A stretch of DNA of 58,877 nucleotides from Elusimicrobia bacterium GWF2_62_30 (lineage in GTDB: Bacteria > Elusimicrobiota > Elusimicrobia > Elusimicrobiales > UBA9959), in the NCBI GenBank assembly GCA_001799995.1, contig MGUK01000058.1, positions 1-58,877 of the forward strand, read 5' to 3'. The notes under the pieces were generated by a model. It was not told where the DNA came from. It saw nothing but the letters and a program-made list of their open reading frames with translations, and made no database searches. How positions within the stretch are numbered: position 1 is the stretch's first letter; every line of letters starts with the position of its first letter. Shown piece after piece: positions 1 through 58,877 of this stretch. A program made the position numbers and the translations under genes.

Positions 1-568
1 ATTTCACCAGCCCGGTAAACACGAGGCCCAGGATTATGTACATCCCGTAGGGCAGGTGCTTCTCGTAGTTCTCCAGCCAGCGCCCCTTGAGCAGGCCCAG
101 CGCTATCTGGCTGCCGTCGAGCGGGTAGACCGGGATAAGGTTGAAGAAAGCCAGCGCCAGGTTTATCACCACCGCGAAACCGGCCGCGCGCAGCAGCGTC
201 AGCGCGATATCGCCTCCGACAAAACCCAGCATAAGCAGCTTGAAAACGATGCCAGCCAGGATGGCGAGGAAAATATTGGAGAGCGGCCCGCTGAAGGCGA
301 CAATGGCCATATCGGTGCGCGGGCGGCGCAGGTTGTACGGGTTCACCGGCACCGGCTTGGCCCAGCCTATGGTCGGGAAATTCATAAGGGCGCAGGCTAT
401 CGGCATGATCACGGTGCCTACCGGGTCGATATGCGGCAGCGGGTTGAAAGTCAGCCGGCCGGACAGATACGCGGTGTCGTCCCCGTGCCGGTAAGCGGCA
501 AAGCCATGGGCGAACTCGTGAAAAATCACGGAAAAAAACAATACCGGGACCTGAAGTATCCAGTCCAT
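1..568 (-). CDS. Site-2 protease family (M50) membrane metalloprotease, 3' end outside window
   Basis: This is a polytopic membrane zinc protease of the M50 site-2 protease family, which cleaves substrates within the membrane. Seen: the frame opens with ATG at 568-566 and runs open to the window edge (189 codons visible). The zinc motif HEFAH lies at residues 17-21 inside the first hydrophobic segment. A downstream NLIPVYPLDGSQ stretch matches the family's conserved NPxxxxPLDG motif carrying the third zinc ligand. Long hydrophobic stretches surround both motifs. The short N-terminus before HExxH matches the compact 'rhomboid-like' S2P subgroup. It is divergent from the nucleotide-sugar dehydrogenase gene at 666. 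There is no Shine-Dalgarno sequence before the start; instead TATAAT sits 8 bases upstream, suggesting a leaderless message. The C-terminal end is missing only because the window ends. Confidence 0.9.
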   Translation of the reverse strand, partial: MDWILQVPVLFFSVIFHEFAHGFAAYRHGDDTAYLSGRLTFNPLPHIDPVGTVIMPIACALMNFPTIGWAKPVPVNPYNLRRPRTDMAIVAFSGPLSNIFLAILAGIVFKLLMLGFVGGDIALTLLRAAGFAVVINLALAFFNLIPVYPLDGSQIALGLLKGRWLENYEKHLPYGMYIILGLVFTGLVK

Positions 569-576
569 AGAATGTA

Positions 577-582
577 ATTATA
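577..582 (-). promoter_or_regulatory. -10 hexamer 8 bases upstream of the M50 protease start
   Basis: On the minus strand a consensus TATAAT lies at 582-577, with only 8 bases between it and the ATG at 568. A transcript from it would start within one or two bases of the start codon. No good -35 hexamer is seen at 16-18 bases. Confidence 0.45.
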
Positions 583-633
583 TTAATATATCCGCTTCCA
601 AAGGAAGCGCGGTCCGCGCAAACTGTTTTTTAG

Positions 634-639
634 TATAAT
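634..639 (+). promoter_or_regulatory. -10 hexamer for the UDP-sugar dehydrogenase/histidine kinase pair
   Basis: A consensus TATAAT at 634-639 would place transcription start near 646, giving a leader of about 20 bases that contains a GGAAGG/GGGG purine stretch before the ATG at 666. The -35 region is not recognisable. Confidence 0.4.
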
Positions 640-665
640 TTCTGGAAGGCGGGGACCCCTATTTC

Positions 666-1964
666 ATGAACAAGCTGAAAGAACTTATTGCCGGAAAGCG
701 CGCGAAGATAGGCATTATCGGGCTGGGCTATGTCGGCCTGCCGCTGGCGGTGGAATTCGCCAGGGAAGGCCTTGAGACCACCGGGTTCGAGGTGGACAAG
801 GCGAAAGTCTCCGATATTGCGAAGGGCCTCTCCTACATAGCCGACGTGCCGCAGGCCGAAGTGCGCGAATTCACCCGCGCGGGCAAGCTCAAAGCCACCC
901 TGGATTTCTCCCTGCTCCGGAAGATGGACGCAATAATAGTCTGCGTCCCCACCCCGCTGCGCAAAAGCAAGGACCCGGACGTTTCCTATATAGTCAGCTC
1001 CGTGGGCGAGATCGCCCGGCGCCTGCGCAAAGGCCAGCTGGTAGTGCTCGAGAGCACCACCTATCCCGGCACTACCAAGGAACTGGTAAAGCCGATGCTG
1101 GAAAAGACCGGTCTGAAGGCCGGCAAAGATTTTTTCCTCGCTTTCTCCCCGGAGCGGGTGGATCCCGGCAACCCGAAATACGGCATCAAGAACACGCCCA
1201 AGGTAGTCGGCGGCATCACCCCGGCCTGCACCAGGCTGGCCGGCCTTCTTTATGCGCAGGCCATAGACAAGGTGCTGGAGGTTTCCGACACCGAGACCGC
1301 CGAACTGGTCAAGCTCCTTGAGAACACCTTCCGCGCCGTCAACATCGGCATGATGAACGAGATGGCGCTGATGTGCCATAAGCTGGGCCTGGACGTGTGG
1401 GAAGTGATCGGCGCCGCCGCCTCCAAGCCTTTCGGCTTCATGCCGTTCTACCCCGGACCCGGGATAGGCGGCCACTGCATCCCGCTGGACCCGCATTATC
1501 TGGGCTGGAAGATGAAGACCCTGAATTTCGAGCCGCGCTTCATCGAACTGGCCGGCGTGATAAACTCCTCCATGCCCGAGCACGTGGTAAGCAGGCTGGG
1601 CGAGATACTCAACACCCGCGGCAGAACGATGAAAGGCGCCAGGCTGCTGATGATAGGCATGACCTACAAGCCGGACATCTCCGACCCGCGCGAGTCGCCG
1701 GCCAAGGACGTTTTTCTGCTGCTGGAACATACCGGCGCCCGCGTGGAGTATTACGACCCCTACGTGAAGGCCATGGAAATAGAAGGCAGGACGCACAGGC
1801 ATTGCGCCGGCGCGCTGAAAAAACTAAAGACTTACGACTGCGTGCTGATCATCACGCCCCACTCCTGCATTGACTACCGCGCGCTGGCCGGGAAAGCGCG
1901 CCTGGTCTTCGATACCCGCAACGCCACGCGCGGCCTTAAAAGGAAGAATATTTTCCGCTTATGA
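666..1964 (+). CDS. wbpA: Nucleotide-sugar dehydrogenase, UDP-N-acetylglucosamine 6-dehydrogenase type
   Basis: This enzyme is an NAD-dependent four-electron oxidase that turns a UDP-hexose C6 alcohol into a carboxylate, supplying uronic acids for surface polysaccharide. Seen: 432 residues; an N-terminal Rossmann motif GLGYVG at 19-24; the catalytic-cysteine motif GGHCIPLDPHYL with Cys at residue 271; and a C-terminal UDP-binding domain with the conserved KPDISDPRESPA stretch. The 'GHCIPLDPHYL' form is typical of the WbpA/VipA branch (UDP-GlcNAc or UDP-GalNAc) rather than the UDP-glucose dehydrogenase branch (GGxCFPKD), so the substrate assignment is an inference from family. Its stop overlaps the start of the histidine kinase gene (ATGA). 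No other polysaccharide gene adjoins it. Confidence 0.85.
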   Translation: MNKLKELIAGKRAKIGIIGLGYVGLPLAVEFAREGLETTGFEVDKAKVSDIAKGLSYIADVPQAEVREFTRAGKLKATLDFSLLRKMDAIIVCVPTPLRKSKDPDVSYIVSSVGEIARRLRKGQLVVLESTTYPGTTKELVKPMLEKTGLKAGKDFFLAFSPERVDPGNPKYGIKNTPKVVGGITPACTRLAGLLYAQAIDKVLEVSDTETAELVKLLENTFRAVNIGMMNEMALMCHKLGLDVWEVIGAAASKPFGFMPFYPGPGIGGHCIPLDPHYLGWKMKTLNFEPRFIELAGVINSSMPEHVVSRLGEILNTRGRTMKGARLLMIGMTYKPDISDPRESPAKDVFLLLEHTGARVEYYDPYVKAMEIEGRTHRHCAGALKKLKTYDCVLIITPHSCIDYRALAGKARLVFDTRNATRGLKRKNIFRL

Positions 1965-3859
1965 CAGATTCACCGGATTCCAAGCTGCTCTGGCTGAATT
2001 TCCTCAAGGCCTTTACCCGGGCCCTGGTACAGATAAACCTGTACAAGCCGGACCACCCGCAGGTAAAGCAGGCCCTGGAGGACGGCAGGGCCACGCTGGA
2101 GCGGCTGGCCGACCTTGAGAACGGCGATTTTTCGCTGACCATGGACCACGACAAGCTGTTGGCCAACGGCTCCCCCCTGCTCACGGTCGATAAACTTCCC
2201 AACTCGCTGAAGAACCTTTTCTCCAGGTTCCACATCCATACCATCACCTTCCTTAAAGGGTCGTCGGCCGACGACCTGCTGGCCCTCTGCCAGATGCAGG
2301 CCTTCAAGGGCGCCGGGAAAGATTTCCTGCGGGAACGCGGGGTGGAAAAGATAACCCTCGACGAGGACGTCTACGCCAGGATAGACCCGTCAACTACGCA
2401 GCCGCCGTCCGCCGGCCCCGCCGGGGCGGGAACCGGAACGGGAACAGGTAACGGGACCGGCGCCGGGACGGGGGACGGCGCGGGAGCAGGCGCGGGAACC
2501 GGGGCGGGAACGGGGACCGGGACGGCGATAGCGGACTCTATTACCGGGCAGGAGCTTGAAACGGCCCTTTCCACCGTAGTAAGCCGCGCCACCCCCAACC
2601 CGGAAGAGCAGCAGAGCATCATGCAGATCCTCACGCGCAAGTTCAAGGAGCAGCTTGAAGCGGAAGTGACCCGCGCCCTGGAGGGCGTCCGCCGGGAAAA
2701 GAAAAAGATAGAGAACGACATGGTCCGCACGGAATCCGTGATGACCAGCATGGCTGAAGGTGTGGTGGTGGTGGACAAGAACGGCAGCATCCTGATGATG
2801 AACCCGCAGGCCGAGGCCATCTCGGGCAGGCCGCTTTCGGAACTTTCAGGCAAGAAGATCTTCGATCTCACCAACCTGGAGAACCAGGTAGTCTCGCTGG
2901 CCAAAGAGATCAGGTCCGAGAACAAGGACGACATTTCCAAGGACGTGAGCCTGGCCGGCTCCCCGGCCCTCGCGGACACGGTAAAGAAAGCCACCGCCGT
3001 CATCCAGAACGAGGAAGGCAAGATCGTAGGTTCCGTCTCCATCCCCACCGACGCGGTCAAGCTCAAGCAGATAGAGCAGCTGCAGCAGGATTTCATCTCC
3101 AACATGACGCACGAACTGCGCTCGCCGCTGACCTCCATAAAGGCGGCCCTCGAGATCATGAGCCGCGAGGCCCCGCCCGCCAAGCCCGGCGAGTCTTCGC
3201 GCAACGTCCTCAACACGGCCATCCGCAATACCGAGCGGCTCAATTCCATCATCACGGACATCCTGGATTTCTCCAAGCTGCAGTCGGGCAAACTCGTCTT
3301 CCACCAGGCGAACACCCCGGCGGAAGAGATAGCGCAGGAAGCCGCGGAGGCCATGAAGGCCTGGGCGATGACCAAGAGCCTGAACCTGGCGGTCAACAGC
3401 GAGCTCGGCGTCCCGGCCGTGTACGCCGACAGGCGCCGCACCGTGCAGGTCCTGATAAACCTTATCTCCAACGCCATCAAGTTCACGCCGGTTGGCGGCA
3501 CCATACAGGTAGCGGTGGACGCGGGCAAGGAGTCCCTGGCGAATTTCGTCTTTTTTTCCGTCAAGGACTCCGGCTGCGGGATAAAGAAAGAGGAACAGGC
3601 CAAGATCTTCGAGAAGTTCGTGCAAGTGGCCTCGGGAGAAAAGATCGGCGGCACCGGGTTGGGGCTGGCCATCACCAAAGCGATGGTCATCATGCAGGGC
3701 GGCAAGATAACCGTGGACAGCAGCCCCGGGCAGGGCTCCACCTTCCGGGTCGCCATGCCGGCCTACAGAGGCCAGGGCGAGCAGCCGGTCTTCGAGGCGG
3801 CGCCCGAAGTAAAAGCGCCGCCCAGGCCGTGGTGGAAAAAGATCCTGGGCCTTTCCTGA
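1961..3859 (+). CDS. Cytosolic PAS-domain sensor histidine kinase with glycine/threonine-rich linker
   Basis: This is a two-component sensor kinase of 632 residues. Seen, in order: an N-terminal region (about 1-145) with a YKPDHPQV motif, of the kind found at the N-terminus of many signalling proteins with an unnamed sensory domain; a linker of almost pure Gly, Thr and Ala (about 150-187, encoded by a GGNACNGG-like microsatellite at 2405-2525); a helical coiled-coil stretch; a PAS domain (about 262-330); a HisKA dimerisation domain with the phospho-acceptor His at residue 384 (motif THELRSPL); and a HATPase domain with an N-box (NLISNAIKF), DSGCGI and GGTGLGLAI. There is no signal peptide or membrane segment, so it should sense a cytoplasmic cue. 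No response regulator is adjacent. It overlaps the dehydrogenase by 4 bases and is followed by a hairpin terminator. Confidence 0.9.
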   Translation: MTDSPDSKLLWLNFLKAFTRALVQINLYKPDHPQVKQALEDGRATLERLADLENGDFSLTMDHDKLLANGSPLLTVDKLPNSLKNLFSRFHIHTITFLKGSSADDLLALCQMQAFKGAGKDFLRERGVEKITLDEDVYARIDPSTTQPPSAGPAGAGTGTGTGNGTGAGTGDGAGAGAGTGAGTGTGTAIADSITGQELETALSTVVSRATPNPEEQQSIMQILTRKFKEQLEAEVTRALEGVRREKKKIENDMVRTESVMTSMAEGVVVVDKNGSILMMNPQAEAISGRPLSELSGKKIFDLTNLENQVVSLAKEIRSENKDDISKDVSLAGSPALADTVKKATAVIQNEEGKIVGSVSIPTDAVKLKQIEQLQQDFISNMTHELRSPLTSIKAALEIMSREAPPAKPGESSRNVLNTAIRNTERLNSIITDILDFSKLQSGKLVFHQANTPAEEIAQEAAEAMKAWAMTKSLNLAVNSELGVPAVYADRRRTVQVLINLISNAIKFTPVGGTIQVAVDAGKESLANFVFFSVKDSGCGIKKEEQAKIFEKFVQVASGEKIGGTGLGLAITKAMVIMQGGKITVDSSPGQGSTFRVAMPAYRGQGEQPVFEAAPEVKAPPRPWWKKILGLS

Positions 3860-3878
3860 CAATTCCGCATAAGCCGCC

Positions 3879-3912
3879 CCCGGCCGCCGGCGTTTCCGGC
3901 GGCCGCTGTTTT
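3879..3912 (+). terminator. Rho-independent terminator after the histidine kinase
   Basis: A 9-bp GC stem (3881-3889 with 3897-3905) has a 7-base loop and is followed by a T-containing tail (CTGTTTTA). Confidence 0.6.
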
Positions 3913-3951
3913 ACCCCCATCGTCAAAATAAGCTAATCTTATATACTCACC

Positions 3952-5541
3952 ATGAACGAGATCGCCAGGCGCCGCACTTTCGCAATAATTTCCCATCCCG
4001 ACGCGGGCAAGACCACGCTTACGGAAAAGCTGCTGCTTTACGGCGGAGCCCTGCACCTGGCCGGCACCGTGACCGCGCGCAAGAACCAGCGCGCCACCGC
4101 CTCGGACTGGATGGAACTTGAGAAGAAGCGCGGCATCTCCATCAGCTCCACCGTGCTGCAGTTCGACTACGCCGGCTACCGCATCAACCTGCTGGACACC
4201 CCCGGGCATAAGGATTTCTCCGAGGACACGTACCGCGTGCTGACGGCCGTCGACGCCGCCGTCATGGTCATCGACGCCGGCAAAGGCATAGAGACCCAGA
4301 CGCTCAAGCTCTTTGAGGTCTGCCGCCGCCGCCACATCCCCATTTTCACGTTCATGAACAAGCTCGACCGCCCGGCGCGCGAGCCGCTGGAGCTGATAGA
4401 CGAGCTGGAAAAGGTGCTGGGCCTCAAGCCCTTCCCGGTGAACTGGCCGATGGGCAACGGGCCCGACTTCCGCGGGGTTTACGACCGTCTCTCGCGCCAG
4501 GCGCATATGTTCGAGCGCACCCCCGGCGGCGCCTACAAGGCCCCGGTGGAAATGGCCGGCATCAGCGACCCGCGCATCCGCGAAAAGATGGATTCGGTCA
4601 GCTACGCCAATTTCATAGAAGAGGTGGGGATGCTGGACCTGGCCGGCACGGAATATTCGGAGGACGAGGTCCTGGCGGGCGAGACCACCCCGGTGTTCTT
4701 CGGCAGCGCGGTCAACAATTTCGGCATCCAGATGATGCTCGACGGCTTCGTGGAGCGCTCGGCGCCCCCGTCCGCCCACGAATCCTCCATCGGCGCCATC
4801 GCGCCGGAGCTGCCGGCTTTCTCGGGCTTCATCTTCAAGATCCAGGGCAACATGAACCCGCGCCACCGCGACAAAGTCGCCTTCGTGCGGGTCTGCTCCG
4901 GCAAGTTCACGCGCGACATGACGGTGCACCACTCCGGCACCGGCAAGAAGATCCGCCTTTCCAACTCCAACAAACTGTTCGGGCAGGAGCGCGAGACGGT
5001 GGACGAGGCCTGGCCCGGGGACATAGTGGGGCTGGTGGGCCACCAGGAGTTCAAGATCGGCGACACGCTGACGGAGAACCCGGCCATAGTTTTCGACGAG
5101 ATCCCGCGCTTCCCGCCGGAATGCTTCACCTATCTCTACAACCCCGTCCCGTCCAAATCCAAGCCTTTCAAGACCGGCCTCGAGCAGCTCATGCTCGAAG
5201 GCGTGGTGCAGCAGTTCTCGGTCAAGGACGCGCCCAGCTCCGCCATGCTGCTGGCCGCGGTCGGCCCGCTGCAGTTCGAGGTGACGCAGTACAGGCTGGA
5301 AGCCGAATACGGCGTGCAGTCGCGGCCGGAGCCGGCGCCGTGGCAGTTCGTGCGCTGGCTGGACGCCGAAGGTTCGGCCGTCCTTTCCGAAGGGACGGTG
5401 CACCTGGGCGACAACGTCAGGCTGGGCGCGGACCCGGCCGGGAAACCGGTGATCTTTTTCCCCACCCCCTGGGCCCTTAGATACTTCGGGGACACCAATA
5501 AGAAGATAAAACTCTACGAACTCCCGCCGCCGCTGATATAG
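3952..5541 (+). CDS. prfC: Peptide chain release factor 3
   Basis: RF3 is a translational GTPase that recycles RF1/RF2 from the ribosome after peptide release. Seen: 529 residues, the normal RF3 length; a P-loop HPDAGKTT at 15-22; the switch II DTPGHKDFSEDTYR motif; NKLD for guanine specificity; and the RF3-characteristic N-terminal RRRTFAIISHPDAGKTTLTE and KKRGISISSTV switch I region. The start at 3952 has no Shine-Dalgarno sequence. The 15 bases before it are AT-rich (TTATATACT), consistent with a -10 element immediately upstream and a very short leader. It converges on the phospholipase-D-like gene across a bidirectional terminator. Confidence 0.95.
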   Translation: MNEIARRRTFAIISHPDAGKTTLTEKLLLYGGALHLAGTVTARKNQRATASDWMELEKKRGISISSTVLQFDYAGYRINLLDTPGHKDFSEDTYRVLTAVDAAVMVIDAGKGIETQTLKLFEVCRRRHIPIFTFMNKLDRPAREPLELIDELEKVLGLKPFPVNWPMGNGPDFRGVYDRLSRQAHMFERTPGGAYKAPVEMAGISDPRIREKMDSVSYANFIEEVGMLDLAGTEYSEDEVLAGETTPVFFGSAVNNFGIQMMLDGFVERSAPPSAHESSIGAIAPELPAFSGFIFKIQGNMNPRHRDKVAFVRVCSGKFTRDMTVHHSGTGKKIRLSNSNKLFGQERETVDEAWPGDIVGLVGHQEFKIGDTLTENPAIVFDEIPRFPPECFTYLYNPVPSKSKPFKTGLEQLMLEGVVQQFSVKDAPSSAMLLAAVGPLQFEVTQYRLEAEYGVQSRPEPAPWQFVRWLDAEGSAVLSEGTVHLGDNVRLGADPAGKPVIFFPTPWALRYFGDTNKKIKLYELPPPLI

Positions 5542-5560
5542 CGCGGGGGCGCAAATAAAA

Positions 5561-5590
5561 AAGGCCGGGAAGTCTCCCGGCCTTTTTTTT
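5561..5590. terminator. Bidirectional terminator between prfC and the PLD-like gene
   Basis: Inverted repeat AAGGCCGGGA / TCCCGGCCTT with an A-run on the left and T8 on the right. It serves prfC on the plus strand and the gene at 5602-6804 on the minus strand. Confidence 0.85.
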
Positions 5591-5601
5591 CGCCCCGCTT
5601 T

Positions 5602-6804
5602 CTACCCTTTCTTAACGGGCTGGTAGTCCATCAGCGGGTCCACCGGCTGAACGTAGGGTCCGTCCCAGGTTTTGGCGAAGATATCCTCGAGCACCGCGGC
5701 CCCCGCCGCGCCTTTTATCAGCACGGCCGCGCCGCGGGTGTTATGGAAATAGCCCGGCCCCCAGTTCGAGGTGCTCACGAAAGAAGCCTCCCCGTCCGCC
5801 GTCAGGTATTTGCAGTGCTCCACCCGGGCGAAAGGTATGAACCCGGCGCTGCTCTGCGGGATAACGGAGATCTTAACGCTGATATTGTCGGTCTTCGCCA
5901 GCGCCTTAATGTCCCTGTCCGCTTTGCCGCCCATGGCCCAGTCGGCAAAGACCAGTTCTACTTTCACCCCGCGCGCCGCCGCCAGCCTGAAGGCGGAATC
6001 CAGCTCCGCCCAGCGCTTGGAGCCGTACTCGGACAGCGCATAGGTCATGACCTGCCCGCGCACCGTCTTCTTCGCCTCCCGTATCAGGGCCAGCAGCCTG
6101 TCCAGCTCCGCGTCGAAGCCTTTCGGGATGGCGCCGGCCGGACCGAAGGCCAGGCTGTACGTGACCGCGGCGCCGTTGAGGGAGGCGGCTTCCGGGGCCT
6201 TGGCGGTAATGGCGCCTTTGGCTTTTTTAGAGAACAGTTTTTTGGGGTCAGCTCCTCCGGCCAGTTCCCAGTCGGCCTCGAAAATACGGCCGAAATCCGC
6301 GGCCGCGCCGGCGCTCTTTATGCGCAGGCCCACCTCGTGGATCTGCACCAGCGAGCGCCAGTCGAAATTCTGGCTGCCCATGAACACCTCTTTCCCGTCC
6401 GCTATGAAGAATTTCGCGTGCTGCACGCCCCCCACGGCTTTCTTGAAATTCACCGTGCGCGTTTTTACGCCGGCTTCGGCGAGCCGCGGCAGGACCTTGG
6501 AACTTTCCTTCATCATCACCGAATCCACCAGGAACCGCACCTTCACGCCGCGTTTAACGGCGGCTTCCACGGCGGCGAGCACCGGCTCCAGGGCCTGTCC
6601 TTCCTCGTGGGCGATATAGAACTGCTCGAAGTCCAGCGTCTTCGAAGAGGAACTTATCATTTCCAGCCACACGGCCTGGGGCCGGGCCGTTAAGGAAGAG
6701 CCGTAAACGGTCTCCGCCGGCACGCTCTCCACGAACTGCAGCTCGGCCGCTTGCAGCGGAAGCGCCGCCGCCGCCAGTATTGCCGCTAAAAATATTCTAT
6801 TCAT
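5602..6804 (-). CDS. Secreted phospholipase-D-like protein with two HKD motifs
   Basis: This is a predicted phosphodiesterase of the PLD superfamily exported to the periplasm or surface. Seen: 400 residues; an N-terminal signal peptide (MNRIFLAAILAAAALPLQAA); and two complete HxKxxxxD motifs, H129-K131-D136 followed by GSQN and H330-K332-D337 followed by STSN. These two half-sites form one active site in bacterial PLD, cardiolipin-synthase-like and nuclease members. The duplication and the N/S after each motif are typical. The substrate (phospholipid or nucleic acid) cannot be read from sequence. It is the last gene of the long minus-strand run, 14 bases after the DMT exporter, and may be cotranscribed with the peptide cassette. 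Confidence 0.8.
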   Translation of the reverse strand: MNRIFLAAILAAAALPLQAAELQFVESVPAETVYGSSLTARPQAVWLEMISSSSKTLDFEQFYIAHEEGQALEPVLAAVEAAVKRGVKVRFLVDSVMMKESSKVLPRLAEAGVKTRTVNFKKAVGGVQHAKFFIADGKEVFMGSQNFDWRSLVQIHEVGLRIKSAGAAADFGRIFEADWELAGGADPKKLFSKKAKGAITAKAPEAASLNGAAVTYSLAFGPAGAIPKGFDAELDRLLALIREAKKTVRGQVMTYALSEYGSKRWAELDSAFRLAAARGVKVELVFADWAMGGKADRDIKALAKTDNISVKISVIPQSSAGFIPFARVEHCKYLTADGEASFVSTSNWGPGYFHNTRGAAVLIKGAAGAAVLEDIFAKTWDGPYVQPVDPLMDYQPVKKG

Positions 6805-6818
6805 AAAGTTCTCCCCGT

Positions 6819-7718
6819 CTAGACCGGCAGCACTTCTTTCCTGAGCGCGCGCCGGAAATTAAATTTGGCCAGCTCGCCGATTATCATGCCGGAAACTATC
6901 AGCAGGCCGCCCGCCGCTTTTATCATTATAAACTCTTCGCCGCCCAGCGTCCAGGCGAAGATAGCTGCGAAGACCGGCTCGAGCGTGAAGATTATCCCCA
7001 CCTTGAACGGCTCGGAATGCTTCTGGGCGAGCATCTGGATGAAGAACGCCGTAAGCGTGGGAAAGACCGCCAGGAAAACTATCACGCTCCAGCCGTTCAG
7101 GCCCGCTACGGCGAAGGGCGCCCCCTTCAGGAACGCGAGGCTGAAAGAGATGGCGGAGACCATCCAGAACTGGTGGAAAGCCAGCAGCACGGTGTCCGCC
7201 TCGGCCTTCACGTATTTGTCGGTAATGATCAGGTGCACGGAGTAGGCGGCAGCCGCCACCAGCGTAAGCGCGTCGCCCACGTTGAAGCCGCTCACGCCCC
7301 CGGTTAGCAGCCACATGCCGGCGATGGCCAGCACCGCCGAGACGCCCTGCAGCTTAGTGGGCTTCTCGCGCCGGAACAGGTACATGAACACCGGGATGAA
7401 AATTATGAACAGGCCGGTGATGAAGCCGGAATTGGAGGCGGAGGTGTAAAGCAGGCCGGTGGTCTGCGTGAGGTACAGGGTGGTGAGGAAAAGCGACAGG
7501 AAGAAGCCCTCCAGCATGAAGCGCGCCTTGTCCCGGCGCTTGAGCACCCAGGGCAGCAGCAGCGCGGCGGAAATGGCGAAGCGTATCCCCACCATCACCA
7601 CCGGGTCCACGGAGGCGAGCGCCCCCTTGGTGACTATGAACGTGGACCCCCAGATGGCGGCGCAGTAGATCAGGCCCAGATCGGAGAACAGTTTCTTTTT
7701 CTTAGCGGCTTCGTCCAT
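6819..7718 (-). CDS. EamA/DMT-family transporter (10-TM)
   Basis: This is an inner-membrane drug/metabolite transporter family protein of 299 residues. Seen: about ten hydrophobic segments in two EamA repeats, with the family's WGSTFIVTKGAL start and a second-repeat sequence around FTLEPVFAAIFAWTLGGE. The substrate is not predictable; members export amino acids, metabolites or small peptides. It begins 4 bases after the S26 peptidase stop codon and so is probably cotranscribed with the PqqD/peptide cassette, which makes it a candidate exporter for that product (inference). Because DMT genes are common passengers, the link is only positional. Confidence 0.85.
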   Translation of the reverse strand: MDEAAKKKKLFSDLGLIYCAAIWGSTFIVTKGALASVDPVVMVGIRFAISAALLLPWVLKRRDKARFMLEGFFLSLFLTTLYLTQTTGLLYTSASNSGFITGLFIIFIPVFMYLFRREKPTKLQGVSAVLAIAGMWLLTGGVSGFNVGDALTLVAAAAYSVHLIITDKYVKAEADTVLLAFHQFWMVSAISFSLAFLKGAPFAVAGLNGWSVIVFLAVFPTLTAFFIQMLAQKHSEPFKVGIIFTLEPVFAAIFAWTLGGEEFIMIKAAGGLLIVSGMIIGELAKFNFRRALRKEVLPV

Positions 7719-7722
7719 AGTT

Positions 7723-8046
7723 TCAGGCCCGGCGGCAGCGCAGCAGCCTTCCCAGAATATTATAAGCGAGCCCCACAGGCCATTTTTTAAGCGGGTTGCG
7801 GGAGAGCACGCGCCCTTTCACCCCGGCCCAGGGCACGCGGTGCGGCTCGAGCAGGCCCGCGTCGTCGCCGATAAGGGGCCCTGCGCTGTCCGCGGCAACC
7901 ACCCTGTGCAGCAGGAGGCCGTCCCCATGTGAATATACCACGCAGTCACCGGGACGCACCGCAGCCCCGCTTTGGATCAGGACTATCTCTCCCGCCCGGA
8001 AAAGCGGCAGCATGCTGCTGCCTTCCAGTTTTACGGCCTGTATCAT
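7723..8046 (-). CDS. S24/S26-family signal-peptidase-like serine protease (small, S26B-type)
   Basis: This is a compact signal peptidase I-like protein of 107 residues. Seen: the nucleophile motif GSSMLP (Ser11); the GDCVVY strand; LLLHRVV with His47, in the position where the SipW/Sec11 (S26B) subgroup uses His instead of Lys; and a GDD segment at 60-62 that fits the family's acidic box. No clear N-terminal membrane anchor precedes the Ser, unlike housekeeping LepB, so it may act in the cytoplasm or be peripherally bound by its C-terminal hydrophobic stretch. It lies 22 bases after the 45-residue peptide gene. In context it is a candidate leader protease for that peptide (inference). Confidence 0.75.
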   Translation of the reverse strand: MIQAVKLEGSSMLPLFRAGEIVLIQSGAAVRPGDCVVYSHGDGLLLHRVVAADSAGPLIGDDAGLLEPHRVPWAGVKGRVLSRNPLKKWPVGLAYNILGRLLRCRRA

Positions 8047-8068
8047 CGGTATTTTCTCCGCAAGGCGG

Positions 8069-8206
8069 TCAGGAGAATTTTTTAATCGACTTGCAGGCCA
8101 GCTGGCCGGTAGGCCCGGCTATGCATTTGCCGCAGGCCAGCGCGGCGGTCTCGAACACTTTTTCGCTCTTTATGGCGGGTTTCGAATATGGTTTTTTCTT
8201 TTTCAT
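8069..8206 (-). CDS. 45-residue RiPP-like precursor peptide with three cysteines and C-terminal Ser
   Basis: This small gene has an ATG at 8206-8204 overlapping the PqqD stop codon (ATGA) and a TGA at 8071-8069. Its product begins MKKKKPYSKPAIKSEKVFET and continues AALACGKC, with a third Cys at 38 and the end KSIKKFS. Seen: Tyr7-x-x-Pro10-x-Ile12 matches the YxxPxL leader motif that PqqD-like/RRE proteins bind in lasso-peptide systems. Thr20 is followed by a Gly/Ala/Cys-containing stretch. Cys occupy 25, 28 and 38, there is no Asp or Glu after Glu19, and the last residue is Ser. The lack of an acidic residue in the putative core argues against a lasso ring. It lies between PqqD and an S26 peptidase with translational coupling. 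Calling it a modified-peptide precursor is an inference, but the leader match and context are strong. Confidence 0.75.
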   Translation of the reverse strand: MKKKKPYSKPAIKSEKVFETAALACGKCIAGPTGQLACKSIKKFS

Positions 8207-8457
8207 GTTATCAGACCTTTGGCCTCCAGGGTGCTTAAAAAAGCGGCCGTATCCGCGGCCGCCTCCCGCTCCGGGACCTCGAATTCTTCCGCCAGCCGCG
8301 AAGCTATCTTCTCCCGGGCCACGCCCCGCTTCAGGCAGTTCCAGATGAAAGTGCCGGCAGGGTTCAGGGAATGCAGCGTTTGTTCTTCTATGTCCACGAC
8401 GTAAAGTTCCCCGGCCAGTTCCCGCGCGGCAAGTTTTTCTTTGAATTTGACGTTCAT
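8203..8457 (-). CDS. PqqD-family RiPP recognition element protein
   Basis: This is a stand-alone RRE, the peptide-chaperone fold that holds a precursor's leader for its modifying enzymes. Seen: 84 residues; the PqqD-type pattern VVDIEEQTLHSLNPAGTFIW followed by two helices ending in EVPEREAAADTAAFLSTLEAKGLI, matching PqqD/lasso B1 proteins in length and layout. Its start overlaps the kinase stop by 4 bases, and its stop overlaps the start of the 45-residue peptide by 4 bases, so the three are translationally coupled. There is no pqqA, C or E homologue nearby, so it is not a PQQ biosynthesis gene. Its likely partner is the adjacent peptide. Confidence 0.85.
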   Translation of the reverse strand: MNVKFKEKLAARELAGELYVVDIEEQTLHSLNPAGTFIWNCLKRGVAREKIASRLAEEFEVPEREAAADTAAFLSTLEAKGLIT

Positions 8458-9245
8458 ACTCCCACCAGCTCCGTGAACGAATCGTTCTTTTTGGCGAAGC
8501 GCAGCTCCCCGGAATTCCTGGTCGCCGCCAGCTCGGCCGCCAGGGAAAGCATAAGGGCCGCCGTCTCCGCGTCTTTCGCGAAATTCATGGAGCAGCGCAG
8601 CAGGAGCCCCAGCGCCCGCCCGCCCGGCAGCTCCCGCACCTGGTTGCCGCCGGCCTTAGCGAGCTTGTAGACGCCGCCCAGGTCGAAGCGCCTGTTCTCG
8701 CCGGGGCGGCGCATCTCGCCCCAGAAGGGCGAGCCCCAGGCGCGGAACCTGCCGCCCGCCTTCCTGACCGGCACCAGTTCGTCGCTCAGCAGAAAATGTG
8801 CCCGCGCGGCCAGCTTCGAGAGCGTGGATTTGCCGGCTCCGGACCTGCCGGGAAAAAGGTAGGCCTTGCCGTTCCTGGCGAAGGAGGCGGCGTGCAGCAG
8901 CAGCCCGCCTTTGCGCGGCAGCAGCCAGCTGTAAAAGCAGCGCAGGAAAGAATCCAAGGCCTGCTCCCGCGGCGCGCACTTAAGCGTCCCGCGCCCGCTC
9001 TGCAGGTCGAGAACGCAGTCGAAATCCCCGCGTTTCAGGCTCAGCACGCCGCGCTCTTCGCTCACCGCCGGCCTGAAGGGCGCCTGGGCGCCGCGGATGG
9101 AAGACACCGCAAAGCGGTAAAGCGGCCGGCCGGAGCCGCTAAAATTTTTATAGCGGCGCGCCGCGAGCCCGCAAAACCCTGCGTCCGGGAAATCGAAGGC
9201 GGCCGCAAGGCCGGCCGTCGCCAACACAAGGGTTTTACTCGTCAT
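8454..9245 (-). CDS. HPr-kinase-like (HprK/PadeK-type) ATP-binding protein
   Basis: This is a 263-residue protein of the HPr kinase/PEP-carboxykinase-like fold found with PqqD proteins. Seen: GLLLHAAS with His118; a P-loop GRSGAGKS at 133-140, matching the GxSGxGKS form of HprK; and LLSDELVPV with acidic residues at 155-156, the probable Walker B. It lacks the N-terminal domain of true HprK and no HPr gene is present. In the paeninodin-type lasso clusters such kinases phosphorylate the precursor's C-terminal Ser (established for PadeK/ThcoK). The neighbouring peptide here also ends in Ser. I chose the start at 9245 because it overlaps the upstream stop (TGATG); an earlier in-frame ATG lies inside the pilin gene. 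Confidence 0.75.
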   Translation of the reverse strand: MTSKTLVLATAGLAAAFDFPDAGFCGLAARRYKNFSGSGRPLYRFAVSSIRGAQAPFRPAVSEERGVLSLKRGDFDCVLDLQSGRGTLKCAPREQALDSFLRCFYSWLLPRKGGLLLHAASFARNGKAYLFPGRSGAGKSTLSKLAARAHFLLSDELVPVRKAGGRFRAWGSPFWGEMRRPGENRRFDLGGVYKLAKAGGNQVRELPGGRALGLLLRCSMNFAKDAETAALMLSLAAELAATRNSGELRFAKKNDSFTELVGV

Positions 9246-10558
9246 CAGGGAAGCGCCGCCGGCCACACAGTGGTGGTGTCCTGCCAGGACTGCCGGATAA
9301 GCACCACGTTGGTGGTCATGACGTTGGACGCCACGTCGGGATCGTAGTAGATCTTGCAATTGGAGTTGGAACTGATGTTGGCGTTGCCATCGACCACGAT
9401 GGACCCGTGCAGCAGGTCGGAACTGCCGCCGCCGTTGGGCAGCGTAAGGTCGCCGCCCACGTACATGAAACCGTGTATGGCGGGGCTTATGCCTTTTGTT
9501 ATGCCGCTGGCCCGGTAGCTGTTATTGATGTTGCCGAAGCAGACCGGCGTAGCGGCCAGGGCGGGGTCGTAGTCGGTGGTGTAATGCGTCCAGGGGGTAC
9601 CGTCACTGCCGCAATATTGCTTCCAGGCCGCCGGCGGGATAGTTGCGTTATAGGAAGCGATCGTGCGCTGATTGCCGTTAGAGAAAGTGAGGTTGCCCCT
9701 GACTATGATATTGCCGGCAACGGCCTGTTTGAAGTCGCTCCAATTGCCCGTAACGTAATACGTCTGTCCGCCGGTAGAGTTGCAATAATTGGGCCCGACT
9801 TTATCCGTGAAGTTGTTCTTGTCGTAGCTGCCGTTCTTGTAATACGCGTTCCCGCAGGCGTCGTTGCCGGCGGCTATGGCCGAACTCTTATAAGCCTCGA
9901 AATCCAGCACCGGCATGGGCGGGAGCTTGGTGTAGTAGGAATGCCACCACCAGCACTTCGGAGAATCGCAATTGGGAGGCGAGGCGCCGTTAGTGTCCAC
10001 GTAGGAGGCCCCGTTCTTTATACCAGCCGCGCTCCAGTAGGAGGGATACTTTTTACTGTACATATTCACTTCTTTCGGGCTGGAAACGGCGCCCCATTCC
10101 ACGTCTATATTGTTGCCGCTCATGGCGATGCCTTTGGCCGCCGCGATGCTGATGTCGCTCAGGACGGCGTTGCCGTAAACGACCTTCAAAGCGCGCGTTT
10201 CCTTGTTCTGCTTGTCGCGGCCTATGGCCGTGATGGTCACCTGCTGGGTAAGCGGCCCGCTGGTGATGGAAATGGCATAGGTACCGCTGAGGATATCGCT
10301 GTAGCCGGTGTCGAAACGGTAGCCCGCCTGGGTCTGTCCGTTCTTAAGCGCGGTCCAGGTGCTGGTGGATTCCACTATCTTCTGATAGGCCCGGTCCACG
10401 GCGGCTTCGGCCAGCTGGAAGGCGTTGGTGTTCTGGGTCTCCTTCATGCTCCATTTGGATTCGTTCTGGACGTACTTCACCATGGCCGGGATGAGGATCG
10501 CCAGCACCACCAGCAGGGCTATTACGCCCACCATTATCTGCCCGTTCCTGTTTTTCAT
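9245..10558 (-). CDS. PilX-like type IV pilus/secretion-associated protein
   Basis: This is a 437-residue protein with a single N-terminal membrane helix (GQIMVGVIALLVVLAILIP) followed by a helical KETQNTNAFQLAEAAVDRA segment. That layout is characteristic of PilX/PulK-like minor pilins, in which the 'QLAEAA' stretch packs into the pilus core. The C-terminal 300 residues are rich in Asn, Gly, Ser, Tyr and paired Cys, and look like an extracellular beta-rich domain (repeated GNI/GNL/GDL turns). A classical prepilin Gly-Phe-Thr-Leu-x-Glu motif is absent, as in some PilX relatives. Its start overlaps the upstream pseudopilin stop (TGATG), and its stop overlaps the kinase start in the same way, so it is coupled on both sides. 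Precise pilus role unknown. Confidence 0.65.
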   Translation of the reverse strand: MKNRNGQIMVGVIALLVVLAILIPAMVKYVQNESKWSMKETQNTNAFQLAEAAVDRAYQKIVESTSTWTALKNGQTQAGYRFDTGYSDILSGTYAISITSGPLTQQVTITAIGRDKQNKETRALKVVYGNAVLSDISIAAAKGIAMSGNNIDVEWGAVSSPKEVNMYSKKYPSYWSAAGIKNGASYVDTNGASPPNCDSPKCWWWHSYYTKLPPMPVLDFEAYKSSAIAAGNDACGNAYYKNGSYDKNNFTDKVGPNYCNSTGGQTYYVTGNWSDFKQAVAGNIIVRGNLTFSNGNQRTIASYNATIPPAAWKQYCGSDGTPWTHYTTDYDPALAATPVCFGNINNSYRASGITKGISPAIHGFMYVGGDLTLPNGGGSSDLLHGSIVVDGNANISSNSNCKIYYDPDVASNVMTTNVVLIRQSWQDTTTVWPAALP

Positions 10559-11064
10559 CAGTTCATTATCCTCACTTTCTGGATGGACAGCTGCAGCGCC
10601 TTTTTCCCGCCGCGGTAGGTGGGCGACTGCATGGTCATGGCCACGGAGATGATGCTGACATCGTCGGTCCTGGGGTAGGTAAAAGCGATATAAGCGAGGT
10701 TGGACGACAGGAGCGTAGTTTTTCCGGCGGTGCTCATATAAAGGTCCTTCCCACTCTGGTAGAACTGCATCGTAGCGGTAGCCCCGGCGGAATTAGTATA
10801 GCTGAACTGCACGCGCGAGGAGGGAGGCTGGCCGGTAACCTGGTCGATGACCACCGTCCCGCTCTGGGCCTGGCGGGTGAACCTGTTTATCATGGAAAGG
10901 GAGGTCCTGACGTCGCGCTGTATATTGTAGCGCGCCGAAGTCATCCGCCAGAAATTGGTCATCTGCATCAGCAGGGGAGAAGCGACACCGACGACCGTGC
11001 CCAGGATGGCCACGGTCATCATCACCTCCACAAGCGTATACCCCCTTTTCTTTTTAGCTACCAT
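10558..11064 (-). CDS. Prepilin-type pseudopilin (PilW/PulJ-like)
   Basis: This is a minor pseudopilin of 168 residues. Seen: a basic N-terminus ending in KKKRG, then YTLVEVMMTVAILGTVVGV, a class III prepilin signal with the cleavage Gly and Glu at +5 of the mature protein, and a long hydrophobic helix. The C-terminal domain contains the MQ/QFYQSGKDLYMS-type beta strands seen in PilW/GspJ-like proteins. It overlaps the larger upstream pseudopilin by 7 bases and the PilX-like gene by one base. It needs a prepilin peptidase and assembly ATPase, which must be encoded elsewhere because none is in this window. Confidence 0.8.
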   Translation of the reverse strand: MVAKKKRGYTLVEVMMTVAILGTVVGVASPLLMQMTNFWRMTSARYNIQRDVRTSLSMINRFTRQAQSGTVVIDQVTGQPPSSRVQFSYTNSAGATATMQFYQSGKDLYMSTAGKTTLLSSNLAYIAFTYPRTDDVSIISVAMTMQSPTYRGGKKALQLSIQKVRIMN

Positions 11065-13610
11065 GAGAAGTTCCTCGGAGTAGTGACCCCGGCGCTGACC
11101 GGGACGCCGGTGGTGGCGGAGCTGGCATATGTTACCGCGCCTGTATTAGCGTCGACCACCGGGTAAAAAGCCCGCATGTTGTAGGTTTCGGTGGCGCTGG
11201 ACCGCACGTCCAGGCTGTAAGTGCCGTTAGCCTGGCTGGAAACGGCGTAGAAGATGGCCTGGCCCGGAGCGCTGGCGGCTGTCACGGTCGGGAGCGGGTC
11301 GGGGACCGCGGCGGTGCTCGCAACTACGAGGACGCCGGTAGTAATAGCAGTCCCGTCTTTATTCACTGTGCCGGCTATGGTGCCCATCGCCCCGATTACG
11401 GTAATGGTACCGGCAAAAACCACGCTGCCGGCCACGGTCACGCTGGAGATCAGGGGTGTGGTCGGGGCCGTGGTATAGCTCTGCAGCGCGTCCAGGTCGG
11501 CGATTATCGTATAGCCGATGGCGGAGGTGGCGACGTAAATGTAGAAATTCCCGGAGCTATCGGTGGTATCCGTATAGATCGCCCCGCCGTTGCTGGCCTG
11601 CACCACGATGTTCGGCAGCGCCCCCGTTCCGGAGGTGACATACCCTTTGAGGTTGCCCCCCTGAGATAAATGGAAGTCCGGCAGCTCGGTAACCGTGCCC
11701 TCGGTCAGCGTAACGTCCGCATCGCTGGAGAGGTAGTTGCTGTTGTCCCCGCCGTAATTGGCCGTAATAGTGAGCGTGCCGGTGGGCAGGAACAGCATGT
11801 AAAAACCCTGGCTGTCGGTATTCACGCTTATGCCGCCGCTGCCGACCTTGATGGAGGGGTTCCCCAGGCGTTTTGTGTAATCCGGGCCGTTCCCGAATAC
11901 ATAGCCCGTAGCTATGCCTCCGGAGGCGCTTGAAGAAAGGATAAGCGTCCCCAGGTCCTTGTTCTGATTCGCCTGGACAACTACCCCCGCGCTGGAGATC
12001 AGCACGGTATTGGAAGCTATCGTTACGGTAAGGGTGTTGGCTGTGCCCTGCACCGAACTGGTAGCCACGTTCAGCAGCTGGAAGTAGCCGGTGGAAGAAA
12101 CCGTCGCGAGCGTAGAAAGGCCGTCGCTGGCCACAACCACCGCGCCTTGCGCCGGCGTGCCGGCTGTGGGCGCCTTAACCCCGGAATTGGTCCCGTAAGG
12201 CGGGAAGCTGCTGTCGATAGAAGAAATAAATTCGAAGTCCACCTCGTTGTCGCCGCTGTCGTAAGCGCGGCCGGCTCCGGGGGTGCTATGGTTATACTCG
12301 CTTTTACGCCTCAACTGCCACTCGAGGGGAAAGCCGTTCCACATGCTCTTTGCCGTTCCCTCGTAAGCCGGCGCGTCCTTGCCCGTAGCCCCATGCGACC
12401 AGCCGACGGTGTCTATTACGCCATTGGCGTCGTAGATCTGGATTGCGCCGGCCTCCATAGCCCGGATACAGCTGAGCACGGCGCCGAAAAGTTCGCAGGG
12501 CGGGCGGTTGGAGGGCGCGAATAAAGCGTCCGTTATCGGGGAGTTCCCGCCGGCGGTAAAAGGAAAGGAATTGCCTATCAGGTAATATTTTCCCGCCGCT
12601 ACGGTCTGGGTGATATAGGAAAGGGCGAATTCATTTATGTCCTTGCCTAAGCCGCTTTCTCCGAGAAACCGCAGTTTTACTGCGTTGCCTCCGGAGCCGT
12701 CGCCTATGCTGATAGTGTAGGTGGTCGGGTTATACAGCTCCACATACTCTATGTTCACGCCGCTTACCATGGTGGTGGAAGCCACCACCTGGCTTATCAC
12801 CAGGTGGTCGCGGACAAAAGCCATGCCGGAGACGGTGGCAGTGGCTATCTTCGTCAGCGTGAAGTTCTTTTGAGGGTACTGGCCGGCGTTTATCGTAAAT
12901 ACGGGGGTGTACGTAGAGTAATAGACCTGGCTGGAACAGACCAGCGAATAAGTGCCGGGCACCACCTGAAAGCTGTAGGCGCCGGAAGCGTCGGTGTAAG
13001 CGCTCCACCTGGGCGAGCCCATGACCTGTACCAGGGCGCCGGGCACGGCGGCGCCGCCGGGGAACCGGGTTACCGTGCCCGTGAACCCGGAGCTCATCGT
13101 GGCCACGTTCGGGTTCTCGTAATAACTTTCCAGCTGCACCTTCCGCGGCGTGCCGCCGGAGTCCATCCACGTTACGTAGACGGAGATCCTCTTCATCCCC
13201 GGGTCGTTGGAGGTGTACGGCAGGACCGTCTGGCTGGAACCGGTGACGGAAACATAATCCACGTTCACCAGCCGCCTCATGTTCGGGAAGCCCCAGAGGG
13301 TTATCTCCTGCGGGGGATAAGCGCTGGTATCGTAATTAAAATTGGGCGAATACCCGGTGCTGGCCGCCGTGTTGGTGGTAACGAGCAGCTGGTAATAGGT
13401 CTTGTTCTTGAGGACCTCCATCTGCTCCTGGGCGAGGTTAATGGCAATGGTCTTGATGCGGGACTGGGTAATGGCCCGGTTGATGTACTTGAAGCTGCCC
13501 ATGCTGCCGATAACACCGATGGTGATGACGGTCATGGCGACCATCAGCTCTACAAGGGTAACCCCGGCGCGCCGGCGGCCGGTTAAATAGTTTGCAAGGC
13601 CTTTCATCAC
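11058..13610 (-). CDS. Giant prepilin-type protein with carboxypeptidase-regulatory-like and lamin-tail domains
   Basis: This is an 850-residue PilV-like minor pilin, several times the usual pilin size. Seen: RRRAG then VTLVELMVAMTVITIG (Gly at -1, Glu at +5), the prepilin cleavage site and helix (about 12-45). It is followed by a pilin-like region to about 170, a CarboxypepD_reg/CnaB-like beta-sandwich (GTVTRFPGGAAVPGALVQV, about 178-240), a lamin-tail domain (VISQVVAST...NIEYVELYNPTT, about 265-480) and at least three further regulatory-like sandwiches to the C-terminus. The architecture suggests a tip adhesin or cargo-bearing minor pilin. It is first in the pseudopilin/peptide-cassette run and preceded by an extended -10 promoter. 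Ligand unknown. Confidence 0.75.
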   Translation of the reverse strand: MMKGLANYLTGRRRAGVTLVELMVAMTVITIGVIGSMGSFKYINRAITQSRIKTIAINLAQEQMEVLKNKTYYQLLVTTNTAASTGYSPNFNYDTSAYPPQEITLWGFPNMRRLVNVDYVSVTGSSQTVLPYTSNDPGMKRISVYVTWMDSGGTPRKVQLESYYENPNVATMSSGFTGTVTRFPGGAAVPGALVQVMGSPRWSAYTDASGAYSFQVVPGTYSLVCSSQVYYSTYTPVFTINAGQYPQKNFTLTKIATATVSGMAFVRDHLVISQVVASTTMVSGVNIEYVELYNPTTYTISIGDGSGGNAVKLRFLGESGLGKDINEFALSYITQTVAAGKYYLIGNSFPFTAGGNSPITDALFAPSNRPPCELFGAVLSCIRAMEAGAIQIYDANGVIDTVGWSHGATGKDAPAYEGTAKSMWNGFPLEWQLRRKSEYNHSTPGAGRAYDSGDNEVDFEFISSIDSSFPPYGTNSGVKAPTAGTPAQGAVVVASDGLSTLATVSSTGYFQLLNVATSSVQGTANTLTVTIASNTVLISSAGVVVQANQNKDLGTLILSSSASGGIATGYVFGNGPDYTKRLGNPSIKVGSGGISVNTDSQGFYMLFLPTGTLTITANYGGDNSNYLSSDADVTLTEGTVTELPDFHLSQGGNLKGYVTSGTGALPNIVVQASNGGAIYTDTTDSSGNFYIYVATSAIGYTIIADLDALQSYTTAPTTPLISSVTVAGSVVFAGTITVIGAMGTIAGTVNKDGTAITTGVLVVASTAAVPDPLPTVTAASAPGQAIFYAVSSQANGTYSLDVRSSATETYNMRAFYPVVDANTGAVTYASSATTGVPVSAGVTTPRNFSW

Positions 13611-13644
13611 AAGTTCCCTTCACCCCGGGACAATTAATACAGAT

Positions 13645-13653
13645 ACTATACCA
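13645..13653 (-). promoter_or_regulatory. Extended -10 promoter candidate for the pseudopilin/peptide operon
   Basis: On the minus strand TGG-TATAGT (13653-13645) is an extended -10 element. Predicted transcription start is near 13638, 28 bases before the ATG at 13610. No strong -35 is visible. The 193-base gap 13611-13803 otherwise holds only AT-rich sequence. Confidence 0.4.
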
Positions 13654-13803
13654 GACCGGTATAAAATTATGGCCAGGGAATGATCAGATCTTGCGCAAAT
13701 CTAACCGGTCACCCTAACCCTGCTACACATATAATACGGCGTTATGAAACGGCTGTGAATACCCGATTTCCACTTTCTTGTGACTTCTGTATCCCGGGAG
13801 CTG

Positions 13804-14568
13804 TCACGGATAAGCGCCGGCATCCTCTTCCTCGGCCGGGGCTTCCTTGCCGGTGGGCATAGCGCCGGCGGGCTCCTGCTCCTGAGCGGGCGCGGATTCC
13901 TGCGCGGCGGCGGGCACAGCGGGAGCCGCGGCGGCCTTCTTGCGCTTTACGAGCCTTCTTTTTTTCGCGGGCTTGGCGCCGGAGGTGTCCTTGTCCACCA
14001 TAACCCCGCCGGCCTCTTCCTGGCCGGCTTCGACCGCGGCGGGCGCCGGGCCTTTCTTGCGCCTGATAAGTTTCCTTTTCTTGGCGGGCCTGGCGGCGGG
14101 TCCATCGTTCTCACCGTCCGCGGGCGCTACGGCTTCCGCGGGGACCGGCTTGTTCCTGGCCGCCAGGAAATCGTCGTAGGCCTGGCGCTGCTCGTCGTCG
14201 AGGAAATCGCGCACCACATCGGGCATATCCTCGTTTATCTTTTTCATGGCCGCCAGGTTCTCGTTCATCTTGAAGCGCCACTTCTTTTCCTGGGCGGAAT
14301 TTTCCTCGTAGTCGTCCATGTTGCCGTCGAATTCGCGGGTCTTCTTGTTCACCGCCCTGGAGATCCGGTCCTCCTGCTTCGAGCTCAGGTGGAGGATCTC
14401 GGAGATCTCGGACATTATCTTCTGGGCATCAGGGCGCTGGAGCGCGGCTTCGCCGGCGGGAGTATCGGTCTTTAAAGCTTCAAGGCCGGGGAGCACGTCC
14501 ATGTTCGCGTCGCTGGCGGACGCGCGGAAAGGCAGGAACAGAAGAACAAAAAGCAGCAGGATTTTCAT
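13804..14568 (-). CDS. Periplasmic Spy/LTxxQ-like protein with basic and Pro/Ala-rich C-terminus
   Basis: This is an unrecognised 254-residue exported protein. Seen: a signal peptide (MKILLLFVLLFLPFRASA); an all-helical middle (about 45-130) with LHLSSKQEDRISR and DFLDDEQRQAYDDFLAAR, spaced like the LTxxQ repeats of Spy/CpxP-type periplasmic chaperones; then a low-complexity C-terminal half of Pro, Ala, Glu and Lys containing two near-identical basic modules, AKKRKLIRRKKG and AKKRRLVKRKKA, about 45 residues apart. The basic modules could bind nucleic acid, lipid A or peptidoglycan; this is not decidable from sequence. It has its own extended -10 promoter and stands alone between the pseudopilin run and korB. 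Confidence 0.6.
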   Translation of the reverse strand: MKILLLFVLLFLPFRASASDANMDVLPGLEALKTDTPAGEAALQRPDAQKIMSEISEILHLSSKQEDRISRAVNKKTREFDGNMDDYEENSAQEKKWRFKMNENLAAMKKINEDMPDVVRDFLDDEQRQAYDDFLAARNKPVPAEAVAPADGENDGPAARPAKKRKLIRRKKGPAPAAVEAGQEEAGGVMVDKDTSGAKPAKKRRLVKRKKAAAAPAVPAAAQESAPAQEQEPAGAMPTGKEAPAEEEDAGAYP

Positions 14569-14623
14569 TTTCCCTCCACAACGGCAACTTGCCGGCGGTT
14601 TTTAAACCCCGGTTAATATATTA

Positions 14624-14632
14624 ATTATAACA
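14624..14632 (-). promoter_or_regulatory. Extended -10 promoter for the Spy-like gene
   Basis: TGT-TATAAT on the minus strand (14632-14624), a consensus extended -10. The expected leader is about 50 bases and ends in a GGAGGG ribosome-binding site before the ATG at 14568. Confidence 0.55.
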
Positions 14633-14671
14633 CAATTAAAGGAAAGGTATCATACTCCGGGCAGCGGACGC

Positions 14672-14708
14672 AAAAAGAGCGCGGAAGATCACTCTTCCGC
14701 GCTCTTTT
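14672..14708 (-). terminator. Terminator after korB
   Basis: A perfect inverted repeat AAAGAGCGCGGAAG / CTTCCGCGCTCTTT with a 6-base loop. On the minus strand it ends in a T-run, downstream of the korB stop at 14733. Confidence 0.85.
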
Positions 14709-14732
14709 ACCGCCGTTGCGGACGCCCAGGGG

Positions 14733-15734
14733 CTACTTTATCTCCCAGGCGTCGGGGCCGGCCAGCAGGGACTCAAGCTCATGCTCCTTCGTATTTCCCA
14801 CCGAGGCGACCTGGTCGTAATAGAGTTCCTCGTAGGACGGCTTGCGGGTCTCCTTGAAGACCCCTACCGGAACGGGGAACTCGGGCTGCGTAAAGCCGCT
14901 GACAAGATAGGCCATCTCGGCATTTGTCTCGTCGTAAACGGCCACTTCCTTCGGCACGCCGCCGCTCTTGAACTCTATTATTTCGGGCCGGAAATTGCGG
15001 AAGACTATGCCTTTGTCCTTGTTCCTGCCGAAAACCAGCGGCTTGCCGTGTTCTATCCGGAGCAGCAGGTCTTCCCGGGCGACCGGGTCCTTGAGCGGGT
15101 CGAACTCCTTGTCGGTGAACGGCACGCACTTCTGCAGGACCTCCACGAAAGACGTGCCGTTGTGTTTTGCGGCCCGTTCCAGGATCGCGGAAGTGCCCGG
15201 GATGTCGTTATCCAGGCCGCGCGCCACGAAGGTGCAGTCCAGGCCCACGGCGAAGCGCGCGGGATTGAACGGATAATCTATGGCCCCGAGCGGCGTGGTC
15301 TTGGTCTTGGTGCCGGGCTGCGTAGTGGGCGAGGCCTGGCCCTTGGTCAGCGCATAGATGCGGTTGTTGAAGAGCACTATCTTCAGGCCGATATTGCGGC
15401 GGATGGCGTGCAGCATATGGTTGCCGCCTATCGAAAGGCCGTCCCCGTCGCCGGTCACCACCCAGACGGAGAGCTCCGGCTTGGAAAGCTTCACGCCCGT
15501 AGCCACCGGCAGCGCGCGCCCGTGCAGGGTGTGGAAGCCGTAGGTGTTCACGTAATACGGGAAGCGGCTGGAGCAGCCGATGCCGGAAATAACGGCGTAG
15601 TTCTCGTGCGCCAGCCCCATGCCGGCCAGCGTTTTCTGCACCATGTTGAGGATGGCGAAGTCGCCGCAGCCGGGACACCACTTGACCGGCAGGTTGGAAG
15701 AGAAATCTTTCGCTGTAAGCTTGGTTTTTTCCAT
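14733..15734 (-). CDS. korB: 2-oxoacid:ferredoxin oxidoreductase, beta subunit (2-oxoglutarate type)
   Basis: This is the thiamine-pyrophosphate subunit of a 2-oxoacid ferredoxin oxidoreductase, converting 2-oxoglutarate and CoA to succinyl-CoA, CO2 and reduced ferredoxin, or the reverse. Seen: 333 residues; KWCPGCGD and GIGCSS cysteines that bind the 4Fe-4S cluster; GDGDGLSIGGNH and the following NN for TPP-Mg binding; and the TKGQASPTT stretch typical of Kor/Por beta subunits. It lies 3 bases after korA on the same strand and opposite sucCD, whose product is the adjoining TCA step. This supports 2-oxoglutarate over pyruvate as substrate (inference). No separate ferredoxin-like delta subunit is present. 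Confidence 0.9.
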   Translation of the reverse strand: MEKTKLTAKDFSSNLPVKWCPGCGDFAILNMVQKTLAGMGLAHENYAVISGIGCSSRFPYYVNTYGFHTLHGRALPVATGVKLSKPELSVWVVTGDGDGLSIGGNHMLHAIRRNIGLKIVLFNNRIYALTKGQASPTTQPGTKTKTTPLGAIDYPFNPARFAVGLDCTFVARGLDNDIPGTSAILERAAKHNGTSFVEVLQKCVPFTDKEFDPLKDPVAREDLLLRIEHGKPLVFGRNKDKGIVFRNFRPEIIEFKSGGVPKEVAVYDETNAEMAYLVSGFTQPEFPVPVGVFKETRKPSYEELYYDQVASVGNTKEHELESLLAGPDAWEIK

Positions 15735-15737
15735 TGT

Positions 15738-17594
<1,857 letters not shown>

Positions 17595-17737
17595 GGCGGG
17601 ACCTCTTTAAAAGCTTTTTTCAGGGCTGGACTTGCTGATGGAAATTATACTACAAATTATATTTATGCGGTTCAATCCGCGGCCGCGCAGCCGCGGAGGC
17701 AGGACAGCCGGCGCGTAAATTTTACGGAGGCCCTTTA
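17595..17737. promoter_or_regulatory. Divergent korAB / sucCD regulatory region
   Basis: Two consensus TATAAT hexamers lie on the minus strand (17649-17644 and 17661-17656) upstream of korA. The same AT-rich block reads TATACT and TATATT on the plus strand toward sucC. A 7-bp GC hairpin (17677-17683 with 17690-17696) precedes the sucC ribosome-binding site GGAGG. No clear -35 boxes are seen, so the start sites are uncertain. Confidence 0.45.
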
Positions 17738-18895
<1,158 letters not shown>

Positions 18896-18917
18896 ACCCA
18901 TAATTTAAGGAGACCCT

Positions 18918-19832
18918 ATGTCGATATTGCTCAACAACAGGACGAAACTCATAGTTCACGGTTTTACCGGCGCCCAGGGCACCTTCCACGCCCAGCAGTG
19001 CATAGAATACGGCTCGAAGGTCGTGGGCGGGGTAACCCCCGGCAAAGGCGGCACTAAGCACCTGGGCCTCCCGGTCTTCAACACGGCCAAGGAAGCCGTA
19101 AAAGACACGGGGGCCAACGCCTCCCTTATCTTCGTCCCCCCGCCTTACGCGGCGGACTCCATCCTGGAAGCCGCCGACGCCGGCATCGAAGTGATCATCT
19201 GCATCACGGAAGGCATCCCCGTGATGGACATGGTGCGCGTGAAGAAGCGCCTTAACGCGCTGAACGCGGCGGGCCGCAAGGTCATCCTGGTGGGCCCCAA
19301 CTGCCCCGGCGTGATCACGCCCGGCGAATGCAAAGCCGGCATCATGCCCGGCTATATCCACAAAAAAGGCTCCGTGGGCGTGGTCTCGCGCTCCGGCACG
19401 CTCACCTATGAGGCGGTCTGGCAGGTGACCAGCCACGGCCTGGGCCAGTCCACCGTGGTGGGCATCGGCGGCGACCCGGTACAGGGCATGAACTTCGTGG
19501 ACACGCTGAAACTCTTCCAGGCCGACAAGCAGACCGAGGCCGTCATCATGATAGGCGAGATCGGCGGCTCGGCCGAAGAGGACGCGGCGCGCTACATAAA
19601 AGCGGAGATGACCAAGCCGGTGTTCTGCTTCGTGGCCGGCAAGACCGCCCCCCCCGGGCGGCGCATGGGCCACGCGGGCGCCATCGTGGAGGGCAACGCG
19701 GGGACGCACGTTTCCAAAGTGGAGGCCCTCAAAAAAGCCGGGGCCACCGTGGTGGACAACCTCTCGCTCATCGGGGAAGCCGTAGCCGCGAAGTTCAAGC
19801 CGAAAGCCAGGGCGAAAGCGGCGCGGAAATAG
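18918..19832 (+). CDS. sucD: Succinyl-CoA synthetase, alpha subunit
   Basis: This is the CoA-binding subunit carrying the phosphohistidine. Seen: 304 residues; a [13 protein letters not shown] CoA-binding Rossmann start; [23 protein letters not shown]; and the active-site His at residue 252 in [16 protein letters not shown] precedes the ATG. With sucC and the divergent korAB it forms a complete 2-oxoglutarate to succinate module. Followed by an imperfect inverted repeat. Confidence 0.97.
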
Positions 19833-19844
19833 TAGAATAACCAT

Positions 19845-19920
19845 GATCGGGAATCGAGGATCGGGGATCATTTCCTGAAAGTCCCCGCTCCAAGATCCCG
19901 GATTCGTGATTCCCGATTTT
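19845..19920. repeat. Imperfect inverted repeat between sucD and corA
   Basis: Arms of about 25 bases (19845-19869 and 19893-19917), both built from ATCGGGAATC and GGGATC-type segments, pair with few mismatches, and TTTT follows. It could terminate sucCD transcription. It reaches within 7 bases of the corA ATG and includes the alternative GTG start at 19906. Confidence 0.6.
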
Positions 19921-19923
19921 AAA

Positions 19924-20850
19924 ATGATAAAAAGATACAACATTGAGGACCACCAGATAGTCCCCGTGGAAACGGAGACCCCGTCCATCTGGGTGGTTGT
20001 AAACCCCAGCGAGGACGAAAAAAAGTGGCTGGTGGAGAATTTCGCCCTGGACGAGCACAACTTCTCCTCCTCTTTCGACCCGGAAGAGCCCACCCGACTG
20101 GAGTTCGAACCCGATCATCTCGAGCTGATCTTCAAGCGCCCCAAGAACTATTCGTCCAAGGACCACTTCCTTTTCAAGGTGTCGTCCATGGGCCTGTTCC
20201 TTTTCAAGGACAAGCTCATCATCGCCCTGCCCGAAGACCTGAACGTGTTCTCCGGTAAATATTTCAAGCAGGTGAAGGGCATCCGCGAGATCTTCCTGAA
20301 GCTTCTTTTCCACGCCATCTTCCACTTCATGGAGCATCTCAAGGTCATCAACATGATCGCCGACGAGCTGGAGCAGAAGATCAACTCCTCCATGGAGAAC
20401 AAGAACCTCCTGAACCTGTTCACGCTGGAAAAGAGCCTGGTCTATTACCTCAACGCCACCAACGCCAACGCCTACGCCATAGAGCGCCTCAAGCACAACG
20501 CGGAGAAAATAGGTTTTTCCCCCCGCAGCCGGGAATTCCTCGACGATATCATTATCGAGAACAACCAGTGCATGCGCCAGTCCGAGATCTACTCCAGCAT
20601 CCTCGCCGGCCTGATGGACGCCCGGGCCTCCATCGTCAGCAACAACCTCAACGTGATGATGAAGAACCTCAACGCCGTGGTCATCGCCATAGCGGTACCC
20701 AGCTTCTTCGCCGGCGTGGGCGGCATGTCGGAGTTGGGCACCATCACGCGTATTTCCAACCCGCACCTGGCCTACCCCGCTTTCATACTTCTTATGGCCA
20801 CGATAGGCTTTTTCACCTACTGGGTCATTAAGCGTTTCGAAAGACATTAA
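19924..20850 (+). CDS. corA: CorA-family divalent cation transporter with GMS in place of GMN
   Basis: This is a CorA-type inner-membrane channel for Mg2+ or another divalent metal. Seen: about 308 residues; a soluble N-terminal domain; a long helical stalk (LNLFTLEKSLVYYLNATNAN onwards); and two C-terminal membrane helices (VVIAIAVPSFFAGVG and PAFILLMATIGFFTYWV). The signature loop after the first helix reads GGMSELG, so the near-invariant GMN is GMS here. That substitution may alter ion selectivity (inference). The start is uncertain: ATG at 19924 or GTG at 19906, and neither has a Shine-Dalgarno sequence because the site lies in a hairpin arm. Confidence 0.8.
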   Translation: MIKRYNIEDHQIVPVETETPSIWVVVNPSEDEKKWLVENFALDEHNFSSSFDPEEPTRLEFEPDHLELIFKRPKNYSSKDHFLFKVSSMGLFLFKDKLIIALPEDLNVFSGKYFKQVKGIREIFLKLLFHAIFHFMEHLKVINMIADELEQKINSSMENKNLLNLFTLEKSLVYYLNATNANAYAIERLKHNAEKIGFSPRSREFLDDIIIENNQCMRQSEIYSSILAGLMDARASIVSNNLNVMMKNLNAVVIAIAVPSFFAGVGGMSELGTITRISNPHLAYPAFILLMATIGFFTYWVIKRFERH

Positions 20851-20894
20851 ACGGCGGCATTTCCCCGTTCAGCCGTTCCTTGTTTATATATCCC

Positions 20895-22193
20895 ATGCCA
20901 AAAATTTTCATCGTTTCCCTTGGCTGCCCTAAGAACCTTTCCGACGCTGAGGTAATGGCCGGGGAACTGGCCGCGGCCGGCTGGGAACTGACCGGCGACG
21001 AGAAAGATGCCGACGCCGCCCTGATAAACACCTGCGCTTTCCTGGGCTCGGCCGTTAAGGAATCGGAAGCCGAGATAAACCGCCTGCTGGCCCTGAAGGC
21101 GCGCGGCAGGCTCTCCAAGGTCATGGTGACCGGCTGCCTGGTGGAGCGCGAAAGAGAGAACCTGGCCGCCCGTTTCCCCGGGCTGGACGCGGCCGTGGGC
21201 ATACACGCCCTGGCCGAAGCCGCCAAAGCCCTTGAGAACGACAGGATCATTATCCGCTCCGCCGGGGGGGCCATCTCCTCCCCGCGCCTGAAAGCCCGCC
21301 TTACCGCGGCGCACAGCGCCTACCTTAAGATCGCCGACGGCTGCGACAACCACTGCGCCTACTGCCTCATCCCGTCCATCCGCGGGCCCTTCCGCTCCAA
21401 GCCGCAGGAAGAGCTGCTGGAGGAAGCGCGGCGGCTGGCCGACAGCGGGGCCGTAGAGATCTCCCTGATAGCCCAGGACACCACTTCGTACGGCGCGGAC
21501 CTCTACGGCCGGCCGCGCATCGCGGAACTGCTGGCGGAACTGGTCAGGATAAAGTCCGTAAAGCGCTGGCGCCTGATGTACGTGTACCCCGAGCGCCTCA
21601 CCCCCAAACTGCTGGACGTGATGCGCCGCAATAAAAGCGTGGCGCGCTACCTGGACATGCCGCTGCAGCACGTTTCCGACCCGGTGCTCAAACGGATGAA
21701 CCGCACTTCCACCGGCCGGTCCATCAAAGCGAAACTCGCCCTGCTGCGCCGCCTGATGCCGGACATCGCGCTGCGCACCAATTTTATTATCGGTTTCCCG
21801 GGCGAGACCGAAAAAGATTTCAAGAAGCTCCTCTCCTTCGTGAAAGAGGCGCGGCTCGACAACGTCGGGGTCTTTAAGTATTCGCGCGAACCCGGCACCC
21901 CGGCGGCCGGCCTCCCGGACCAGGTCCCGGAGGCGGTAAAAGAGGAAAGGGCCGGGGCGCTCGTAAGCGCCCAGAGCGCCGTGGTGGATTCCCTCAACGC
22001 CTCCCTCAAAGGCAAAACGCTGCAGGTGCTGATGGATTCGCCGCGTTTCGGCCGGACCTACCGCGACGCGCCGGAAATAGACGGCTGCGTGGAAGTGGAC
22101 CCGGGAGCGAAACCCGCCCCCGCGGCGGGCCAGTTCGTGAAGGTAAAGATAACGGCGGCCTCCGGCTACATGCGCCGCGGAAAACTGCTTTAG
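20895..22193 (+). CDS. rimO: Ribosomal protein S12 methylthiotransferase
   Basis: RimO is a radical SAM enzyme that methylthiolates an Asp of ribosomal protein S12. Seen: 432 residues from the ATG at 20895; an N-terminal UPF0004 domain with cluster Cys in SLGCPKN (Cys11), NTCAFLGSA and TGCLVER; the radical SAM motif CDNHCAYC; and a C-terminal TRAM domain. The 'SLGCPKNLSDAE' and 'KIADGCDNHCAYCLIPSIRG' forms are diagnostic of RimO rather than MiaB. The start lacks a Shine-Dalgarno sequence and is preceded directly by TTTATATAT. Confidence 0.93.
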   Translation: MPKIFIVSLGCPKNLSDAEVMAGELAAAGWELTGDEKDADAALINTCAFLGSAVKESEAEINRLLALKARGRLSKVMVTGCLVERERENLAARFPGLDAAVGIHALAEAAKALENDRIIIRSAGGAISSPRLKARLTAAHSAYLKIADGCDNHCAYCLIPSIRGPFRSKPQEELLEEARRLADSGAVEISLIAQDTTSYGADLYGRPRIAELLAELVRIKSVKRWRLMYVYPERLTPKLLDVMRRNKSVARYLDMPLQHVSDPVLKRMNRTSTGRSIKAKLALLRRLMPDIALRTNFIIGFPGETEKDFKKLLSFVKEARLDNVGVFKYSREPGTPAAGLPDQVPEAVKEERAGALVSAQSAVVDSLNASLKGKTLQVLMDSPRFGRTYRDAPEIDGCVEVDPGAKPAPAAGQFVKVKITAASGYMRRGKLL

Positions 22194-22241
22194 CCGGCAG
22201 CTCGAAAACCCCGAACGCGCCGCGGTCCGCGCGGCGGGCCA

Positions 22242-22280
22242 GAAAAAAAGACGCCCGGTTTTTACGCCGGGCGCCTTTTC
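22242..22280. terminator. Bidirectional terminator after rimO
   Basis: Stem GCCCGG / CCGGGC flanked by A7 on the left and CCTTTTC on the right, between the convergent rimO and FlgO-like genes. Confidence 0.75.
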
Positions 22281-22294
22281 GTCAGCGGACCTCC

Positions 22295-23239
22295 TCAACG
22301 CGCGCCGCACTCCGAAAGGAATTCAGCCTCCTCCCCCCTCAGTTTCTCCAGTTTCCCCAGCTGCGCGGCGCCGGGGGGCGCCGCCGAGGCGTCCTTGTAG
22401 TATTCAGCCAGCAGCCTGTAGAAATCCGCCTTAACCCCAAGATCGCGTATCTCGCTGCCGGGCCTGGCGCCCAAGGCCACCCCGCCGGGCTCTTTCATTT
22501 TGGCCGCCCAGTACCGGGCCTTCGCGTCGACCAGCACTTCGTTGCGCCAGGCGAGCCGGGCGCTCCTGCCCGCGCAGGTCCTGTCGCCCGCGCCGGCGAC
22601 AGCGTCCCGCAGGTCTGAAGGCCGCCCGGCCGCTACCGCGGCCCGGGCCTTGGGCAGGTCCGGCACCAGTATCCCGGGCAGCTCGGCCGTAAGGAGATAC
22701 ACCCCTCCCGACGGAGCGGACACCCCGGGCCCGGCGCCCGCCTCCACCTCTGACCGTTCACGGGCAAGTTCCGTTTCAGCGGAAAAGAGGACGTTACCTT
22801 TCCTGGCGTCCAGCAGCCTCACCAGCACTTTCGACTTTCCCCCGGCGCCGTATACTATCCCCGAGACCACCGCGTCCACCGACATCAGCTCACGGCGCAG
22901 CGCTTCCCGGTAGGGGGAAGCGGAAGAGGAAGAAAGGCGGACCTCCCGCAGCAGCCGTTTTACATGATCGCGGTCCGCCACCTCCCCGATCCCGGAACCC
23001 GCCAGCGACGCGCTCAGGCGCCTTGAGATATAGTCGGCCTCCGCGGCCCCCGCGCCGGAGCCCGCGGAGAAATCCGCGACCACGATCCTTTTTATCCCGC
23101 TGTTTTTGGCGTAGCCGGAGATGCCTGATGAAAGCGCGGAATACGCCCCCGCGTCGGCGGGGGTACCGCCCGCGGCTGAGACGGCCACGCTCACGATGGC
23201 CGCGGCCGCTATTGAAATTTTGACCCACACATTCACCAT
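22295..23239 (-). CDS. FlgO-like exported protein
   Basis: This is a 314-residue protein with an N-terminal hydrophobic signal/anchor (VKISIAAAAIVSVAVSAAGG) and a FlgO/CsgG-like alpha-beta domain: IKRIVVADFSAGSG, EADYISRRLSASLAGSGIGEVADRDHVKRLLREV, DAVVSGIVYGAGGKSKVLVRLLDARKGNVLFSAE. Such domains occur in outer-membrane or periplasmic proteins linked to flagella, curli or general envelope assembly. The C-terminal 130 residues are Ala/Gly/Arg-rich and helical and not assigned. A second, shorter member is at 39026-39631. No flagellar or curli genes are nearby, so the role is unknown. Confidence 0.65.
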   Translation of the reverse strand: MVNVWVKISIAAAAIVSVAVSAAGGTPADAGAYSALSSGISGYAKNSGIKRIVVADFSAGSGAGAAEADYISRRLSASLAGSGIGEVADRDHVKRLLREVRLSSSSASPYREALRRELMSVDAVVSGIVYGAGGKSKVLVRLLDARKGNVLFSAETELARERSEVEAGAGPGVSAPSGGVYLLTAELPGILVPDLPKARAAVAAGRPSDLRDAVAGAGDRTCAGRSARLAWRNEVLVDAKARYWAAKMKEPGGVALGARPGSEIRDLGVKADFYRLLAEYYKDASAAPPGAAQLGKLEKLRGEEAEFLSECGAR

Positions 23240-23365
23240 AACGCCGCCTCTCGCTCAGGTACTTCTTGGTACTGCTCATAGTGTACCTCCGCCGGCCCCG
23301 GCCCGCCATTGGCCCGTTCCACCTCCCCTTGACTTTATTCCACCAGGCCGCGCCGGCCCCAGAAC

Positions 23366-23388
23366 AAAAAGCCCGGGAGAACCCGGGC
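23366..23388 (-). terminator. Terminator after the zincin gene
   Basis: On the minus strand GCCCGGGT-TCT-CCCGGGC is followed by TTTTTGTT, 28 bases after the stop at 23417. The rest of the 177-base gap 23240-23416 holds the start region of the FlgO-like gene. Confidence 0.75.
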
Positions 23389-23416
23389 AGGCGCGACGCG
23401 AGCTGATCTTCCCCCT

Positions 23417-23773
23417 CTAATACAGGCCCTTTTGGCGAAGTTCGGCGTCGGTTATGCCGAAGTGATGGGCTATCTCGTGCATGACCACGTCCCTGATGCG
23501 CGCCTCCAGCTCTTCAGGAGCGGAGCAGGAGGCTTCAAGGTTCTTGCGGAAAAGCGTTATCTTGTCGGGCATAGCCCCGCTATAGTGAGCGGTTCTGTCC
23601 GTGAGCGGCACCCCTTCGTAAAGCCCCAGCAGCCCGGGGCCGAAACGGCCGCGCTGCTGCGCGGTCGGGACGTCGGTCACCAGCACCACCACGTTCTCCA
23701 TCCTGTCCCTGAAGGAACGGGGCAGGCGCCTTATGGCTTTAGCAGCGTGTTTTTCGAATTCGGTCTGTGTCAT
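23417..23773 (-). CDS. Zincin-like metallopeptidase family protein (PF06262 type)
   Basis: This is a small putative zinc metallopeptidase of 118 residues, the usual length of this family. Seen: the HExxHxxGxxD signature at residues 99-109 (H99, E100, H103, G106, D109), preceded by the conserved PDKITLFRKNLE strand and the LGLYEGVPLTDR segment. It lacks a signal peptide, so it is cytoplasmic. The physiological substrate of the family is not known. It precedes the EamA half-transporter by 37 bases in the minus-strand direction. Confidence 0.8.
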   Translation of the reverse strand: MTQTEFEKHAAKAIRRLPRSFRDRMENVVVLVTDVPTAQQRGRFGPGLLGLYEGVPLTDRTAHYSGAMPDKITLFRKNLEASCSAPEELEARIRDVVMHEIAHHFGITDAELRQKGLY

Positions 23774-23810
23774 CGGTCGTGCAGGTGAGCGGCCGCCGGA
23801 GCGCGGCGAG

Positions 23811-24239
23811 TTATTTAGAGATGAAATATATGCCGCCGGACACCAGCAGCGTGCCCAACAGCTTATAAGGGGTAATGTTATCCCCGAGGAACAGCACGGC
23901 CATAACGAAGGTGACGAACGGGTAGGTGGAGGTCAGCGGCACTATCCGGCTCGCCTCCCCTCCGGAAAGGGCCTTCAGGTAGAAGAACACGCCGCCCATG
24001 GAGACCAGCACGCTGGCCATGACGAGAAGGGGCCCGAGCTTGTCCGAGCCCAGCAGTGCCTGCTTGGTGGGCAGGTATTTCCACAGCGCCAGCGGAATAA
24101 AGATGATGACCATGAACAGGGTTCGTACGTAAAAAGCCCCGGTAGGGTCCATATGCTTGAGGCTGGCCTTGTCAAAAAACGCGCCCAGGCCCCAGCAGAC
24201 TACGGTGAGGAGAAGGAAGATTATAGTTGAGATAGCCAT
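23811..24239 (-). CDS. EamA-domain half transporter (single repeat, about 5 TM)
   Basis: This is a 142-residue membrane protein consisting of one EamA domain instead of the usual two. Seen: about five hydrophobic helices, with WGLGAFFDKASLKHMDPTGAFYVRT at the start and GGEASRIVPLTSTYPFVTFVMAVLFLGD near the end, typical of the 'bacterial/archaeal transporter family' single-domain EamA proteins. It presumably works as a homodimer like EmrE (inference from family). Substrate unknown. Confidence 0.8.
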   Translation of the reverse strand: MAISTIIFLLLTVVCWGLGAFFDKASLKHMDPTGAFYVRTLFMVIIFIPLALWKYLPTKQALLGSDKLGPLLVMASVLVSMGGVFFYLKALSGGEASRIVPLTSTYPFVTFVMAVLFLGDNITPYKLLGTLLVSGGIYFISK

Positions 24240-24294
24240 ATAGATACTGCGGGTCCGGGCGGGAGCCTTAGCGCTCTTATACCGCGGCGGCCGG

Positions 24295-25494
24295 TTACGG
24301 CGGGGGCAGCGGCCCCGGCAGCTCCGAGGCGGAGAAAGGCTTTTTTATATATTTATCTATGGAGTCGGAAAAACCCCAGGTATCCTTGTAGGTCCTGGCT
24401 TCGCGGTAAGCCTCGATGGCTTTTTCCCGCATGCCTTTCAGGTCATAGACGTTGCCGAGCCTGACTATGGCCCACACGCCCCAGCGCGCCGGGTGCAGCG
24501 CCGGGTCGTCCTTGAGCGTGGCGGCGGCTTTCGCAAAATAGTCGCCAGCCTCGTCGTATTTCTTCTCCACCATGTAGGTGGTGCCTATCGCGGTAAGCAC
24601 GCGCGGGAGATAGCGCTTGCGGTAGGCCGGTTTGCCTTCGTTAACGGATCTGAGATATTCCAGGGACTCCTTGCGGGATTCGTCGTATTTTTTGTCCTCG
24701 TAAAGCGAGACTATCTCCACGAAATGCATCTGCGCGTGCGACGGGAATTCGGCGCGCAGTTCGCGCGACCACTTCACGGCGATGTCGGTCCTGGCGTATT
24801 TGCTGCCGGGCTGGGTGTAGATCTCGATAAGAAGGAGTTTCGCCCCGAGGGCATTGTAGAACCCCTTCTCCTTGCACAGGTTAAGGTACTCGAGCCCCTT
24901 TACCGGGTCGCCGCCCATCAGCAGCTTGGCGAAGAACTTTATCACGCCGGGCAGGGTGCCCGCGTAGTACTCGTACATCCCGATGCCCAGGTACGCGTCG
25001 TACAGCTCGGGGTCTATCTTGGCGGCTTTCTTCGTGTTGGAGATAGCCTTCTTGCCGTCGAAATAAGCTTTGAACCAGCGGTGCTGCTGCAGCGCCAGGC
25101 GCGCGCGCAGGCCGTAGATGCCGCCTACCGCCAGGTAGGCGTTGGCGTCGCCCGGGTGTTTCTTTATCCACTTAAGGCCGACGTCCACGGCCTTGTCGGT
25201 GAGGGCGGAGTACTCCTCCTCCAGTTTCGGGTCGGATTCGTCCTCCAGGTATTCCAGGTGCGCCCACTTGGCCATGGCTATGCCGAAGATCGGGAAGGGG
25301 TGCTCCGGGTATTTCTGCCGGGCCAGGTTGAAATTCTTCTCCGCCTCGGCGAGGTCCACGGCGTAGATGCCGTCTATGCCTTTTTTCGCCAGGGTGCGCA
25401 GTTCCTCCGGGAGCGGTTCGTATTTAGGAGCGGCGGCGGCGGGAGCGGCGAGAAAACAGAAAGAAAGAGCGGCCAGGCGGAGAATGTTCTTCAT
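24295..25494 (-). CDS. Exported TPR-repeat protein
   Basis: This is a 399-residue periplasmic tetratricopeptide protein with a signal peptide (MKNILRLAALSFCFLAAPAAA). Helical pairs run through most of the length: AEAEKNFNLARQKYPEHP, DAYLGIGMYEYYAGTLPG, EKGFYNALGAKLLLIEIY, KYDEAGDYFAKAAATL, and a last one near EKAIEAYREARTYKDTWG. The GIDGIYAVDLAEAEKNF start resembles TTC39/IML2-like TPR proteins. It is probably a scaffold for an envelope complex; partners are not evident. Its ATG overlaps the serS stop by 4 bases, so it is translated from the serS message. Confidence 0.75.
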   Translation of the reverse strand: MKNILRLAALSFCFLAAPAAAAPKYEPLPEELRTLAKKGIDGIYAVDLAEAEKNFNLARQKYPEHPFPIFGIAMAKWAHLEYLEDESDPKLEEEYSALTDKAVDVGLKWIKKHPGDANAYLAVGGIYGLRARLALQQHRWFKAYFDGKKAISNTKKAAKIDPELYDAYLGIGMYEYYAGTLPGVIKFFAKLLMGGDPVKGLEYLNLCKEKGFYNALGAKLLLIEIYTQPGSKYARTDIAVKWSRELRAEFPSHAQMHFVEIVSLYEDKKYDESRKESLEYLRSVNEGKPAYRKRYLPRVLTAIGTTYMVEKKYDEAGDYFAKAAATLKDDPALHPARWGVWAIVRLGNVYDLKGMREKAIEAYREARTYKDTWGFSDSIDKYIKKPFSASELPGPLPPP

Positions 25495-26756
25495 GCCAGT
25501 TTATCCGTACCGAGGTATTTGCGCAGCGCTTCCGGCACGGCTACGGTGCCGTCGGCCCGCTGGAACTGCTCGAGTATGGCCGGGAACAGCCGGCTGGTGG
25601 CCAGGCAGGAGCCGTTGAGGGTGTGGAGGAATTCGTTCTTGCCGGTGGCCGCGCGCTTGAAGCGCATCGCGCCGCGCCGGGCCTGGTAGTCGTTGGCGCT
25701 GGAAACGGAGCTGACCTCTTTGTAGGCGTTCATGCTCGGGATCCAGACCTCGATATCGCAGGTCCTCGCCATGGAGGCGCTGCAGTCCCTGGCGGCGAGC
25801 TTCACCGCCCTGTAGTGCAGGCCCAGCTGCTGCATGACGCCTTCCACCGCGGCCACCATGCTTTCGAAAGCGGCCGGGGAATCCTCGGGGCGGGTGAACT
25901 GGATCAGCTCCACCTTGTTGAACTGGTGGCCGCGTATCATGCCCCGCTCATTGGAGCCGTAGCCGCCGGCCTCCTTCCTGTAGCAGGGCGTATAGGCGAA
26001 ATATTTCTTAGGGAGCTCGTCCTCTTTCAGGACCTCGTCCCGGTGCAGGCTTATCAGCGCGGTCTCGGCGGTGGGCAGCAGGAACCGGGGCTTGTCGCCC
26101 TCTCCTGCCAGCAAAAAAACGTCGTCCTTGAACTTTGGGAACTGCCCGGCGGTATAGCCGCACTCGTAATTAAGGATATGCGGCGGCAGCGTGAAGGAAT
26201 AGCCGGCCGCGAGATGCGTTTCCACGAAGAAGTTCATCAGCGCCCATTCGAGCCTGGCGCCCAGGTCACGGTACAGCCAGAAACCGGTGCCGCCGAGCTT
26301 GGTCCCGCGCTCGTAATCTATCAGCCCGAGGCTTTTGCAGAGATCCAGGTGGTTCTTGAACTCGAAGCCGAAATCCGGCTTGGCGCCCCACTCGCGCAGC
26401 ACGGCGTTGTTCTCTTTGCCGCCGGCGACTACGTCCTCGGCGGGCAGGTTGGGAAACCCCTCCATCAGCACGGAGAGCTCCGCCTCCAGGGCCGCCACCC
26501 CGGCGTCCAGCGTCTTTACCTTCGCCGAGATCTCTTTCATTTCCGCGAACAGGGCCTGCTGCGCTTCCTTGTCCTGGCCCTTCACGCCGGCTGACACGGT
26601 GTTCTTGCGCATCTTCAGGCTGTCGGCTTCCACTATGAGCTCCCGCCGTTTGCGGTCAAGCTCGAGCACGGGCCCGAGATCCACGGAATCCATCCTTTTG
26701 AGCAGCGCTTTCTTTACTTTTTCCGCGTCGGTCCTGATAAGGTTTATATCCAGCAT
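25491..26756 (-). CDS. serS: Seryl-tRNA synthetase
   Basis: This is a class II aminoacyl-tRNA synthetase that charges tRNA-Ser. Seen: 421 residues; an N-terminal coiled-coil tRNA-binding arm (about 25-105); motif 2 in the FAYTPCYRKEAGGYG...GMIRGHQFNKVEL stretch; CDIEVWIPSMNAYKEVSSVSSANDYQARR; and motif 3 around LNGSCLATSRLFPAILE. The motif 3 Cys/Ser variant (usual TGSGLAVGR) is slightly unusual but the rest is canonical. It sits in a run with an upstream exported protein gene (18 bases) and the TPR gene (overlap). Confidence 0.95.
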   Translation of the reverse strand: MLDINLIRTDAEKVKKALLKRMDSVDLGPVLELDRKRRELIVEADSLKMRKNTVSAGVKGQDKEAQQALFAEMKEISAKVKTLDAGVAALEAELSVLMEGFPNLPAEDVVAGGKENNAVLREWGAKPDFGFEFKNHLDLCKSLGLIDYERGTKLGGTGFWLYRDLGARLEWALMNFFVETHLAAGYSFTLPPHILNYECGYTAGQFPKFKDDVFLLAGEGDKPRFLLPTAETALISLHRDEVLKEDELPKKYFAYTPCYRKEAGGYGSNERGMIRGHQFNKVELIQFTRPEDSPAAFESMVAAVEGVMQQLGLHYRAVKLAARDCSASMARTCDIEVWIPSMNAYKEVSSVSSANDYQARRGAMRFKRAATGKNEFLHTLNGSCLATSRLFPAILEQFQRADGTVAVPEALRKYLGTDKLA

Positions 26757-26774
26757 TTACGGTGCTCCGGTGCC

Positions 26775-27314
26775 TTAAGGCTTGAGTATCTCTATCTGCG
26801 TCTCTTTCATCAGCGCGGCGGGCTCGTCGCCATGGCGGGGGCTGAGCATGATCTCCATTTTAAGCGCGGTAGCCGAGTAGCCGCTGCCGCGGAGCTTGCG
26901 CAGCTGCCCCTGGAGCTCGAAATTTATTATGCGGGCCACGCGCTCCGCTTTCGCCTTTACGCCGGTGACGCGGACCTCTTCGACGTAATACGGCACGCTC
27001 CAGAAAGCCTTCTCCTGGGGATCGTCCTTTTTCAGGAGGCGCAGGCGCAGGGAATAGCGCAGCACCAGCCCCTCCGCGTTCTTGGCGGAATTATTGCGCA
27101 GCGTGACCAGCACCAGCAGGCGGTCGGTGAATTTAGCGGCGGGATCCACGCGGAGCTCCGTCAGCGGCGCGAAGGGCAGGCGGTTTTTCCCCTGCAGCCT
27201 TGAAACTTCCCAGTCCGTCTTAAGTATTTCGGTCTGCGCGGCCGCCGGGCCGGCGCTGAGCGCCGCCAACGCAAGAACAAAGGCCGTTCCAACTACGGAA
27301 AATATTTTTTTCAT
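26775..27314 (-). CDS. Exported hypothetical protein
   Basis: This is an unrecognised 179-residue protein from the ATG at 27314. It has a clear signal peptide (MKKIFSVVGTAFVLALAALSAGPAAAQ) and a beta-rich body (EILKTDWEVSRLQGKNRLPFA, DRLLVLVTLRNNSAKNAEGLVLRYSLRLRLL, YYVEEVRVTGVKAKAERVARIINFEL). The 'TLRNNSAKNAEGLVLRYSLRLRL' pattern resembles an immunoglobulin-like FxLyD-type sandwich. An upstream in-frame ATG at 27377 would bury the signal peptide, so it is rejected. The gene lies between the CheC-like gene and serS. No function proposed. Confidence 0.6.
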   Translation of the reverse strand: MKKIFSVVGTAFVLALAALSAGPAAAQTEILKTDWEVSRLQGKNRLPFAPLTELRVDPAAKFTDRLLVLVTLRNNSAKNAEGLVLRYSLRLRLLKKDDPQEKAFWSVPYYVEEVRVTGVKAKAERVARIINFELQGQLRKLRGSGYSATALKMEIMLSPRHGDEPAALMKETQIEILKP

Positions 27315-27373
27315 GCTTTGAAGCCTCACATTTGTATCAGAATGGCCGCCGCGGGCGCATAGCGCGGCCGCGG

Positions 27374-27973
27374 TCACTGCGTTTTATCGGCGTCGGCAAG
27401 GGCCCGTTCGAGATTTTCCGGTATCACCGCTATCACTTCGCTGCGCGTCGCCGCGTTGTCGCAGATGAGATCGAGCGTAACGGTAGCCACGCTGTGAAGC
27501 TGGGCCGGGTCCAGCGAGGTCCACAGCGCTTCCAGCAGGTACTGCGGCTCGCCCTGCACGCACTTGGGGGCGGCCGGCAGGAAGCTGCGGCCGAGCGCGT
27601 TCGAAAGGGCGCTGAGAAAAGCGTTAAGAATGATGTTGCCGAGCTCGGAAAGCAGGAGTTCCTGCGCCTGGTTGAGCACCGGCAGCTTGGAGAAGGAGGC
27701 GCCCAGGAAGCCGCGGGAAATTATCTCTATATCCTGCGGCCGGAACATCACCATCGACGTGAACGGGTACTCGCCGCGGACCTCGAAATAGACCGCCGCC
27801 CCGTTGCCCATGTGGGCAGCCTGGCTTTCCAGCGCGCCGCCCATCGTGCAGCGGGACACGCCCACGCCGGCCACGCTCCATTTCCCCGCGGAGATGCGCG
27901 ACAGCTTAGCCGCGCACTTTTCCATGCTGGCCGCGGTTATCCGCTCTAGTATGCGGCTGGTCTTAAGATCCAT
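27374..27973 (-). CDS. CheC/CheX-like chemotaxis phosphatase family protein
   Basis: This is a 199-residue CheC-like protein, a family that dephosphorylates CheY~P. Seen: LLLSELGNIILNAFLSALSNALG carrying the ExxN catalytic pair (E-L-G-N) with Pro further along, as in CheC/CheX; MVMFRPQDIEIISRGFLG; and a second, degenerate half. It is translationally adjacent to a CheY-like response regulator (the TGA of cheY abuts this ATG). The pair is orphaned: no CheA, CheW or receptor gene is in the window. The likely role is resetting the neighbouring regulator. Confidence 0.7.
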   Translation of the reverse strand: MDLKTSRILERITAASMEKCAAKLSRISAGKWSVAGVGVSRCTMGGALESQAAHMGNGAAVYFEVRGEYPFTSMVMFRPQDIEIISRGFLGASFSKLPVLNQAQELLLSELGNIILNAFLSALSNALGRSFLPAAPKCVQGEPQYLLEALWTSLDPAQLHSVATVTLDLICDNAATRSEVIAVIPENLERALADADKTQ

Positions 27974-28327
27974 TCAGGCAAGGCCCTTCATCAGCGTCTT
28001 GAAATCCTCGAAAGAGAACGGCTTGCGCAGAATAGCGTGTATGCCCTTGTCGGCAAGCCGGCGGTCGATCTCTTCCTGTTCGACGGCCGTTATCACCACT
28101 ACGCGCGCGGCCGGGTCGGCGATCCGGAGATCCTCCAGGACCTCCACGCCCGATCTGCCCGGGAGGATGAGGTCGAGAAAGACCACATCCGGCTTGAACT
28201 CCTTAAAACACTTTACCGCGGCGGCGCCATCCTCCGCCTCGGCCACTACCTCGTGCCCCAGCTTGTTAAGCAGCGCTTTTATCGTATAGCGCGTCAGGGC
28301 ATTATCTTCAACCAGAAGCACTTTCAT
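27974..28327 (-). CDS. CheY-like single-domain response regulator
   Basis: This is a 117-residue receiver domain with no output domain. Seen: VLLVEDN acidic pocket, DVVFLDLILPGRSG with the phospho-acceptor Asp, VVVITA (Thr switch) and LRKPFSFEDF (Lys). The start is placed at 28327 (MKVLLVEDN) because earlier in-frame ATGs give a basic tail outside the fold. It is coupled to the CheC-like gene and could be a partner of the cytosolic histidine kinase at 1961-3859 (speculative). Confidence 0.9.
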   Translation of the reverse strand: MKVLLVEDNALTRYTIKALLNKLGHEVVAEAEDGAAAVKCFKEFKPDVVFLDLILPGRSGVEVLEDLRIADPAARVVVITAVEQEEIDRRLADKGIHAILRKPFSFEDFKTLMKGLA

Positions 28328-28373
28328 AATTTTCCCCCTGTCCATTCCAGCGTCCCCTTTAAGGCGGCGAAGC

Positions 28374-28403
28374 CGGCCGCGCAAACCCCCGTTTGCGCGG
28401 CCG
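28374..28403. terminator. GC hairpin between metK and cheY-like gene
   Basis: A perfect 13-bp inverted repeat (28374-28386 with 28391-28403) with a CCCC loop, 18 bases after the metK stop. There is no long T-run on the minus strand, so termination there may be partial. Confidence 0.55.
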
Positions 28404-28420
28404 CCTTTCGCTGCGCCGTT

Positions 28421-29617
28421 TCAGCAGCAGCAGGCGCACTCGCTCTTGGGCGCGCCGGCGGCTTTCTTCTTGAGCATCTCCGCGGCGTTGGTCTTTTCCC
28501 ACTCGAAACCAGGCCGGCCGAAATGTCCGTAAGACGCGGTCTTACGGAAGATCGGGTTGCGCAGCTTCAGCGTCTTTATGATGCCGCGGGGCGTCAAGTC
28601 GAAGCTGGAGCGCACGATCTTGGAGAGCTTCTCGTCCGCGATCGTGCCGGTGCCATGGGTGTCCACGTAGAGGCCGACGGGCTCGGCCACGCCGATGGCG
28701 TAGGCGAGCTGCACGGTCACTTCGCGGGCGAGCTTGGCCGCCACGATGTTCTTGGCGATGTAGCGGGCCATGTAAGCGGCCGAGCGGTCCACCTTGGTGG
28801 AATCCTTGCCGGAGAACGCGCCGCCGCCGTGCGGGGCTACGCCGCCGTAGGTATCCACGATTATCTTGCGGCCGGTGACGCCGGCGTCGCTCTGGGGCCC
28901 GCCGACTACGAACTTGCCGGTGGGGTTGATGTAGATCTTGGTGTTCTTGTCGATGAGCTTCTTGTCGATAACGGGCGTGATGACCGCGTCTATGATCTCC
29001 TTGCGCGACTTGTCCGTTATCTTGTGGCCTGTCTTATCGAGGATCTCCTCGGTGTGCTGGGAAGAGACCACGATGGTCTCTATGCGGACCGGCCGGCCGT
29101 CGTGGTATTCCACGGTGACCTGGCTCTTGCCGTCGGGGCCGAGGTAGGGAAGGATGTTCTTCTTGCGCACTTCGGCGAGGCGCATGGTCAGGCGCTGGGC
29201 CAGCTGCAGCGGCAGCGGCATCAGCTCGGGGGTCTCGTCCGAAGCGTAGCCGACCATCAGGCCCTGGTCGCCGGCGCCGCCGGTGTCCACGCCCTGGGAA
29301 ATGTCGGGAGACTGGCGGCCGATCACGTTAAGCACGGCGCAGGTCTCGTAGTTGAAGCCGTACTTGGAATGAGTGTAGCCGATATCTTTGACGACCTGGC
29401 GGACCAGGGTGTCCACGTCCACGTAGGTCTTCGTGGTTATTTCGCCGCCCACCACCACCATGCCGCGGGTGATGAAGGTCTCGCAGGCCACGCGGCCGGC
29501 CGGGTCCTTCTTCATTATCTCGTCGAGTACCGCGTCCGAGATCTGGTCGCAAACCTTATCCGGGTGCCCCTCTGTCACCGATTCCGAACTGACATACCTC
29601 TTACCTTTGAAGTTCAT
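28421..29617 (-). CDS. metK: S-adenosylmethionine synthetase
   Basis: This enzyme makes S-adenosylmethionine from methionine and ATP. Seen: 398 residues; N-terminal [24 protein letters not shown] (ATP-binding His in GHPDK); [12 protein letters not shown]; the [18 protein letters not shown] signature; and [10 protein letters not shown] near the end. The C-terminus is extended by a Lys/Ala linker into a Cys-rich tail ending ECACCC, which is not a usual MetK feature. Strong AAGGAGG ribosome-binding site. AhcY, in the same pathway, lies two genes upstream, separated by the phosphohexomutase and the repeat cluster. Confidence 0.96.
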
Positions 29618-29676
29618 TACTCCTCCTTAACTATCGTTAGAACTACCCGCCCCGCGGCGGGAAAAAACGTTCAGGC

Positions 29677-31089
29677 CTACTTCATCTCCACGAACTTGAA
29701 CGCCAGGTCCAGGAATTTCTTCGTGTTCTCCTGGCTGTCCGTCTCGGCGTACGTGCGCAGCAGCGGCTCCGTGCCCGAGGGGCGCATAAGCACCCACCAA
29801 TCGTTGTCGAGAATTATCTTCAGCCCGTCTATCGTGTTGGTCTCGGTTATCTTGTGGCCGAGCAGGATCTTGGGCAGTTTTTTCTTTATCTTCACCGCGA
29901 ACGAATGCTTGTTGGGGATAGGCTTGGCCAGCGTGAAATCGCGCCGGATGAAAGCGGATTTGCCGTATTTCTTCTCTATCTCGGCGTAAAGCGCGGACAC
30001 GGTCTTGCGCGTCTTTATGATCATCTCCATCACCAGCAGGGCGGTAAGCGAACCGTCGCGCTCGGGGAGGTTGCCCTTCCACGTGTAGCCGCCCGATTCC
30101 TCTACCCCGAAAGAAACGTTCTCCGAAAGCATTTTTTCGGCGATGTACTTAAACCCAACGGGGGTTTCCTCGAAGGGCAGGTTGGCGGCGCGGGCGATGC
30201 GCTTGGTGAGGTAGCCCATGGAAACGGCCTGCGCCACCTTGCCGTTCAGCCCGCCTTTGGAGATGAGGTATTCCAGCAGCAGCGGCGCCGTCTGGCAGGG
30301 GGTCATATACTGTCCCTTGTCCGACACCAGCGCGAACCGGTCCGCGTCGCCGTCCAGCGCGGCGCCGAACAGCGCTTTGTTCTTCTTTACCGCGGCGATA
30401 AGCTCCTGCATGTTCTTTTCCACGGGCTCGGGGGCCATCCCGCCGAAGAGCGGGTCGTGCTTCTCGCGCAGCCTGGTGATATTCTTGGCGCTGAAAAGCG
30501 GGTCCGCGGTCTCCGCACCCACGCCGTACATGAAGTCCATCACCACGGTACCGGGCAGCTTGGAAAGGGTTTTGGCCACCGGCGACCTGGAGCACAGGTA
30601 GTCCGTGTACATGCCCCGGAAATCCTTTACCAGCACCTGCGCGCCGGAAGGCTTCATGGGCACGGCCTTGGCCACGTAGTTCTCTATCTCCGCCGTGACG
30701 GAAGGCGGGGCGGAGCGGCCGCCCTGCTTGACCTTTATGCCGTTATAGTAATGGTTGTTATGGCTGGCGGTGACGACCACGCCCAGCCCGAAGCCCTTGG
30801 TGGTGAGCAGGCTGATGACGGGGGTGGGGACCGGGGTGGCGGACAAAGTCACGTTCATGCCGTTGGCGGCCAGGATATCGGCCATGGTGCGGGCGAACCG
30901 GTCGGACATGAAGCGGCGGTCATAGCCGACGACCACGGCCGGCTTCTCCGTGCGCATGTACTTGTACGATACGTAGTCGGCCATGCCCTGGGCGGTCTTC
31001 CTGACCAGGTCATAGGTGAAATCTTTGGCTATTATGCCCCTGATGCCGTCGGTTCCGAAGGAAATATGGTTTGCCTGGTGGGAACTCAT
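29677..31089 (-). CDS. Phosphohexomutase (phosphomannomutase/phosphoglucomutase family)
   Basis: This is an alpha-D-phosphohexomutase interconverting hexose 1- and 6-phosphates, for glycan precursors or glycogen. Seen: 470 residues from the ATG at 31089; ISFGTDGIRG start; the catalytic phosphoserine loop VVTASHNN (Ser109); the metal loop DGDADRFAL; the sugar-binding loop GVEESGGY; and the phosphate-binding RPSGTEP near the C-terminus. The GVEESGGYTWKG form fits the phosphoglucomutase/PMM branch rather than GlmM. An upstream extension of the reading frame (to 31290) runs into a repeat element and is not coding. The promoter is probably the AT-rich tract TATTATTATATATAT near 31165-31185. Confidence 0.88.
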   Translation of the reverse strand: MSSHQANHISFGTDGIRGIIAKDFTYDLVRKTAQGMADYVSYKYMRTEKPAVVVGYDRRFMSDRFARTMADILAANGMNVTLSATPVPTPVISLLTTKGFGLGVVVTASHNNHYYNGIKVKQGGRSAPPSVTAEIENYVAKAVPMKPSGAQVLVKDFRGMYTDYLCSRSPVAKTLSKLPGTVVMDFMYGVGAETADPLFSAKNITRLREKHDPLFGGMAPEPVEKNMQELIAAVKKNKALFGAALDGDADRFALVSDKGQYMTPCQTAPLLLEYLISKGGLNGKVAQAVSMGYLTKRIARAANLPFEETPVGFKYIAEKMLSENVSFGVEESGGYTWKGNLPERDGSLTALLVMEMIIKTRKTVSALYAEIEKKYGKSAFIRRDFTLAKPIPNKHSFAVKIKKKLPKILLGHKITETNTIDGLKIILDNDWWVLMRPSGTEPLLRTYAETDSQENTKKFLDLAFKFVEMK

Positions 31090-31234
31090 TTTATGCCCTT
31101 TTGTTCGCTTAAAATTCCTGGAAATCCTTCTCCGCGGCCAAATCGTCCGCACGGCCTGTTTTCGGAGTAGATATATATAATAATAAAAAAGCCCCCCCCA
31201 GTTCAATGCTCCCAGGCCTCTTATCCCCGGGTTC

Positions 31235-31360
31235 GCGTGGGCAGTGGGACCGGAACGCAAACCGCGCTCGGCACACCGTGCCTCGCTCATCCTCCGGCCT
31301 CGGCGCTATGCAAGCCTCGGCCTACGGAAGGGTTTGCTAACCCGGTCCCACTGCCCACGC
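31235..31360 (-). repeat. Structured repeat element, copy A (core reversed)
   Basis: A 19-bp perfect inverted repeat (31235-31253 with 31342-31360; inner end CCGG) encloses an 88-base core (31254-31341) that on the minus strand reads GTTAGCAAACCCTTCCG... to ...GGTTTGCGTT. This core is base-for-base identical to copy D's core 8.4 kb away, whereas the arms share nothing beyond CCGG. The core folds into a GGGTT-AGCA-AACCC hairpin and a GGCAC-GGT-GTGCC hairpin. It lies in the 681-base non-coding interval 31090-31770, which also holds the phosphohexomutase promoter, copies B and C and the ahcY terminator. Confidence 0.85.
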
Positions 31361-31380
31361 TCCAAGTCGCCTCGAGTCCG

Positions 31381-31539
31381 GCGGGTGGAGGCGGGGGTAT
31401 GGGCCCGTCGGGCACGCTATCGGCCACACCGTGGCCGCGCTCCCTCGGGGACCTAGCCTTCGGCTATCCGGGCTCGGCGCTTACGCAAGCCTCGCCCTGC
31501 GAGACGGCCCGCCGAACCCATACCCCCGCCTCCCTCCGC
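31381..31539 (-). repeat. Structured repeat element, copy B (diverged)
   Basis: Arms 31381-31403 and 31517-31539 pair over 17 perfect bases plus 4 more after a short mismatch. The core shares GCTTGCGTAAGC, GCGCCGAG and CGGCCAC-GGT-GTGGCCG with the family (minus strand) but is otherwise diverged and longer. The internal hairpin is extended to 7 bp by paired changes. Confidence 0.7.
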
Positions 31540-31571
31540 GAGTTCTGCGCCTCGGGCCTGTCCGCGTGAGA

Positions 31572-31691
31572 CGCGGTGGGGCCGGGTTAGCAAACCCTTC
31601 CGACGACCGAGCCTTGCGTAAGCGGCGAGGGAGGAGGATGAGCGACGGCCACGGTGTGGCCTAGCGCGGTTTGCGTTCCGGCCCCATCGCG
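31572..31691 (+). repeat. Structured repeat element, copy C
   Basis: Arms 31572-31585 and 31678-31691 pair over 14 positions, one being a G-T (G-U in RNA) pair. Further out GCGTG (31564-31568) pairs with CACGC (31695-31699). The core begins GTTAGCAAACCCTTCCG and ends GCGCGGTTTGCGTT as in copies A, D and E. Its internal hairpin is GGCCAC-GGT-GTGGCC, against GGCAC-GGT-GTGCC in copy D: a base inserted on each side, preserving pairing. Confidence 0.8.
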
Positions 31692-31717
31692 GCGCACGCG
31701 CCGTCTTATGCAATTGT

Positions 31718-31757
31718 AAAAAAAGGCCCCCGCCGGCTTTTGGAGCTGGCGGGGGCC
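31718..31757 (-). terminator. Terminator after ahcY
   Basis: On the minus strand GGCCCCCGCC / GGCGGGGGCC with a 13-base loop, followed by T7. It is 13 bases after the ahcY stop. Confidence 0.9.
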
Positions 31758-31770
31758 GGTAGGGCGGGGC

Positions 31771-33204
31771 TTAGTAGCGGTAATGGTCGGCTTTGTACGG
31801 GCCTTCCACTTTCACGCCGATGTATTCGGCCTGTTCCTTGGTGAGCTTGGTCAGCTTCACGCCGATCTTCGCCAGGTGCAGGCGGGCCACTTCCTCGTCC
31901 AGGTGCTTGGGCAGGCGGGTCACGCCTATCTCCAGCTTCTTGGTCCAGAGTTCGAGCTGGGCCAGGGTCTGGTTGGTGAAGGAATTGCTCATCACGAACG
32001 ACGGGTGGCCCTTGGCGCAGCCCAGGTTCACCAGCCGGCCCTGCGCCAGCACGTAGATAGCCCGGCCGGAGGGCAGGTCGTAGCGGTCCACCTGCGGCTT
32101 GATGTTGACCTGCTTCACGCCCTTGGCCTTGTTCAGCGCCGCCATCTGGATCTCGTCGTCGAAATGGCCGATGTTGCAGACGATGGCCTGGTCCTTCATC
32201 TTGAGCATGTGCTCGAGGCGGATGATGTCCTTGTTGCCGGTGGTGGTGACATAGATGTCGCCTTCGCCGAGGGTGTCCTCAACGGTCTTCACCTCGAAGC
32301 CCTCCATAGCGGCCTGCAGCGCGCAGATGGGGTCGATCTCGGTCACTATCACGCGGGCGCCAAAGCCGTGCATGGAGCGGGCGCAGCCTTTGCCCACGTC
32401 GCCGTAGCCGCACACCACTACCACTTTGCCGGCTATCATCACGTCGGTGGCGCGCTTGATGCCGTCGGCCAGGGATTCGCGGCAGCCGTACAGGTTGTCG
32501 AACTTGGACTTGGTCACGGAATCGTTCACGTTGATAGCGGGCACCATCAGGGTGCCTGCCTCGTGCATCTGGTACAGGCGGTGCACGCCGGTGGTGGTCT
32601 CCTCGGAGACGCCCTTCCAGTCCTTGACCGCGGTATGCCAGCGCTGAGGGGTTTTCTTCAGTATGGATTTAAGGGAGAGGTTAAGTTCGATCTCATCCTC
32701 GGTGCCGGCTTTGGCGTCCAGGATCTTTGCGTTGTCCTCGGCCGCGAAGCCGCGGTGCATCATCATGGTGGCGTCGCCGCCGTCGTCCACTATCAGGTGG
32801 GGGCCCTTGCCGCCGCCGAAATCGAGGGCGCGCTCGGTGCACCACCAGTATTCGGCCAGCGTCTCACCTTTCCAGGCGAACACCGGGATGCCGGCGGCGG
32901 CTATGGCCGCGGCGGCGGGGTCGCTGGTGGAGTAAATGTTGCAGGAGCACCAGCGCACTTCGGCGCCCAGGGCGGCCAGCGTCTCTATAAGGACGGCGGT
33001 CTGGTTGGTCATGTGCAGCGAGCCCATCACGCGCGCGCCTTTGAGGGGCTTCTTGGCGGAGAATTTCTCGCGGATGGCCATCAGGCCCGGCATTTCTTTT
33101 TCCGCGATATCTATTTCGCGTCGGCCCAGGGCGGCCAGGCTCATATCCTTCACTTTGAAATCTTTTTTCATGGTCTTCGCTTTCTCCTTAAGTGCTGTGG
33201 TCAT
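31771..33204 (-). CDS. ahcY: Adenosylhomocysteinase
   Basis: AhcY hydrolyses S-adenosylhomocysteine to adenosine and homocysteine, clearing the by-product of SAM-dependent methylation. Seen: 477 residues with the insertion-containing bacterial length; NAD-binding [16 protein letters not shown]; the substrate-binding [11 protein letters not shown] and [10 protein letters not shown] regions; and the C-terminal [13 protein letters not shown] ending typical of the family (Lys and Tyr contacting NAD of the neighbouring subunit). The start at 33204 has GGAGG at good spacing; an internal ATG at 33171 also has a purine-rich site. It is divergent from a LysR regulator with an inverted-repeat operator between them. 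Confidence 0.97.
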
Positions 33205-33238
33205 AAACGGGCCTCCTGTCTGCTTTCTATCCCTGAAT

Positions 33239-33267
33239 ATTGTACCCTAACGGGTCAATTTAGTAAA
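33239..33267 (-). promoter_or_regulatory. ahcY promoter overlapping an inverted-repeat operator
   Basis: On the minus strand TTTACT (33267-33262) and TACAAT (33244-33239) are 17 bases apart, giving a start near 33232. The spacer and -10 overlap the dyad ATTG-TA-CCC-TAAC-GGG-T-CAAT (33239-33259), with a T-N11-A-like layout suited to a LysR-type protein encoded just downstream on the other strand. Confidence 0.5.
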
Positions 33268-33302
33268 ATTAAAAAAATACCATCATTGCTTAAGTAACAC
33301 TT

Positions 33303-34199
33303 ATGCTTACAGACTTCAACCGCCTCAAGGTCTTCTACACTATCTACCGCTACAAAAGCGCCGCGGCCGCCGCCAAAGAACTGTATATCAGCCAGTCGGC
33401 CGTGAGCCAGAGCCTGGGCAAGCTGGAACAGGAGCTGAAAACCCAGTTGTTCGTCCGCATGCATAAAAAGCTGGTGCCCACGGCGGCCGCCGGCCGGCTT
33501 TACGAGATAGTGGAGCCTTTCGTGCGCGGACTGGAGGGAGGCCTGGCCTGGCTGGAAGCGGAGAAAGCCGGGCCGCGCGGCATGCTCCGCATAGGGGCGC
33601 CGGTGGAATTCGGCTCCCGCAACCTGGTGGAATTTATAGCCGCCTTCAGGCGCAGGCACCCGGCGGTGTTCTTCGAGGTCTCCCTGGGCCACCCGGACAT
33701 GCTGCTCCCCAGGCTGGCCGCGGGCGAACTGGACCTTGTTTTCGCGGACATCTTCCCGGGCAGGGGCGCAAAAAGCCTGCCCCCGTTCGCCGTATCTACG
33801 GTAATAGCGGAGAAACTTGTACTGGCCTGCTCCGCCGGGTATCATTCAGCGCGGCTGCGGGGGACCATAACCCCCGCCGCCCTGGCCGGCTGCGAGTTCC
33901 TGGACTATTCCCACGGCAGGCCCGCGCTCGACAACTGGTTCCGTCACCATTACGACAAGAGCCTTCCCGGGCTGAAGGTGGTGCTTACCGTGGAGAGCGT
34001 GCAGGCTATACTCAACGGCATCAAGGGCGGGCTGGGCCTCGGGATAGTGCCGGAGTACCTGGTAGAAAAAGAGCTCAAGGCCGGCTCGGTATGGGCCGTC
34101 CGCACCGGCAGGCCGGAGCTGATAAACCGCATCTCGCTGGTCAGGCTGAAAGGCAAGGCCGCCTCCCCCGCCGAGAAAGCTTTCCTGGAAAATTACTGA
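33303..34199 (+). CDS. LysR-family transcriptional regulator
   Basis: This is a LysR-type regulator of 298 residues. Seen: an N-terminal winged helix-turn-helix (about 3-60) with SAAAAAKELYISQSAVSQSLGKLEQEL, and a C-terminal periplasmic-binding-like effector domain. It is divergent from ahcY with an operator-like dyad in between, the usual arrangement for LysR control of the adjacent gene. Regulation of ahcY (methionine/SAH cycle) is therefore an inference from position. The 3' end overlaps the convergent glycerate kinase gene by 7 bases. No Shine-Dalgarno before the ATG. Confidence 0.9.
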   Translation: MLTDFNRLKVFYTIYRYKSAAAAAKELYISQSAVSQSLGKLEQELKTQLFVRMHKKLVPTAAAGRLYEIVEPFVRGLEGGLAWLEAEKAGPRGMLRIGAPVEFGSRNLVEFIAAFRRRHPAVFFEVSLGHPDMLLPRLAAGELDLVFADIFPGRGAKSLPPFAVSTVIAEKLVLACSAGYHSARLRGTITPAALAGCEFLDYSHGRPALDNWFRHHYDKSLPGLKVVLTVESVQAILNGIKGGLGLGIVPEYLVEKELKAGSVWAVRTGRPELINRISLVRLKGKAASPAEKAFLENY

Positions 34200-35302
34200 G
34201 CTAACGCGGAAAGAATCAGCGGCAGGTGCCGCGCCGCGGCCCGCTCGACGGCCGCCGCGGTACTGCCGTAATCTCCGGATTCGATCACGGCCCGGACGCC
34301 GCGCCGCGTAAGGACCGCCCTGTCCTTCAGGAGCGAGCGGCCGCACAGCACCACGGCGGGTTTTCCAGCGGCGCGGGCCCGCGCTATCACGGCACCGGGC
34401 GCTTTGCCGTAGAAGCTCTGCCTGTCGAAGCGGCCCTCTCCGGTAATAAGGACGTCCGCTTTGCGCAGGTTTTCATCGAAACCCGTCCTGTCGAGCACGA
34501 AGCCGGAACCGTCCAGCAGGGCTGCTCCGCAAAAAGCGGCAAGCCCCGCCCCCAGGCCGCCCGCGGCCGCGCCGCCCGGCAGCCGGGCGATGTCCGCGCC
34601 CAGGTCGCGTTTAAGCACCCGGGCATAATTTTGCAGGGCGGCCTCTATGAATTCAACGTCCTCCGGCCCGGCCCCTTTCTGCGGGCCGAAAACCCTGGCC
34701 GAACCGAGCCGGCCGCAGAGCGTGTTCTTCACGTCCGCCAGCCCGACCACCTTCACGCGGCCCAGGCGCGCCGCGCCGCCGGGCTTTATCCGGGCCAGGG
34801 CCGCGAGCCCCCGCGCCCCCGCCGCCACCGGGCGGCCGGCGGCGTCAAGCAGCTCAAAACCGAGCGCCTGCGCGCAGCCCGCGCCCCCGTCGTTGGAAGC
34901 GCTCCCGCCCAGGCCCACTATGATCTCCCGCGCGCCGCGGCGCAGCGCGTCCAAGATCAGTTCCCCCACGCCGCGGGTGGAGGCGTCCAGCGGGCGCAGC
35001 TTCGAGCGGCCCGCGTGCCGGAGCCCGGAAGCTTCCGCCATTTCTATCACGGCGCTTTTTCCGGACAACAGCCAGCGGGCGCGGAGCGCTTCGCCGTACG
35101 GTCCCGCGGCGCGGCACCGGATGAACCTTCCGCCCAGGTCGGCGGCCAGCGCGTCAAGCAGCCCGTCGCCGCCGTCGGCGACAGGCAGGATGTCGATAAC
35201 CGCGCCAGGGAGCGCCCGCCCGATCCCCCGGGCCGCCGCCAGCGAAGCCGCCATGGCGGTGAGCGTCCCCTTGAAAGCGTTCATCGCTATTAAAATGCGC
35301 AT
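34193..35302 (-). CDS. glxK: Glycerate kinase (GlxK/GarK family)
   Basis: This enzyme phosphorylates D-glycerate to 2-phosphoglycerate (or the 3-phosphate in some members), feeding lower glycolysis. Seen: 369 residues from the ATG at 35302; start RILIAMNAFKGTLTA; PVADGGDGLLDAL; EIIVGLGGSASNDGGAGCAQALGFELLD, the family signature; and a C-terminal VLITGEGRFDRQSFYGKAPGAV. The 'SNDGGAGCAQALG' motif places it in the GlxK/GarK (class II) family. A -10-like TATCAT is 6 bases before the ATG and there is no Shine-Dalgarno, so the transcript may be leaderless. It overlaps LysR tail-to-tail and is divergent from the radical SAM operon. Confidence 0.92.
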   Translation of the reverse strand: MRILIAMNAFKGTLTAMAASLAAARGIGRALPGAVIDILPVADGGDGLLDALAADLGGRFIRCRAAGPYGEALRARWLLSGKSAVIEMAEASGLRHAGRSKLRPLDASTRGVGELILDALRRGAREIIVGLGGSASNDGGAGCAQALGFELLDAAGRPVAAGARGLAALARIKPGGAARLGRVKVVGLADVKNTLCGRLGSARVFGPQKGAGPEDVEFIEAALQNYARVLKRDLGADIARLPGGAAAGGLGAGLAAFCGAALLDGSGFVLDRTGFDENLRKADVLITGEGRFDRQSFYGKAPGAVIARARAAGKPAVVLCGRSLLKDRAVLTRRGVRAVIESGDYGSTAAAVERAAARHLPLILSALAQ

Positions 35303-35391
35303 GCCTAAATGATAGAATAATAAAATAACGGATAGCGAATCGGGCCCGCAGGCCGCCGGCCCGGCACCGTGAACGTTTCCCGCGCGAAAAT

Positions 35392-36048
35392 ATGCAAGCC
35401 CCAAAACCCAGCATCGTCTACCGCTATCACGACGGCCTCTATGTCAACCTGACCAACCGCTGCTCCACCGCCTGCGTTTTCTGCGTGAAGAACCTTTGGA
35501 AAATGGACTACCGCGGGAACAATCTGAACCTGGCCGGCGCCGAGGCATCGCCCGAGGAAGTGATGCGCCTCGCGAAAGAGGAATGGGCGGCGGCGCCGTT
35601 CAAGGAATTCGTTTTCTGCGGCTACGGCGAGCCCACCATGCGGCTGGACGCCCTGCTGGCCTGCGCCCGGCTTATCCGGACGGGCAAAGCCTCCCCGATC
35701 CCCGCCTCCATGCGCGTGCGGCTCAACACCAACGGGCTGGCCAACGCGGTCTGGGGCCGCGACACCGTGCCGGAAATGAAGGGCCTCATCGACTCGGTCC
35801 ACGTCAGCCTCAACACCTCCGACCCGGCGCAATGGGCGGCCCTGATGCGCCCGCAGGAGCCCTGGGCCGCGGAGGGCTTCGAGAAGGTCAAAGAATTTAT
35901 CCGCGGGGCCGCGCGCGTCCTGCCGGAAGTGCGCGCCACCGCCGTGGAGGGCAACGGGGTGGACGAGGAGAAATTTAAAGCGCTGGCCGCGGAGCTGGGC
36001 GCCGCGCCGCGTTTCCGCGGCCGCCTGGAAGGCGGGGCAGGGGTATGA
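35392..36048 (+). CDS. Radical SAM protein (TatD-associated-like small radical SAM)
   Basis: This is a compact radical SAM enzyme of 218 residues. Seen: YVNLTNRCSTACVFC, a CxxxCxxC cluster motif near residues 24-31, followed by FCGYGEPTMRLDALL, the GGE-like SAM-binding strand, and VRLNTNGLAN. This layout and length match the 'TatD-family-associated radical SAM' proteins, whose substrate is not established. No auxiliary cluster or RRE domain is present. Its stop overlaps the CBM48 gene start (ATGA). It lies 26 kb from the PqqD/peptide cassette, so a link is not implied. Confidence 0.8.
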   Translation: MQAPKPSIVYRYHDGLYVNLTNRCSTACVFCVKNLWKMDYRGNNLNLAGAEASPEEVMRLAKEEWAAAPFKEFVFCGYGEPTMRLDALLACARLIRTGKASPIPASMRVRLNTNGLANAVWGRDTVPEMKGLIDSVHVSLNTSDPAQWAALMRPQEPWAAEGFEKVKEFIRGAARVLPEVRATAVEGNGVDEEKFKALAAELGAAPRFRGRLEGGAGV

Positions 36049-36509
36049 TAGAGCGCAAATCCATCCTGCTGGCCCTTTCGTTGGCGGGGCTCATCCTGAT
36101 AAGCGTGCCCGGGGTCATCTTCAACGACGCGGTAAAAAAGTATTTCAGTTTCATGGGCGGCTGGCATACCGCCACGATAAAACCCTCCAGGTCCTCCTTC
36201 ATGCCTCCCTCCCGGCCCCGGCACGAAAGGCCCGACGAGCCGCCGCAGCCTGAACTGCGCTTCGTTAAATTTTCGGTGAAGATAGCCGGCGCCAAAGACG
36301 TTAAAATCGCCGGCGATTTCAACAAGTGGAACCCCGAAGCGCTCTCGCTGGTGAAAAAACCGGGCAATATCTGGGAAGCCATCCTGCCCCTGCCCCCGGG
36401 GAAATACAAATATCTCTGCCGCATCGACGGCAAGGAAGTGCTGGACCCGCTGAACCCCGACACGGACACGGAAGACGGCCGCAAAGTATCCCTGCTTACG
36501 GTAAAGTGA
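36045..36509 (+). CDS. Membrane-anchored CBM48/AMPK-type glycogen-binding domain protein
   Basis: This is a 154-residue protein with an N-terminal membrane helix (SILLALSLAGLILISVPGVIF) and a Pro/Arg-rich linker. The C-terminal CBM48/AMPK-beta-like domain (VKFSVKIAGAKDVKIAGDFNKWNPEALSLV ... WEAILPLPPGKYKYLCRIDGKEVLDPLNP) carries the Trp and GDFNxW core seen in isoamylase-early-set glycan-binding domains. It should bind alpha-glucan on the outer face of the inner membrane (inference). It is coupled to the radical SAM gene upstream and 7 bases from the next gene, whose C-terminus is also glycan-enzyme-like. Confidence 0.75.
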   Translation: MIERKSILLALSLAGLILISVPGVIFNDAVKKYFSFMGGWHTATIKPSRSSFMPPSRPRHERPDEPPQPELRFVKFSVKIAGAKDVKIAGDFNKWNPEALSLVKKPGNIWEAILPLPPGKYKYLCRIDGKEVLDPLNPDTDTEDGRKVSLLTVK

Positions 36510-36516
36510 TTTTCCT

Positions 36517-38199
36517 ATGAAAAGTCTTTTCGCCTGCTTGCTGCTGCTCTTAACCACCGGAACCGCCCGCGCGCAGCAGGCGCTGCTCTGGCTGCCGGCC
36601 CAGACGTCCGGCGCTGAGGAGCTAATTGCCCTGCTGGAAAACGACAATAACCTGCGCCTTACCGCGGCTTTTACCGAACTGCCCAAGGCGCTGGCGGACC
36701 GGGTCAGGAAACTGGAGAACGACAAGCGCCTGGAGCTGGTCCTGCGGCCGGAAGGCGACCCGCCCCTGCCCCTGCTGTATTATCCCGCCGAGGGATCGGT
36801 CAAATGGGAAGGCAAGCCCTCCACCTCCGCTTTCGCCTCCAACAACCAGTACTTCCTGGGACTGCGCCTCGGCCTGGCCAGGGACGCCGCCATGAAAGTG
36901 CTCAAAAAGATACCCGCCGGGCTGGCGGTGCCCCCGGGCGGCGTCCTGGAGGATTATTTTCCCCTCGCTAAAGCGCTCGGCGCCAAATGGCTGGCCTGCG
37001 GGCCGTTCGCCTCCACGGCCGCGGCGGTGCTGGAAGCCGACGGGGTAGCCGCCGTCCCCTTCGTCTCGTTCTCAACTTACGCCGCCGCACCGGAACAGCG
37101 TTTCGTGGTCTTCGACGAAACCTCTTCCTCCGACCCGGCCGGTCTGCGCGCCGCGCTGGCCGCGGCGCTGAAGTCCGCGCCCAAAGGCAAAAGCCTTACC
37201 GTTTCGGAGGCGGTCACCTTGTCCGCCGGCGCCGCGGCCGCGCCCGCGGAGATAGCCGCGGCCGCCGCTCCGTGGAGCGGGGATTACGGCCGCTGGGCTT
37301 CCGCCCCCGCCCAGGCGGGCGCGCTGGCCGCCCTGGCCAAGACCCGGGGCGACCTGATGCTGCACCTCAACGCCTGCCAGGGAGACTACAAGACGGCCAA
37401 GCCGGCGTTCGACGAATATTTCTCGGCCGAAGACGGCCGCAAGCTGATAGCGCTGGCTTCGCCTGACGAAGAGGCGGCCCGCGAAACGGAAATAGAGATG
37501 CGCAGCGCGCTGGGCAATTCCTACCGCCTGATGCACAAAACGCCGCCCCCGTGGGTCTTCTCCTCCCTCGCGGAGGCCGCGGAAAGTTCGGAAACCTCCG
37601 AGCGCCTGCAGGTTTCGCTTTCCGCCTCCGGCTTCGAGATCCGCAATCTCCCGTCCAAACCCGTCCTGGCCGCCCCGCCGGCCGACCTCCCCAAAGGCGC
37701 TGACCCGTACAAGATCTGGAAACTGGAGCGCTTCGCCGCGGCGGTAGAAGAGGACGCCGTGGTTTTCAGGTTCTACCCGGCCGAAATAGAGAATTCCCGG
37801 GGGCTCCCCTCAGGCTTCGGGCGGGTAACGCTGGACCTTTATATAGACATAAACCACCGCGCCCGCGCCGGGATCTCCTCGCTGCTCGGCGGCAGACCGC
37901 TGCGGCTCTTCCCCGAGAACGCCTGGGAATACGCGCTGGAAATAACCCCCTTCAAAGCCTCCCTTTACGCCGCCAAGGCGAAAAACCCGGCGGTGGTCGC
38001 CACCGTGAAACCGGAAACCATTAACGGGGCGATAACCGTCCGCCTGCCCCGTTCGGCGCTGATAGGCAACCCCCTGCTGTGGGGCTACGCCGCCCTGATG
38101 CTGGCGCCCAGGGACGCCAAGAATTTCACCATAGCCGACCACATAGCCGCCGGCATAGACAACGGCTACATCTACGCGGTACGGCCCGGGAAAAAGTAA
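36517..38199 (+). CDS. Secreted protein with glucodextranase-C-like domain, possible glycosidase
   Basis: This is a 560-residue exported protein (signal peptide MKSLFACLLLLLTTGTARA). The first about 390 residues have alternating helix/strand character and motifs such as LEDYFPLAKALGAKWLACGPF, reminiscent of GH57-like catalytic barrels. Catalytic residues cannot be assigned with confidence, and the region may have lost activity. The C-terminal part (about 400-560: DAVVFRFYPAEIENS ... VTLDLYIDINHRA ... WEYALEITPF ... WGYAALMLAPRDAKNF) resembles the DOMON-like glucodextranase C domain. With the neighbouring CBM48 protein it suggests an alpha-glucan-handling pair at the envelope. Confidence 0.6.
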   Translation: MKSLFACLLLLLTTGTARAQQALLWLPAQTSGAEELIALLENDNNLRLTAAFTELPKALADRVRKLENDKRLELVLRPEGDPPLPLLYYPAEGSVKWEGKPSTSAFASNNQYFLGLRLGLARDAAMKVLKKIPAGLAVPPGGVLEDYFPLAKALGAKWLACGPFASTAAAVLEADGVAAVPFVSFSTYAAAPEQRFVVFDETSSSDPAGLRAALAAALKSAPKGKSLTVSEAVTLSAGAAAAPAEIAAAAAPWSGDYGRWASAPAQAGALAALAKTRGDLMLHLNACQGDYKTAKPAFDEYFSAEDGRKLIALASPDEEAARETEIEMRSALGNSYRLMHKTPPPWVFSSLAEAAESSETSERLQVSLSASGFEIRNLPSKPVLAAPPADLPKGADPYKIWKLERFAAAVEEDAVVFRFYPAEIENSRGLPSGFGRVTLDLYIDINHRARAGISSLLGGRPLRLFPENAWEYALEITPFKASLYAAKAKNPAVVATVKPETINGAITVRLPRSALIGNPLLWGYAALMLAPRDAKNFTIADHIAAGIDNGYIYAVRPGKK

Positions 38200-38219
38200 G
38201 CAAGACCGACGGAGGCCAC

Positions 38220-38975
38220 ATGGCGGACAGGGATAAGATAGTAGCTTTCATAGACTCCTACCTGGGTTCGAAGAAGATCAAGGATATGTCGCGCAACGGC
38301 CTGCAGGCCGAAGGTTCCGCGCAGGTGCGAAAAATAGCTTTCGGCGTTTCGGCCTCGCTGGAATGCATCCGGCGGGCCGCCGACTCCGGCGCGGAAATGC
38401 TCATAGTCCACCACGGCCTGCTCTGGGGCGGCAGCGTCCCCTTCAAAGGCCCGCTCAAGGCCAAGCTGGAGCTGCTGTTCAAGCGCGGCCTGACCCTCTG
38501 CGCGTGGCACCTGCCCCTGGACAGCCACCCGGAATGCGGCAACAACGCGCGCCTCATGAAAATGCTCGGGGCCGGCGGCCTCAAGCCGTTCGGCTTCTAC
38601 GAAGGCGTCTCGGTGGGCTTTAAAGGGACCTTCCGCAAACCCGTCACCATCGGGGACATAGCCGCCTCGCTCGCGATCAAGCTCGACGCCGAGCCCCTTT
38701 GCTTCCGCTTCGGGACGGAGAAGATCCGGACGGTCGGCATCGTCAGCGGCGGCGCGGCGCGGATGTTCGAACAGGCCATCGAGGAAGGCCTCGACCTGTA
38801 CATCACCGGCGAAGTGGCGGAGTTCGTGCAGGAACTGGCGCGCGAGACCCGCTCCAACTTCATCTCCGCCGGCCACTACAATACGGAAAAGCCCGGCGTG
38901 ATGGCGCTGGCCAAGGTCCTGGAAAAGAAGTTCCGCGTCAAAACGGAATTCATAGACATCCCCAACCCGGCCTGA
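38220..38975 (+). CDS. Nif3-like dinuclear metal centre protein
   Basis: This is a member of the Nif3/YbgI (GTP cyclohydrolase 1 type 2-like) family, toroidal hexamers binding two metals per subunit. Seen: 251 residues; LIVHHGLLWGG (two His ligands); CAWHLPLDSHPECGNNARL; and ISAGHYNTEKPG with His and Glu ligands. The start at 38220 is supported by GGAGG 5 bases upstream. The exact biochemical role of the family is unsettled. Last gene of the radical SAM/CBM48 run. Confidence 0.9.
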   Translation: MADRDKIVAFIDSYLGSKKIKDMSRNGLQAEGSAQVRKIAFGVSASLECIRRAADSGAEMLIVHHGLLWGGSVPFKGPLKAKLELLFKRGLTLCAWHLPLDSHPECGNNARLMKMLGAGGLKPFGFYEGVSVGFKGTFRKPVTIGDIAASLAIKLDAEPLCFRFGTEKIRTVGIVSGGAARMFEQAIEEGLDLYITGEVAEFVQELARETRSNFISAGHYNTEKPGVMALAKVLEKKFRVKTEFIDIPNPA

Positions 38976-39025
38976 AACTTTTGATAAAATATCTGCGTTT
39001 TAAATATTTACCCGAGGTGTAAAAC

Positions 39026-39631
39026 ATGAATAAAATGAAAGTCCTCCTTCCCGGCCTCCTGCTGGCCGGGGCCTGCGCTAGCGCCGGCGTGCCTTTTGAA
39101 CAGCGCCCCCTCGCCTGCGTAATGCCGTTCACCTATTCCGCTTCCGACCAGCAATACGCCTCCAGCGTCACCGGCCTGCAGGATTCCCTGACGGCCTCGC
39201 TGATGAAAACGGCGAAGATCCGCCTGGTGGAGCGCGCCCGCGTGGACGCCGCCCTGGCCGAGCTGAAGCTCGCCTCTTCCGGCCTGGTGGACTCCAACAC
39301 CGCCGCGCAGGTGGGCAAACTGATAGGCGCCAAATACGCCGTGCTCGGCTCCGTTACGGCGCTTTCGGTGACGGACGAATCCCGCAGCGTGCTGATAGCC
39401 GCCAAGACGGACCGCAACGTGGCGGTCTCCGCCGAAGCGCGCCTTATAAACCTCGAGACCGGAGAACTGCTGGGCGCGGGCAAGGCCGTGGGCGAAGCGA
39501 AAAGCTCCGAAAAGCACGCCTTCGGCGCCAAGGCCGGCACCCTGGCGAAGGCGGACGGCATAATCCAGCTGGCGATAATGGACCTGTCCGACGACCTGGC
39601 CGAAGACCTGGTCTCCAACCTGGGCAAATAG
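39026..39631 (+). CDS. CsgG/FlgO-like lipoprotein candidate
   Basis: This is a 201-residue exported protein whose start MNKMKVLLPGLLLAGACAS has a lipobox-like LAGAC (Cys about 17), so it may be lipid-anchored. The body matches the CsgG/FlgO alpha-beta fold: LACVMPFTY, LQDSLTASLMKTAKIRLVERARVDAALAELKLASSGL, GKLIGAKYAVLGSVTAL, VSAEARLINLETGELL. These proteins occur in curli-type secretion and other envelope assemblies; no curli genes are here. A second member is at 22295-23239. Followed by a strong terminator. Confidence 0.75.
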   Translation: MNKMKVLLPGLLLAGACASAGVPFEQRPLACVMPFTYSASDQQYASSVTGLQDSLTASLMKTAKIRLVERARVDAALAELKLASSGLVDSNTAAQVGKLIGAKYAVLGSVTALSVTDESRSVLIAAKTDRNVAVSAEARLINLETGELLGAGKAVGEAKSSEKHAFGAKAGTLAKADGIIQLAIMDLSDDLAEDLVSNLGK

Positions 39632-39647
39632 CTCTCCCCGCCCATAG

Positions 39648-39677
39648 AAAACCCCGCGTACCCAGCGGGGTTTTTTA
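39648..39677 (+). terminator. Terminator after the CsgG-like gene
   Basis: Stem ACCCCGC / GCGGGGT with a 7-base loop, followed by T6 and A/T-rich sequence, 17 bases after the stop. Confidence 0.85.
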
Positions 39678-39694
39678 TTTTAAGATAACCGCAC

Positions 39695-39834
39695 CTGTCG
39701 CGGTTGACCCGGCGGGCCGGGTTAGCAAACCCTTCCGTAGGCCGAGGCTTGCATAGCGCCGAGGCCGGAGGATGAGCGAGGCACGGTGTGCCGAGCGCGG
39801 TTTGCGTTCCGGCCCGCCGGGTCAACCGCGACAG
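39695..39834 (+). repeat. Structured repeat element, copy D
   Basis: A 26-bp perfect inverted repeat (39695-39720 with 39809-39834) encloses an 88-base core (39721-39808) identical to copy A's on the opposite strand. Arm sequence is unique to this copy apart from the inner CCGG. The element fills the gap between the convergent CsgG-like and MFS genes and ends 7 bases from the MFS stop, so it could double as that gene's terminator hairpin. Confidence 0.9.
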
Positions 39835-39841
39835 CCGCGCG

Positions 39842-41083
39842 TTACTGCAAGGCGACAGGCGATACTTTTATTCTTGGGAGCAGCAGGACGAGGAACGACA
39901 GGGCCAGCACGGCGGAGGCGTTCATGGCGATACAGAAGCCGACGGAGAACCTCTCGGCCAGCAGGCCCGTGGTCATGAACGCCAGCGGCAGCACCGCGTA
40001 GGCCAGCGTAGTCAGCACCGAGAAGAACCGCCCCTTCATGGCGTCAGGCACGGTTGACTGGAAAAGAGTAAGCGCCACCGTGTTGCCGGCCCCCAGCGCC
40101 GCCCCCGCCGCGAAGATCAGCGCGCAGATGGCGTACTTGTTCGCCGTAAAATACAGCCCGCCGAAAGACAGCCCCACGGCCAACAGCGAAGCGAAGAACC
40201 ACCCGTAGATGTTCGAATAGGACTTCTTGAAACTCAGCCCCGCAGCCAGGGAAGCCGACCCCAGCGCGAAGAAGGTCTCGAAGACGGCCAGCCAGGTAAC
40301 GGATTCCTTCAGCGTGAACTTCACTATCATCGGGATGATGATCAGGATAGGCGAAACGAAGAAATTGAAGGTAGCGAAAGTAAGGATAAGCCAAAGTATC
40401 GGCTTGTTGCCGAAAGTGTAAGCCAGGCCTTCCCTGAACTCCGCGGTGAAAGAGCTGTCGGTCCTGTTCTCCGGCCGCAGCCCCGTTTTAATCCCCCAGA
40501 TAGCGGCGAAAGAGACCAGGTAGCCGGCCGCGTTGAAAAGGAAAGCCCCGGCCACGCCGGCCGCGGCCATCAGCACGCTGCCCAGCGCCGAACCGATCAC
40601 GTTGGAAAGCTGAAGTATGGAGGAATCCGCGGCCACGGCCTGCGGCATTTTCTCCAGAGAGGTAAGCCGCAGGATGGAGGCCGCCTCGGCCGATTCGAAC
40701 ATCGGCCCGAAGCCGGAGATGAGGAAGCAGATGGAGTAAAGCCAGTAAAGGTTAAGATGCCCGCTCCACAGCAGCAGCGCCAGCAGCGACACCAGGAAGG
40801 CCCGCGCCCCGTCGGCGGCAAGCATCACGCGGCGCTTGTCGGAGCGGTCCGAAAGCGTCCCCAGCAGCGGGCCGAACGCCACCACCGGGATGACGTTCAT
40901 GGCCATGATGAGCCCCAGGTGGAATTTGGATTTCTCGCCGGCCTCGGAAAGCACCCACCAGGCTATAGCGATGGAAAAGAACTTGTCGCCCACCGCCGAA
41001 ACCACGCGGCCGGCGAAAAGCTTCCTGAAATCAGGGAAGAGCGCGAGGGGATGCGCCTTGAGTTCCGCGGCAAAAGTTCCCAT
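39842..41083 (-). CDS. MFS transporter (MFS_3/EntS-like exporter)
   Basis: This is a major facilitator superfamily protein of 413 residues with about twelve hydrophobic helices. Seen: FRKLFAGRVVSAVGDKFFSIAIAWWVL at the start and FGPLLGTLSDRSDKRRVMLAADGARA, the family's loop 2-3 GxxSDRxDRR motif. The layout matches MFS_3-type exporters (EntS, macrolide efflux). Substrate unknown. It is third in a minus-strand run after the Fn3/FlgD-like and PorV-like genes (20 bases after the latter), so it may be cotranscribed with a surface-protein module. Confidence 0.9.
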   Translation of the reverse strand: MGTFAAELKAHPLALFPDFRKLFAGRVVSAVGDKFFSIAIAWWVLSEAGEKSKFHLGLIMAMNVIPVVAFGPLLGTLSDRSDKRRVMLAADGARAFLVSLLALLLWSGHLNLYWLYSICFLISGFGPMFESAEAASILRLTSLEKMPQAVAADSSILQLSNVIGSALGSVLMAAAGVAGAFLFNAAGYLVSFAAIWGIKTGLRPENRTDSSFTAEFREGLAYTFGNKPILWLILTFATFNFFVSPILIIIPMIVKFTLKESVTWLAVFETFFALGSASLAAGLSFKKSYSNIYGWFFASLLAVGLSFGGLYFTANKYAICALIFAAGAALGAGNTVALTLFQSTVPDAMKGRFFSVLTTLAYAVLPLAFMTTGLLAERFSVGFCIAMNASAVLALSFLVLLLPRIKVSPVALQ

Positions 41084-41102
41084 CAGTAGCGCGGCCGGGC
41101 GG

Positions 41103-42062
41103 TCAGACGGCCCCGCCGCCGAACTTTAACGACAGGGAGAACCTGTGCGCCTGGCCCAGGTCGCCCATGGCGGAATAGGCGTAGTCCACCACGTAGGAGG
41201 CGCCGGAAATGCCCAGCCCCAGCGAAACGGCCGCGGCGCTTTCGGCATTGGTCCTGTAGCCTCCGCGCAAGGCGAAGTTCCCGCCTTCGGCATACTTAGC
41301 CGCGAACTGCAGCCCGACATTGGCGTAAGAGCCGGAATCCTTGAGATAATTCATGTCGGCAAGCAGCGAGATGGCGGTCTGCATCTCCGATTCGCCGGTG
41401 ACGTCCACCGTGTAACCGGCGCCCACCTTGAAATTGCGCGGCAGCTGCTCCTCTTCGGAAAGGTATTTCAGCTTGGTGCCGGCGTTCTGCAGCACGGCCC
41501 CGAAATCCAGCTTGCCCGGGACCAGCGCCCATTTGATGCCGGCGTCCGCGGCCATGGCGGTGGCATTCTCGTCGTCGATCTCGCTCGTGATGTACTTCAG
41601 GGTCAGGCCCAGGCTGGCGCCGCTCCATAAAGCGTGGCCGTACCCCAGGGCCGCGGACATGTCCGTAGCCGTGTAGGTGTCGGAAAGCTTGTTGCCCAGC
41701 CTGTCATACTTGTTGGTGGAGGGCATGCCCAGGCGGCTGACGGAAAGCCCGAGCACCCCGCCGCCTATCTTTTTCGCCGCGGCAAGGTTGGAGTAACTGG
41801 TCTCCATGATCCACTGTACCTGGGAAAGATAGATCTCCGAACCGGCCACCGAAGCTAGGCCGGCGGGATTATAGAACATGCTCTGCGCCCCGGAGCCGAC
41901 GGCGCCCGTTTCCCCGAGGGCGGCGGACTCGGCGCCCACGCCTATCCGGAGGAACTGCCCGCCGGAAACGCCCTCTGTATTCGCGGCCAGGCAGGCGGCG
42001 GCCTGGAACGTCAGAACGGCGGCGGCCAGGAGACAGGTCTTGAACATATCGTTTTTTCTCAT
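41103..42062 (-). CDS. PorV/PorQ-family outer membrane protein
   Basis: This is a 319-residue FadL-like beta-barrel protein of the PorV/PorQ family. PorV in Bacteroidota is the shuttle that brings type IX secretion substrates to the surface. Seen: a signal peptide (MFKTCLLAAAVLTFQAAACLA); the diagnostic N-terminal QFLRIGVGAESAALGETGAVG...SMFYNPAGLA; and many amphipathic strands ending in FSLSLKFGG with a C-terminal aromatic pattern. The start was placed at 42062 because a longer reading frame would overlap the upstream gene. It is directly downstream of a large Fn3 protein with a FlgD/T9SS-like C-terminal domain, a suggestive pairing. Confidence 0.82.
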   Translation of the reverse strand: MRKNDMFKTCLLAAAVLTFQAAACLAANTEGVSGGQFLRIGVGAESAALGETGAVGSGAQSMFYNPAGLASVAGSEIYLSQVQWIMETSYSNLAAAKKIGGGVLGLSVSRLGMPSTNKYDRLGNKLSDTYTATDMSAALGYGHALWSGASLGLTLKYITSEIDDENATAMAADAGIKWALVPGKLDFGAVLQNAGTKLKYLSEEEQLPRNFKVGAGYTVDVTGESEMQTAISLLADMNYLKDSGSYANVGLQFAAKYAEGGNFALRGGYRTNAESAAAVSLGLGISGASYVVDYAYSAMGDLGQAHRFSLSLKFGGGAV

Positions 42063-42073
42063 AAAAGTGCGCG

Positions 42074-45000
42074 TCACCTTATTATCGCTATCCGGCCTTT
42101 TTTCTTGCCGGCGTCGCTGCTCACGACGTAGAGATACACGCCGGAGGCCGCGCGCGAGCCGTCCTTGTTCCTGGCGTTCCAGAGGCACCGGCCGTCGCCG
42201 TCGTCGTCGCTCACTTCGGCCACCAGCGCGCCGGCCAGGGAGTAGATCTTTATCTTCGACCGGGCGGGGAGCGATTCGAACACGATGCCCTCGCCGAACA
42301 CGGTGCTGTCGAAATTGCCGCCGCTGCCGGGCCTGTAGGGGTTGGGGTAGGCGAACACGTCCGCCAGCGCCCCCGTCACCGAGGTAAGGGAACCCAGCGC
42401 GTAGATGGAGAAATGGGGCAGGTCGGCGTACACGGTGCGGGCGGCCGGGTCCAGCATGGAATTGCTCAGGCGGTTCCAGACCAGCGCCGTGGTGTCGAGG
42501 TTGAACAGCCGGAGGGATGTCTCGCCCAGCGAAGTCCCGTCCACCACCCCGTCGTCGTCGCCGTCGATATAAGTGATGGTTATACGGGCCGGGCTGGGCA
42601 GGTTGGAGGTTACGCGGGTGCCGAAAGCGTCGTAATAGCGCAGCTCCATTATGGAACCCGTAAGCAGCTCCACGCCGTGCAGGTTCGCCGTGGCGGCGTC
42701 CAGGTTCGTCTTCGACACTTCGGTAGGGCTGGTCGCGGCGCTGGTGCTGATATAGAAGTAGCCGTCCGGGGCGCCGGCCGGGATCGTAACGGCCAGCGTG
42801 CCCACGCCCGCCAGCGCCGCCGTGCTCAGCTGGCTGGCGGCGGCGGTGGAGAAAACGCCCGTATACATAACCGGCAGCGGCAGCGTCATATCGGCGCCGG
42901 AAGTTACCGCGCTGGAAACGGAAACTATCCCGTCATAGTTGTACCCGCTCACGGCGTAGTAATAAGTGGTGGAGTAATGCAGGCCGGAATCGCTGTAAGC
43001 CGTGGCGGAGGAGGCGTTCACCAGGGAGCGCAGGTTCGTCCAAGCGAGACCGTCGGGGGAACGGTCAACTTTATACCAACTGCTGGCGTCGGCTGGCCAG
43101 CCTATGGCCAGGGCATGCATGCCGGAGCTGGTGACCACCACCGTGCCCGCGGCCGGCGGGTTGGCCAGCGTGTAAATGTCCTTGGTGGTGAAATCCCCCA
43201 CGCCACCGGAGTCTGCCACCGAACGCAGCAGCCGTGTGTACTGGGTGTTGGGGCCGGACAAGCCGCCTTCCACCCACTGCGTGGTGGACGCGCTTATGCC
43301 CGCCGCTATTACCCCTCCGCTCGCCGTGTACAGCACGTAGGAAGTTACGGTTACCCCGGGAGACGGGTCCGTCCAGGTCCAGGTAATGGCCACCGAGCTG
43401 GCAGCCACTCCGGAGAGGATAGGAGCCATGTGCCGCGTTATAGTGCTGCTGACAAAGCTGTAATCCCTGCGGTTGCCGCCGGTGGCGGTGGAAATGCCTA
43501 TGGTCTGCACCCCAAGCAGGTTAATAGCGCCTATGCGGTAGGAATAGGTGGTAAGCGGCGTAAGCCCGGTATCCTCGTAAAGCGCGCCGGTAGTGCTGGA
43601 AAGGAACACCCAGGGGCCCTGCGAGCCCAGCGTAGTGGACCGCTCCACGCGGTATTTGGTGGCCGGAACTTCCGGTTCGTTCCACCAGACCCAGACATTG
43701 CGCGCGCCCACGGTGCTGAAGGACACGTCGTTGGGCGGCGTGGCGAAAGTGGCGCCGTCGGCGGAGATAAAGCTGCTGGCCCCGGAATCATAGCACCAGA
43801 AATTTGGAGCGAGGCCGCAGTCCGGGTCCGCCTGGCTGGCCCCGACATAACGCGTATGCGTACTGTTGGTCATCAGGTAGTCCAGGCTGTACTCGCCGCT
43901 GGAGACCCCGGGCATGAAGGCCACGGCCACCAGCACCCACTGCTGCAGGCTCTCGTTGAAGGTGCTCTTGGCTATCGTGTATCCGGTTATGTACTCAGGA
44001 TTGGCGTATGCGGCGGTAGACCAGGTAAAGGCCAGCGCCGTGTCGGTCAGGGGCCGGCCGGCAAAATCTGAGGGCCGGGCCGGGCGGGTCATGAATTTGT
44101 AATAGTCGCTGTAAGCGTACTGGTTCTGCGGATCGTCCGGGGTCTGCTCCTCGTCACCGTTGACGGCCCCGAGCCTCACGTCGTACTTGGTATTGGAGGT
44201 CAGGCCGTTTATGTACGCCGGGGACGCGCCGGCCGAGCTGGTCCCGATGGGCACGGTAAAATCGCCCACCGTGGAATACTCCACCACGTAGCTGCTGGCT
44301 ATGCCGTTGCGCAGCACCGGGTCCAGGCCGCTGTTCCAGATCAGCGAGTCAAGACTGGACTCGGAAACATGGTAAACATAGTAGGGGTAGGGGTCCAGGT
44401 AGAAGGCCGAGCAGGTGGCCGGCGCTATGGCATAGGTGTACTTCTGGTAGATGGGCCTTCCCGTGCTCTCCAGGATGCCATAGGCTTTCAGCCAGCGCGT
44501 ATGGCGCGAGTTCGCGGAGGCCACGGTGCCGCTGTCGATAAAAGTCTCCGTCCACGAGCTGAGGGTTATGTCTGCGAGGTCGGCGACGACCACGCCTGCC
44601 AGGCCGTCCGTGGGAATGGCGGCGTCAGCCGTGGTGCTGGAACGGTAAAGGCGGTAGCCGGTTATCTCCGTACCGGTAAAAGTCCCCGTGGACCAGCGCC
44701 ATTGTATCGAATAAGAAGAGATGGCCACGGCCGGCTCGAACGAGGGATTAAGCGGCGGGGTGGTGGTGGTCTTCTCCGTGCTGTACTGTGCCGGCGTCAG
44801 TTCGTTGTCGCCGTTTATGGCGCCCATCCTGATGCGGTAATTCTTGTTGCTGAGAAGTTCCACGGTCTGCCAGGGCACGAAAGAATCCCTGATGCGGTAA
44901 TAGCTGACGCCGGCATTGGTCGAGCCCTCGATGGCGTAAGCCGTGGCCGCGCTCCACGTCCATTCCAGGTAGGCGGAAGTAGCCGTAACGGTGCTCAGGA

Positions 45001-45412
45001 GGAAAGAAGCCGGGGGCAGCGCATGGGTGTACTTCTCGAAATGGGGCGAATCGCTGCCCACTTCGGCGCCGCTGGAAACCGCCAGCCACCGGGTGATCAT
45101 CTTGTTGGCACCGAGCCCCGTGTCCAGGAACCAGGTGGTTCCCGGGGCCAGTTCCTGGTAATCCGGCACGGTGGGGGTGCCGGTGTAGAGGCGGTACTTG
45201 GTTATGCCGGGGTCCGTGAAGGTGCCGGTGGACCAGCCCCACAGGATGCTGAACGTGGAAAGGGTGACCGCGGAAAAGTCCGAAGAGCCGGCAGGCACCG
45301 CGCCAAGGCGGATGATGCGTTTGGAAGTTTTCGAGACCGCGGCCCCCGCGGGGAAGGCGAACGCGGTCAATAATATAGAAATTAATAGAGTTCTGACTGA
45401 TTTTCCCGGCAT
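42074..45412 (-). CDS. Large secreted multi-Fn3 protein with FlgD/T9SS-like C-terminal domain
   Basis: This is a 1112-residue surface or secreted protein from the ATG at 45412. Seen: a signal peptide (RTLLISILLTAFAFPAGA); about eight fibronectin-III-like sandwiches (repeating 'ITWTW...YRLY/YVLY' strands); then a C-terminal about 100-residue domain starting FAYPNPYRPG, with KIKIYSLAGALVAEV, WNARNKDGSRAASGVYLYVV and a KKKGRIAIIR end. That is the FlgD-Ig/type A sorting-domain pattern of type IX cargo. Likely an adhesin or structural surface protein. It is followed 11 bases later by the PorV-like gene. The N-terminal 16 codons of the longest frame were rejected as they precede the signal peptide. 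Confidence 0.8.
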   Translation of the reverse strand: MPGKSVRTLLISILLTAFAFPAGAAVSKTSKRIIRLGAVPAGSSDFSAVTLSTFSILWGWSTGTFTDPGITKYRLYTGTPTVPDYQELAPGTTWFLDTGLGANKMITRWLAVSSGAEVGSDSPHFEKYTHALPPASFLLSTVTATSAYLEWTWSAATAYAIEGSTNAGVSYYRIRDSFVPWQTVELLSNKNYRIRMGAINGDNELTPAQYSTEKTTTTPPLNPSFEPAVAISSYSIQWRWSTGTFTGTEITGYRLYRSSTTADAAIPTDGLAGVVVADLADITLSSWTETFIDSGTVASANSRHTRWLKAYGILESTGRPIYQKYTYAIAPATCSAFYLDPYPYYVYHVSESSLDSLIWNSGLDPVLRNGIASSYVVEYSTVGDFTVPIGTSSAGASPAYINGLTSNTKYDVRLGAVNGDEEQTPDDPQNQYAYSDYYKFMTRPARPSDFAGRPLTDTALAFTWSTAAYANPEYITGYTIAKSTFNESLQQWVLVAVAFMPGVSSGEYSLDYLMTNSTHTRYVGASQADPDCGLAPNFWCYDSGASSFISADGATFATPPNDVSFSTVGARNVWVWWNEPEVPATKYRVERSTTLGSQGPWVFLSSTTGALYEDTGLTPLTTYSYRIGAINLLGVQTIGISTATGGNRRDYSFVSSTITRHMAPILSGVAASSVAITWTWTDPSPGVTVTSYVLYTASGGVIAAGISASTTQWVEGGLSGPNTQYTRLLRSVADSGGVGDFTTKDIYTLANPPAAGTVVVTSSGMHALAIGWPADASSWYKVDRSPDGLAWTNLRSLVNASSATAYSDSGLHYSTTYYYAVSGYNYDGIVSVSSAVTSGADMTLPLPVMYTGVFSTAAASQLSTAALAGVGTLAVTIPAGAPDGYFYISTSAATSPTEVSKTNLDAATANLHGVELLTGSIMELRYYDAFGTRVTSNLPSPARITITYIDGDDDGVVDGTSLGETSLRLFNLDTTALVWNRLSNSMLDPAARTVYADLPHFSIYALGSLTSVTGALADVFAYPNPYRPGSGGNFDSTVFGEGIVFESLPARSKIKIYSLAGALVAEVSDDDGDGRCLWNARNKDGSRAASGVYLYVVSSDAGKKKGRIAIIR

Positions 45413-45532
45413 GATTCTCCTCACGGCAGCCGCCCCTGAAAGGTCTGTTCCCGCAGTCAAATTACGATTGTACTATTTTTAGCCGCCGACAACGGTTGAT
45501 TTTAGTTAAAGACCCGGGGCTCCGCCTTTTCG

Positions 45533-45538
45533 TATAAT
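45533..45538 (+). promoter_or_regulatory. -10 hexamer for the DUF2157/GDYXXLXY pair
   Basis: Consensus TATAAT 17 bases before the ATG at 45556, leaving a very short leader with a GCAGGG ribosome-binding site. The -35 region is GC-rich and not recognisable. Confidence 0.4.
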
Positions 45539-45555
45539 TAATAAGCAGGGTATCC

Positions 45556-46872
45556 ATGGCCTCATACTACAAAAAGCTTAAGACGGAACTTGACGGCGCG
45601 GCCGCCGCCGGGCTCATCACCCCCGAGCAGGCCGGCAAGGTCTGGGACAGAGCCTACGCTTCACGAACTTTCGCCTCTTTCAAGGCCGCCCACTGGATAG
45701 CGGCCATCTCCGGGTTCTTCATCTCCATCGGCATCATCCTTGTAGTCTCCTATAACTGGGACAAGATCTCCGCCGAAACCAAGATCGCGGCCTTCCTGCT
45801 GGTCTTCGGCGCAGTAGCGTACGCCGCCATGAAGCTGGAAGACAAGCCCGCTGCCGCCATTCCTCTGGAAACACTCTGGTTCTTCATGCCGGTCCTGGGC
45901 ATTGGCCTTTACGCGCAGATCTTCAACCTCAGCGGCGACCCGGTGAAGCCGTACCTCGTCTGGGCGGCGCTTTCCATCCCCCCCGCCCTGCTGCTCAAGA
46001 GGAACCTGAATAAATACCTTTGCTCGATACTGCTTTTCGCGGTCCTATATTGGGGAACCCTGGGGTCCACGAACATGCTCTCGCTTACGGCGAGCTACAG
46101 GCATGCGGTCCAGCCCGTCTGGCACTGGCTGCCGGCCCTCCTGGTGCTGGCCGCAGGCTTCGCCCTGTACCCGGCCGACAGGCTGCGTAAACCGCTGGGC
46201 GCCGGGCTCATCTGGTTGTTTTTGATGCTAGCCGCCGACACCGCCATCAAGCTCAAGGCCTCCGCCCTTCTCCTGCTGGCCGCCATGTCGCTGTCCGTGC
46301 TGTGGCTGCTCTGGGGCATGGACGAAGAAACTTCCGACTGGGGCCTGCCGCTCACCTTCTGGACCGGCGCGGTCTACATGATGACCTTCTTCTGGCACTA
46401 CAAGCCGTCCTTCGCTGAGCTCTCCGGGCAAAGCACCGCCGCCGGCACCCTGCTGGTCTGGACGCTTTTTTCGGCGGCCCTGCTCTCCCTCATTTTCCTC
46501 AAGCGCCGGCTCTTCGCCGGAGGCAAGGACGACTATTTAGGCAAAGGCCTGCTGGCCGCCTCCATGCTGGGCGCCTTCCTGCTTTTCGGGGCCAGCGAGG
46601 CCGCGGCCAAACTGCTGGCCGTCATCGCCAACTTCATCCTGGCGGCTTTCGGCCTCGGCTGCATCCTGAACGGGGCCAAAACCTCCAGCGAGAAAATGAT
46701 AAACAGGGGCGTGGCGGTAATAACCCTTACGGCCATAACGCGCTTCGTGGATATTTTCGGCGGGCTGCTTAAGAGCGGCGTGGCCTTTATCATCACCGGC
46801 CTCGCCTTCGCGGCGCTGGCCTACTTCGTGAACCGGGGCCGCATGGCCCTTATACAGTCGGTGAAGAAATGA
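45556..46872 (+). CDS. DUF2157 multi-pass membrane protein
   Basis: This is a 438-residue integral membrane protein of the DUF2157 family. Seen: an N-terminal cytosolic helix-turn segment (KKLKTELDGAAAAGLITPEQAGKVWD, the family's opening), then WIAAISGFFISIGIILVVSYNWDKISAETKIAAFLL and about ten further helices. The function of the family is not known. As in other bacteria it is paired with a GDYXXLXY-type protein, whose ATG overlaps its stop, so the two probably form one complex. Confidence 0.85.
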   Translation: MASYYKKLKTELDGAAAAGLITPEQAGKVWDRAYASRTFASFKAAHWIAAISGFFISIGIILVVSYNWDKISAETKIAAFLLVFGAVAYAAMKLEDKPAAAIPLETLWFFMPVLGIGLYAQIFNLSGDPVKPYLVWAALSIPPALLLKRNLNKYLCSILLFAVLYWGTLGSTNMLSLTASYRHAVQPVWHWLPALLVLAAGFALYPADRLRKPLGAGLIWLFLMLAADTAIKLKASALLLLAAMSLSVLWLLWGMDEETSDWGLPLTFWTGAVYMMTFFWHYKPSFAELSGQSTAAGTLLVWTLFSAALLSLIFLKRRLFAGGKDDYLGKGLLAASMLGAFLLFGASEAAAKLLAVIANFILAAFGLGCILNGAKTSSEKMINRGVAVITLTAITRFVDIFGGLLKSGVAFIITGLAFAALAYFVNRGRMALIQSVKK

Positions 46873-47381
46873 ACAAGCTTAAAATAGCGCTGGGCGCCCA
46901 GCTCCTGTTCTTCGCGGCCTGGGCCGGCTATGAGCTGACCTCCAGGAACGCCCCCTCCGAGGAGTTCTACCTGGAAACCAGCCCGGTGGACCCGCGCGAC
47001 CTGCTCTCCGGCACCTATGTGGCGCTGAATTACCCCATCGGCGGGCCGCAGGGCGACAACTGCGGCTATCTGCTGAAAACGGCGCTGTCGATGTTCGTGA
47101 AGCTGGAGGACAAAGGCAGGACCGCGAATACGCCGGACGGTTTCGTGCCGGTCTTAGAAGCCGCGGAATGCTCGGCCAAAGAGCCGGGCGGCAAAAGCTG
47201 GGCCAGGGCCGACGTACAGCCGGCCTTCGGCGGCCGCAGCGCGGCGCGCTACGGCATTGAGAAGTTCTTTCTGAACGAGAACGACCCGCGCAAAGACGCC
47301 AGGTCAGGTTCCGTGATAGCCAAAGTAAAGATAGGCAGCGGGCGCCGGCTGGTGCTCCTGGACCTGGTTAAGAAAATTTAA
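46869..47381 (+). CDS. GDYXXLXY-domain membrane-anchored protein
   Basis: This is a 170-residue protein with one N-terminal helix (ALGAQLLFFAAWAGYEL). The family motif, usually GDYVxLxY, appears here as SGTYVALNYPI (about residues 50-60) after PVDPRDLL. These proteins are habitual partners of DUF2157 and may be periplasmic. It overlaps the upstream gene by 4 bases. Function unknown. Confidence 0.8.
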   Translation: MNKLKIALGAQLLFFAAWAGYELTSRNAPSEEFYLETSPVDPRDLLSGTYVALNYPIGGPQGDNCGYLLKTALSMFVKLEDKGRTANTPDGFVPVLEAAECSAKEPGGKSWARADVQPAFGGRSAARYGIEKFFLNENDPRKDARSGSVIAKVKIGSGRRLVLLDLVKKI

Positions 47382-47382
47382 T

Positions 47383-47440
47383 CGCCAGCAGGCGCGTCCG
47401 CGCCGCAATTCCGCCCGCTGGCGCGAACCGCCCGGCGGTT
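47383..47440 (+). promoter_or_regulatory. Two-hairpin leader upstream of pyrB
   Basis: Hairpin 1: CGCCAGC (47383-47389) with GCTGGCG (47417-47423), with an inner GGCGC/GCGCC stem. Hairpin 2: AACCGC-CCG-GCGGTT (47426-47440), followed by a short T-run and the AAGGAG ribosome-binding site. It could be the terminator of the preceding pair or an attenuator for pyrB. No leader peptide or U-tract of note is seen. Confidence 0.4.
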
Positions 47441-47467
47441 TGCCTTTAAAAACCTAAGGAGAGATAC

Positions 47468-48526
47468 ATGCAAAGAACAAGCGCCATGACCAGCGTGCAG
47501 CCGGACTGGGAGAATTTCTATCCCCGCCCTATCTCCGAGAAAAGCCCTTTCTTCGCCAAGGACGGGCGGCTTTACGACTGCCTCTTCGCGCAGCAGTTCA
47601 ACCGCGAACTGCTCACCCATCTCTTTGAAACGGCCAACAAGCTCAAGACCGTCACCCGCACGAAGGACGGCGCGGACCACGTCTCGAGCCTGCTTTCGGA
47701 CAAGCGGGCCATGCTCTATTTCGTGCAGCCTTCTACCCGTACCTTCATGTCTTTCCTCAACGCCTGCCATATCATGGGCATCAAGACCTCGGAGATCCGC
47801 GACACCTCCACCTCTTCCGAGGTGAAGGGAGAGACCCCCGAGGACACGGTGCGCACGTTCTCCAGCTACGTGGACATGATCATCATGCGCCACCCGGCGC
47901 CCGGCTTCGTCGAGAAGACGGCCTGGCTGATGAACCGCACCGGCCGCCCGGTGCCGATCGTCAACGGCGGCTCGGGCAAGGACCAGCACCCGACGCAGGC
48001 GCTGCTGGACACTTACACGCTCTACCGCAGCTTCGGCGGCGACATGGACAACAAGCACATAGTGATGGTGGGCGACCTCAAGCGCGGCCGCACGGTGCGT
48101 TCGCTCTCGTACCTGATGAAGAACTACAAGAACATCCAGCTGTCCTTCGTGTCGCCGAAGGAATTCCGCATGGAGGCGGACATCCTGGACTTCCTGAAGC
48201 GCCACGACATCCCGTTCCAGGAGACGGAGGATTTCCAGGGCGTGATGAAGTCCGCGGACGCTATCTATATGACGCGCATCCAGGACGAGCACGACAAGTC
48301 CGGCGAGTCGAAGGGCGTGGATTATTCCCCGTTCTATTTCAAGCAGGAGCACCTGAAGGTTATAAAGAAGACGTGCGTGATCATGCACCCGCTGCCGCGC
48401 CGCCACGAGATAGCGGTGTCGGTGGACGAGGACCCGCGGGCGGTGTTCTGGCGGCAGGAGCGCAACGGCATGTGGGCCCGCGCGGCCCTGATGGCCTACA
48501 TCTTCAACGTGGATCAGAAGATCTAA
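47468..48526 (+). CDS. pyrB: Aspartate carbamoyltransferase, catalytic chain
   Basis: PyrB joins carbamoyl phosphate and aspartate in the first committed step of pyrimidine synthesis. Seen: 352 residues, longer than the usual roughly 305 by N-terminal and internal additions; QPSTRTFMSF (carbamoyl phosphate loop); HPTQALLDTYT, the ATCase (not OTCase) form; GDLKRGRTVRSLSYLM; and HPLPRRHEI...VFWRQERNGMWARAALMA, closely matching the E. coli PyrB end region. AAGGAG precedes the ATG. No pyrI regulatory chain adjoins. Followed by structured repeats. Confidence 0.9.
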   Translation: MQRTSAMTSVQPDWENFYPRPISEKSPFFAKDGRLYDCLFAQQFNRELLTHLFETANKLKTVTRTKDGADHVSSLLSDKRAMLYFVQPSTRTFMSFLNACHIMGIKTSEIRDTSTSSEVKGETPEDTVRTFSSYVDMIIMRHPAPGFVEKTAWLMNRTGRPVPIVNGGSGKDQHPTQALLDTYTLYRSFGGDMDNKHIVMVGDLKRGRTVRSLSYLMKNYKNIQLSFVSPKEFRMEADILDFLKRHDIPFQETEDFQGVMKSADAIYMTRIQDEHDKSGESKGVDYSPFYFKQEHLKVIKKTCVIMHPLPRRHEIAVSVDEDPRAVFWRQERNGMWARAALMAYIFNVDQKI

Positions 48527-48546
48527 GAACCTAGTAGGGTTCGGGC

Positions 48547-48669
48547 CGGCCCGCCCGGGACCTCTGCAAACCCGGAAGAGGAACCCCTTACGTGGGTTCC
48601 CCCCGCCTTTCGGAAATTATGGCGGGGCCCCCTTCCTGCAACGGGTTTGCCAAGGTCCCGGGCGGTCCG
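48547..48669. repeat. Multi-branched palindromic element (unlike the A-E core)
   Basis: Outer arms 48551-48573 and 48643-48665 pair over 23 positions with two or three mismatches, plus CGG/CCG further out. Inside are GGAACCC...GGGTTCC and CCGCC...GGCGG hairpins and a GGAAG/CTTCC closing pair. It sits between pyrB and copy E in the 402-base non-coding interval 48527-48928. It does not share the 88-base core, so it is probably a separate family. Confidence 0.6.
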
Positions 48670-48700
48670 TCCCTCCAAAGACTATTGCGCAAGACCGCGG

Positions 48701-48855
48701 GCGGGTGACGCGGGGGCCGGGTTAGCAAACCCTTCCGGAGGCCGAGGCTTGCATAGCGCCGCGTGGAGCGAAGCGACACTTTCTTGCCCGGAGGATGAGC
48801 GATGCACGGTGTGCCGAGCGCGGTTTGCGTTCCGGCCCCCGCGGCGCGCGCCCGC
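48701..48855 (+). repeat. Structured repeat element, copy E
   Basis: Arms 48709-48720 and 48832-48843 pair perfectly over 12 bp, and GCGGG (48701-48705) pairs with CCCGC (48851-48855). The core begins GTTAGCAAACCCTTCCG and ends GCGCGGTTTGCGTT like copies A, C and D, but carries an insertion of about 24 bases after GCATAGCGCCG (GTGGAGCGAAGC...). Its internal hairpin is GCAC-GGT-GTGC, one pair shorter than in copy D. Confidence 0.85.
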
Positions 48856-48880
48856 CGGATAGCGATAAGTGGTGGAAATA

Positions 48881-48920
48881 AAAAAAGGCCGCGTCCTTTC
48901 AGGGGACGCGGCCTTTTGTT
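48881..48920 (-). terminator. Terminator after the first family-X paralogue
   Basis: AAGGCCGCGTCC / GGACGCGGCCTT with a short loop. On the minus strand it ends in T7, 8 bases after the stop at 48929. Confidence 0.88.
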
Positions 48921-48928
48921 TTGGGGGG

Positions 48929-51181
48929 CTAGTCGGCCAGTTCGGAGGGGGCCGCGAAGCGCTCGCGCATCTGGTTCACTTCGGCTATGGTGTTGTCGAA
49001 GTTGTTGTCGCGGCTGTTGAAGAACTGGTAGTTCTGCGTCACGTCCGCCTCGCCCTTCACGCGCTTGTCGGTGTGCAGGTACACCTCGGCCGAAACGTCG
49101 TCGGGGTTCACCAGCTGCACCACCACTTTAAGGAACTCCTCGTATTTCAGGCCGCTCTTGCCGGACCCGGCCGCCACTTTTGAGAGCCGCTCGGACTGCT
49201 CTTTCCAGTTGGAGGCTTCTTTGACCGAGACCATGTCCCGTATCACGCGGGTGGCCACATAGGCCAGGTTGCGCACTATGTCCATAGGGTTGGTGCTATT
49301 CTCATAGGTGTCGAAGGAGCTGACGCCCAGGCGCTTTTCCGCGGCCTTCCAGTCGTAGTCCACTTTCCCATCCTTGTTTATCGTGAAGAGGTCCATCACT
49401 TTCTCTATTATCGCGCCTTCGGCCTCGCGCATCATGTTCATATAGGCTTTCATGATGGCCTGGGCCGGGGCGAAGATGATGTCCTGCACGCCGCGCTCGT
49501 TGATGAGCAGTTTGAAGCTCATCACCGCCGCCTTGTAGGTCTTGGAAGGCTGCGTGGTGAAGCCGTCGCTATCGGTCTCCTCGGGCAGGGGCGGGAACAT
49601 CTCGGTGGAAGGCAGGGTGTTGCCGTCGTTCACGCCGTCGCCGTTCATGCCCACGTAGCGCAGTACGCCGTTGGCCTTGTCCAGCATGCCGCGGGCCGTG
49701 CCGTCGCCGCGCTTCACAAAACCTTCGTACTGCTGGTAGAGGAAGACCGGGCGCGTCACTTTGCCGTCGCTGGTCTCCTTGTTCACCACGTACACGTTCT
49801 TCTGCGAATCGTACTTCATCACCTTGCCCACAAAGGGGATGTTGAGCGAGCTGCCGTTGGAAACCCGCGTTTCCTGGCGGACGTGCAGCACTTCGCCCTG
49901 GTTCTCCAGCGACTGGTAGCGGTTGTAGGAGGAGGTCCAGCTGTTCTCGTGCTTATGCACGATCGGGACCTGGATATTGAAATTGTTGGTATGGCCGTTA
50001 TAGATATTGCTGCCGGCGAAGCTGGAGTCCGCGTTCATCCCCGCGCCGGCCTGGTCGGCCGCGCCGGCGATCTCGCCGAAGCCGGCGTTGGTCTCGTCGT
50101 CCTCTCTGAAATTGTTGAACCGCAGGCCCATCTCGATGAAGCGCTTCAGCACGCCGTAATCGCCCTGCAGGAACTTCTCCAGGCTGGCCATCTGCTCGGC
50201 GTCGTTGGGGTTAAGGATGAATTCCAGCAGCAGCTTCTTGCCGGCGAATTTCGTATAGCCGTAAGAAAGCTTGGCGGCCAGGTATTCGTTTATCTCTTTG
50301 GCCCAGGCCCTGTTGACGGCTTTGGCGATGATGTTCTCGCCCTGGATAAGGCCGATATCGGCCATGGGGATCTCTATGGAGGAAACGGAAGCTCCCACGC
50401 TGCGGGCGGTTATGCGGTCCAGGCGCAGGCGGAGACGCAGTTTGTCGTCGGACAGCCTGTTGAGGCTTACGGAAGGCCGGCTCTCCTTGCTGGTCCCGGC
50501 CGAGATGGAAACGTTCACGACTTCGCTGATCACGGTACCCACGCTCATGCCGAAACCGAGGCGCAGGGTAAGGGGCAGTTTCCAGATCTCGCCCACGCCC
50601 ATCTCGGAAACGCGGCGCGCGGTGGCGGGTATTACGGTCTTTACTTTATAGAGCTTTACGAGGGTCCCGAGTTCCTTGCAGTAGCGGTCGCTCTCCAGCG
50701 GGCGCACCACCTGGGACTTACCCTCCAGCAGGCCGGTGAGGCTGACGCCCAGCGGGCCGATATTAGGGATGCTCAGCACTTCCTGGCCGATGCCGAGCGA
50801 AAGTTTCAGGCCCACTTCGTCGAGCAGGTATATCTTCTGCGAGGCACCGCGGCGCATCGCGCGCTTGAAGCTCACACCCACTCCGCCCACGTTGTCGAGC
50901 TTGCCTTCTTCGTTCAGCTTGATCTCAGCGCTTTTGCAGATGCTGTCGAGGGTGTCGCGCTTCAGGTCTTCCCAGAACCGGGCCAGCTCGCTGGAAACCG
51001 GGGCGGTGGAGGCTACGGGGGCTTTCAGGACCGGGTTCGGTTCCCCGGCGCTCTTTATGAGGCTGCTAAAGGATTGGGCGGTGCCGCCGTCGAAGTCGAG
51101 GGCGGAAGCGCAGGGCAGAAGCGAAAGGCTGAGGACGAGGGCTGCGGGAAGGGTGCGGAAACGTTTGTTTGTTTGAACCAT
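48929..51181 (-). CDS. Secreted protein of an unrecognised family, paralogue 1
   Basis: This 750-residue exported protein starts at 51181 (MVQTNKRFRTLPAALVLSLSLLPCASA, signal peptide). I do not recognise the family. It aligns over its whole length with the next gene: shared segments include LEGKSQVVRPLES, TVIPATARR, VGEIWKLPLTL, LRLRLRLDR, KKLLLEFILNPND, NGVLRYVG, SFKLLINERGVQDIIFAPA, NPMDIVRNLAY and LKYEEFLKVVVQL. The N-terminal 350 residues are rich in alternating amphipathic strands, which could form a barrel or sandwich. The C-terminal part is mixed, with Asp/Asn-rich loops. An earlier in-frame ATG at 51232 would put 17 residues before the signal peptide and is rejected. Confidence 0.7.
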   Translation of the reverse strand: MVQTNKRFRTLPAALVLSLSLLPCASALDFDGGTAQSFSSLIKSAGEPNPVLKAPVASTAPVSSELARFWEDLKRDTLDSICKSAEIKLNEEGKLDNVGGVGVSFKRAMRRGASQKIYLLDEVGLKLSLGIGQEVLSIPNIGPLGVSLTGLLEGKSQVVRPLESDRYCKELGTLVKLYKVKTVIPATARRVSEMGVGEIWKLPLTLRLGFGMSVGTVISEVVNVSISAGTSKESRPSVSLNRLSDDKLRLRLRLDRITARSVGASVSSIEIPMADIGLIQGENIIAKAVNRAWAKEINEYLAAKLSYGYTKFAGKKLLLEFILNPNDAEQMASLEKFLQGDYGVLKRFIEMGLRFNNFREDDETNAGFGEIAGAADQAGAGMNADSSFAGSNIYNGHTNNFNIQVPIVHKHENSWTSSYNRYQSLENQGEVLHVRQETRVSNGSSLNIPFVGKVMKYDSQKNVYVVNKETSDGKVTRPVFLYQQYEGFVKRGDGTARGMLDKANGVLRYVGMNGDGVNDGNTLPSTEMFPPLPEETDSDGFTTQPSKTYKAAVMSFKLLINERGVQDIIFAPAQAIMKAYMNMMREAEGAIIEKVMDLFTINKDGKVDYDWKAAEKRLGVSSFDTYENSTNPMDIVRNLAYVATRVIRDMVSVKEASNWKEQSERLSKVAAGSGKSGLKYEEFLKVVVQLVNPDDVSAEVYLHTDKRVKGEADVTQNYQFFNSRDNNFDNTIAEVNQMRERFAAPSELAD

Positions 51182-51260
51182 GTATATATGATACGTGAAC
51201 CCCCCTGAACCCGCCTGAGGCCAAGGGCCCACCGGGTGGCCATATTTGTACCCATAAAGA

Positions 51261-51300
51261 ACCGCGCCAAAGGGCCGTTTGGCAGGCCTGTTGGCGCGGT
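51261..51300 (-). terminator. Hairpin terminator between the two paralogues
   Basis: Perfect 10-bp stem ACCGCGCCAA / TTGGCGCGGT enclosing a 20-base loop with an inner GGCC/GGCC stem. On the minus strand it is followed by TCTTTAT. Confidence 0.6.
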
Positions 51301-51322
51301 CTATCCGGGTCCTTTGTCCCGC

Positions 51323-53563
51323 TTAGTCTGAAAGTTCAGCGGGGTCGGCGAAGCGCTCGCGCATCTGCGTGACGCTGGACAAGGTGACGTCGTAGCCGCT
51401 GCCGTTGCGGGAATCGAAGTAATTGTAAGTCTGCGTAAGGTCGTTCTCCCCTTTCTTTTTGGGGTCCAGGTGCACGTAGACCGAGGCGGAAACGTTGGCG
51501 GGTTTAGTAAGCTGCACCACCACCTTGAAGAAGTCCTCGTACTTAAGCCTGCTCTTGGAGGCGCCGCCGGCCACCTGGGACAGCGCTTCGGACTGCGACT
51601 TCCAGTCCGGGGCCTCGCGCACGCCCGCTATATCCCTGATAAGGCAGGTGGCCGTGTAAGCCAGGTTGCTCACGATGTCCATGGGGTTGCAGCCCTGCGC
51701 GAACTCCTGGCCGGGGCTTACGCCCAGCGCCTTGCTCACCGCGCCGGCGTCGTAATCCACCCGGCCTTTCTTGTCGAAAGTGAACAGGTTCATGACCTTG
51801 TCGATTATATCCGCGTGCAGTTCCCGCATCATGTTCATATAGGCGCCCATGATGGCCCGCGCCGGGGCGAAGATGATATCCTGCACGCCCTTTTCGTTGA
51901 TGAGCAGCTTGAAGCTCATCAGCGAAGCGCTGTAGCGCCCGGAAGTCGTCACGATGTCGTTGACCGGCAGCTGGTTGTCCAGGTTGGTGCCGAGGCCGTC
52001 CGTGCCTACGTAGCGCAGCACGCCGTTAGCCTTCTCCAGCATGGTCTGCGCGGCGCCCGTGCCGCGGCCGATATAGCCTTCGTACTGCTGGTACAGCAGC
52101 ACGGGCCGGGTGATGGAGCCGTCGGTGTTCTCCTTGTTCAGCACGTACACGTCTTTCTGGGAGTTATGCTTGAAGATGGTCCCCTTGAAAGGGATATCCA
52201 GCGCGCTGCCGGTATAGGTGCGGCTTCTCTGGTTTACGTGGATGGTCTCGCCTTCGTTGCCCAGCGACTGGTAGCGGTGGTAGGACTTGCCCCAGGCGAC
52301 GGTATGCTTGCCCGCCACGGGCACCTGCAGGCCTATATTATTGGAGTGGCCGTTATATATATCCGTACCCGCGAAACCGGACTCGGCGCCCAGTTCGTCC
52401 CCGGTCATGTCGGCCACTTCCTCTATGCCGCCCATGCCCGACAGCGCGTCGTCCTCTTCCTCGAAGCTGGTGAGCTTGATCCCCAGCTCCATGAACCGCT
52501 TCACTACGCCGAAGTCCCCCTGCAGGAACTTCTGCAGGTTCGCCATCTGCTCGGGGTCGTTGGGGTCGAGTATGAATTCGAGCAGGAGCTTTTTGCCGGA
52601 GAAGCGCGAATGGCCGAAGGAAAGCTTCACCGCGAGGTATTTGTTTATCTCTTTGAGCAGCAGCTTGTTGAACAGCTCCGGGGTGATGTATTTGCGGGCT
52701 ATTTCGGGCACGCCCTGGACCACCAGCGCGGCGGCCTGCGTTCCCGCGTTCTCAAGGCCGAAGGCGCTGAGCGGGATCTCCAGCGTGGACACGGACAGCC
52801 CCGCGCTTTTCACCCAGAGCCGGTCCAGCCGCAGGCGCAGGCGCAGGCGGTCCGCGTCGAGCCGCCGCAGGCTTACGGAAGGCTTTGATTGTTTGCTGGT
52901 CCCCGCCGAAAGGGAAATGGTGACCGCCTGGCTGACGGTAACGCCGGCCGACACGTTGAAGGAAATGCTCATCGTCAGCGGCAGCTTCCAGATCTCGCCC
53001 ACCTTCATTTTGGTTATACGCTTGGCGGTGGCCGGGATCACCGTCTTCAGCTCCCAGAACTTCGCCCATTGCACGGCTTCTCCGCAAAAACGCTTGCTTT
53101 CCAGGGGCCGTACTACCTGGGACTTGCCTTCAAGCTGGCTGGAGAGGCCGATATTTAGCGTGCCCACATTGGGGAGTTCGGCCAGCTGCGTGCCGAGCGC
53201 CAGGGAAAGGTCCAGTTTTATCTCATCCAGGAGGGCCAGGTTGCCGTCGGGGAATTTCTTTATGGCCCGGCGTATCCCGCCTTTCAGGCCCACTATGCCG
53301 TCGGGGGTCTTAACGCCCTGCTCGAGGGAAAGCGCGGCTTTCCTGCAGAGAGAATCGTTGGTCCCGTCCTTGAGCTTTTCCCAGAAGCCGGTAAGTTCCG
53401 CTGACGGAGTCGGGGTGGAGGGCGCCGGAGCCGCTACCGGGGCGCCTGAAAGGGAGAGCCCCGAGCCGTCGTCGAAATTAAAAGCGTGCGCCCCCGCTGC
53501 CGGCAGAGACAGGAAAAGGACGGCCGTTAAGAGCCTTAAAGGATATCTGCCGGGAATACTCAT
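51323..53563 (-). CDS. Secreted protein of an unrecognised family, paralogue 2
   Basis: This 746-residue protein has a clear signal peptide (LRLLTAVLFLSLPAAGAHA). It is a full-length paralogue of the gene downstream, with the same order of conserved segments and lengths within 4 residues, indicating a tandem duplication. Conserved features include a Leu-Arg-rich run LRLRLRLDRLW, NIYNGHSNN...QVPVAGKH, RPVLLYQQYEGY and TQTYNYFDSR near the end. It has no Cys-rich or known catalytic motif. The two genes are separated by a terminator, so they may be expressed independently. Function unknown. Confidence 0.7.
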   Translation of the reverse strand: MSIPGRYPLRLLTAVLFLSLPAAGAHAFNFDDGSGLSLSGAPVAAPAPSTPTPSAELTGFWEKLKDGTNDSLCRKAALSLEQGVKTPDGIVGLKGGIRRAIKKFPDGNLALLDEIKLDLSLALGTQLAELPNVGTLNIGLSSQLEGKSQVVRPLESKRFCGEAVQWAKFWELKTVIPATAKRITKMKVGEIWKLPLTMSISFNVSAGVTVSQAVTISLSAGTSKQSKPSVSLRRLDADRLRLRLRLDRLWVKSAGLSVSTLEIPLSAFGLENAGTQAAALVVQGVPEIARKYITPELFNKLLLKEINKYLAVKLSFGHSRFSGKKLLLEFILDPNDPEQMANLQKFLQGDFGVVKRFMELGIKLTSFEEEDDALSGMGGIEEVADMTGDELGAESGFAGTDIYNGHSNNIGLQVPVAGKHTVAWGKSYHRYQSLGNEGETIHVNQRSRTYTGSALDIPFKGTIFKHNSQKDVYVLNKENTDGSITRPVLLYQQYEGYIGRGTGAAQTMLEKANGVLRYVGTDGLGTNLDNQLPVNDIVTTSGRYSASLMSFKLLINEKGVQDIIFAPARAIMGAYMNMMRELHADIIDKVMNLFTFDKKGRVDYDAGAVSKALGVSPGQEFAQGCNPMDIVSNLAYTATCLIRDIAGVREAPDWKSQSEALSQVAGGASKSRLKYEDFFKVVVQLTKPANVSASVYVHLDPKKKGENDLTQTYNYFDSRNGSGYDVTLSSVTQMRERFADPAELSD

Positions 53564-53662
53564 ACTTAGAGGATAAGGGATTGCCCCCCTGTTGTCAAGG
53601 GGCGCGGGTTTGACCTGTCAACCGGGGAGGAGTTTCCCGGCGCTCGCGGGCCGCCGGCGCCT

Positions 53663-53692
53663 ATGACATTCTCTCCATCCATATGCTATTAT
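53663..53692 (+). promoter_or_regulatory. Promoter of the coiled-coil operon
   Basis: ATGACA (53663-53668) and TATTAT (53687-53692) are 18 bases apart, with TGC directly before the -10 making it extended. The expected start is near 53699, about 67 bases before the ATG at 53766. The rest of the 202-base gap 53564-53765 shows nothing else. Confidence 0.6.
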
Positions 53693-53765
53693 AACCGGGG
53701 GAAAAATAGCCGGTATTTAGTGCTAAACAAGTTGGCGGGAACAGGACCGGAATAAGCTGATCGCT

Positions 53766-54770
53766 ATGCCAAATCCAAAAAAAGAGCCAGGTAAAGAATA
53801 TCCTGAAAGCGACTTGGAGTCCATACACGGCGTGATCGAAAGGATGCGCGCCCTGGAGCATCCCGCCTGGCCCGACAAGAACGACGACATAGAATCGCTC
53901 AAGTCCGCCATAACGCGCTGCGCTTCCGAGCTTGACCATTTGAAGTTCCGGCACGAAGCGCGCGGCGCCGAACTTGGGAAATTGAAAGCGCGGTACGCGG
54001 ACCTGGAACGCCTGTACAAAATGCGCCCCGACGCCATGAGGCGCGCCGGGGAGATGGAGATAACCGAGCTCGTCCGCGGAAAACAGGAACTGGCCGAACA
54101 GGAACTGGCGCTGCAGAAAGCAAAGACCGACGCGGAGCAGCAGCGCTCCGCGCAGGCCCGCGCTGACAAGGCGCGCCTCGAAGAGAGAAGCGCCGAACTC
54201 GAGCGTGAATATACCGAAAAGAAAAAGAAACTGGAAGAAGCCGAGCGCGAAACCGCCCACAGGAGAAGCGAGCTGACAGGGTCCGAAACCAGGCTCCAAG
54301 AGCAGCTTGAAGCCACGCGCCGGGCCGCGGTGGAAGAAACCGTGGCCGGCTTCAAACAGGAAATGGCGGCCAGGGAAAGGGTGTTCCTGCAGGAAAAAGC
54401 CGTTCTAAACAGCGAAGCCGAGGGTTGGCGCCGCAAAGCGGAAGAGGCTTTCTCTCAATTAGTCGAAGCCCGCGAGGCTTTGCTCCAAAAGAACCGGCAG
54501 GCGAAACTGGACGTTGACGATTGCCGGGAGCGCTCAGCCGAACTGGACAAGCAGCTGGCCGATCTTGAAAAACGCGGCGCCAGGCTGTCCGAGCGCGAAG
54601 AAGCCTGCCGGCGCCTTGGAGAAGAAGCCAAAAAGACGGCGCAGGACCTGAAAGACAGGTCAGCGGCCCTCGAAAACGACTACGCGGAGAAGAAAAAGGA
54701 ACTTGAGGCCGTTAAAGCCAGGATGCGCGCGGAGATAGACGCGCTCGTTAAGCAGTACCGCGGAAAATAA
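53766..54770 (+). CDS. Coiled-coil protein 1
   Basis: This is a 334-residue cytoplasmic protein of unknown function, without signal peptide or membrane helix. The first about 90 residues form a helical head (SIHGVIERMRALEHPAWP, ESLKSAITRCASELDHLKF). From about 95 to the end it is continuous coiled coil rich in Glu, Arg, Lys and Ala. Two related modules, EERSAELEREYTEKKKKLEEA and KDRSAALENDYAEKKKELEAV, occur in the middle and at the end. A similar SAAELEKDFETKMAEIEA module ends the next gene's product, so the two share ancestry or a common binding surface. First gene of a three-gene operon. Confidence 0.65.
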   Translation: MPNPKKEPGKEYPESDLESIHGVIERMRALEHPAWPDKNDDIESLKSAITRCASELDHLKFRHEARGAELGKLKARYADLERLYKMRPDAMRRAGEMEITELVRGKQELAEQELALQKAKTDAEQQRSAQARADKARLEERSAELEREYTEKKKKLEEAERETAHRRSELTGSETRLQEQLEATRRAAVEETVAGFKQEMAARERVFLQEKAVLNSEAEGWRRKAEEAFSQLVEAREALLQKNRQAKLDVDDCRERSAELDKQLADLEKRGARLSEREEACRRLGEEAKKTAQDLKDRSAALENDYAEKKKELEAVKARMRAEIDALVKQYRGK

Positions 54771-54793
54771 TTCCGGGAGCCCGCTGGACAACT

Positions 54794-56023
54794 ATGGACT
54801 GGAAAACGATAACGGAAGACCTGAAAGGACTGGAGCCGCGGCTTGACGCTGCCTGCCGTAAACTGTGGGACGAGGACCGGGGCTCCGCCGTTCCGGTCCA
54901 GGCGGTGGCCGGTGAAATAAAGATAGTTATGAACCGCGCCATGCAGGCGCTGGCCGAGCTTGGCGCGGCCGCGGCGAAAAAAGAGGAGATAGCTGCGCAC
55001 GCGGCCGACTGCCTGAAAAAGAATTCCCTGGACCTCGAAAGCGAACTGCGGACCGCAAGGGACCGAATTGAAAAACTTTCAAATGAAATTTCCTCCGGCC
55101 GGGAAGCCGCTAACCAGGCTGCCTCGGGAAGACGGCGCCTGGAAGCGGAACTGAAAGCTGAAAAAGAGCGCGCGGCCGCGCTTCAGGCAGAACTTGCGGC
55201 CGCCATGACCCGCGCGGAAGCAGCCGGGAAAGAAGCCGCCGCGGCACGGGAAACTGCCGGACGCGTCTCCGCTGCTGTCCCGCGGCTGGAAGAGGAGCTG
55301 AAAGCAGGTAAAGAAAATTCAGCCGCGCTTCGCAACGAACTAACAGCCGCAAAGGTCCGCGCGGAAGAGGCCAAAAGAGACGCTGCGGCGGCCAGGGAAG
55401 CCGCCGAGCTGGCATCCTCAGCCTCCGGCAGCATTGAAAAGGAACTGAAAGCGGAAAAAGAACGGGCGGCCGCGCTTCAGCAGGAACTTACCGCCGCAAG
55501 GGACCGCGCGGAGGCGGCCAGGCGGGAAACCGCCTCGCTGCAGGAGGAACTGGCCAGGACAAAGGAAACCCACCTGAAAGCGGACGCGCAGAAAGACGCC
55601 GACCTCGTCAAAAAACTGGAAACCTTCACCGCGGAACACGACACAAAAGAGCGTGAGCTGGAAGCTTCCCGGGCCAGTGTATTCGAGACGCTCACGGCCG
55701 AGCAGAAAGCGCAGCAGTCCGAATTTCAGAGCCGGCATAAAGCGCTGTTGGAGGAACTGCAGGCCAACGCGGCAAGTATCGAAAAAGCTTACACCCAGAA
55801 AGAGGCCCGCCTGCTGGAACTGAGCCAGCGGATAACCGATGAATTGCAGGACCGGGAAGCGAACGCCAGTGCGCTCGAAGAAGCGCTGCGGACGCAGGCC
55901 GCCCGCATCTCCGCCTCCGCCGCCGAGCTTGAAAAGGACTTCGAAACGAAGATGGCTGAAATAGAAGCGTTTAAACGGAAATTTTTAGAAGAAAGGCCGA
56001 AGGAAGAGCCCGGCGTTCAATAA
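54794..56023 (+). CDS. Coiled-coil protein 2 with 49-residue repeats
   Basis: This is a 409-residue cytoplasmic protein. A helical head (about 1-75) is followed by a near-continuous coiled coil. Three tandem repeats of 49 residues, starting at about 120, 169 and 218, share LKAEKERAAAL, ELTAAxxRAE and AAAARE. A period of 49 equals seven heptads, so the coil stays in register. The DNA repeats are also visible (around 55148, 55295 and 55440). Its C-terminal SAAELEKDFETK module resembles protein 1. It probably forms filaments or a scaffold with protein 1. Function unknown. Confidence 0.65.
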   Translation: MDWKTITEDLKGLEPRLDAACRKLWDEDRGSAVPVQAVAGEIKIVMNRAMQALAELGAAAAKKEEIAAHAADCLKKNSLDLESELRTARDRIEKLSNEISSGREAANQAASGRRRLEAELKAEKERAAALQAELAAAMTRAEAAGKEAAAARETAGRVSAAVPRLEEELKAGKENSAALRNELTAAKVRAEEAKRDAAAAREAAELASSASGSIEKELKAEKERAAALQQELTAARDRAEAARRETASLQEELARTKETHLKADAQKDADLVKKLETFTAEHDTKERELEASRASVFETLTAEQKAQQSEFQSRHKALLEELQANAASIEKAYTQKEARLLELSQRITDELQDREANASALEEALRTQAARISASAAELEKDFETKMAEIEAFKRKFLEERPKEEPGVQ

Positions 56024-56026
56024 GGC

Positions 56027-57130
56027 ATGGAACCGAAAGACTTTCCGCCCGCACTGGCCGCGATAACCCTGCTGCCGCTGAAGCCGCCGGACGCGGCCCC
56101 GATCGCGCCGGAACTGCGCGCAAGCAAACACACCGCTTTCCAGGAACTTACCGCCATGAAGCAGGGAGTCCACGACGAATTCCTGCAAGGCAAACTGAAA
56201 CTGGGCGAGATCCAGGGCCGGATAAAAGAAGACATAGCCGCGCTGACAGGAGAATCCCCCGAACACTTTACATTCCCCACACCACGGGACACACAACCGG
56301 GACCGCAGCCCCGGACAGCGCCGCTGCCAGCGGCAGCTATCCCCGGCCCGGTTCACCCTGCCGCCGGGCCAGCGCCGGCTGGCGCCGTAAAGCAAGGGAC
56401 CTGGCGCCGCACCGCCATTATTTCCACCCTGGTTTTCTGCGCGGTGCTGTTCGTCTCTCTCAAATTCTTCGCGCGAAACAGGGCAGCCTCCCATTTTCAG
56501 CTGCCTCCTACCCGCGCGGCCGGGCTCTGCCTGGCCCCGGATGGCGGCCGCGTTTTCTTCTCCGACCCGCAAAGACAGCTTCTGTTCGAAATTTCGGCCT
56601 CGGACGGCCAGGTTATCTCCGCAGAGAGTTTTCCGGCATCAGGCATGACGGGGCTTGCCTTTGACGGCTCCCTATTCTGGAGTTCGGACGGGGCGGCCAT
56701 TTACGGGCACAAAGCGAACGGCGGGTACGCCGTGGATGAAGTTCACAAAGCGTCCGGCGCCGCATTGCTCTGCTGGGACGGGGGATACTTATGGTCAGCT
56801 GCGCCCGGAGGCATCCTGCGCCGCTACTCCATCGGGAAACCGCTGGCGGAAAATGAAGCTTACCCTATGCCTCCCGGGCGCACCGTCGGCATTTCGGTGG
56901 CCGGCGGGACCCTGTGGCTGTTCGACCCCGGGAGCGGAACATTATCCGGTTATAAACTTTCCGCGCGGCCGGAACCGACGCAGACGGCCGATTTGAAAGC
57001 CTGGCTGCCTCGGAAGGGCAACGTGTCCGGCTTTACGCTGAGAGGGAATTATGTCTGGCTCGTCACGGAAAACCCCGCCGAACTGCTGCGCATCGCCCTC
57101 ACGCATGTAAAGTTTTCCGCCGCTGAATAA
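56027..57130 (+). CDS. Membrane protein with extracytoplasmic beta-propeller-like domain
   Basis: This is a 367-residue single-pass protein. The N-terminal about 75 residues are helical and cytosolic (FQELTAMKQGVHDEFLQGKLKLGEIQGRIKED). A Pro/Ala-rich linker leads to one membrane helix (TAIISTLVFCAVLFVSLKFFA, about 127-147). Outside is a repeat of four-stranded units with W/F-rich strands (GLCLAPDGGRVFFSDPQRQLLFEI, GLAFDGSLFWSSDGAAIYGH, LLCWDGGYLWSAAPGGILRRY, ISVAGGTLWLFDPGSGTLSGY, FTLRGNYVWLVTENPAELLRI) resembling an NHL/SMP-30-type propeller. It starts 3 bases after coiled-coil protein 2, so the operon links cytosolic coiled coils to an external sensor or binding blade. Confidence 0.65.
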   Translation: MEPKDFPPALAAITLLPLKPPDAAPIAPELRASKHTAFQELTAMKQGVHDEFLQGKLKLGEIQGRIKEDIAALTGESPEHFTFPTPRDTQPGPQPRTAPLPAAAIPGPVHPAAGPAPAGAVKQGTWRRTAIISTLVFCAVLFVSLKFFARNRAASHFQLPPTRAAGLCLAPDGGRVFFSDPQRQLLFEISASDGQVISAESFPASGMTGLAFDGSLFWSSDGAAIYGHKANGGYAVDEVHKASGAALLCWDGGYLWSAAPGGILRRYSIGKPLAENEAYPMPPGRTVGISVAGGTLWLFDPGSGTLSGYKLSARPEPTQTADLKAWLPRKGNVSGFTLRGNYVWLVTENPAELLRIALTHVKFSAAE

Positions 57131-57203
57131 TATTGATCCAGATTCAACGGATATTCTCCCCTTATCTTTCGGGCACATCCCGCCGCCCCATCCCACTTTG
57201 ACT

Positions 57204-58877
57204 TTATTGCAGCCACATGCATTTCCAGGTCATGGACGTGGTGTTGGCCGCCGAAGTATTGCACGAGACCTGGTCCGCGGCGCCTGTAGCCCGGCAATAC
57301 ACCGCCGTCGCGTTCGCGCTCATCGCCGAAGCGCCGCTGCACGTGACCGCCAGGTCCGCGGCGGCGGGGATCCCGGCACAGGTGTAATCCGCCGGTGTGG
57401 TGGACAGCGCCGTGGAAGCTATCGCGCATGTCCCGATCGCCGTGAAATAGGTCCCGGCAGAACCGAGTTTGATCGCGGAGGCCGCATTGCCCGTACCGAT
57501 GTTTATCATCTTCGCCGCGGCGTCCGCCCCGATGTTTATGGGGCTGGTACCGGAATTCAGGGAGATAGCGCCGTCCAGCACGGTCAACCCGGATGAGATC
57601 GAAACCCCCGGCACGGAAGCGGACTGTTGTGAGAAACTGTTCGCCCCGGTGAAAGTATTGGCGTCAAGAACGGCCTTTGTATCAAGCTGATTTTTCAGGG
57701 TGCTCGTATCGGCGGCCACCGTGTCCAGCCTGGCGCTCAGGGCGGCGTCCGCGTTGTTGTCAGCAGCGCACGCCCACCCCGAGCCGTTCCACTTGGGAAT
57801 CTGGTTATCGCCGCACCCGCTCTGGCTGAGCTTATCCAGCGATATCGTAGCGCTGGCCACCTGGGCCGGATCATTGATCGCCCCGACGGCTATAGAGGAG
57901 ACAATTACAGTATTTGGGAGGCTGCCAGCGGCGATGTTCTCCGCAAGGACTCCGGGCCCCACCAGGGAGCCGGTCAGGCTGCCGTCGGAGAGGTCGTCCA
58001 GGTTTGCATTAAAAGCTTGCACATTGGTGCCGATTGTAAGTCCCAGTGTCTCCGCCGCCCCGACACCATCAATAGCCCCCAAAAGAATACGTGCGTATTC
58101 GGTCAGCGCGGTTTGTTCATATATCCCGTCTTCAGTCCCATATAGCACGGTATCCGTAGTCACATAATCATACCCCGTCCCTCCCTGCTCCGCTGTGAGA
58201 AATCCTGTAATTTTATCCGCACCCACGTCGTTTATCTTAGCATCACTAATCGCGAAGTTGGCAACCGTCAACAGGCCTGCGCTGTTCACCGTGGCATCGC
58301 CGCTTATGCTAATCGCGGCCGCAACGCCGGTATCGCTGCCGACGAATATACTGCCGGGCGCCAGGGCGCTGCTTATCTTAACGTCCACCTGCTCTTTCAG
58401 GCTTGAAGTATCTACCGCCACAGTGTCGAGCCTGCCGCCCAGGGCGCTGTCAGCCGCTATGCGGGCGTTCGCTTCGTTCGTTATCGCCGTGCCGCGATCA
58501 GTGATCTCGGTCGCGAGGCTGCCGGCGAGGGTGGTGGTGTCCACCGCCACAGTGTCGAGCCTGCTGGTTAAGCCGCTGTCTGCTGATATACGGGCGTTAG
58601 ACTCGTTCGTTACCGCGGTGCCGCGATCAGTTATCTCGGTCGCGAGGCTGCCGGCGATAGCGCTCGTATCAATGGCTACCGCATCCTGCCGTACGCTCAG
58701 TGCGTTATCGGCGGCGCCGCGGGCTACGAGCTCGGCCGAGAGGTTCCCAGCAATAGTGTTCGTCGCCGCGTCCACCGCGTCCAGCCTGCCGCTCAGCGCA
58801 TTATCCGCATTGCTCCGGTTAGTAGTTTCAGACCACAGGTCGCCGGCAATCGTGCTGGTGTCCATAGCCACCAGGTT
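57204..58877 (-). CDS. Tail-fibre-like repeat protein, N-terminus outside window
   Basis: Partial: the frame is open to the window's right edge. At least 557 residues are visible. The N-terminal visible part consists of helical repeats of 32 or 43 residues (LDTVAVDTTTLAGSLATEIT ... NEANARIAADSALGGR), a pattern common in phage tail fibres and trimeric surface fibres. Then come beta-helix-like stretches, a GDNQIPKWNGSGWAC motif found in many large fibre-like proteins, and a Cys-paired C-terminal cap (CAGIPAAADLAVTCSG ... VYCRAT ... VSCNTS ... KCMWLQ). No phage structural genes adjoin. The 73-base gap to the preceding gene shows no clear terminator. Confidence 0.6.
   Translation of the reverse strand, partial: NLVAMDTSTIAGDLWSETTNRSNADNALSGRLDAVDAATNTIAGNLSAELVARGAADNALSVRQDAVAIDTSAIAGSLATEITDRGTAVTNESNARISADSGLTSRLDTVAVDTTTLAGSLATEITDRGTAITNEANARIAADSALGGRLDTVAVDTSSLKEQVDVKISSALAPGSIFVGSDTGVAAAISISGDATVNSAGLLTVANFAISDAKINDVGADKITGFLTAEQGGTGYDYVTTDTVLYGTEDGIYEQTALTEYARILLGAIDGVGAAETLGLTIGTNVQAFNANLDDLSDGSLTGSLVGPGVLAENIAAGSLPNTVIVSSIAVGAINDPAQVASATISLDKLSQSGCGDNQIPKWNGSGWACAADNNADAALSARLDTVAADTSTLKNQLDTKAVLDANTFTGANSFSQQSASVPGVSISSGLTVLDGAISLNSGTSPINIGADAAAKMINIGTGNAASAIKLGSAGTYFTAIGTCAIASTALSTTPADYTCAGIPAAADLAVTCSGASAMSANATAVYCRATGAADQVSCNTSAANTTSMTWKCMWLQ

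Follow-up and report, generated by a model that had tools for sequence, protein, structure and literature searches.

A near-invariant small peptide encoded with PqqD, kinase, S26-type protease and radical SAM genes in Elusimicrobiota

A 45-residue peptide encoded in a draft genome of an Elusimicrobia bacterium belongs to a conserved set of genes for an HprK-like kinase, a PqqD-family protein, the peptide itself, an S26-type protease and a radical SAM enzyme. The window analysed here, a 58,877-nucleotide stretch that is the entire contig C58 of that genome (2.91 Mb, 84% complete), shows every member of the set except the radical SAM gene. Together these genes probably form a pathway dedicated to maturing this single conserved peptide, with steps performed by PqqD, the radical SAM enzyme, the kinase and the S26 protease.

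The peptide and its neighbours in the window

The minus strand of the window carries, in order, three pilin-type genes, the kinase, PqqD, the peptide, the S26-type protease and an EamA transporter gene (Table 1). The first-pass annotation of this DNA had described the four central genes on one strand at these positions, 4-base ATGA overlaps at the kinase/PqqD and PqqD/peptide junctions, and Y7, P10, I12 and cysteines 25, 28 and 38 in the peptide, all of which proved correct, as did its statement that the cassette in the window adjoins no lasso cyclase, B2 protease, radical SAM or YcaO gene. The upstream gene (10558-9245) overlaps the kinase by 1 base, and the protease starts 22 bases past the peptide. 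The 850-residue pilin-type protein also gave a sub-threshold lamin-tail-type match. An apparent pilin–kinase gene fusion in one relative was discarded as an artefact of a run of unknown bases.

Table 1. Positions, strand and basis of the features in the window
Feature	Position	Strand	Basis or remark
HprK/PEPCK-fold kinase, predicted peptide kinase, 263 aa	8454..9245	-	ATG start
PqqD-family protein, predicted leader binder, 84 aa	8203..8457	-	PF05402
Precursor peptide, 45 residues, MKKKKPYSKPAIKSEKVFETAALACGKCIAGPTGQLACKSIKKFS	8069..8206	-	Conserved, coding-like, motifs
Predicted core, 21 residues, Cys25 to Ser45	8072..8134	-	Small -3/-1 residues and S26-related protease
S26B-like protease, small, 107 aa, Ser11/His47	7723..8046	-	PF00717
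Pilin-type gene, PilX-like by position only	9245-10558	-	Upstream of kinase
Pilin-type gene	10558-11064	-	N_methyl motif over cut-off
Pilin-type gene, 850 aa	11058-13610	-	N_methyl over cut-off, CarboxypepD_reg repeats

The peptide has no match at E <= 1 to any Pfam or NCBIfam model. However short, the frame is a real gene and not a chance one, because strong matches (E <= 4e-17, 66-89% identity) occur in 24 of 60 relatives, the window's own genome excluded, and because its substitutions are coding-like: relative to the window, 29 homologues of 45 amino acids differ at codon positions 1/2/3 in 228/174/559 cases, with 385 synonymous versus 305 non-synonymous codons. The frame is conserved where pqqD and the kinase are kept, with one exception, G026 (63% complete), in which both genes are present and the peptide was not found downstream of PqqD. 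PqqD identity in relatives is mostly 28-45% (63 and 67% in two near relatives); judged by identity, PqqD has diverged more than the precursor it accompanies.

Twenty columns are invariant among 26 aligned peptides. In a 48-row set comprising the window and 47 named loci, Y7, K9, P10, E19, A22, L23, A24, C25, K27, C28, C38 and S45 never change, position 14 always bears a hydroxyl (Thr/Ser, 48/48), and the core contains no conserved Tyr or Glu. The records of the 47 loci are labelled Elusimicrobia, Elusimicrobiota, Endomicrobia or kin, apart from four that say 'bacterium' and one Armatimonadota. Because these loci were retrieved via patterns from AALACGKC and K[TS]EK[VI]FET, the search itself accounts for part of the conservation within those stretches; the patterns do not cover Ser45, Cys38, Tyr7 or Pro10. 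Of 340 Elusimicrobiota genomes, 54 gave the peptide in a profile search that used no patterns; among the places read in 20 of these, all eight that were new to the set have CxKC, the third Cys and a Ser at the end. With a second phylum included, YxxP and the three core Cys are present at 69/69 loci, and CxKC and the C-terminal Ser at 68/69 (L163 and L222 are one locus, so 70 rows count as 69 loci). L227 is the exception; its genome has three copies of the peptide, and this one ends in Tyr and, having CGMC, also lacks the Lys of CxKC. The residue preceding S45 is of ten kinds in the 48-row set and of 12 kinds over the 69 loci. The PqqD-linked, RiPP-like precursor proposed at first pass is thus upheld, with Tyr7, Pro10 and the cysteines conserved and maturation genes alongside, whereas the variable tail proposed with it is contradicted by a core that is as conserved as the leader up to its last residue. 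With so little change in the core across two phyla, we regard the product as a probable functional component of the cell, be it structural, signalling or cofactor-like, and not as a diversifying antimicrobial.

The radical SAM gene and cassette make-up in relatives

Within the 47 loci, PqqD is found at 45, S26 at 45 (a 46th is fused to the giant gene at L168), the kinase at 41, and all four maturation genes at 38. At 43 of the 47, the peptide has a radical SAM/SPASM gene no more than about 2.5 kb away, and three of the four genomes without an adjoining copy carry one elsewhere. The signature of a radical SAM RiPP cassette (CxxxCxxC and SPASM beside a precursor) is therefore a property of the family at these 43 loci and not of the window, and the original description of a minimal type without radical SAM is not supported. 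What stands of that interpretation is the PqqD-linked precursor, its conserved residues and the S26 protease as likely leader peptidase.

The usual order in the relatives listed is pilins, kinase, PqqD, peptide, S26, radical SAM/SPASM, Rrf2 regulator and giant secreted protein. Distant members (Endomicrobia and others) have an HD-domain gene, confirmed by scan in one of them, followed by kinase, PqqD, radical SAM, peptide, S26 and often a giant. At least one of three pilin profiles matches in 25/47 loci. The pieces absent at L129, L149, L163 and L172 sit elsewhere in the respective genomes. In G031 (L129), one other contig holds the radical SAM, Rrf2 and giant genes, and in the genome of L172 one other contig holds those for kinase, PqqD and radical SAM. 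The genome of L149 has the kinase at another place, and that of L163 (labelled Armatimonadota) has the kinase with PqqD on one contig and the radical SAM on another. In the window genome, a radical SAM of this family was not found (best 167 bits, against 331-415 for members), nor was an Rrf2 orthologue (best 34 bits) or a giant protein, and all three were likewise not found in the near relative G004 (locus L128). An assembly gap in a repeat-rich block and true loss would both fit the missing radical SAM; as none of the three genes was found in either genome, the pathway may no longer work in the branch that includes the window. Another radical SAM protein in the window genome, on contig C8 (L179:1405-3934), adjoins a protein with a SACHDACHSACH repeat tail.

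The closest solved structures to the radical SAM enzyme are SkfB (4e-36) and PqqE (6e-31), then CteB. One member scanned exceeds the cut-offs of both PF04055 and PF13186; among the best 25 of its 66 NCBIfam matches none reaches the cut-off, and the top match is PqqE (125.3/381 bits). This kinship with SkfB, PqqE and CteB, together with the Cys-rich core and, at the distant loci L152, L168, L169 and L170, genes for ABC transporters (judged by eye to be of the dipeptide type) some 5-9 kb upstream, might indicate a sactipeptide-kind radical SAM antimicrobial. However, the core varies little across two phyla, and reading the other listed loci by eye showed neither exporter nor immunity genes next to the cassette; we regard an antimicrobial of this kind as very improbable.

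The conserved cysteines would also suit a miniprotein with metal or redox activity: cleavage would expose an N-terminal Cys, CxKC...C would bind a metal or cluster, and the other genes would load it or control its quality. The three core Cys are present in 70/70 rows and CxKC in 69/70, an Rrf2-type regulator occurs at 26/47 loci and also at L189 and L190, and the S26 protein weakly resembles the Ni-SOD maturation protease model. That last score, 17.4 of 63.25 bits, is far under the cut-off, however; none of the nine loci ordered kinase, PqqD, radical SAM, peptide showed Rrf2; and such a miniprotein would leave the radical SAM enzyme and the terminal Ser unexplained. We therefore judge a miniprotein unlikely.

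In the phylum of G063 (record label Armatimonadota), the peptide occurs in 11 of 291 genomes, at 14 places. Eight of the 14 adjoin PqqD, and at seven of these eight an S24/S26-type gene with a weak score lies upstream, ahead of PqqD; one such gene exceeds the Peptidase_S24 cut-off. The stretches read showed no PqqD at the other six places and no kinase next to the peptide. The radical SAM search in this phylum covered G063 only. PQQ-type beta-propellers stand beside peptide copies at L163:6369-8688, L232:9460-11967 and L234:5371-10568 (raw count), and two of these three copies also adjoin DUF1559 pseudopilins.

In a further reading, the peptide would be broken down to a small redox molecule, as a cofactor precursor similar to those of PQQ or mycofactocin. 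Consistent with this reading are the near-invariant core, PqqD together with a radical SAM enzyme whose top NCBIfam match is PqqE, and the beta-propellers adjoining 3 of the 14 second-phylum places (two by Pfam, one by eye; a raw count). Against it, the core has no conserved Tyr or Glu, unlike PqqA, the entire 20-23 residue core is kept, last residue included, and no dedicated oxidoreductase was noticed at the loci read. A cofactor precursor is accordingly a doubtful reading, a little less credible to us than the miniprotein.

A second PqqD cassette was observed in this same family of genomes, at L088:9189-12466 (similar at L089-L092), comprising radical SAM, PqqD, a FabD-like acyltransferase and a weak HprK-type protein. 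It also encodes a 34-residue peptide ending ...KYQKPQIKSHGKISEVASAFKP or close (called in three loci), and the surrounding region resembles polysaccharide genes by eye.

Predicted maturation steps and possible role

From gene content, conservation and co-occurrence, we infer the following chemical steps for the probable pathway. PqqD scores 62.3 bits against PF05402 (cut-off 23.4), which places it in the RiPP recognition element family. PqqD-family proteins such as PqqD and PadeB1 bind precursor or leader peptides, as described in PMC10906245 and PMC5067487, and the PqqD described here is predicted to be the leader-binding protein for this peptide, gripping its basic leader via Y-x-x-P. The radical SAM/SPASM enzyme, which in the window genome would be encoded in the unassembled part or have been lost, would modify the Cys-rich core (CxKC...C), most likely by Cys thioether or related crosslinks.

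The kinase lies below the cut-off of every NCBIfam model among those listed, with HprK-type matches that are sub-threshold only (TIGR04352/TIGR04249). Its AF2 model (pLDDT 94.7) predicts the fold: Foldseek returned ATP-PEPCK first (E 1.2e-7) and HprK/P next (E 5.5e-5). H118, GxSGAGKS, SDE and FWGE are conserved. According to PMC10368454, lasso-peptide kinases keep H-G-G-G-K-S-D-D, and the PqqD-like B1 greatly accelerates phosphorylation of the lasso precursor. Here H118, G138, K139, S140 and D155 of that motif are present in 41/41 kinases and G133 and G136 in 40/41, and the last acidic place is Glu instead of Asp in 41/41. Because Ser ends the peptide at all loci except L227, we take the C-terminal Ser as the target on which this kinase would put a phosphate. 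PMC10368454 also states that the lasso phosphorylations known before it were all at the C-terminal Ser of the precursor, and that the kinase BsfK targets Ser3, not the C-terminus; such kinases are thus not tied to the last residue, and Thr/Ser14 of the leader could be an alternative target.

Co-occurrence of kinase and peptide was assessed in 62 genomes chosen non-randomly from earlier listings, counting matches of at least 100 bits and ignoring relatedness. In Elusimicrobiota, the kinase is present in 6/8 peptide-positive versus 4/23 peptide-negative genomes, and in the second phylum in 11/11 versus 0/20. It was not found in peptide-positive G034 and G035, the contigs of which start shortly upstream of PqqD, and occurs without the peptide in G026, G001, G142 and G332. 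Weaker matches in G362 (36.5 bits) and G003 (37.2 bits) were uncounted, and the match in G525 is split across two frames (114.6 and 57.3 bits).

The protease scores 29.4 bits against Peptidase_S24 (PF00717; cut-off 23.3); its best solved relatives are SEC11A/C, and no membrane helix was seen by eye ahead of the catalytic part. Position 11 is Ser in 40/45 relatives and Cys in 5/45, and His47 is present in 46/46. The S26 proteins in which the predicted catalytic Ser is Cys are those of L165, L171, L172, L173 and L174 (for example, GGCMRP). Ahead of the first Cys of the peptide (70 rows), position -3 is A (68), S or T, position -2 is L and position -1 is A or G. Because the residues at -3 and -1 are small, an S26 protease fits as the cutter, and we infer cleavage after A-L-[A/G], before Cys25, which would leave a 20-23 residue core with Cys first and (phospho)Ser last. 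The S26 gene directly follows the peptide in both Elusimicrobiota gene orders, and its assignment at first pass as the likely leader peptidase agrees with the A-L-[AG] ahead of the first Cys. In a lipobox a bulky residue is expected at -3; ALAC was rejected as one, as its bulky residue is at -2 and no hydrophobic segment was seen ahead of it by eye.

The protease might instead serve the exported giant or pilin proteins, a reading that is compatible with the rest of the pathway. At L152, L168 and L170 a single open frame encodes both the S26 domain and the giant. This fused S26 precedes the hydrophobic export segment, however, and is therefore probably cytosolic, and the relocation of other parts at L129 and L172 has left S26 directly behind the peptide. 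That the giants or pilins are its substrates is thus possible, although on the unlikely side.

Across 340 Elusimicrobiota genomes, either of two giant N-terminal domains is present in 39/54 peptide-positive and 3/286 peptide-negative genomes, which points to a long-standing partnership without indicating a mechanism; common descent exaggerates the contrast. Giant and peptide are on different contigs in G144, G146, G147 and G335, and 15 peptide-positive genomes, the window's included, show neither giant. The giant13 domain was counted in 18 genomes, on a match of at least 290 bits over model positions about 1-300; 12 further genomes with partial or weak matches only were left uncounted. Open frames with giant18 span 8,832-10,482 aa in nine genomes; those of G326 and G327 measure 10,482 and 10,468 aa. 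No fold was accepted for the giant N-terminal domain: the pLDDT was only 75, and Foldseek returned BcsB and other beta-sandwich proteins with query TM < 0.3. As for its final role, the product of the pathway may serve exported giant or pilus-linked proteins. Tentatively, the phosphorylated, radical-SAM-modified peptide would be no weapon but a fixed part, preserved in both phyla, that binds to giant exported repeat proteins and pilus-like filaments or regulates them; such a product would represent a new functional class among ribosomal peptides.

Relation to known systems

The individual parts are of known kinds; their combination (PqqD, radical SAM, HprK-like kinase, S26 protease and a fixed core) was not found described in the open-access literature searched. 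Carriage by a virus or plasmid was set aside, as a viral scan gave 0 relatives and a plasmid search gave none. RiPP pathways are usually mined for variable antibiotics; here, in uncultured phyla, a precursor out-conserves its PqqD and carries a terminal Ser alongside an HprK-like kinase. The cassette leads to the predictions that terminal Ser phosphorylation occurs outside lasso peptides and that a small S26 protease acts as a RiPP leader peptidase, and it offers a handle on the role of the Elusimicrobiota giant secreted proteins.

SynChlorMet (SCM) is alike in having ScmC, a weak match to the kinase, the PqqD-related ScmD and the radical SAM/SPASM proteins ScmE and ScmF, but the scores are far under the cut-offs (34/125 bits for ScmC, 23.8/100 for ScmD and 84.3/400 for ScmE). 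The HPr-rel-A system (TIGR04352/TIGR04353) pairs, by model names, an HprK-related kinase with a PqqD-family chaperone, and here too both scores fall under the cut-off (kinase 37/200 bits, PqqD 25.7/35 bits). PQQ biosynthesis (PqqA/D/E) shares the small peptide, PqqD and a SPASM radical SAM; however, PqqD (18.5/46 bits) and the radical SAM of a relative against PqqE (125.3/381 bits) are both under cut-off, the core lacks the conserved Glu/Tyr, and the kinase and S26 are extra. SkfB-type sactipeptide maturation resembles the cassette in its SPASM radical SAM and Cys-rich core, and differs from it in that PqqD is here a separate protein, the core is nearly invariant and a kinase is present; core conservation likewise disfavours a variable-tail bacteriocin.

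The lasso clusters (paeninodin, bsf) share PqqD/B1, a YxxPx[L/I]-type leader, the HprK-like kinase motif apart from its last Asp (here Glu) and, in the paeninodin type, the C-terminal Ser. In a lasso ring, the first core residue is joined with an Asp/Glu at position 7-9. The predicted core in the window, CGKCIAGPTGQLACKSIKKFS, is free of Asp and Glu, and the aligned cores share no conserved Asp or Glu. No lasso cyclase or B2 protease was found among eight window genes scanned, and none was noticed by eye in the homologous loci listed. With neither cyclase nor ring acceptor, a lasso peptide was rejected: in place of the lasso cyclase and B2, the family has a radical SAM enzyme and an S26 protease, together with a conserved core.
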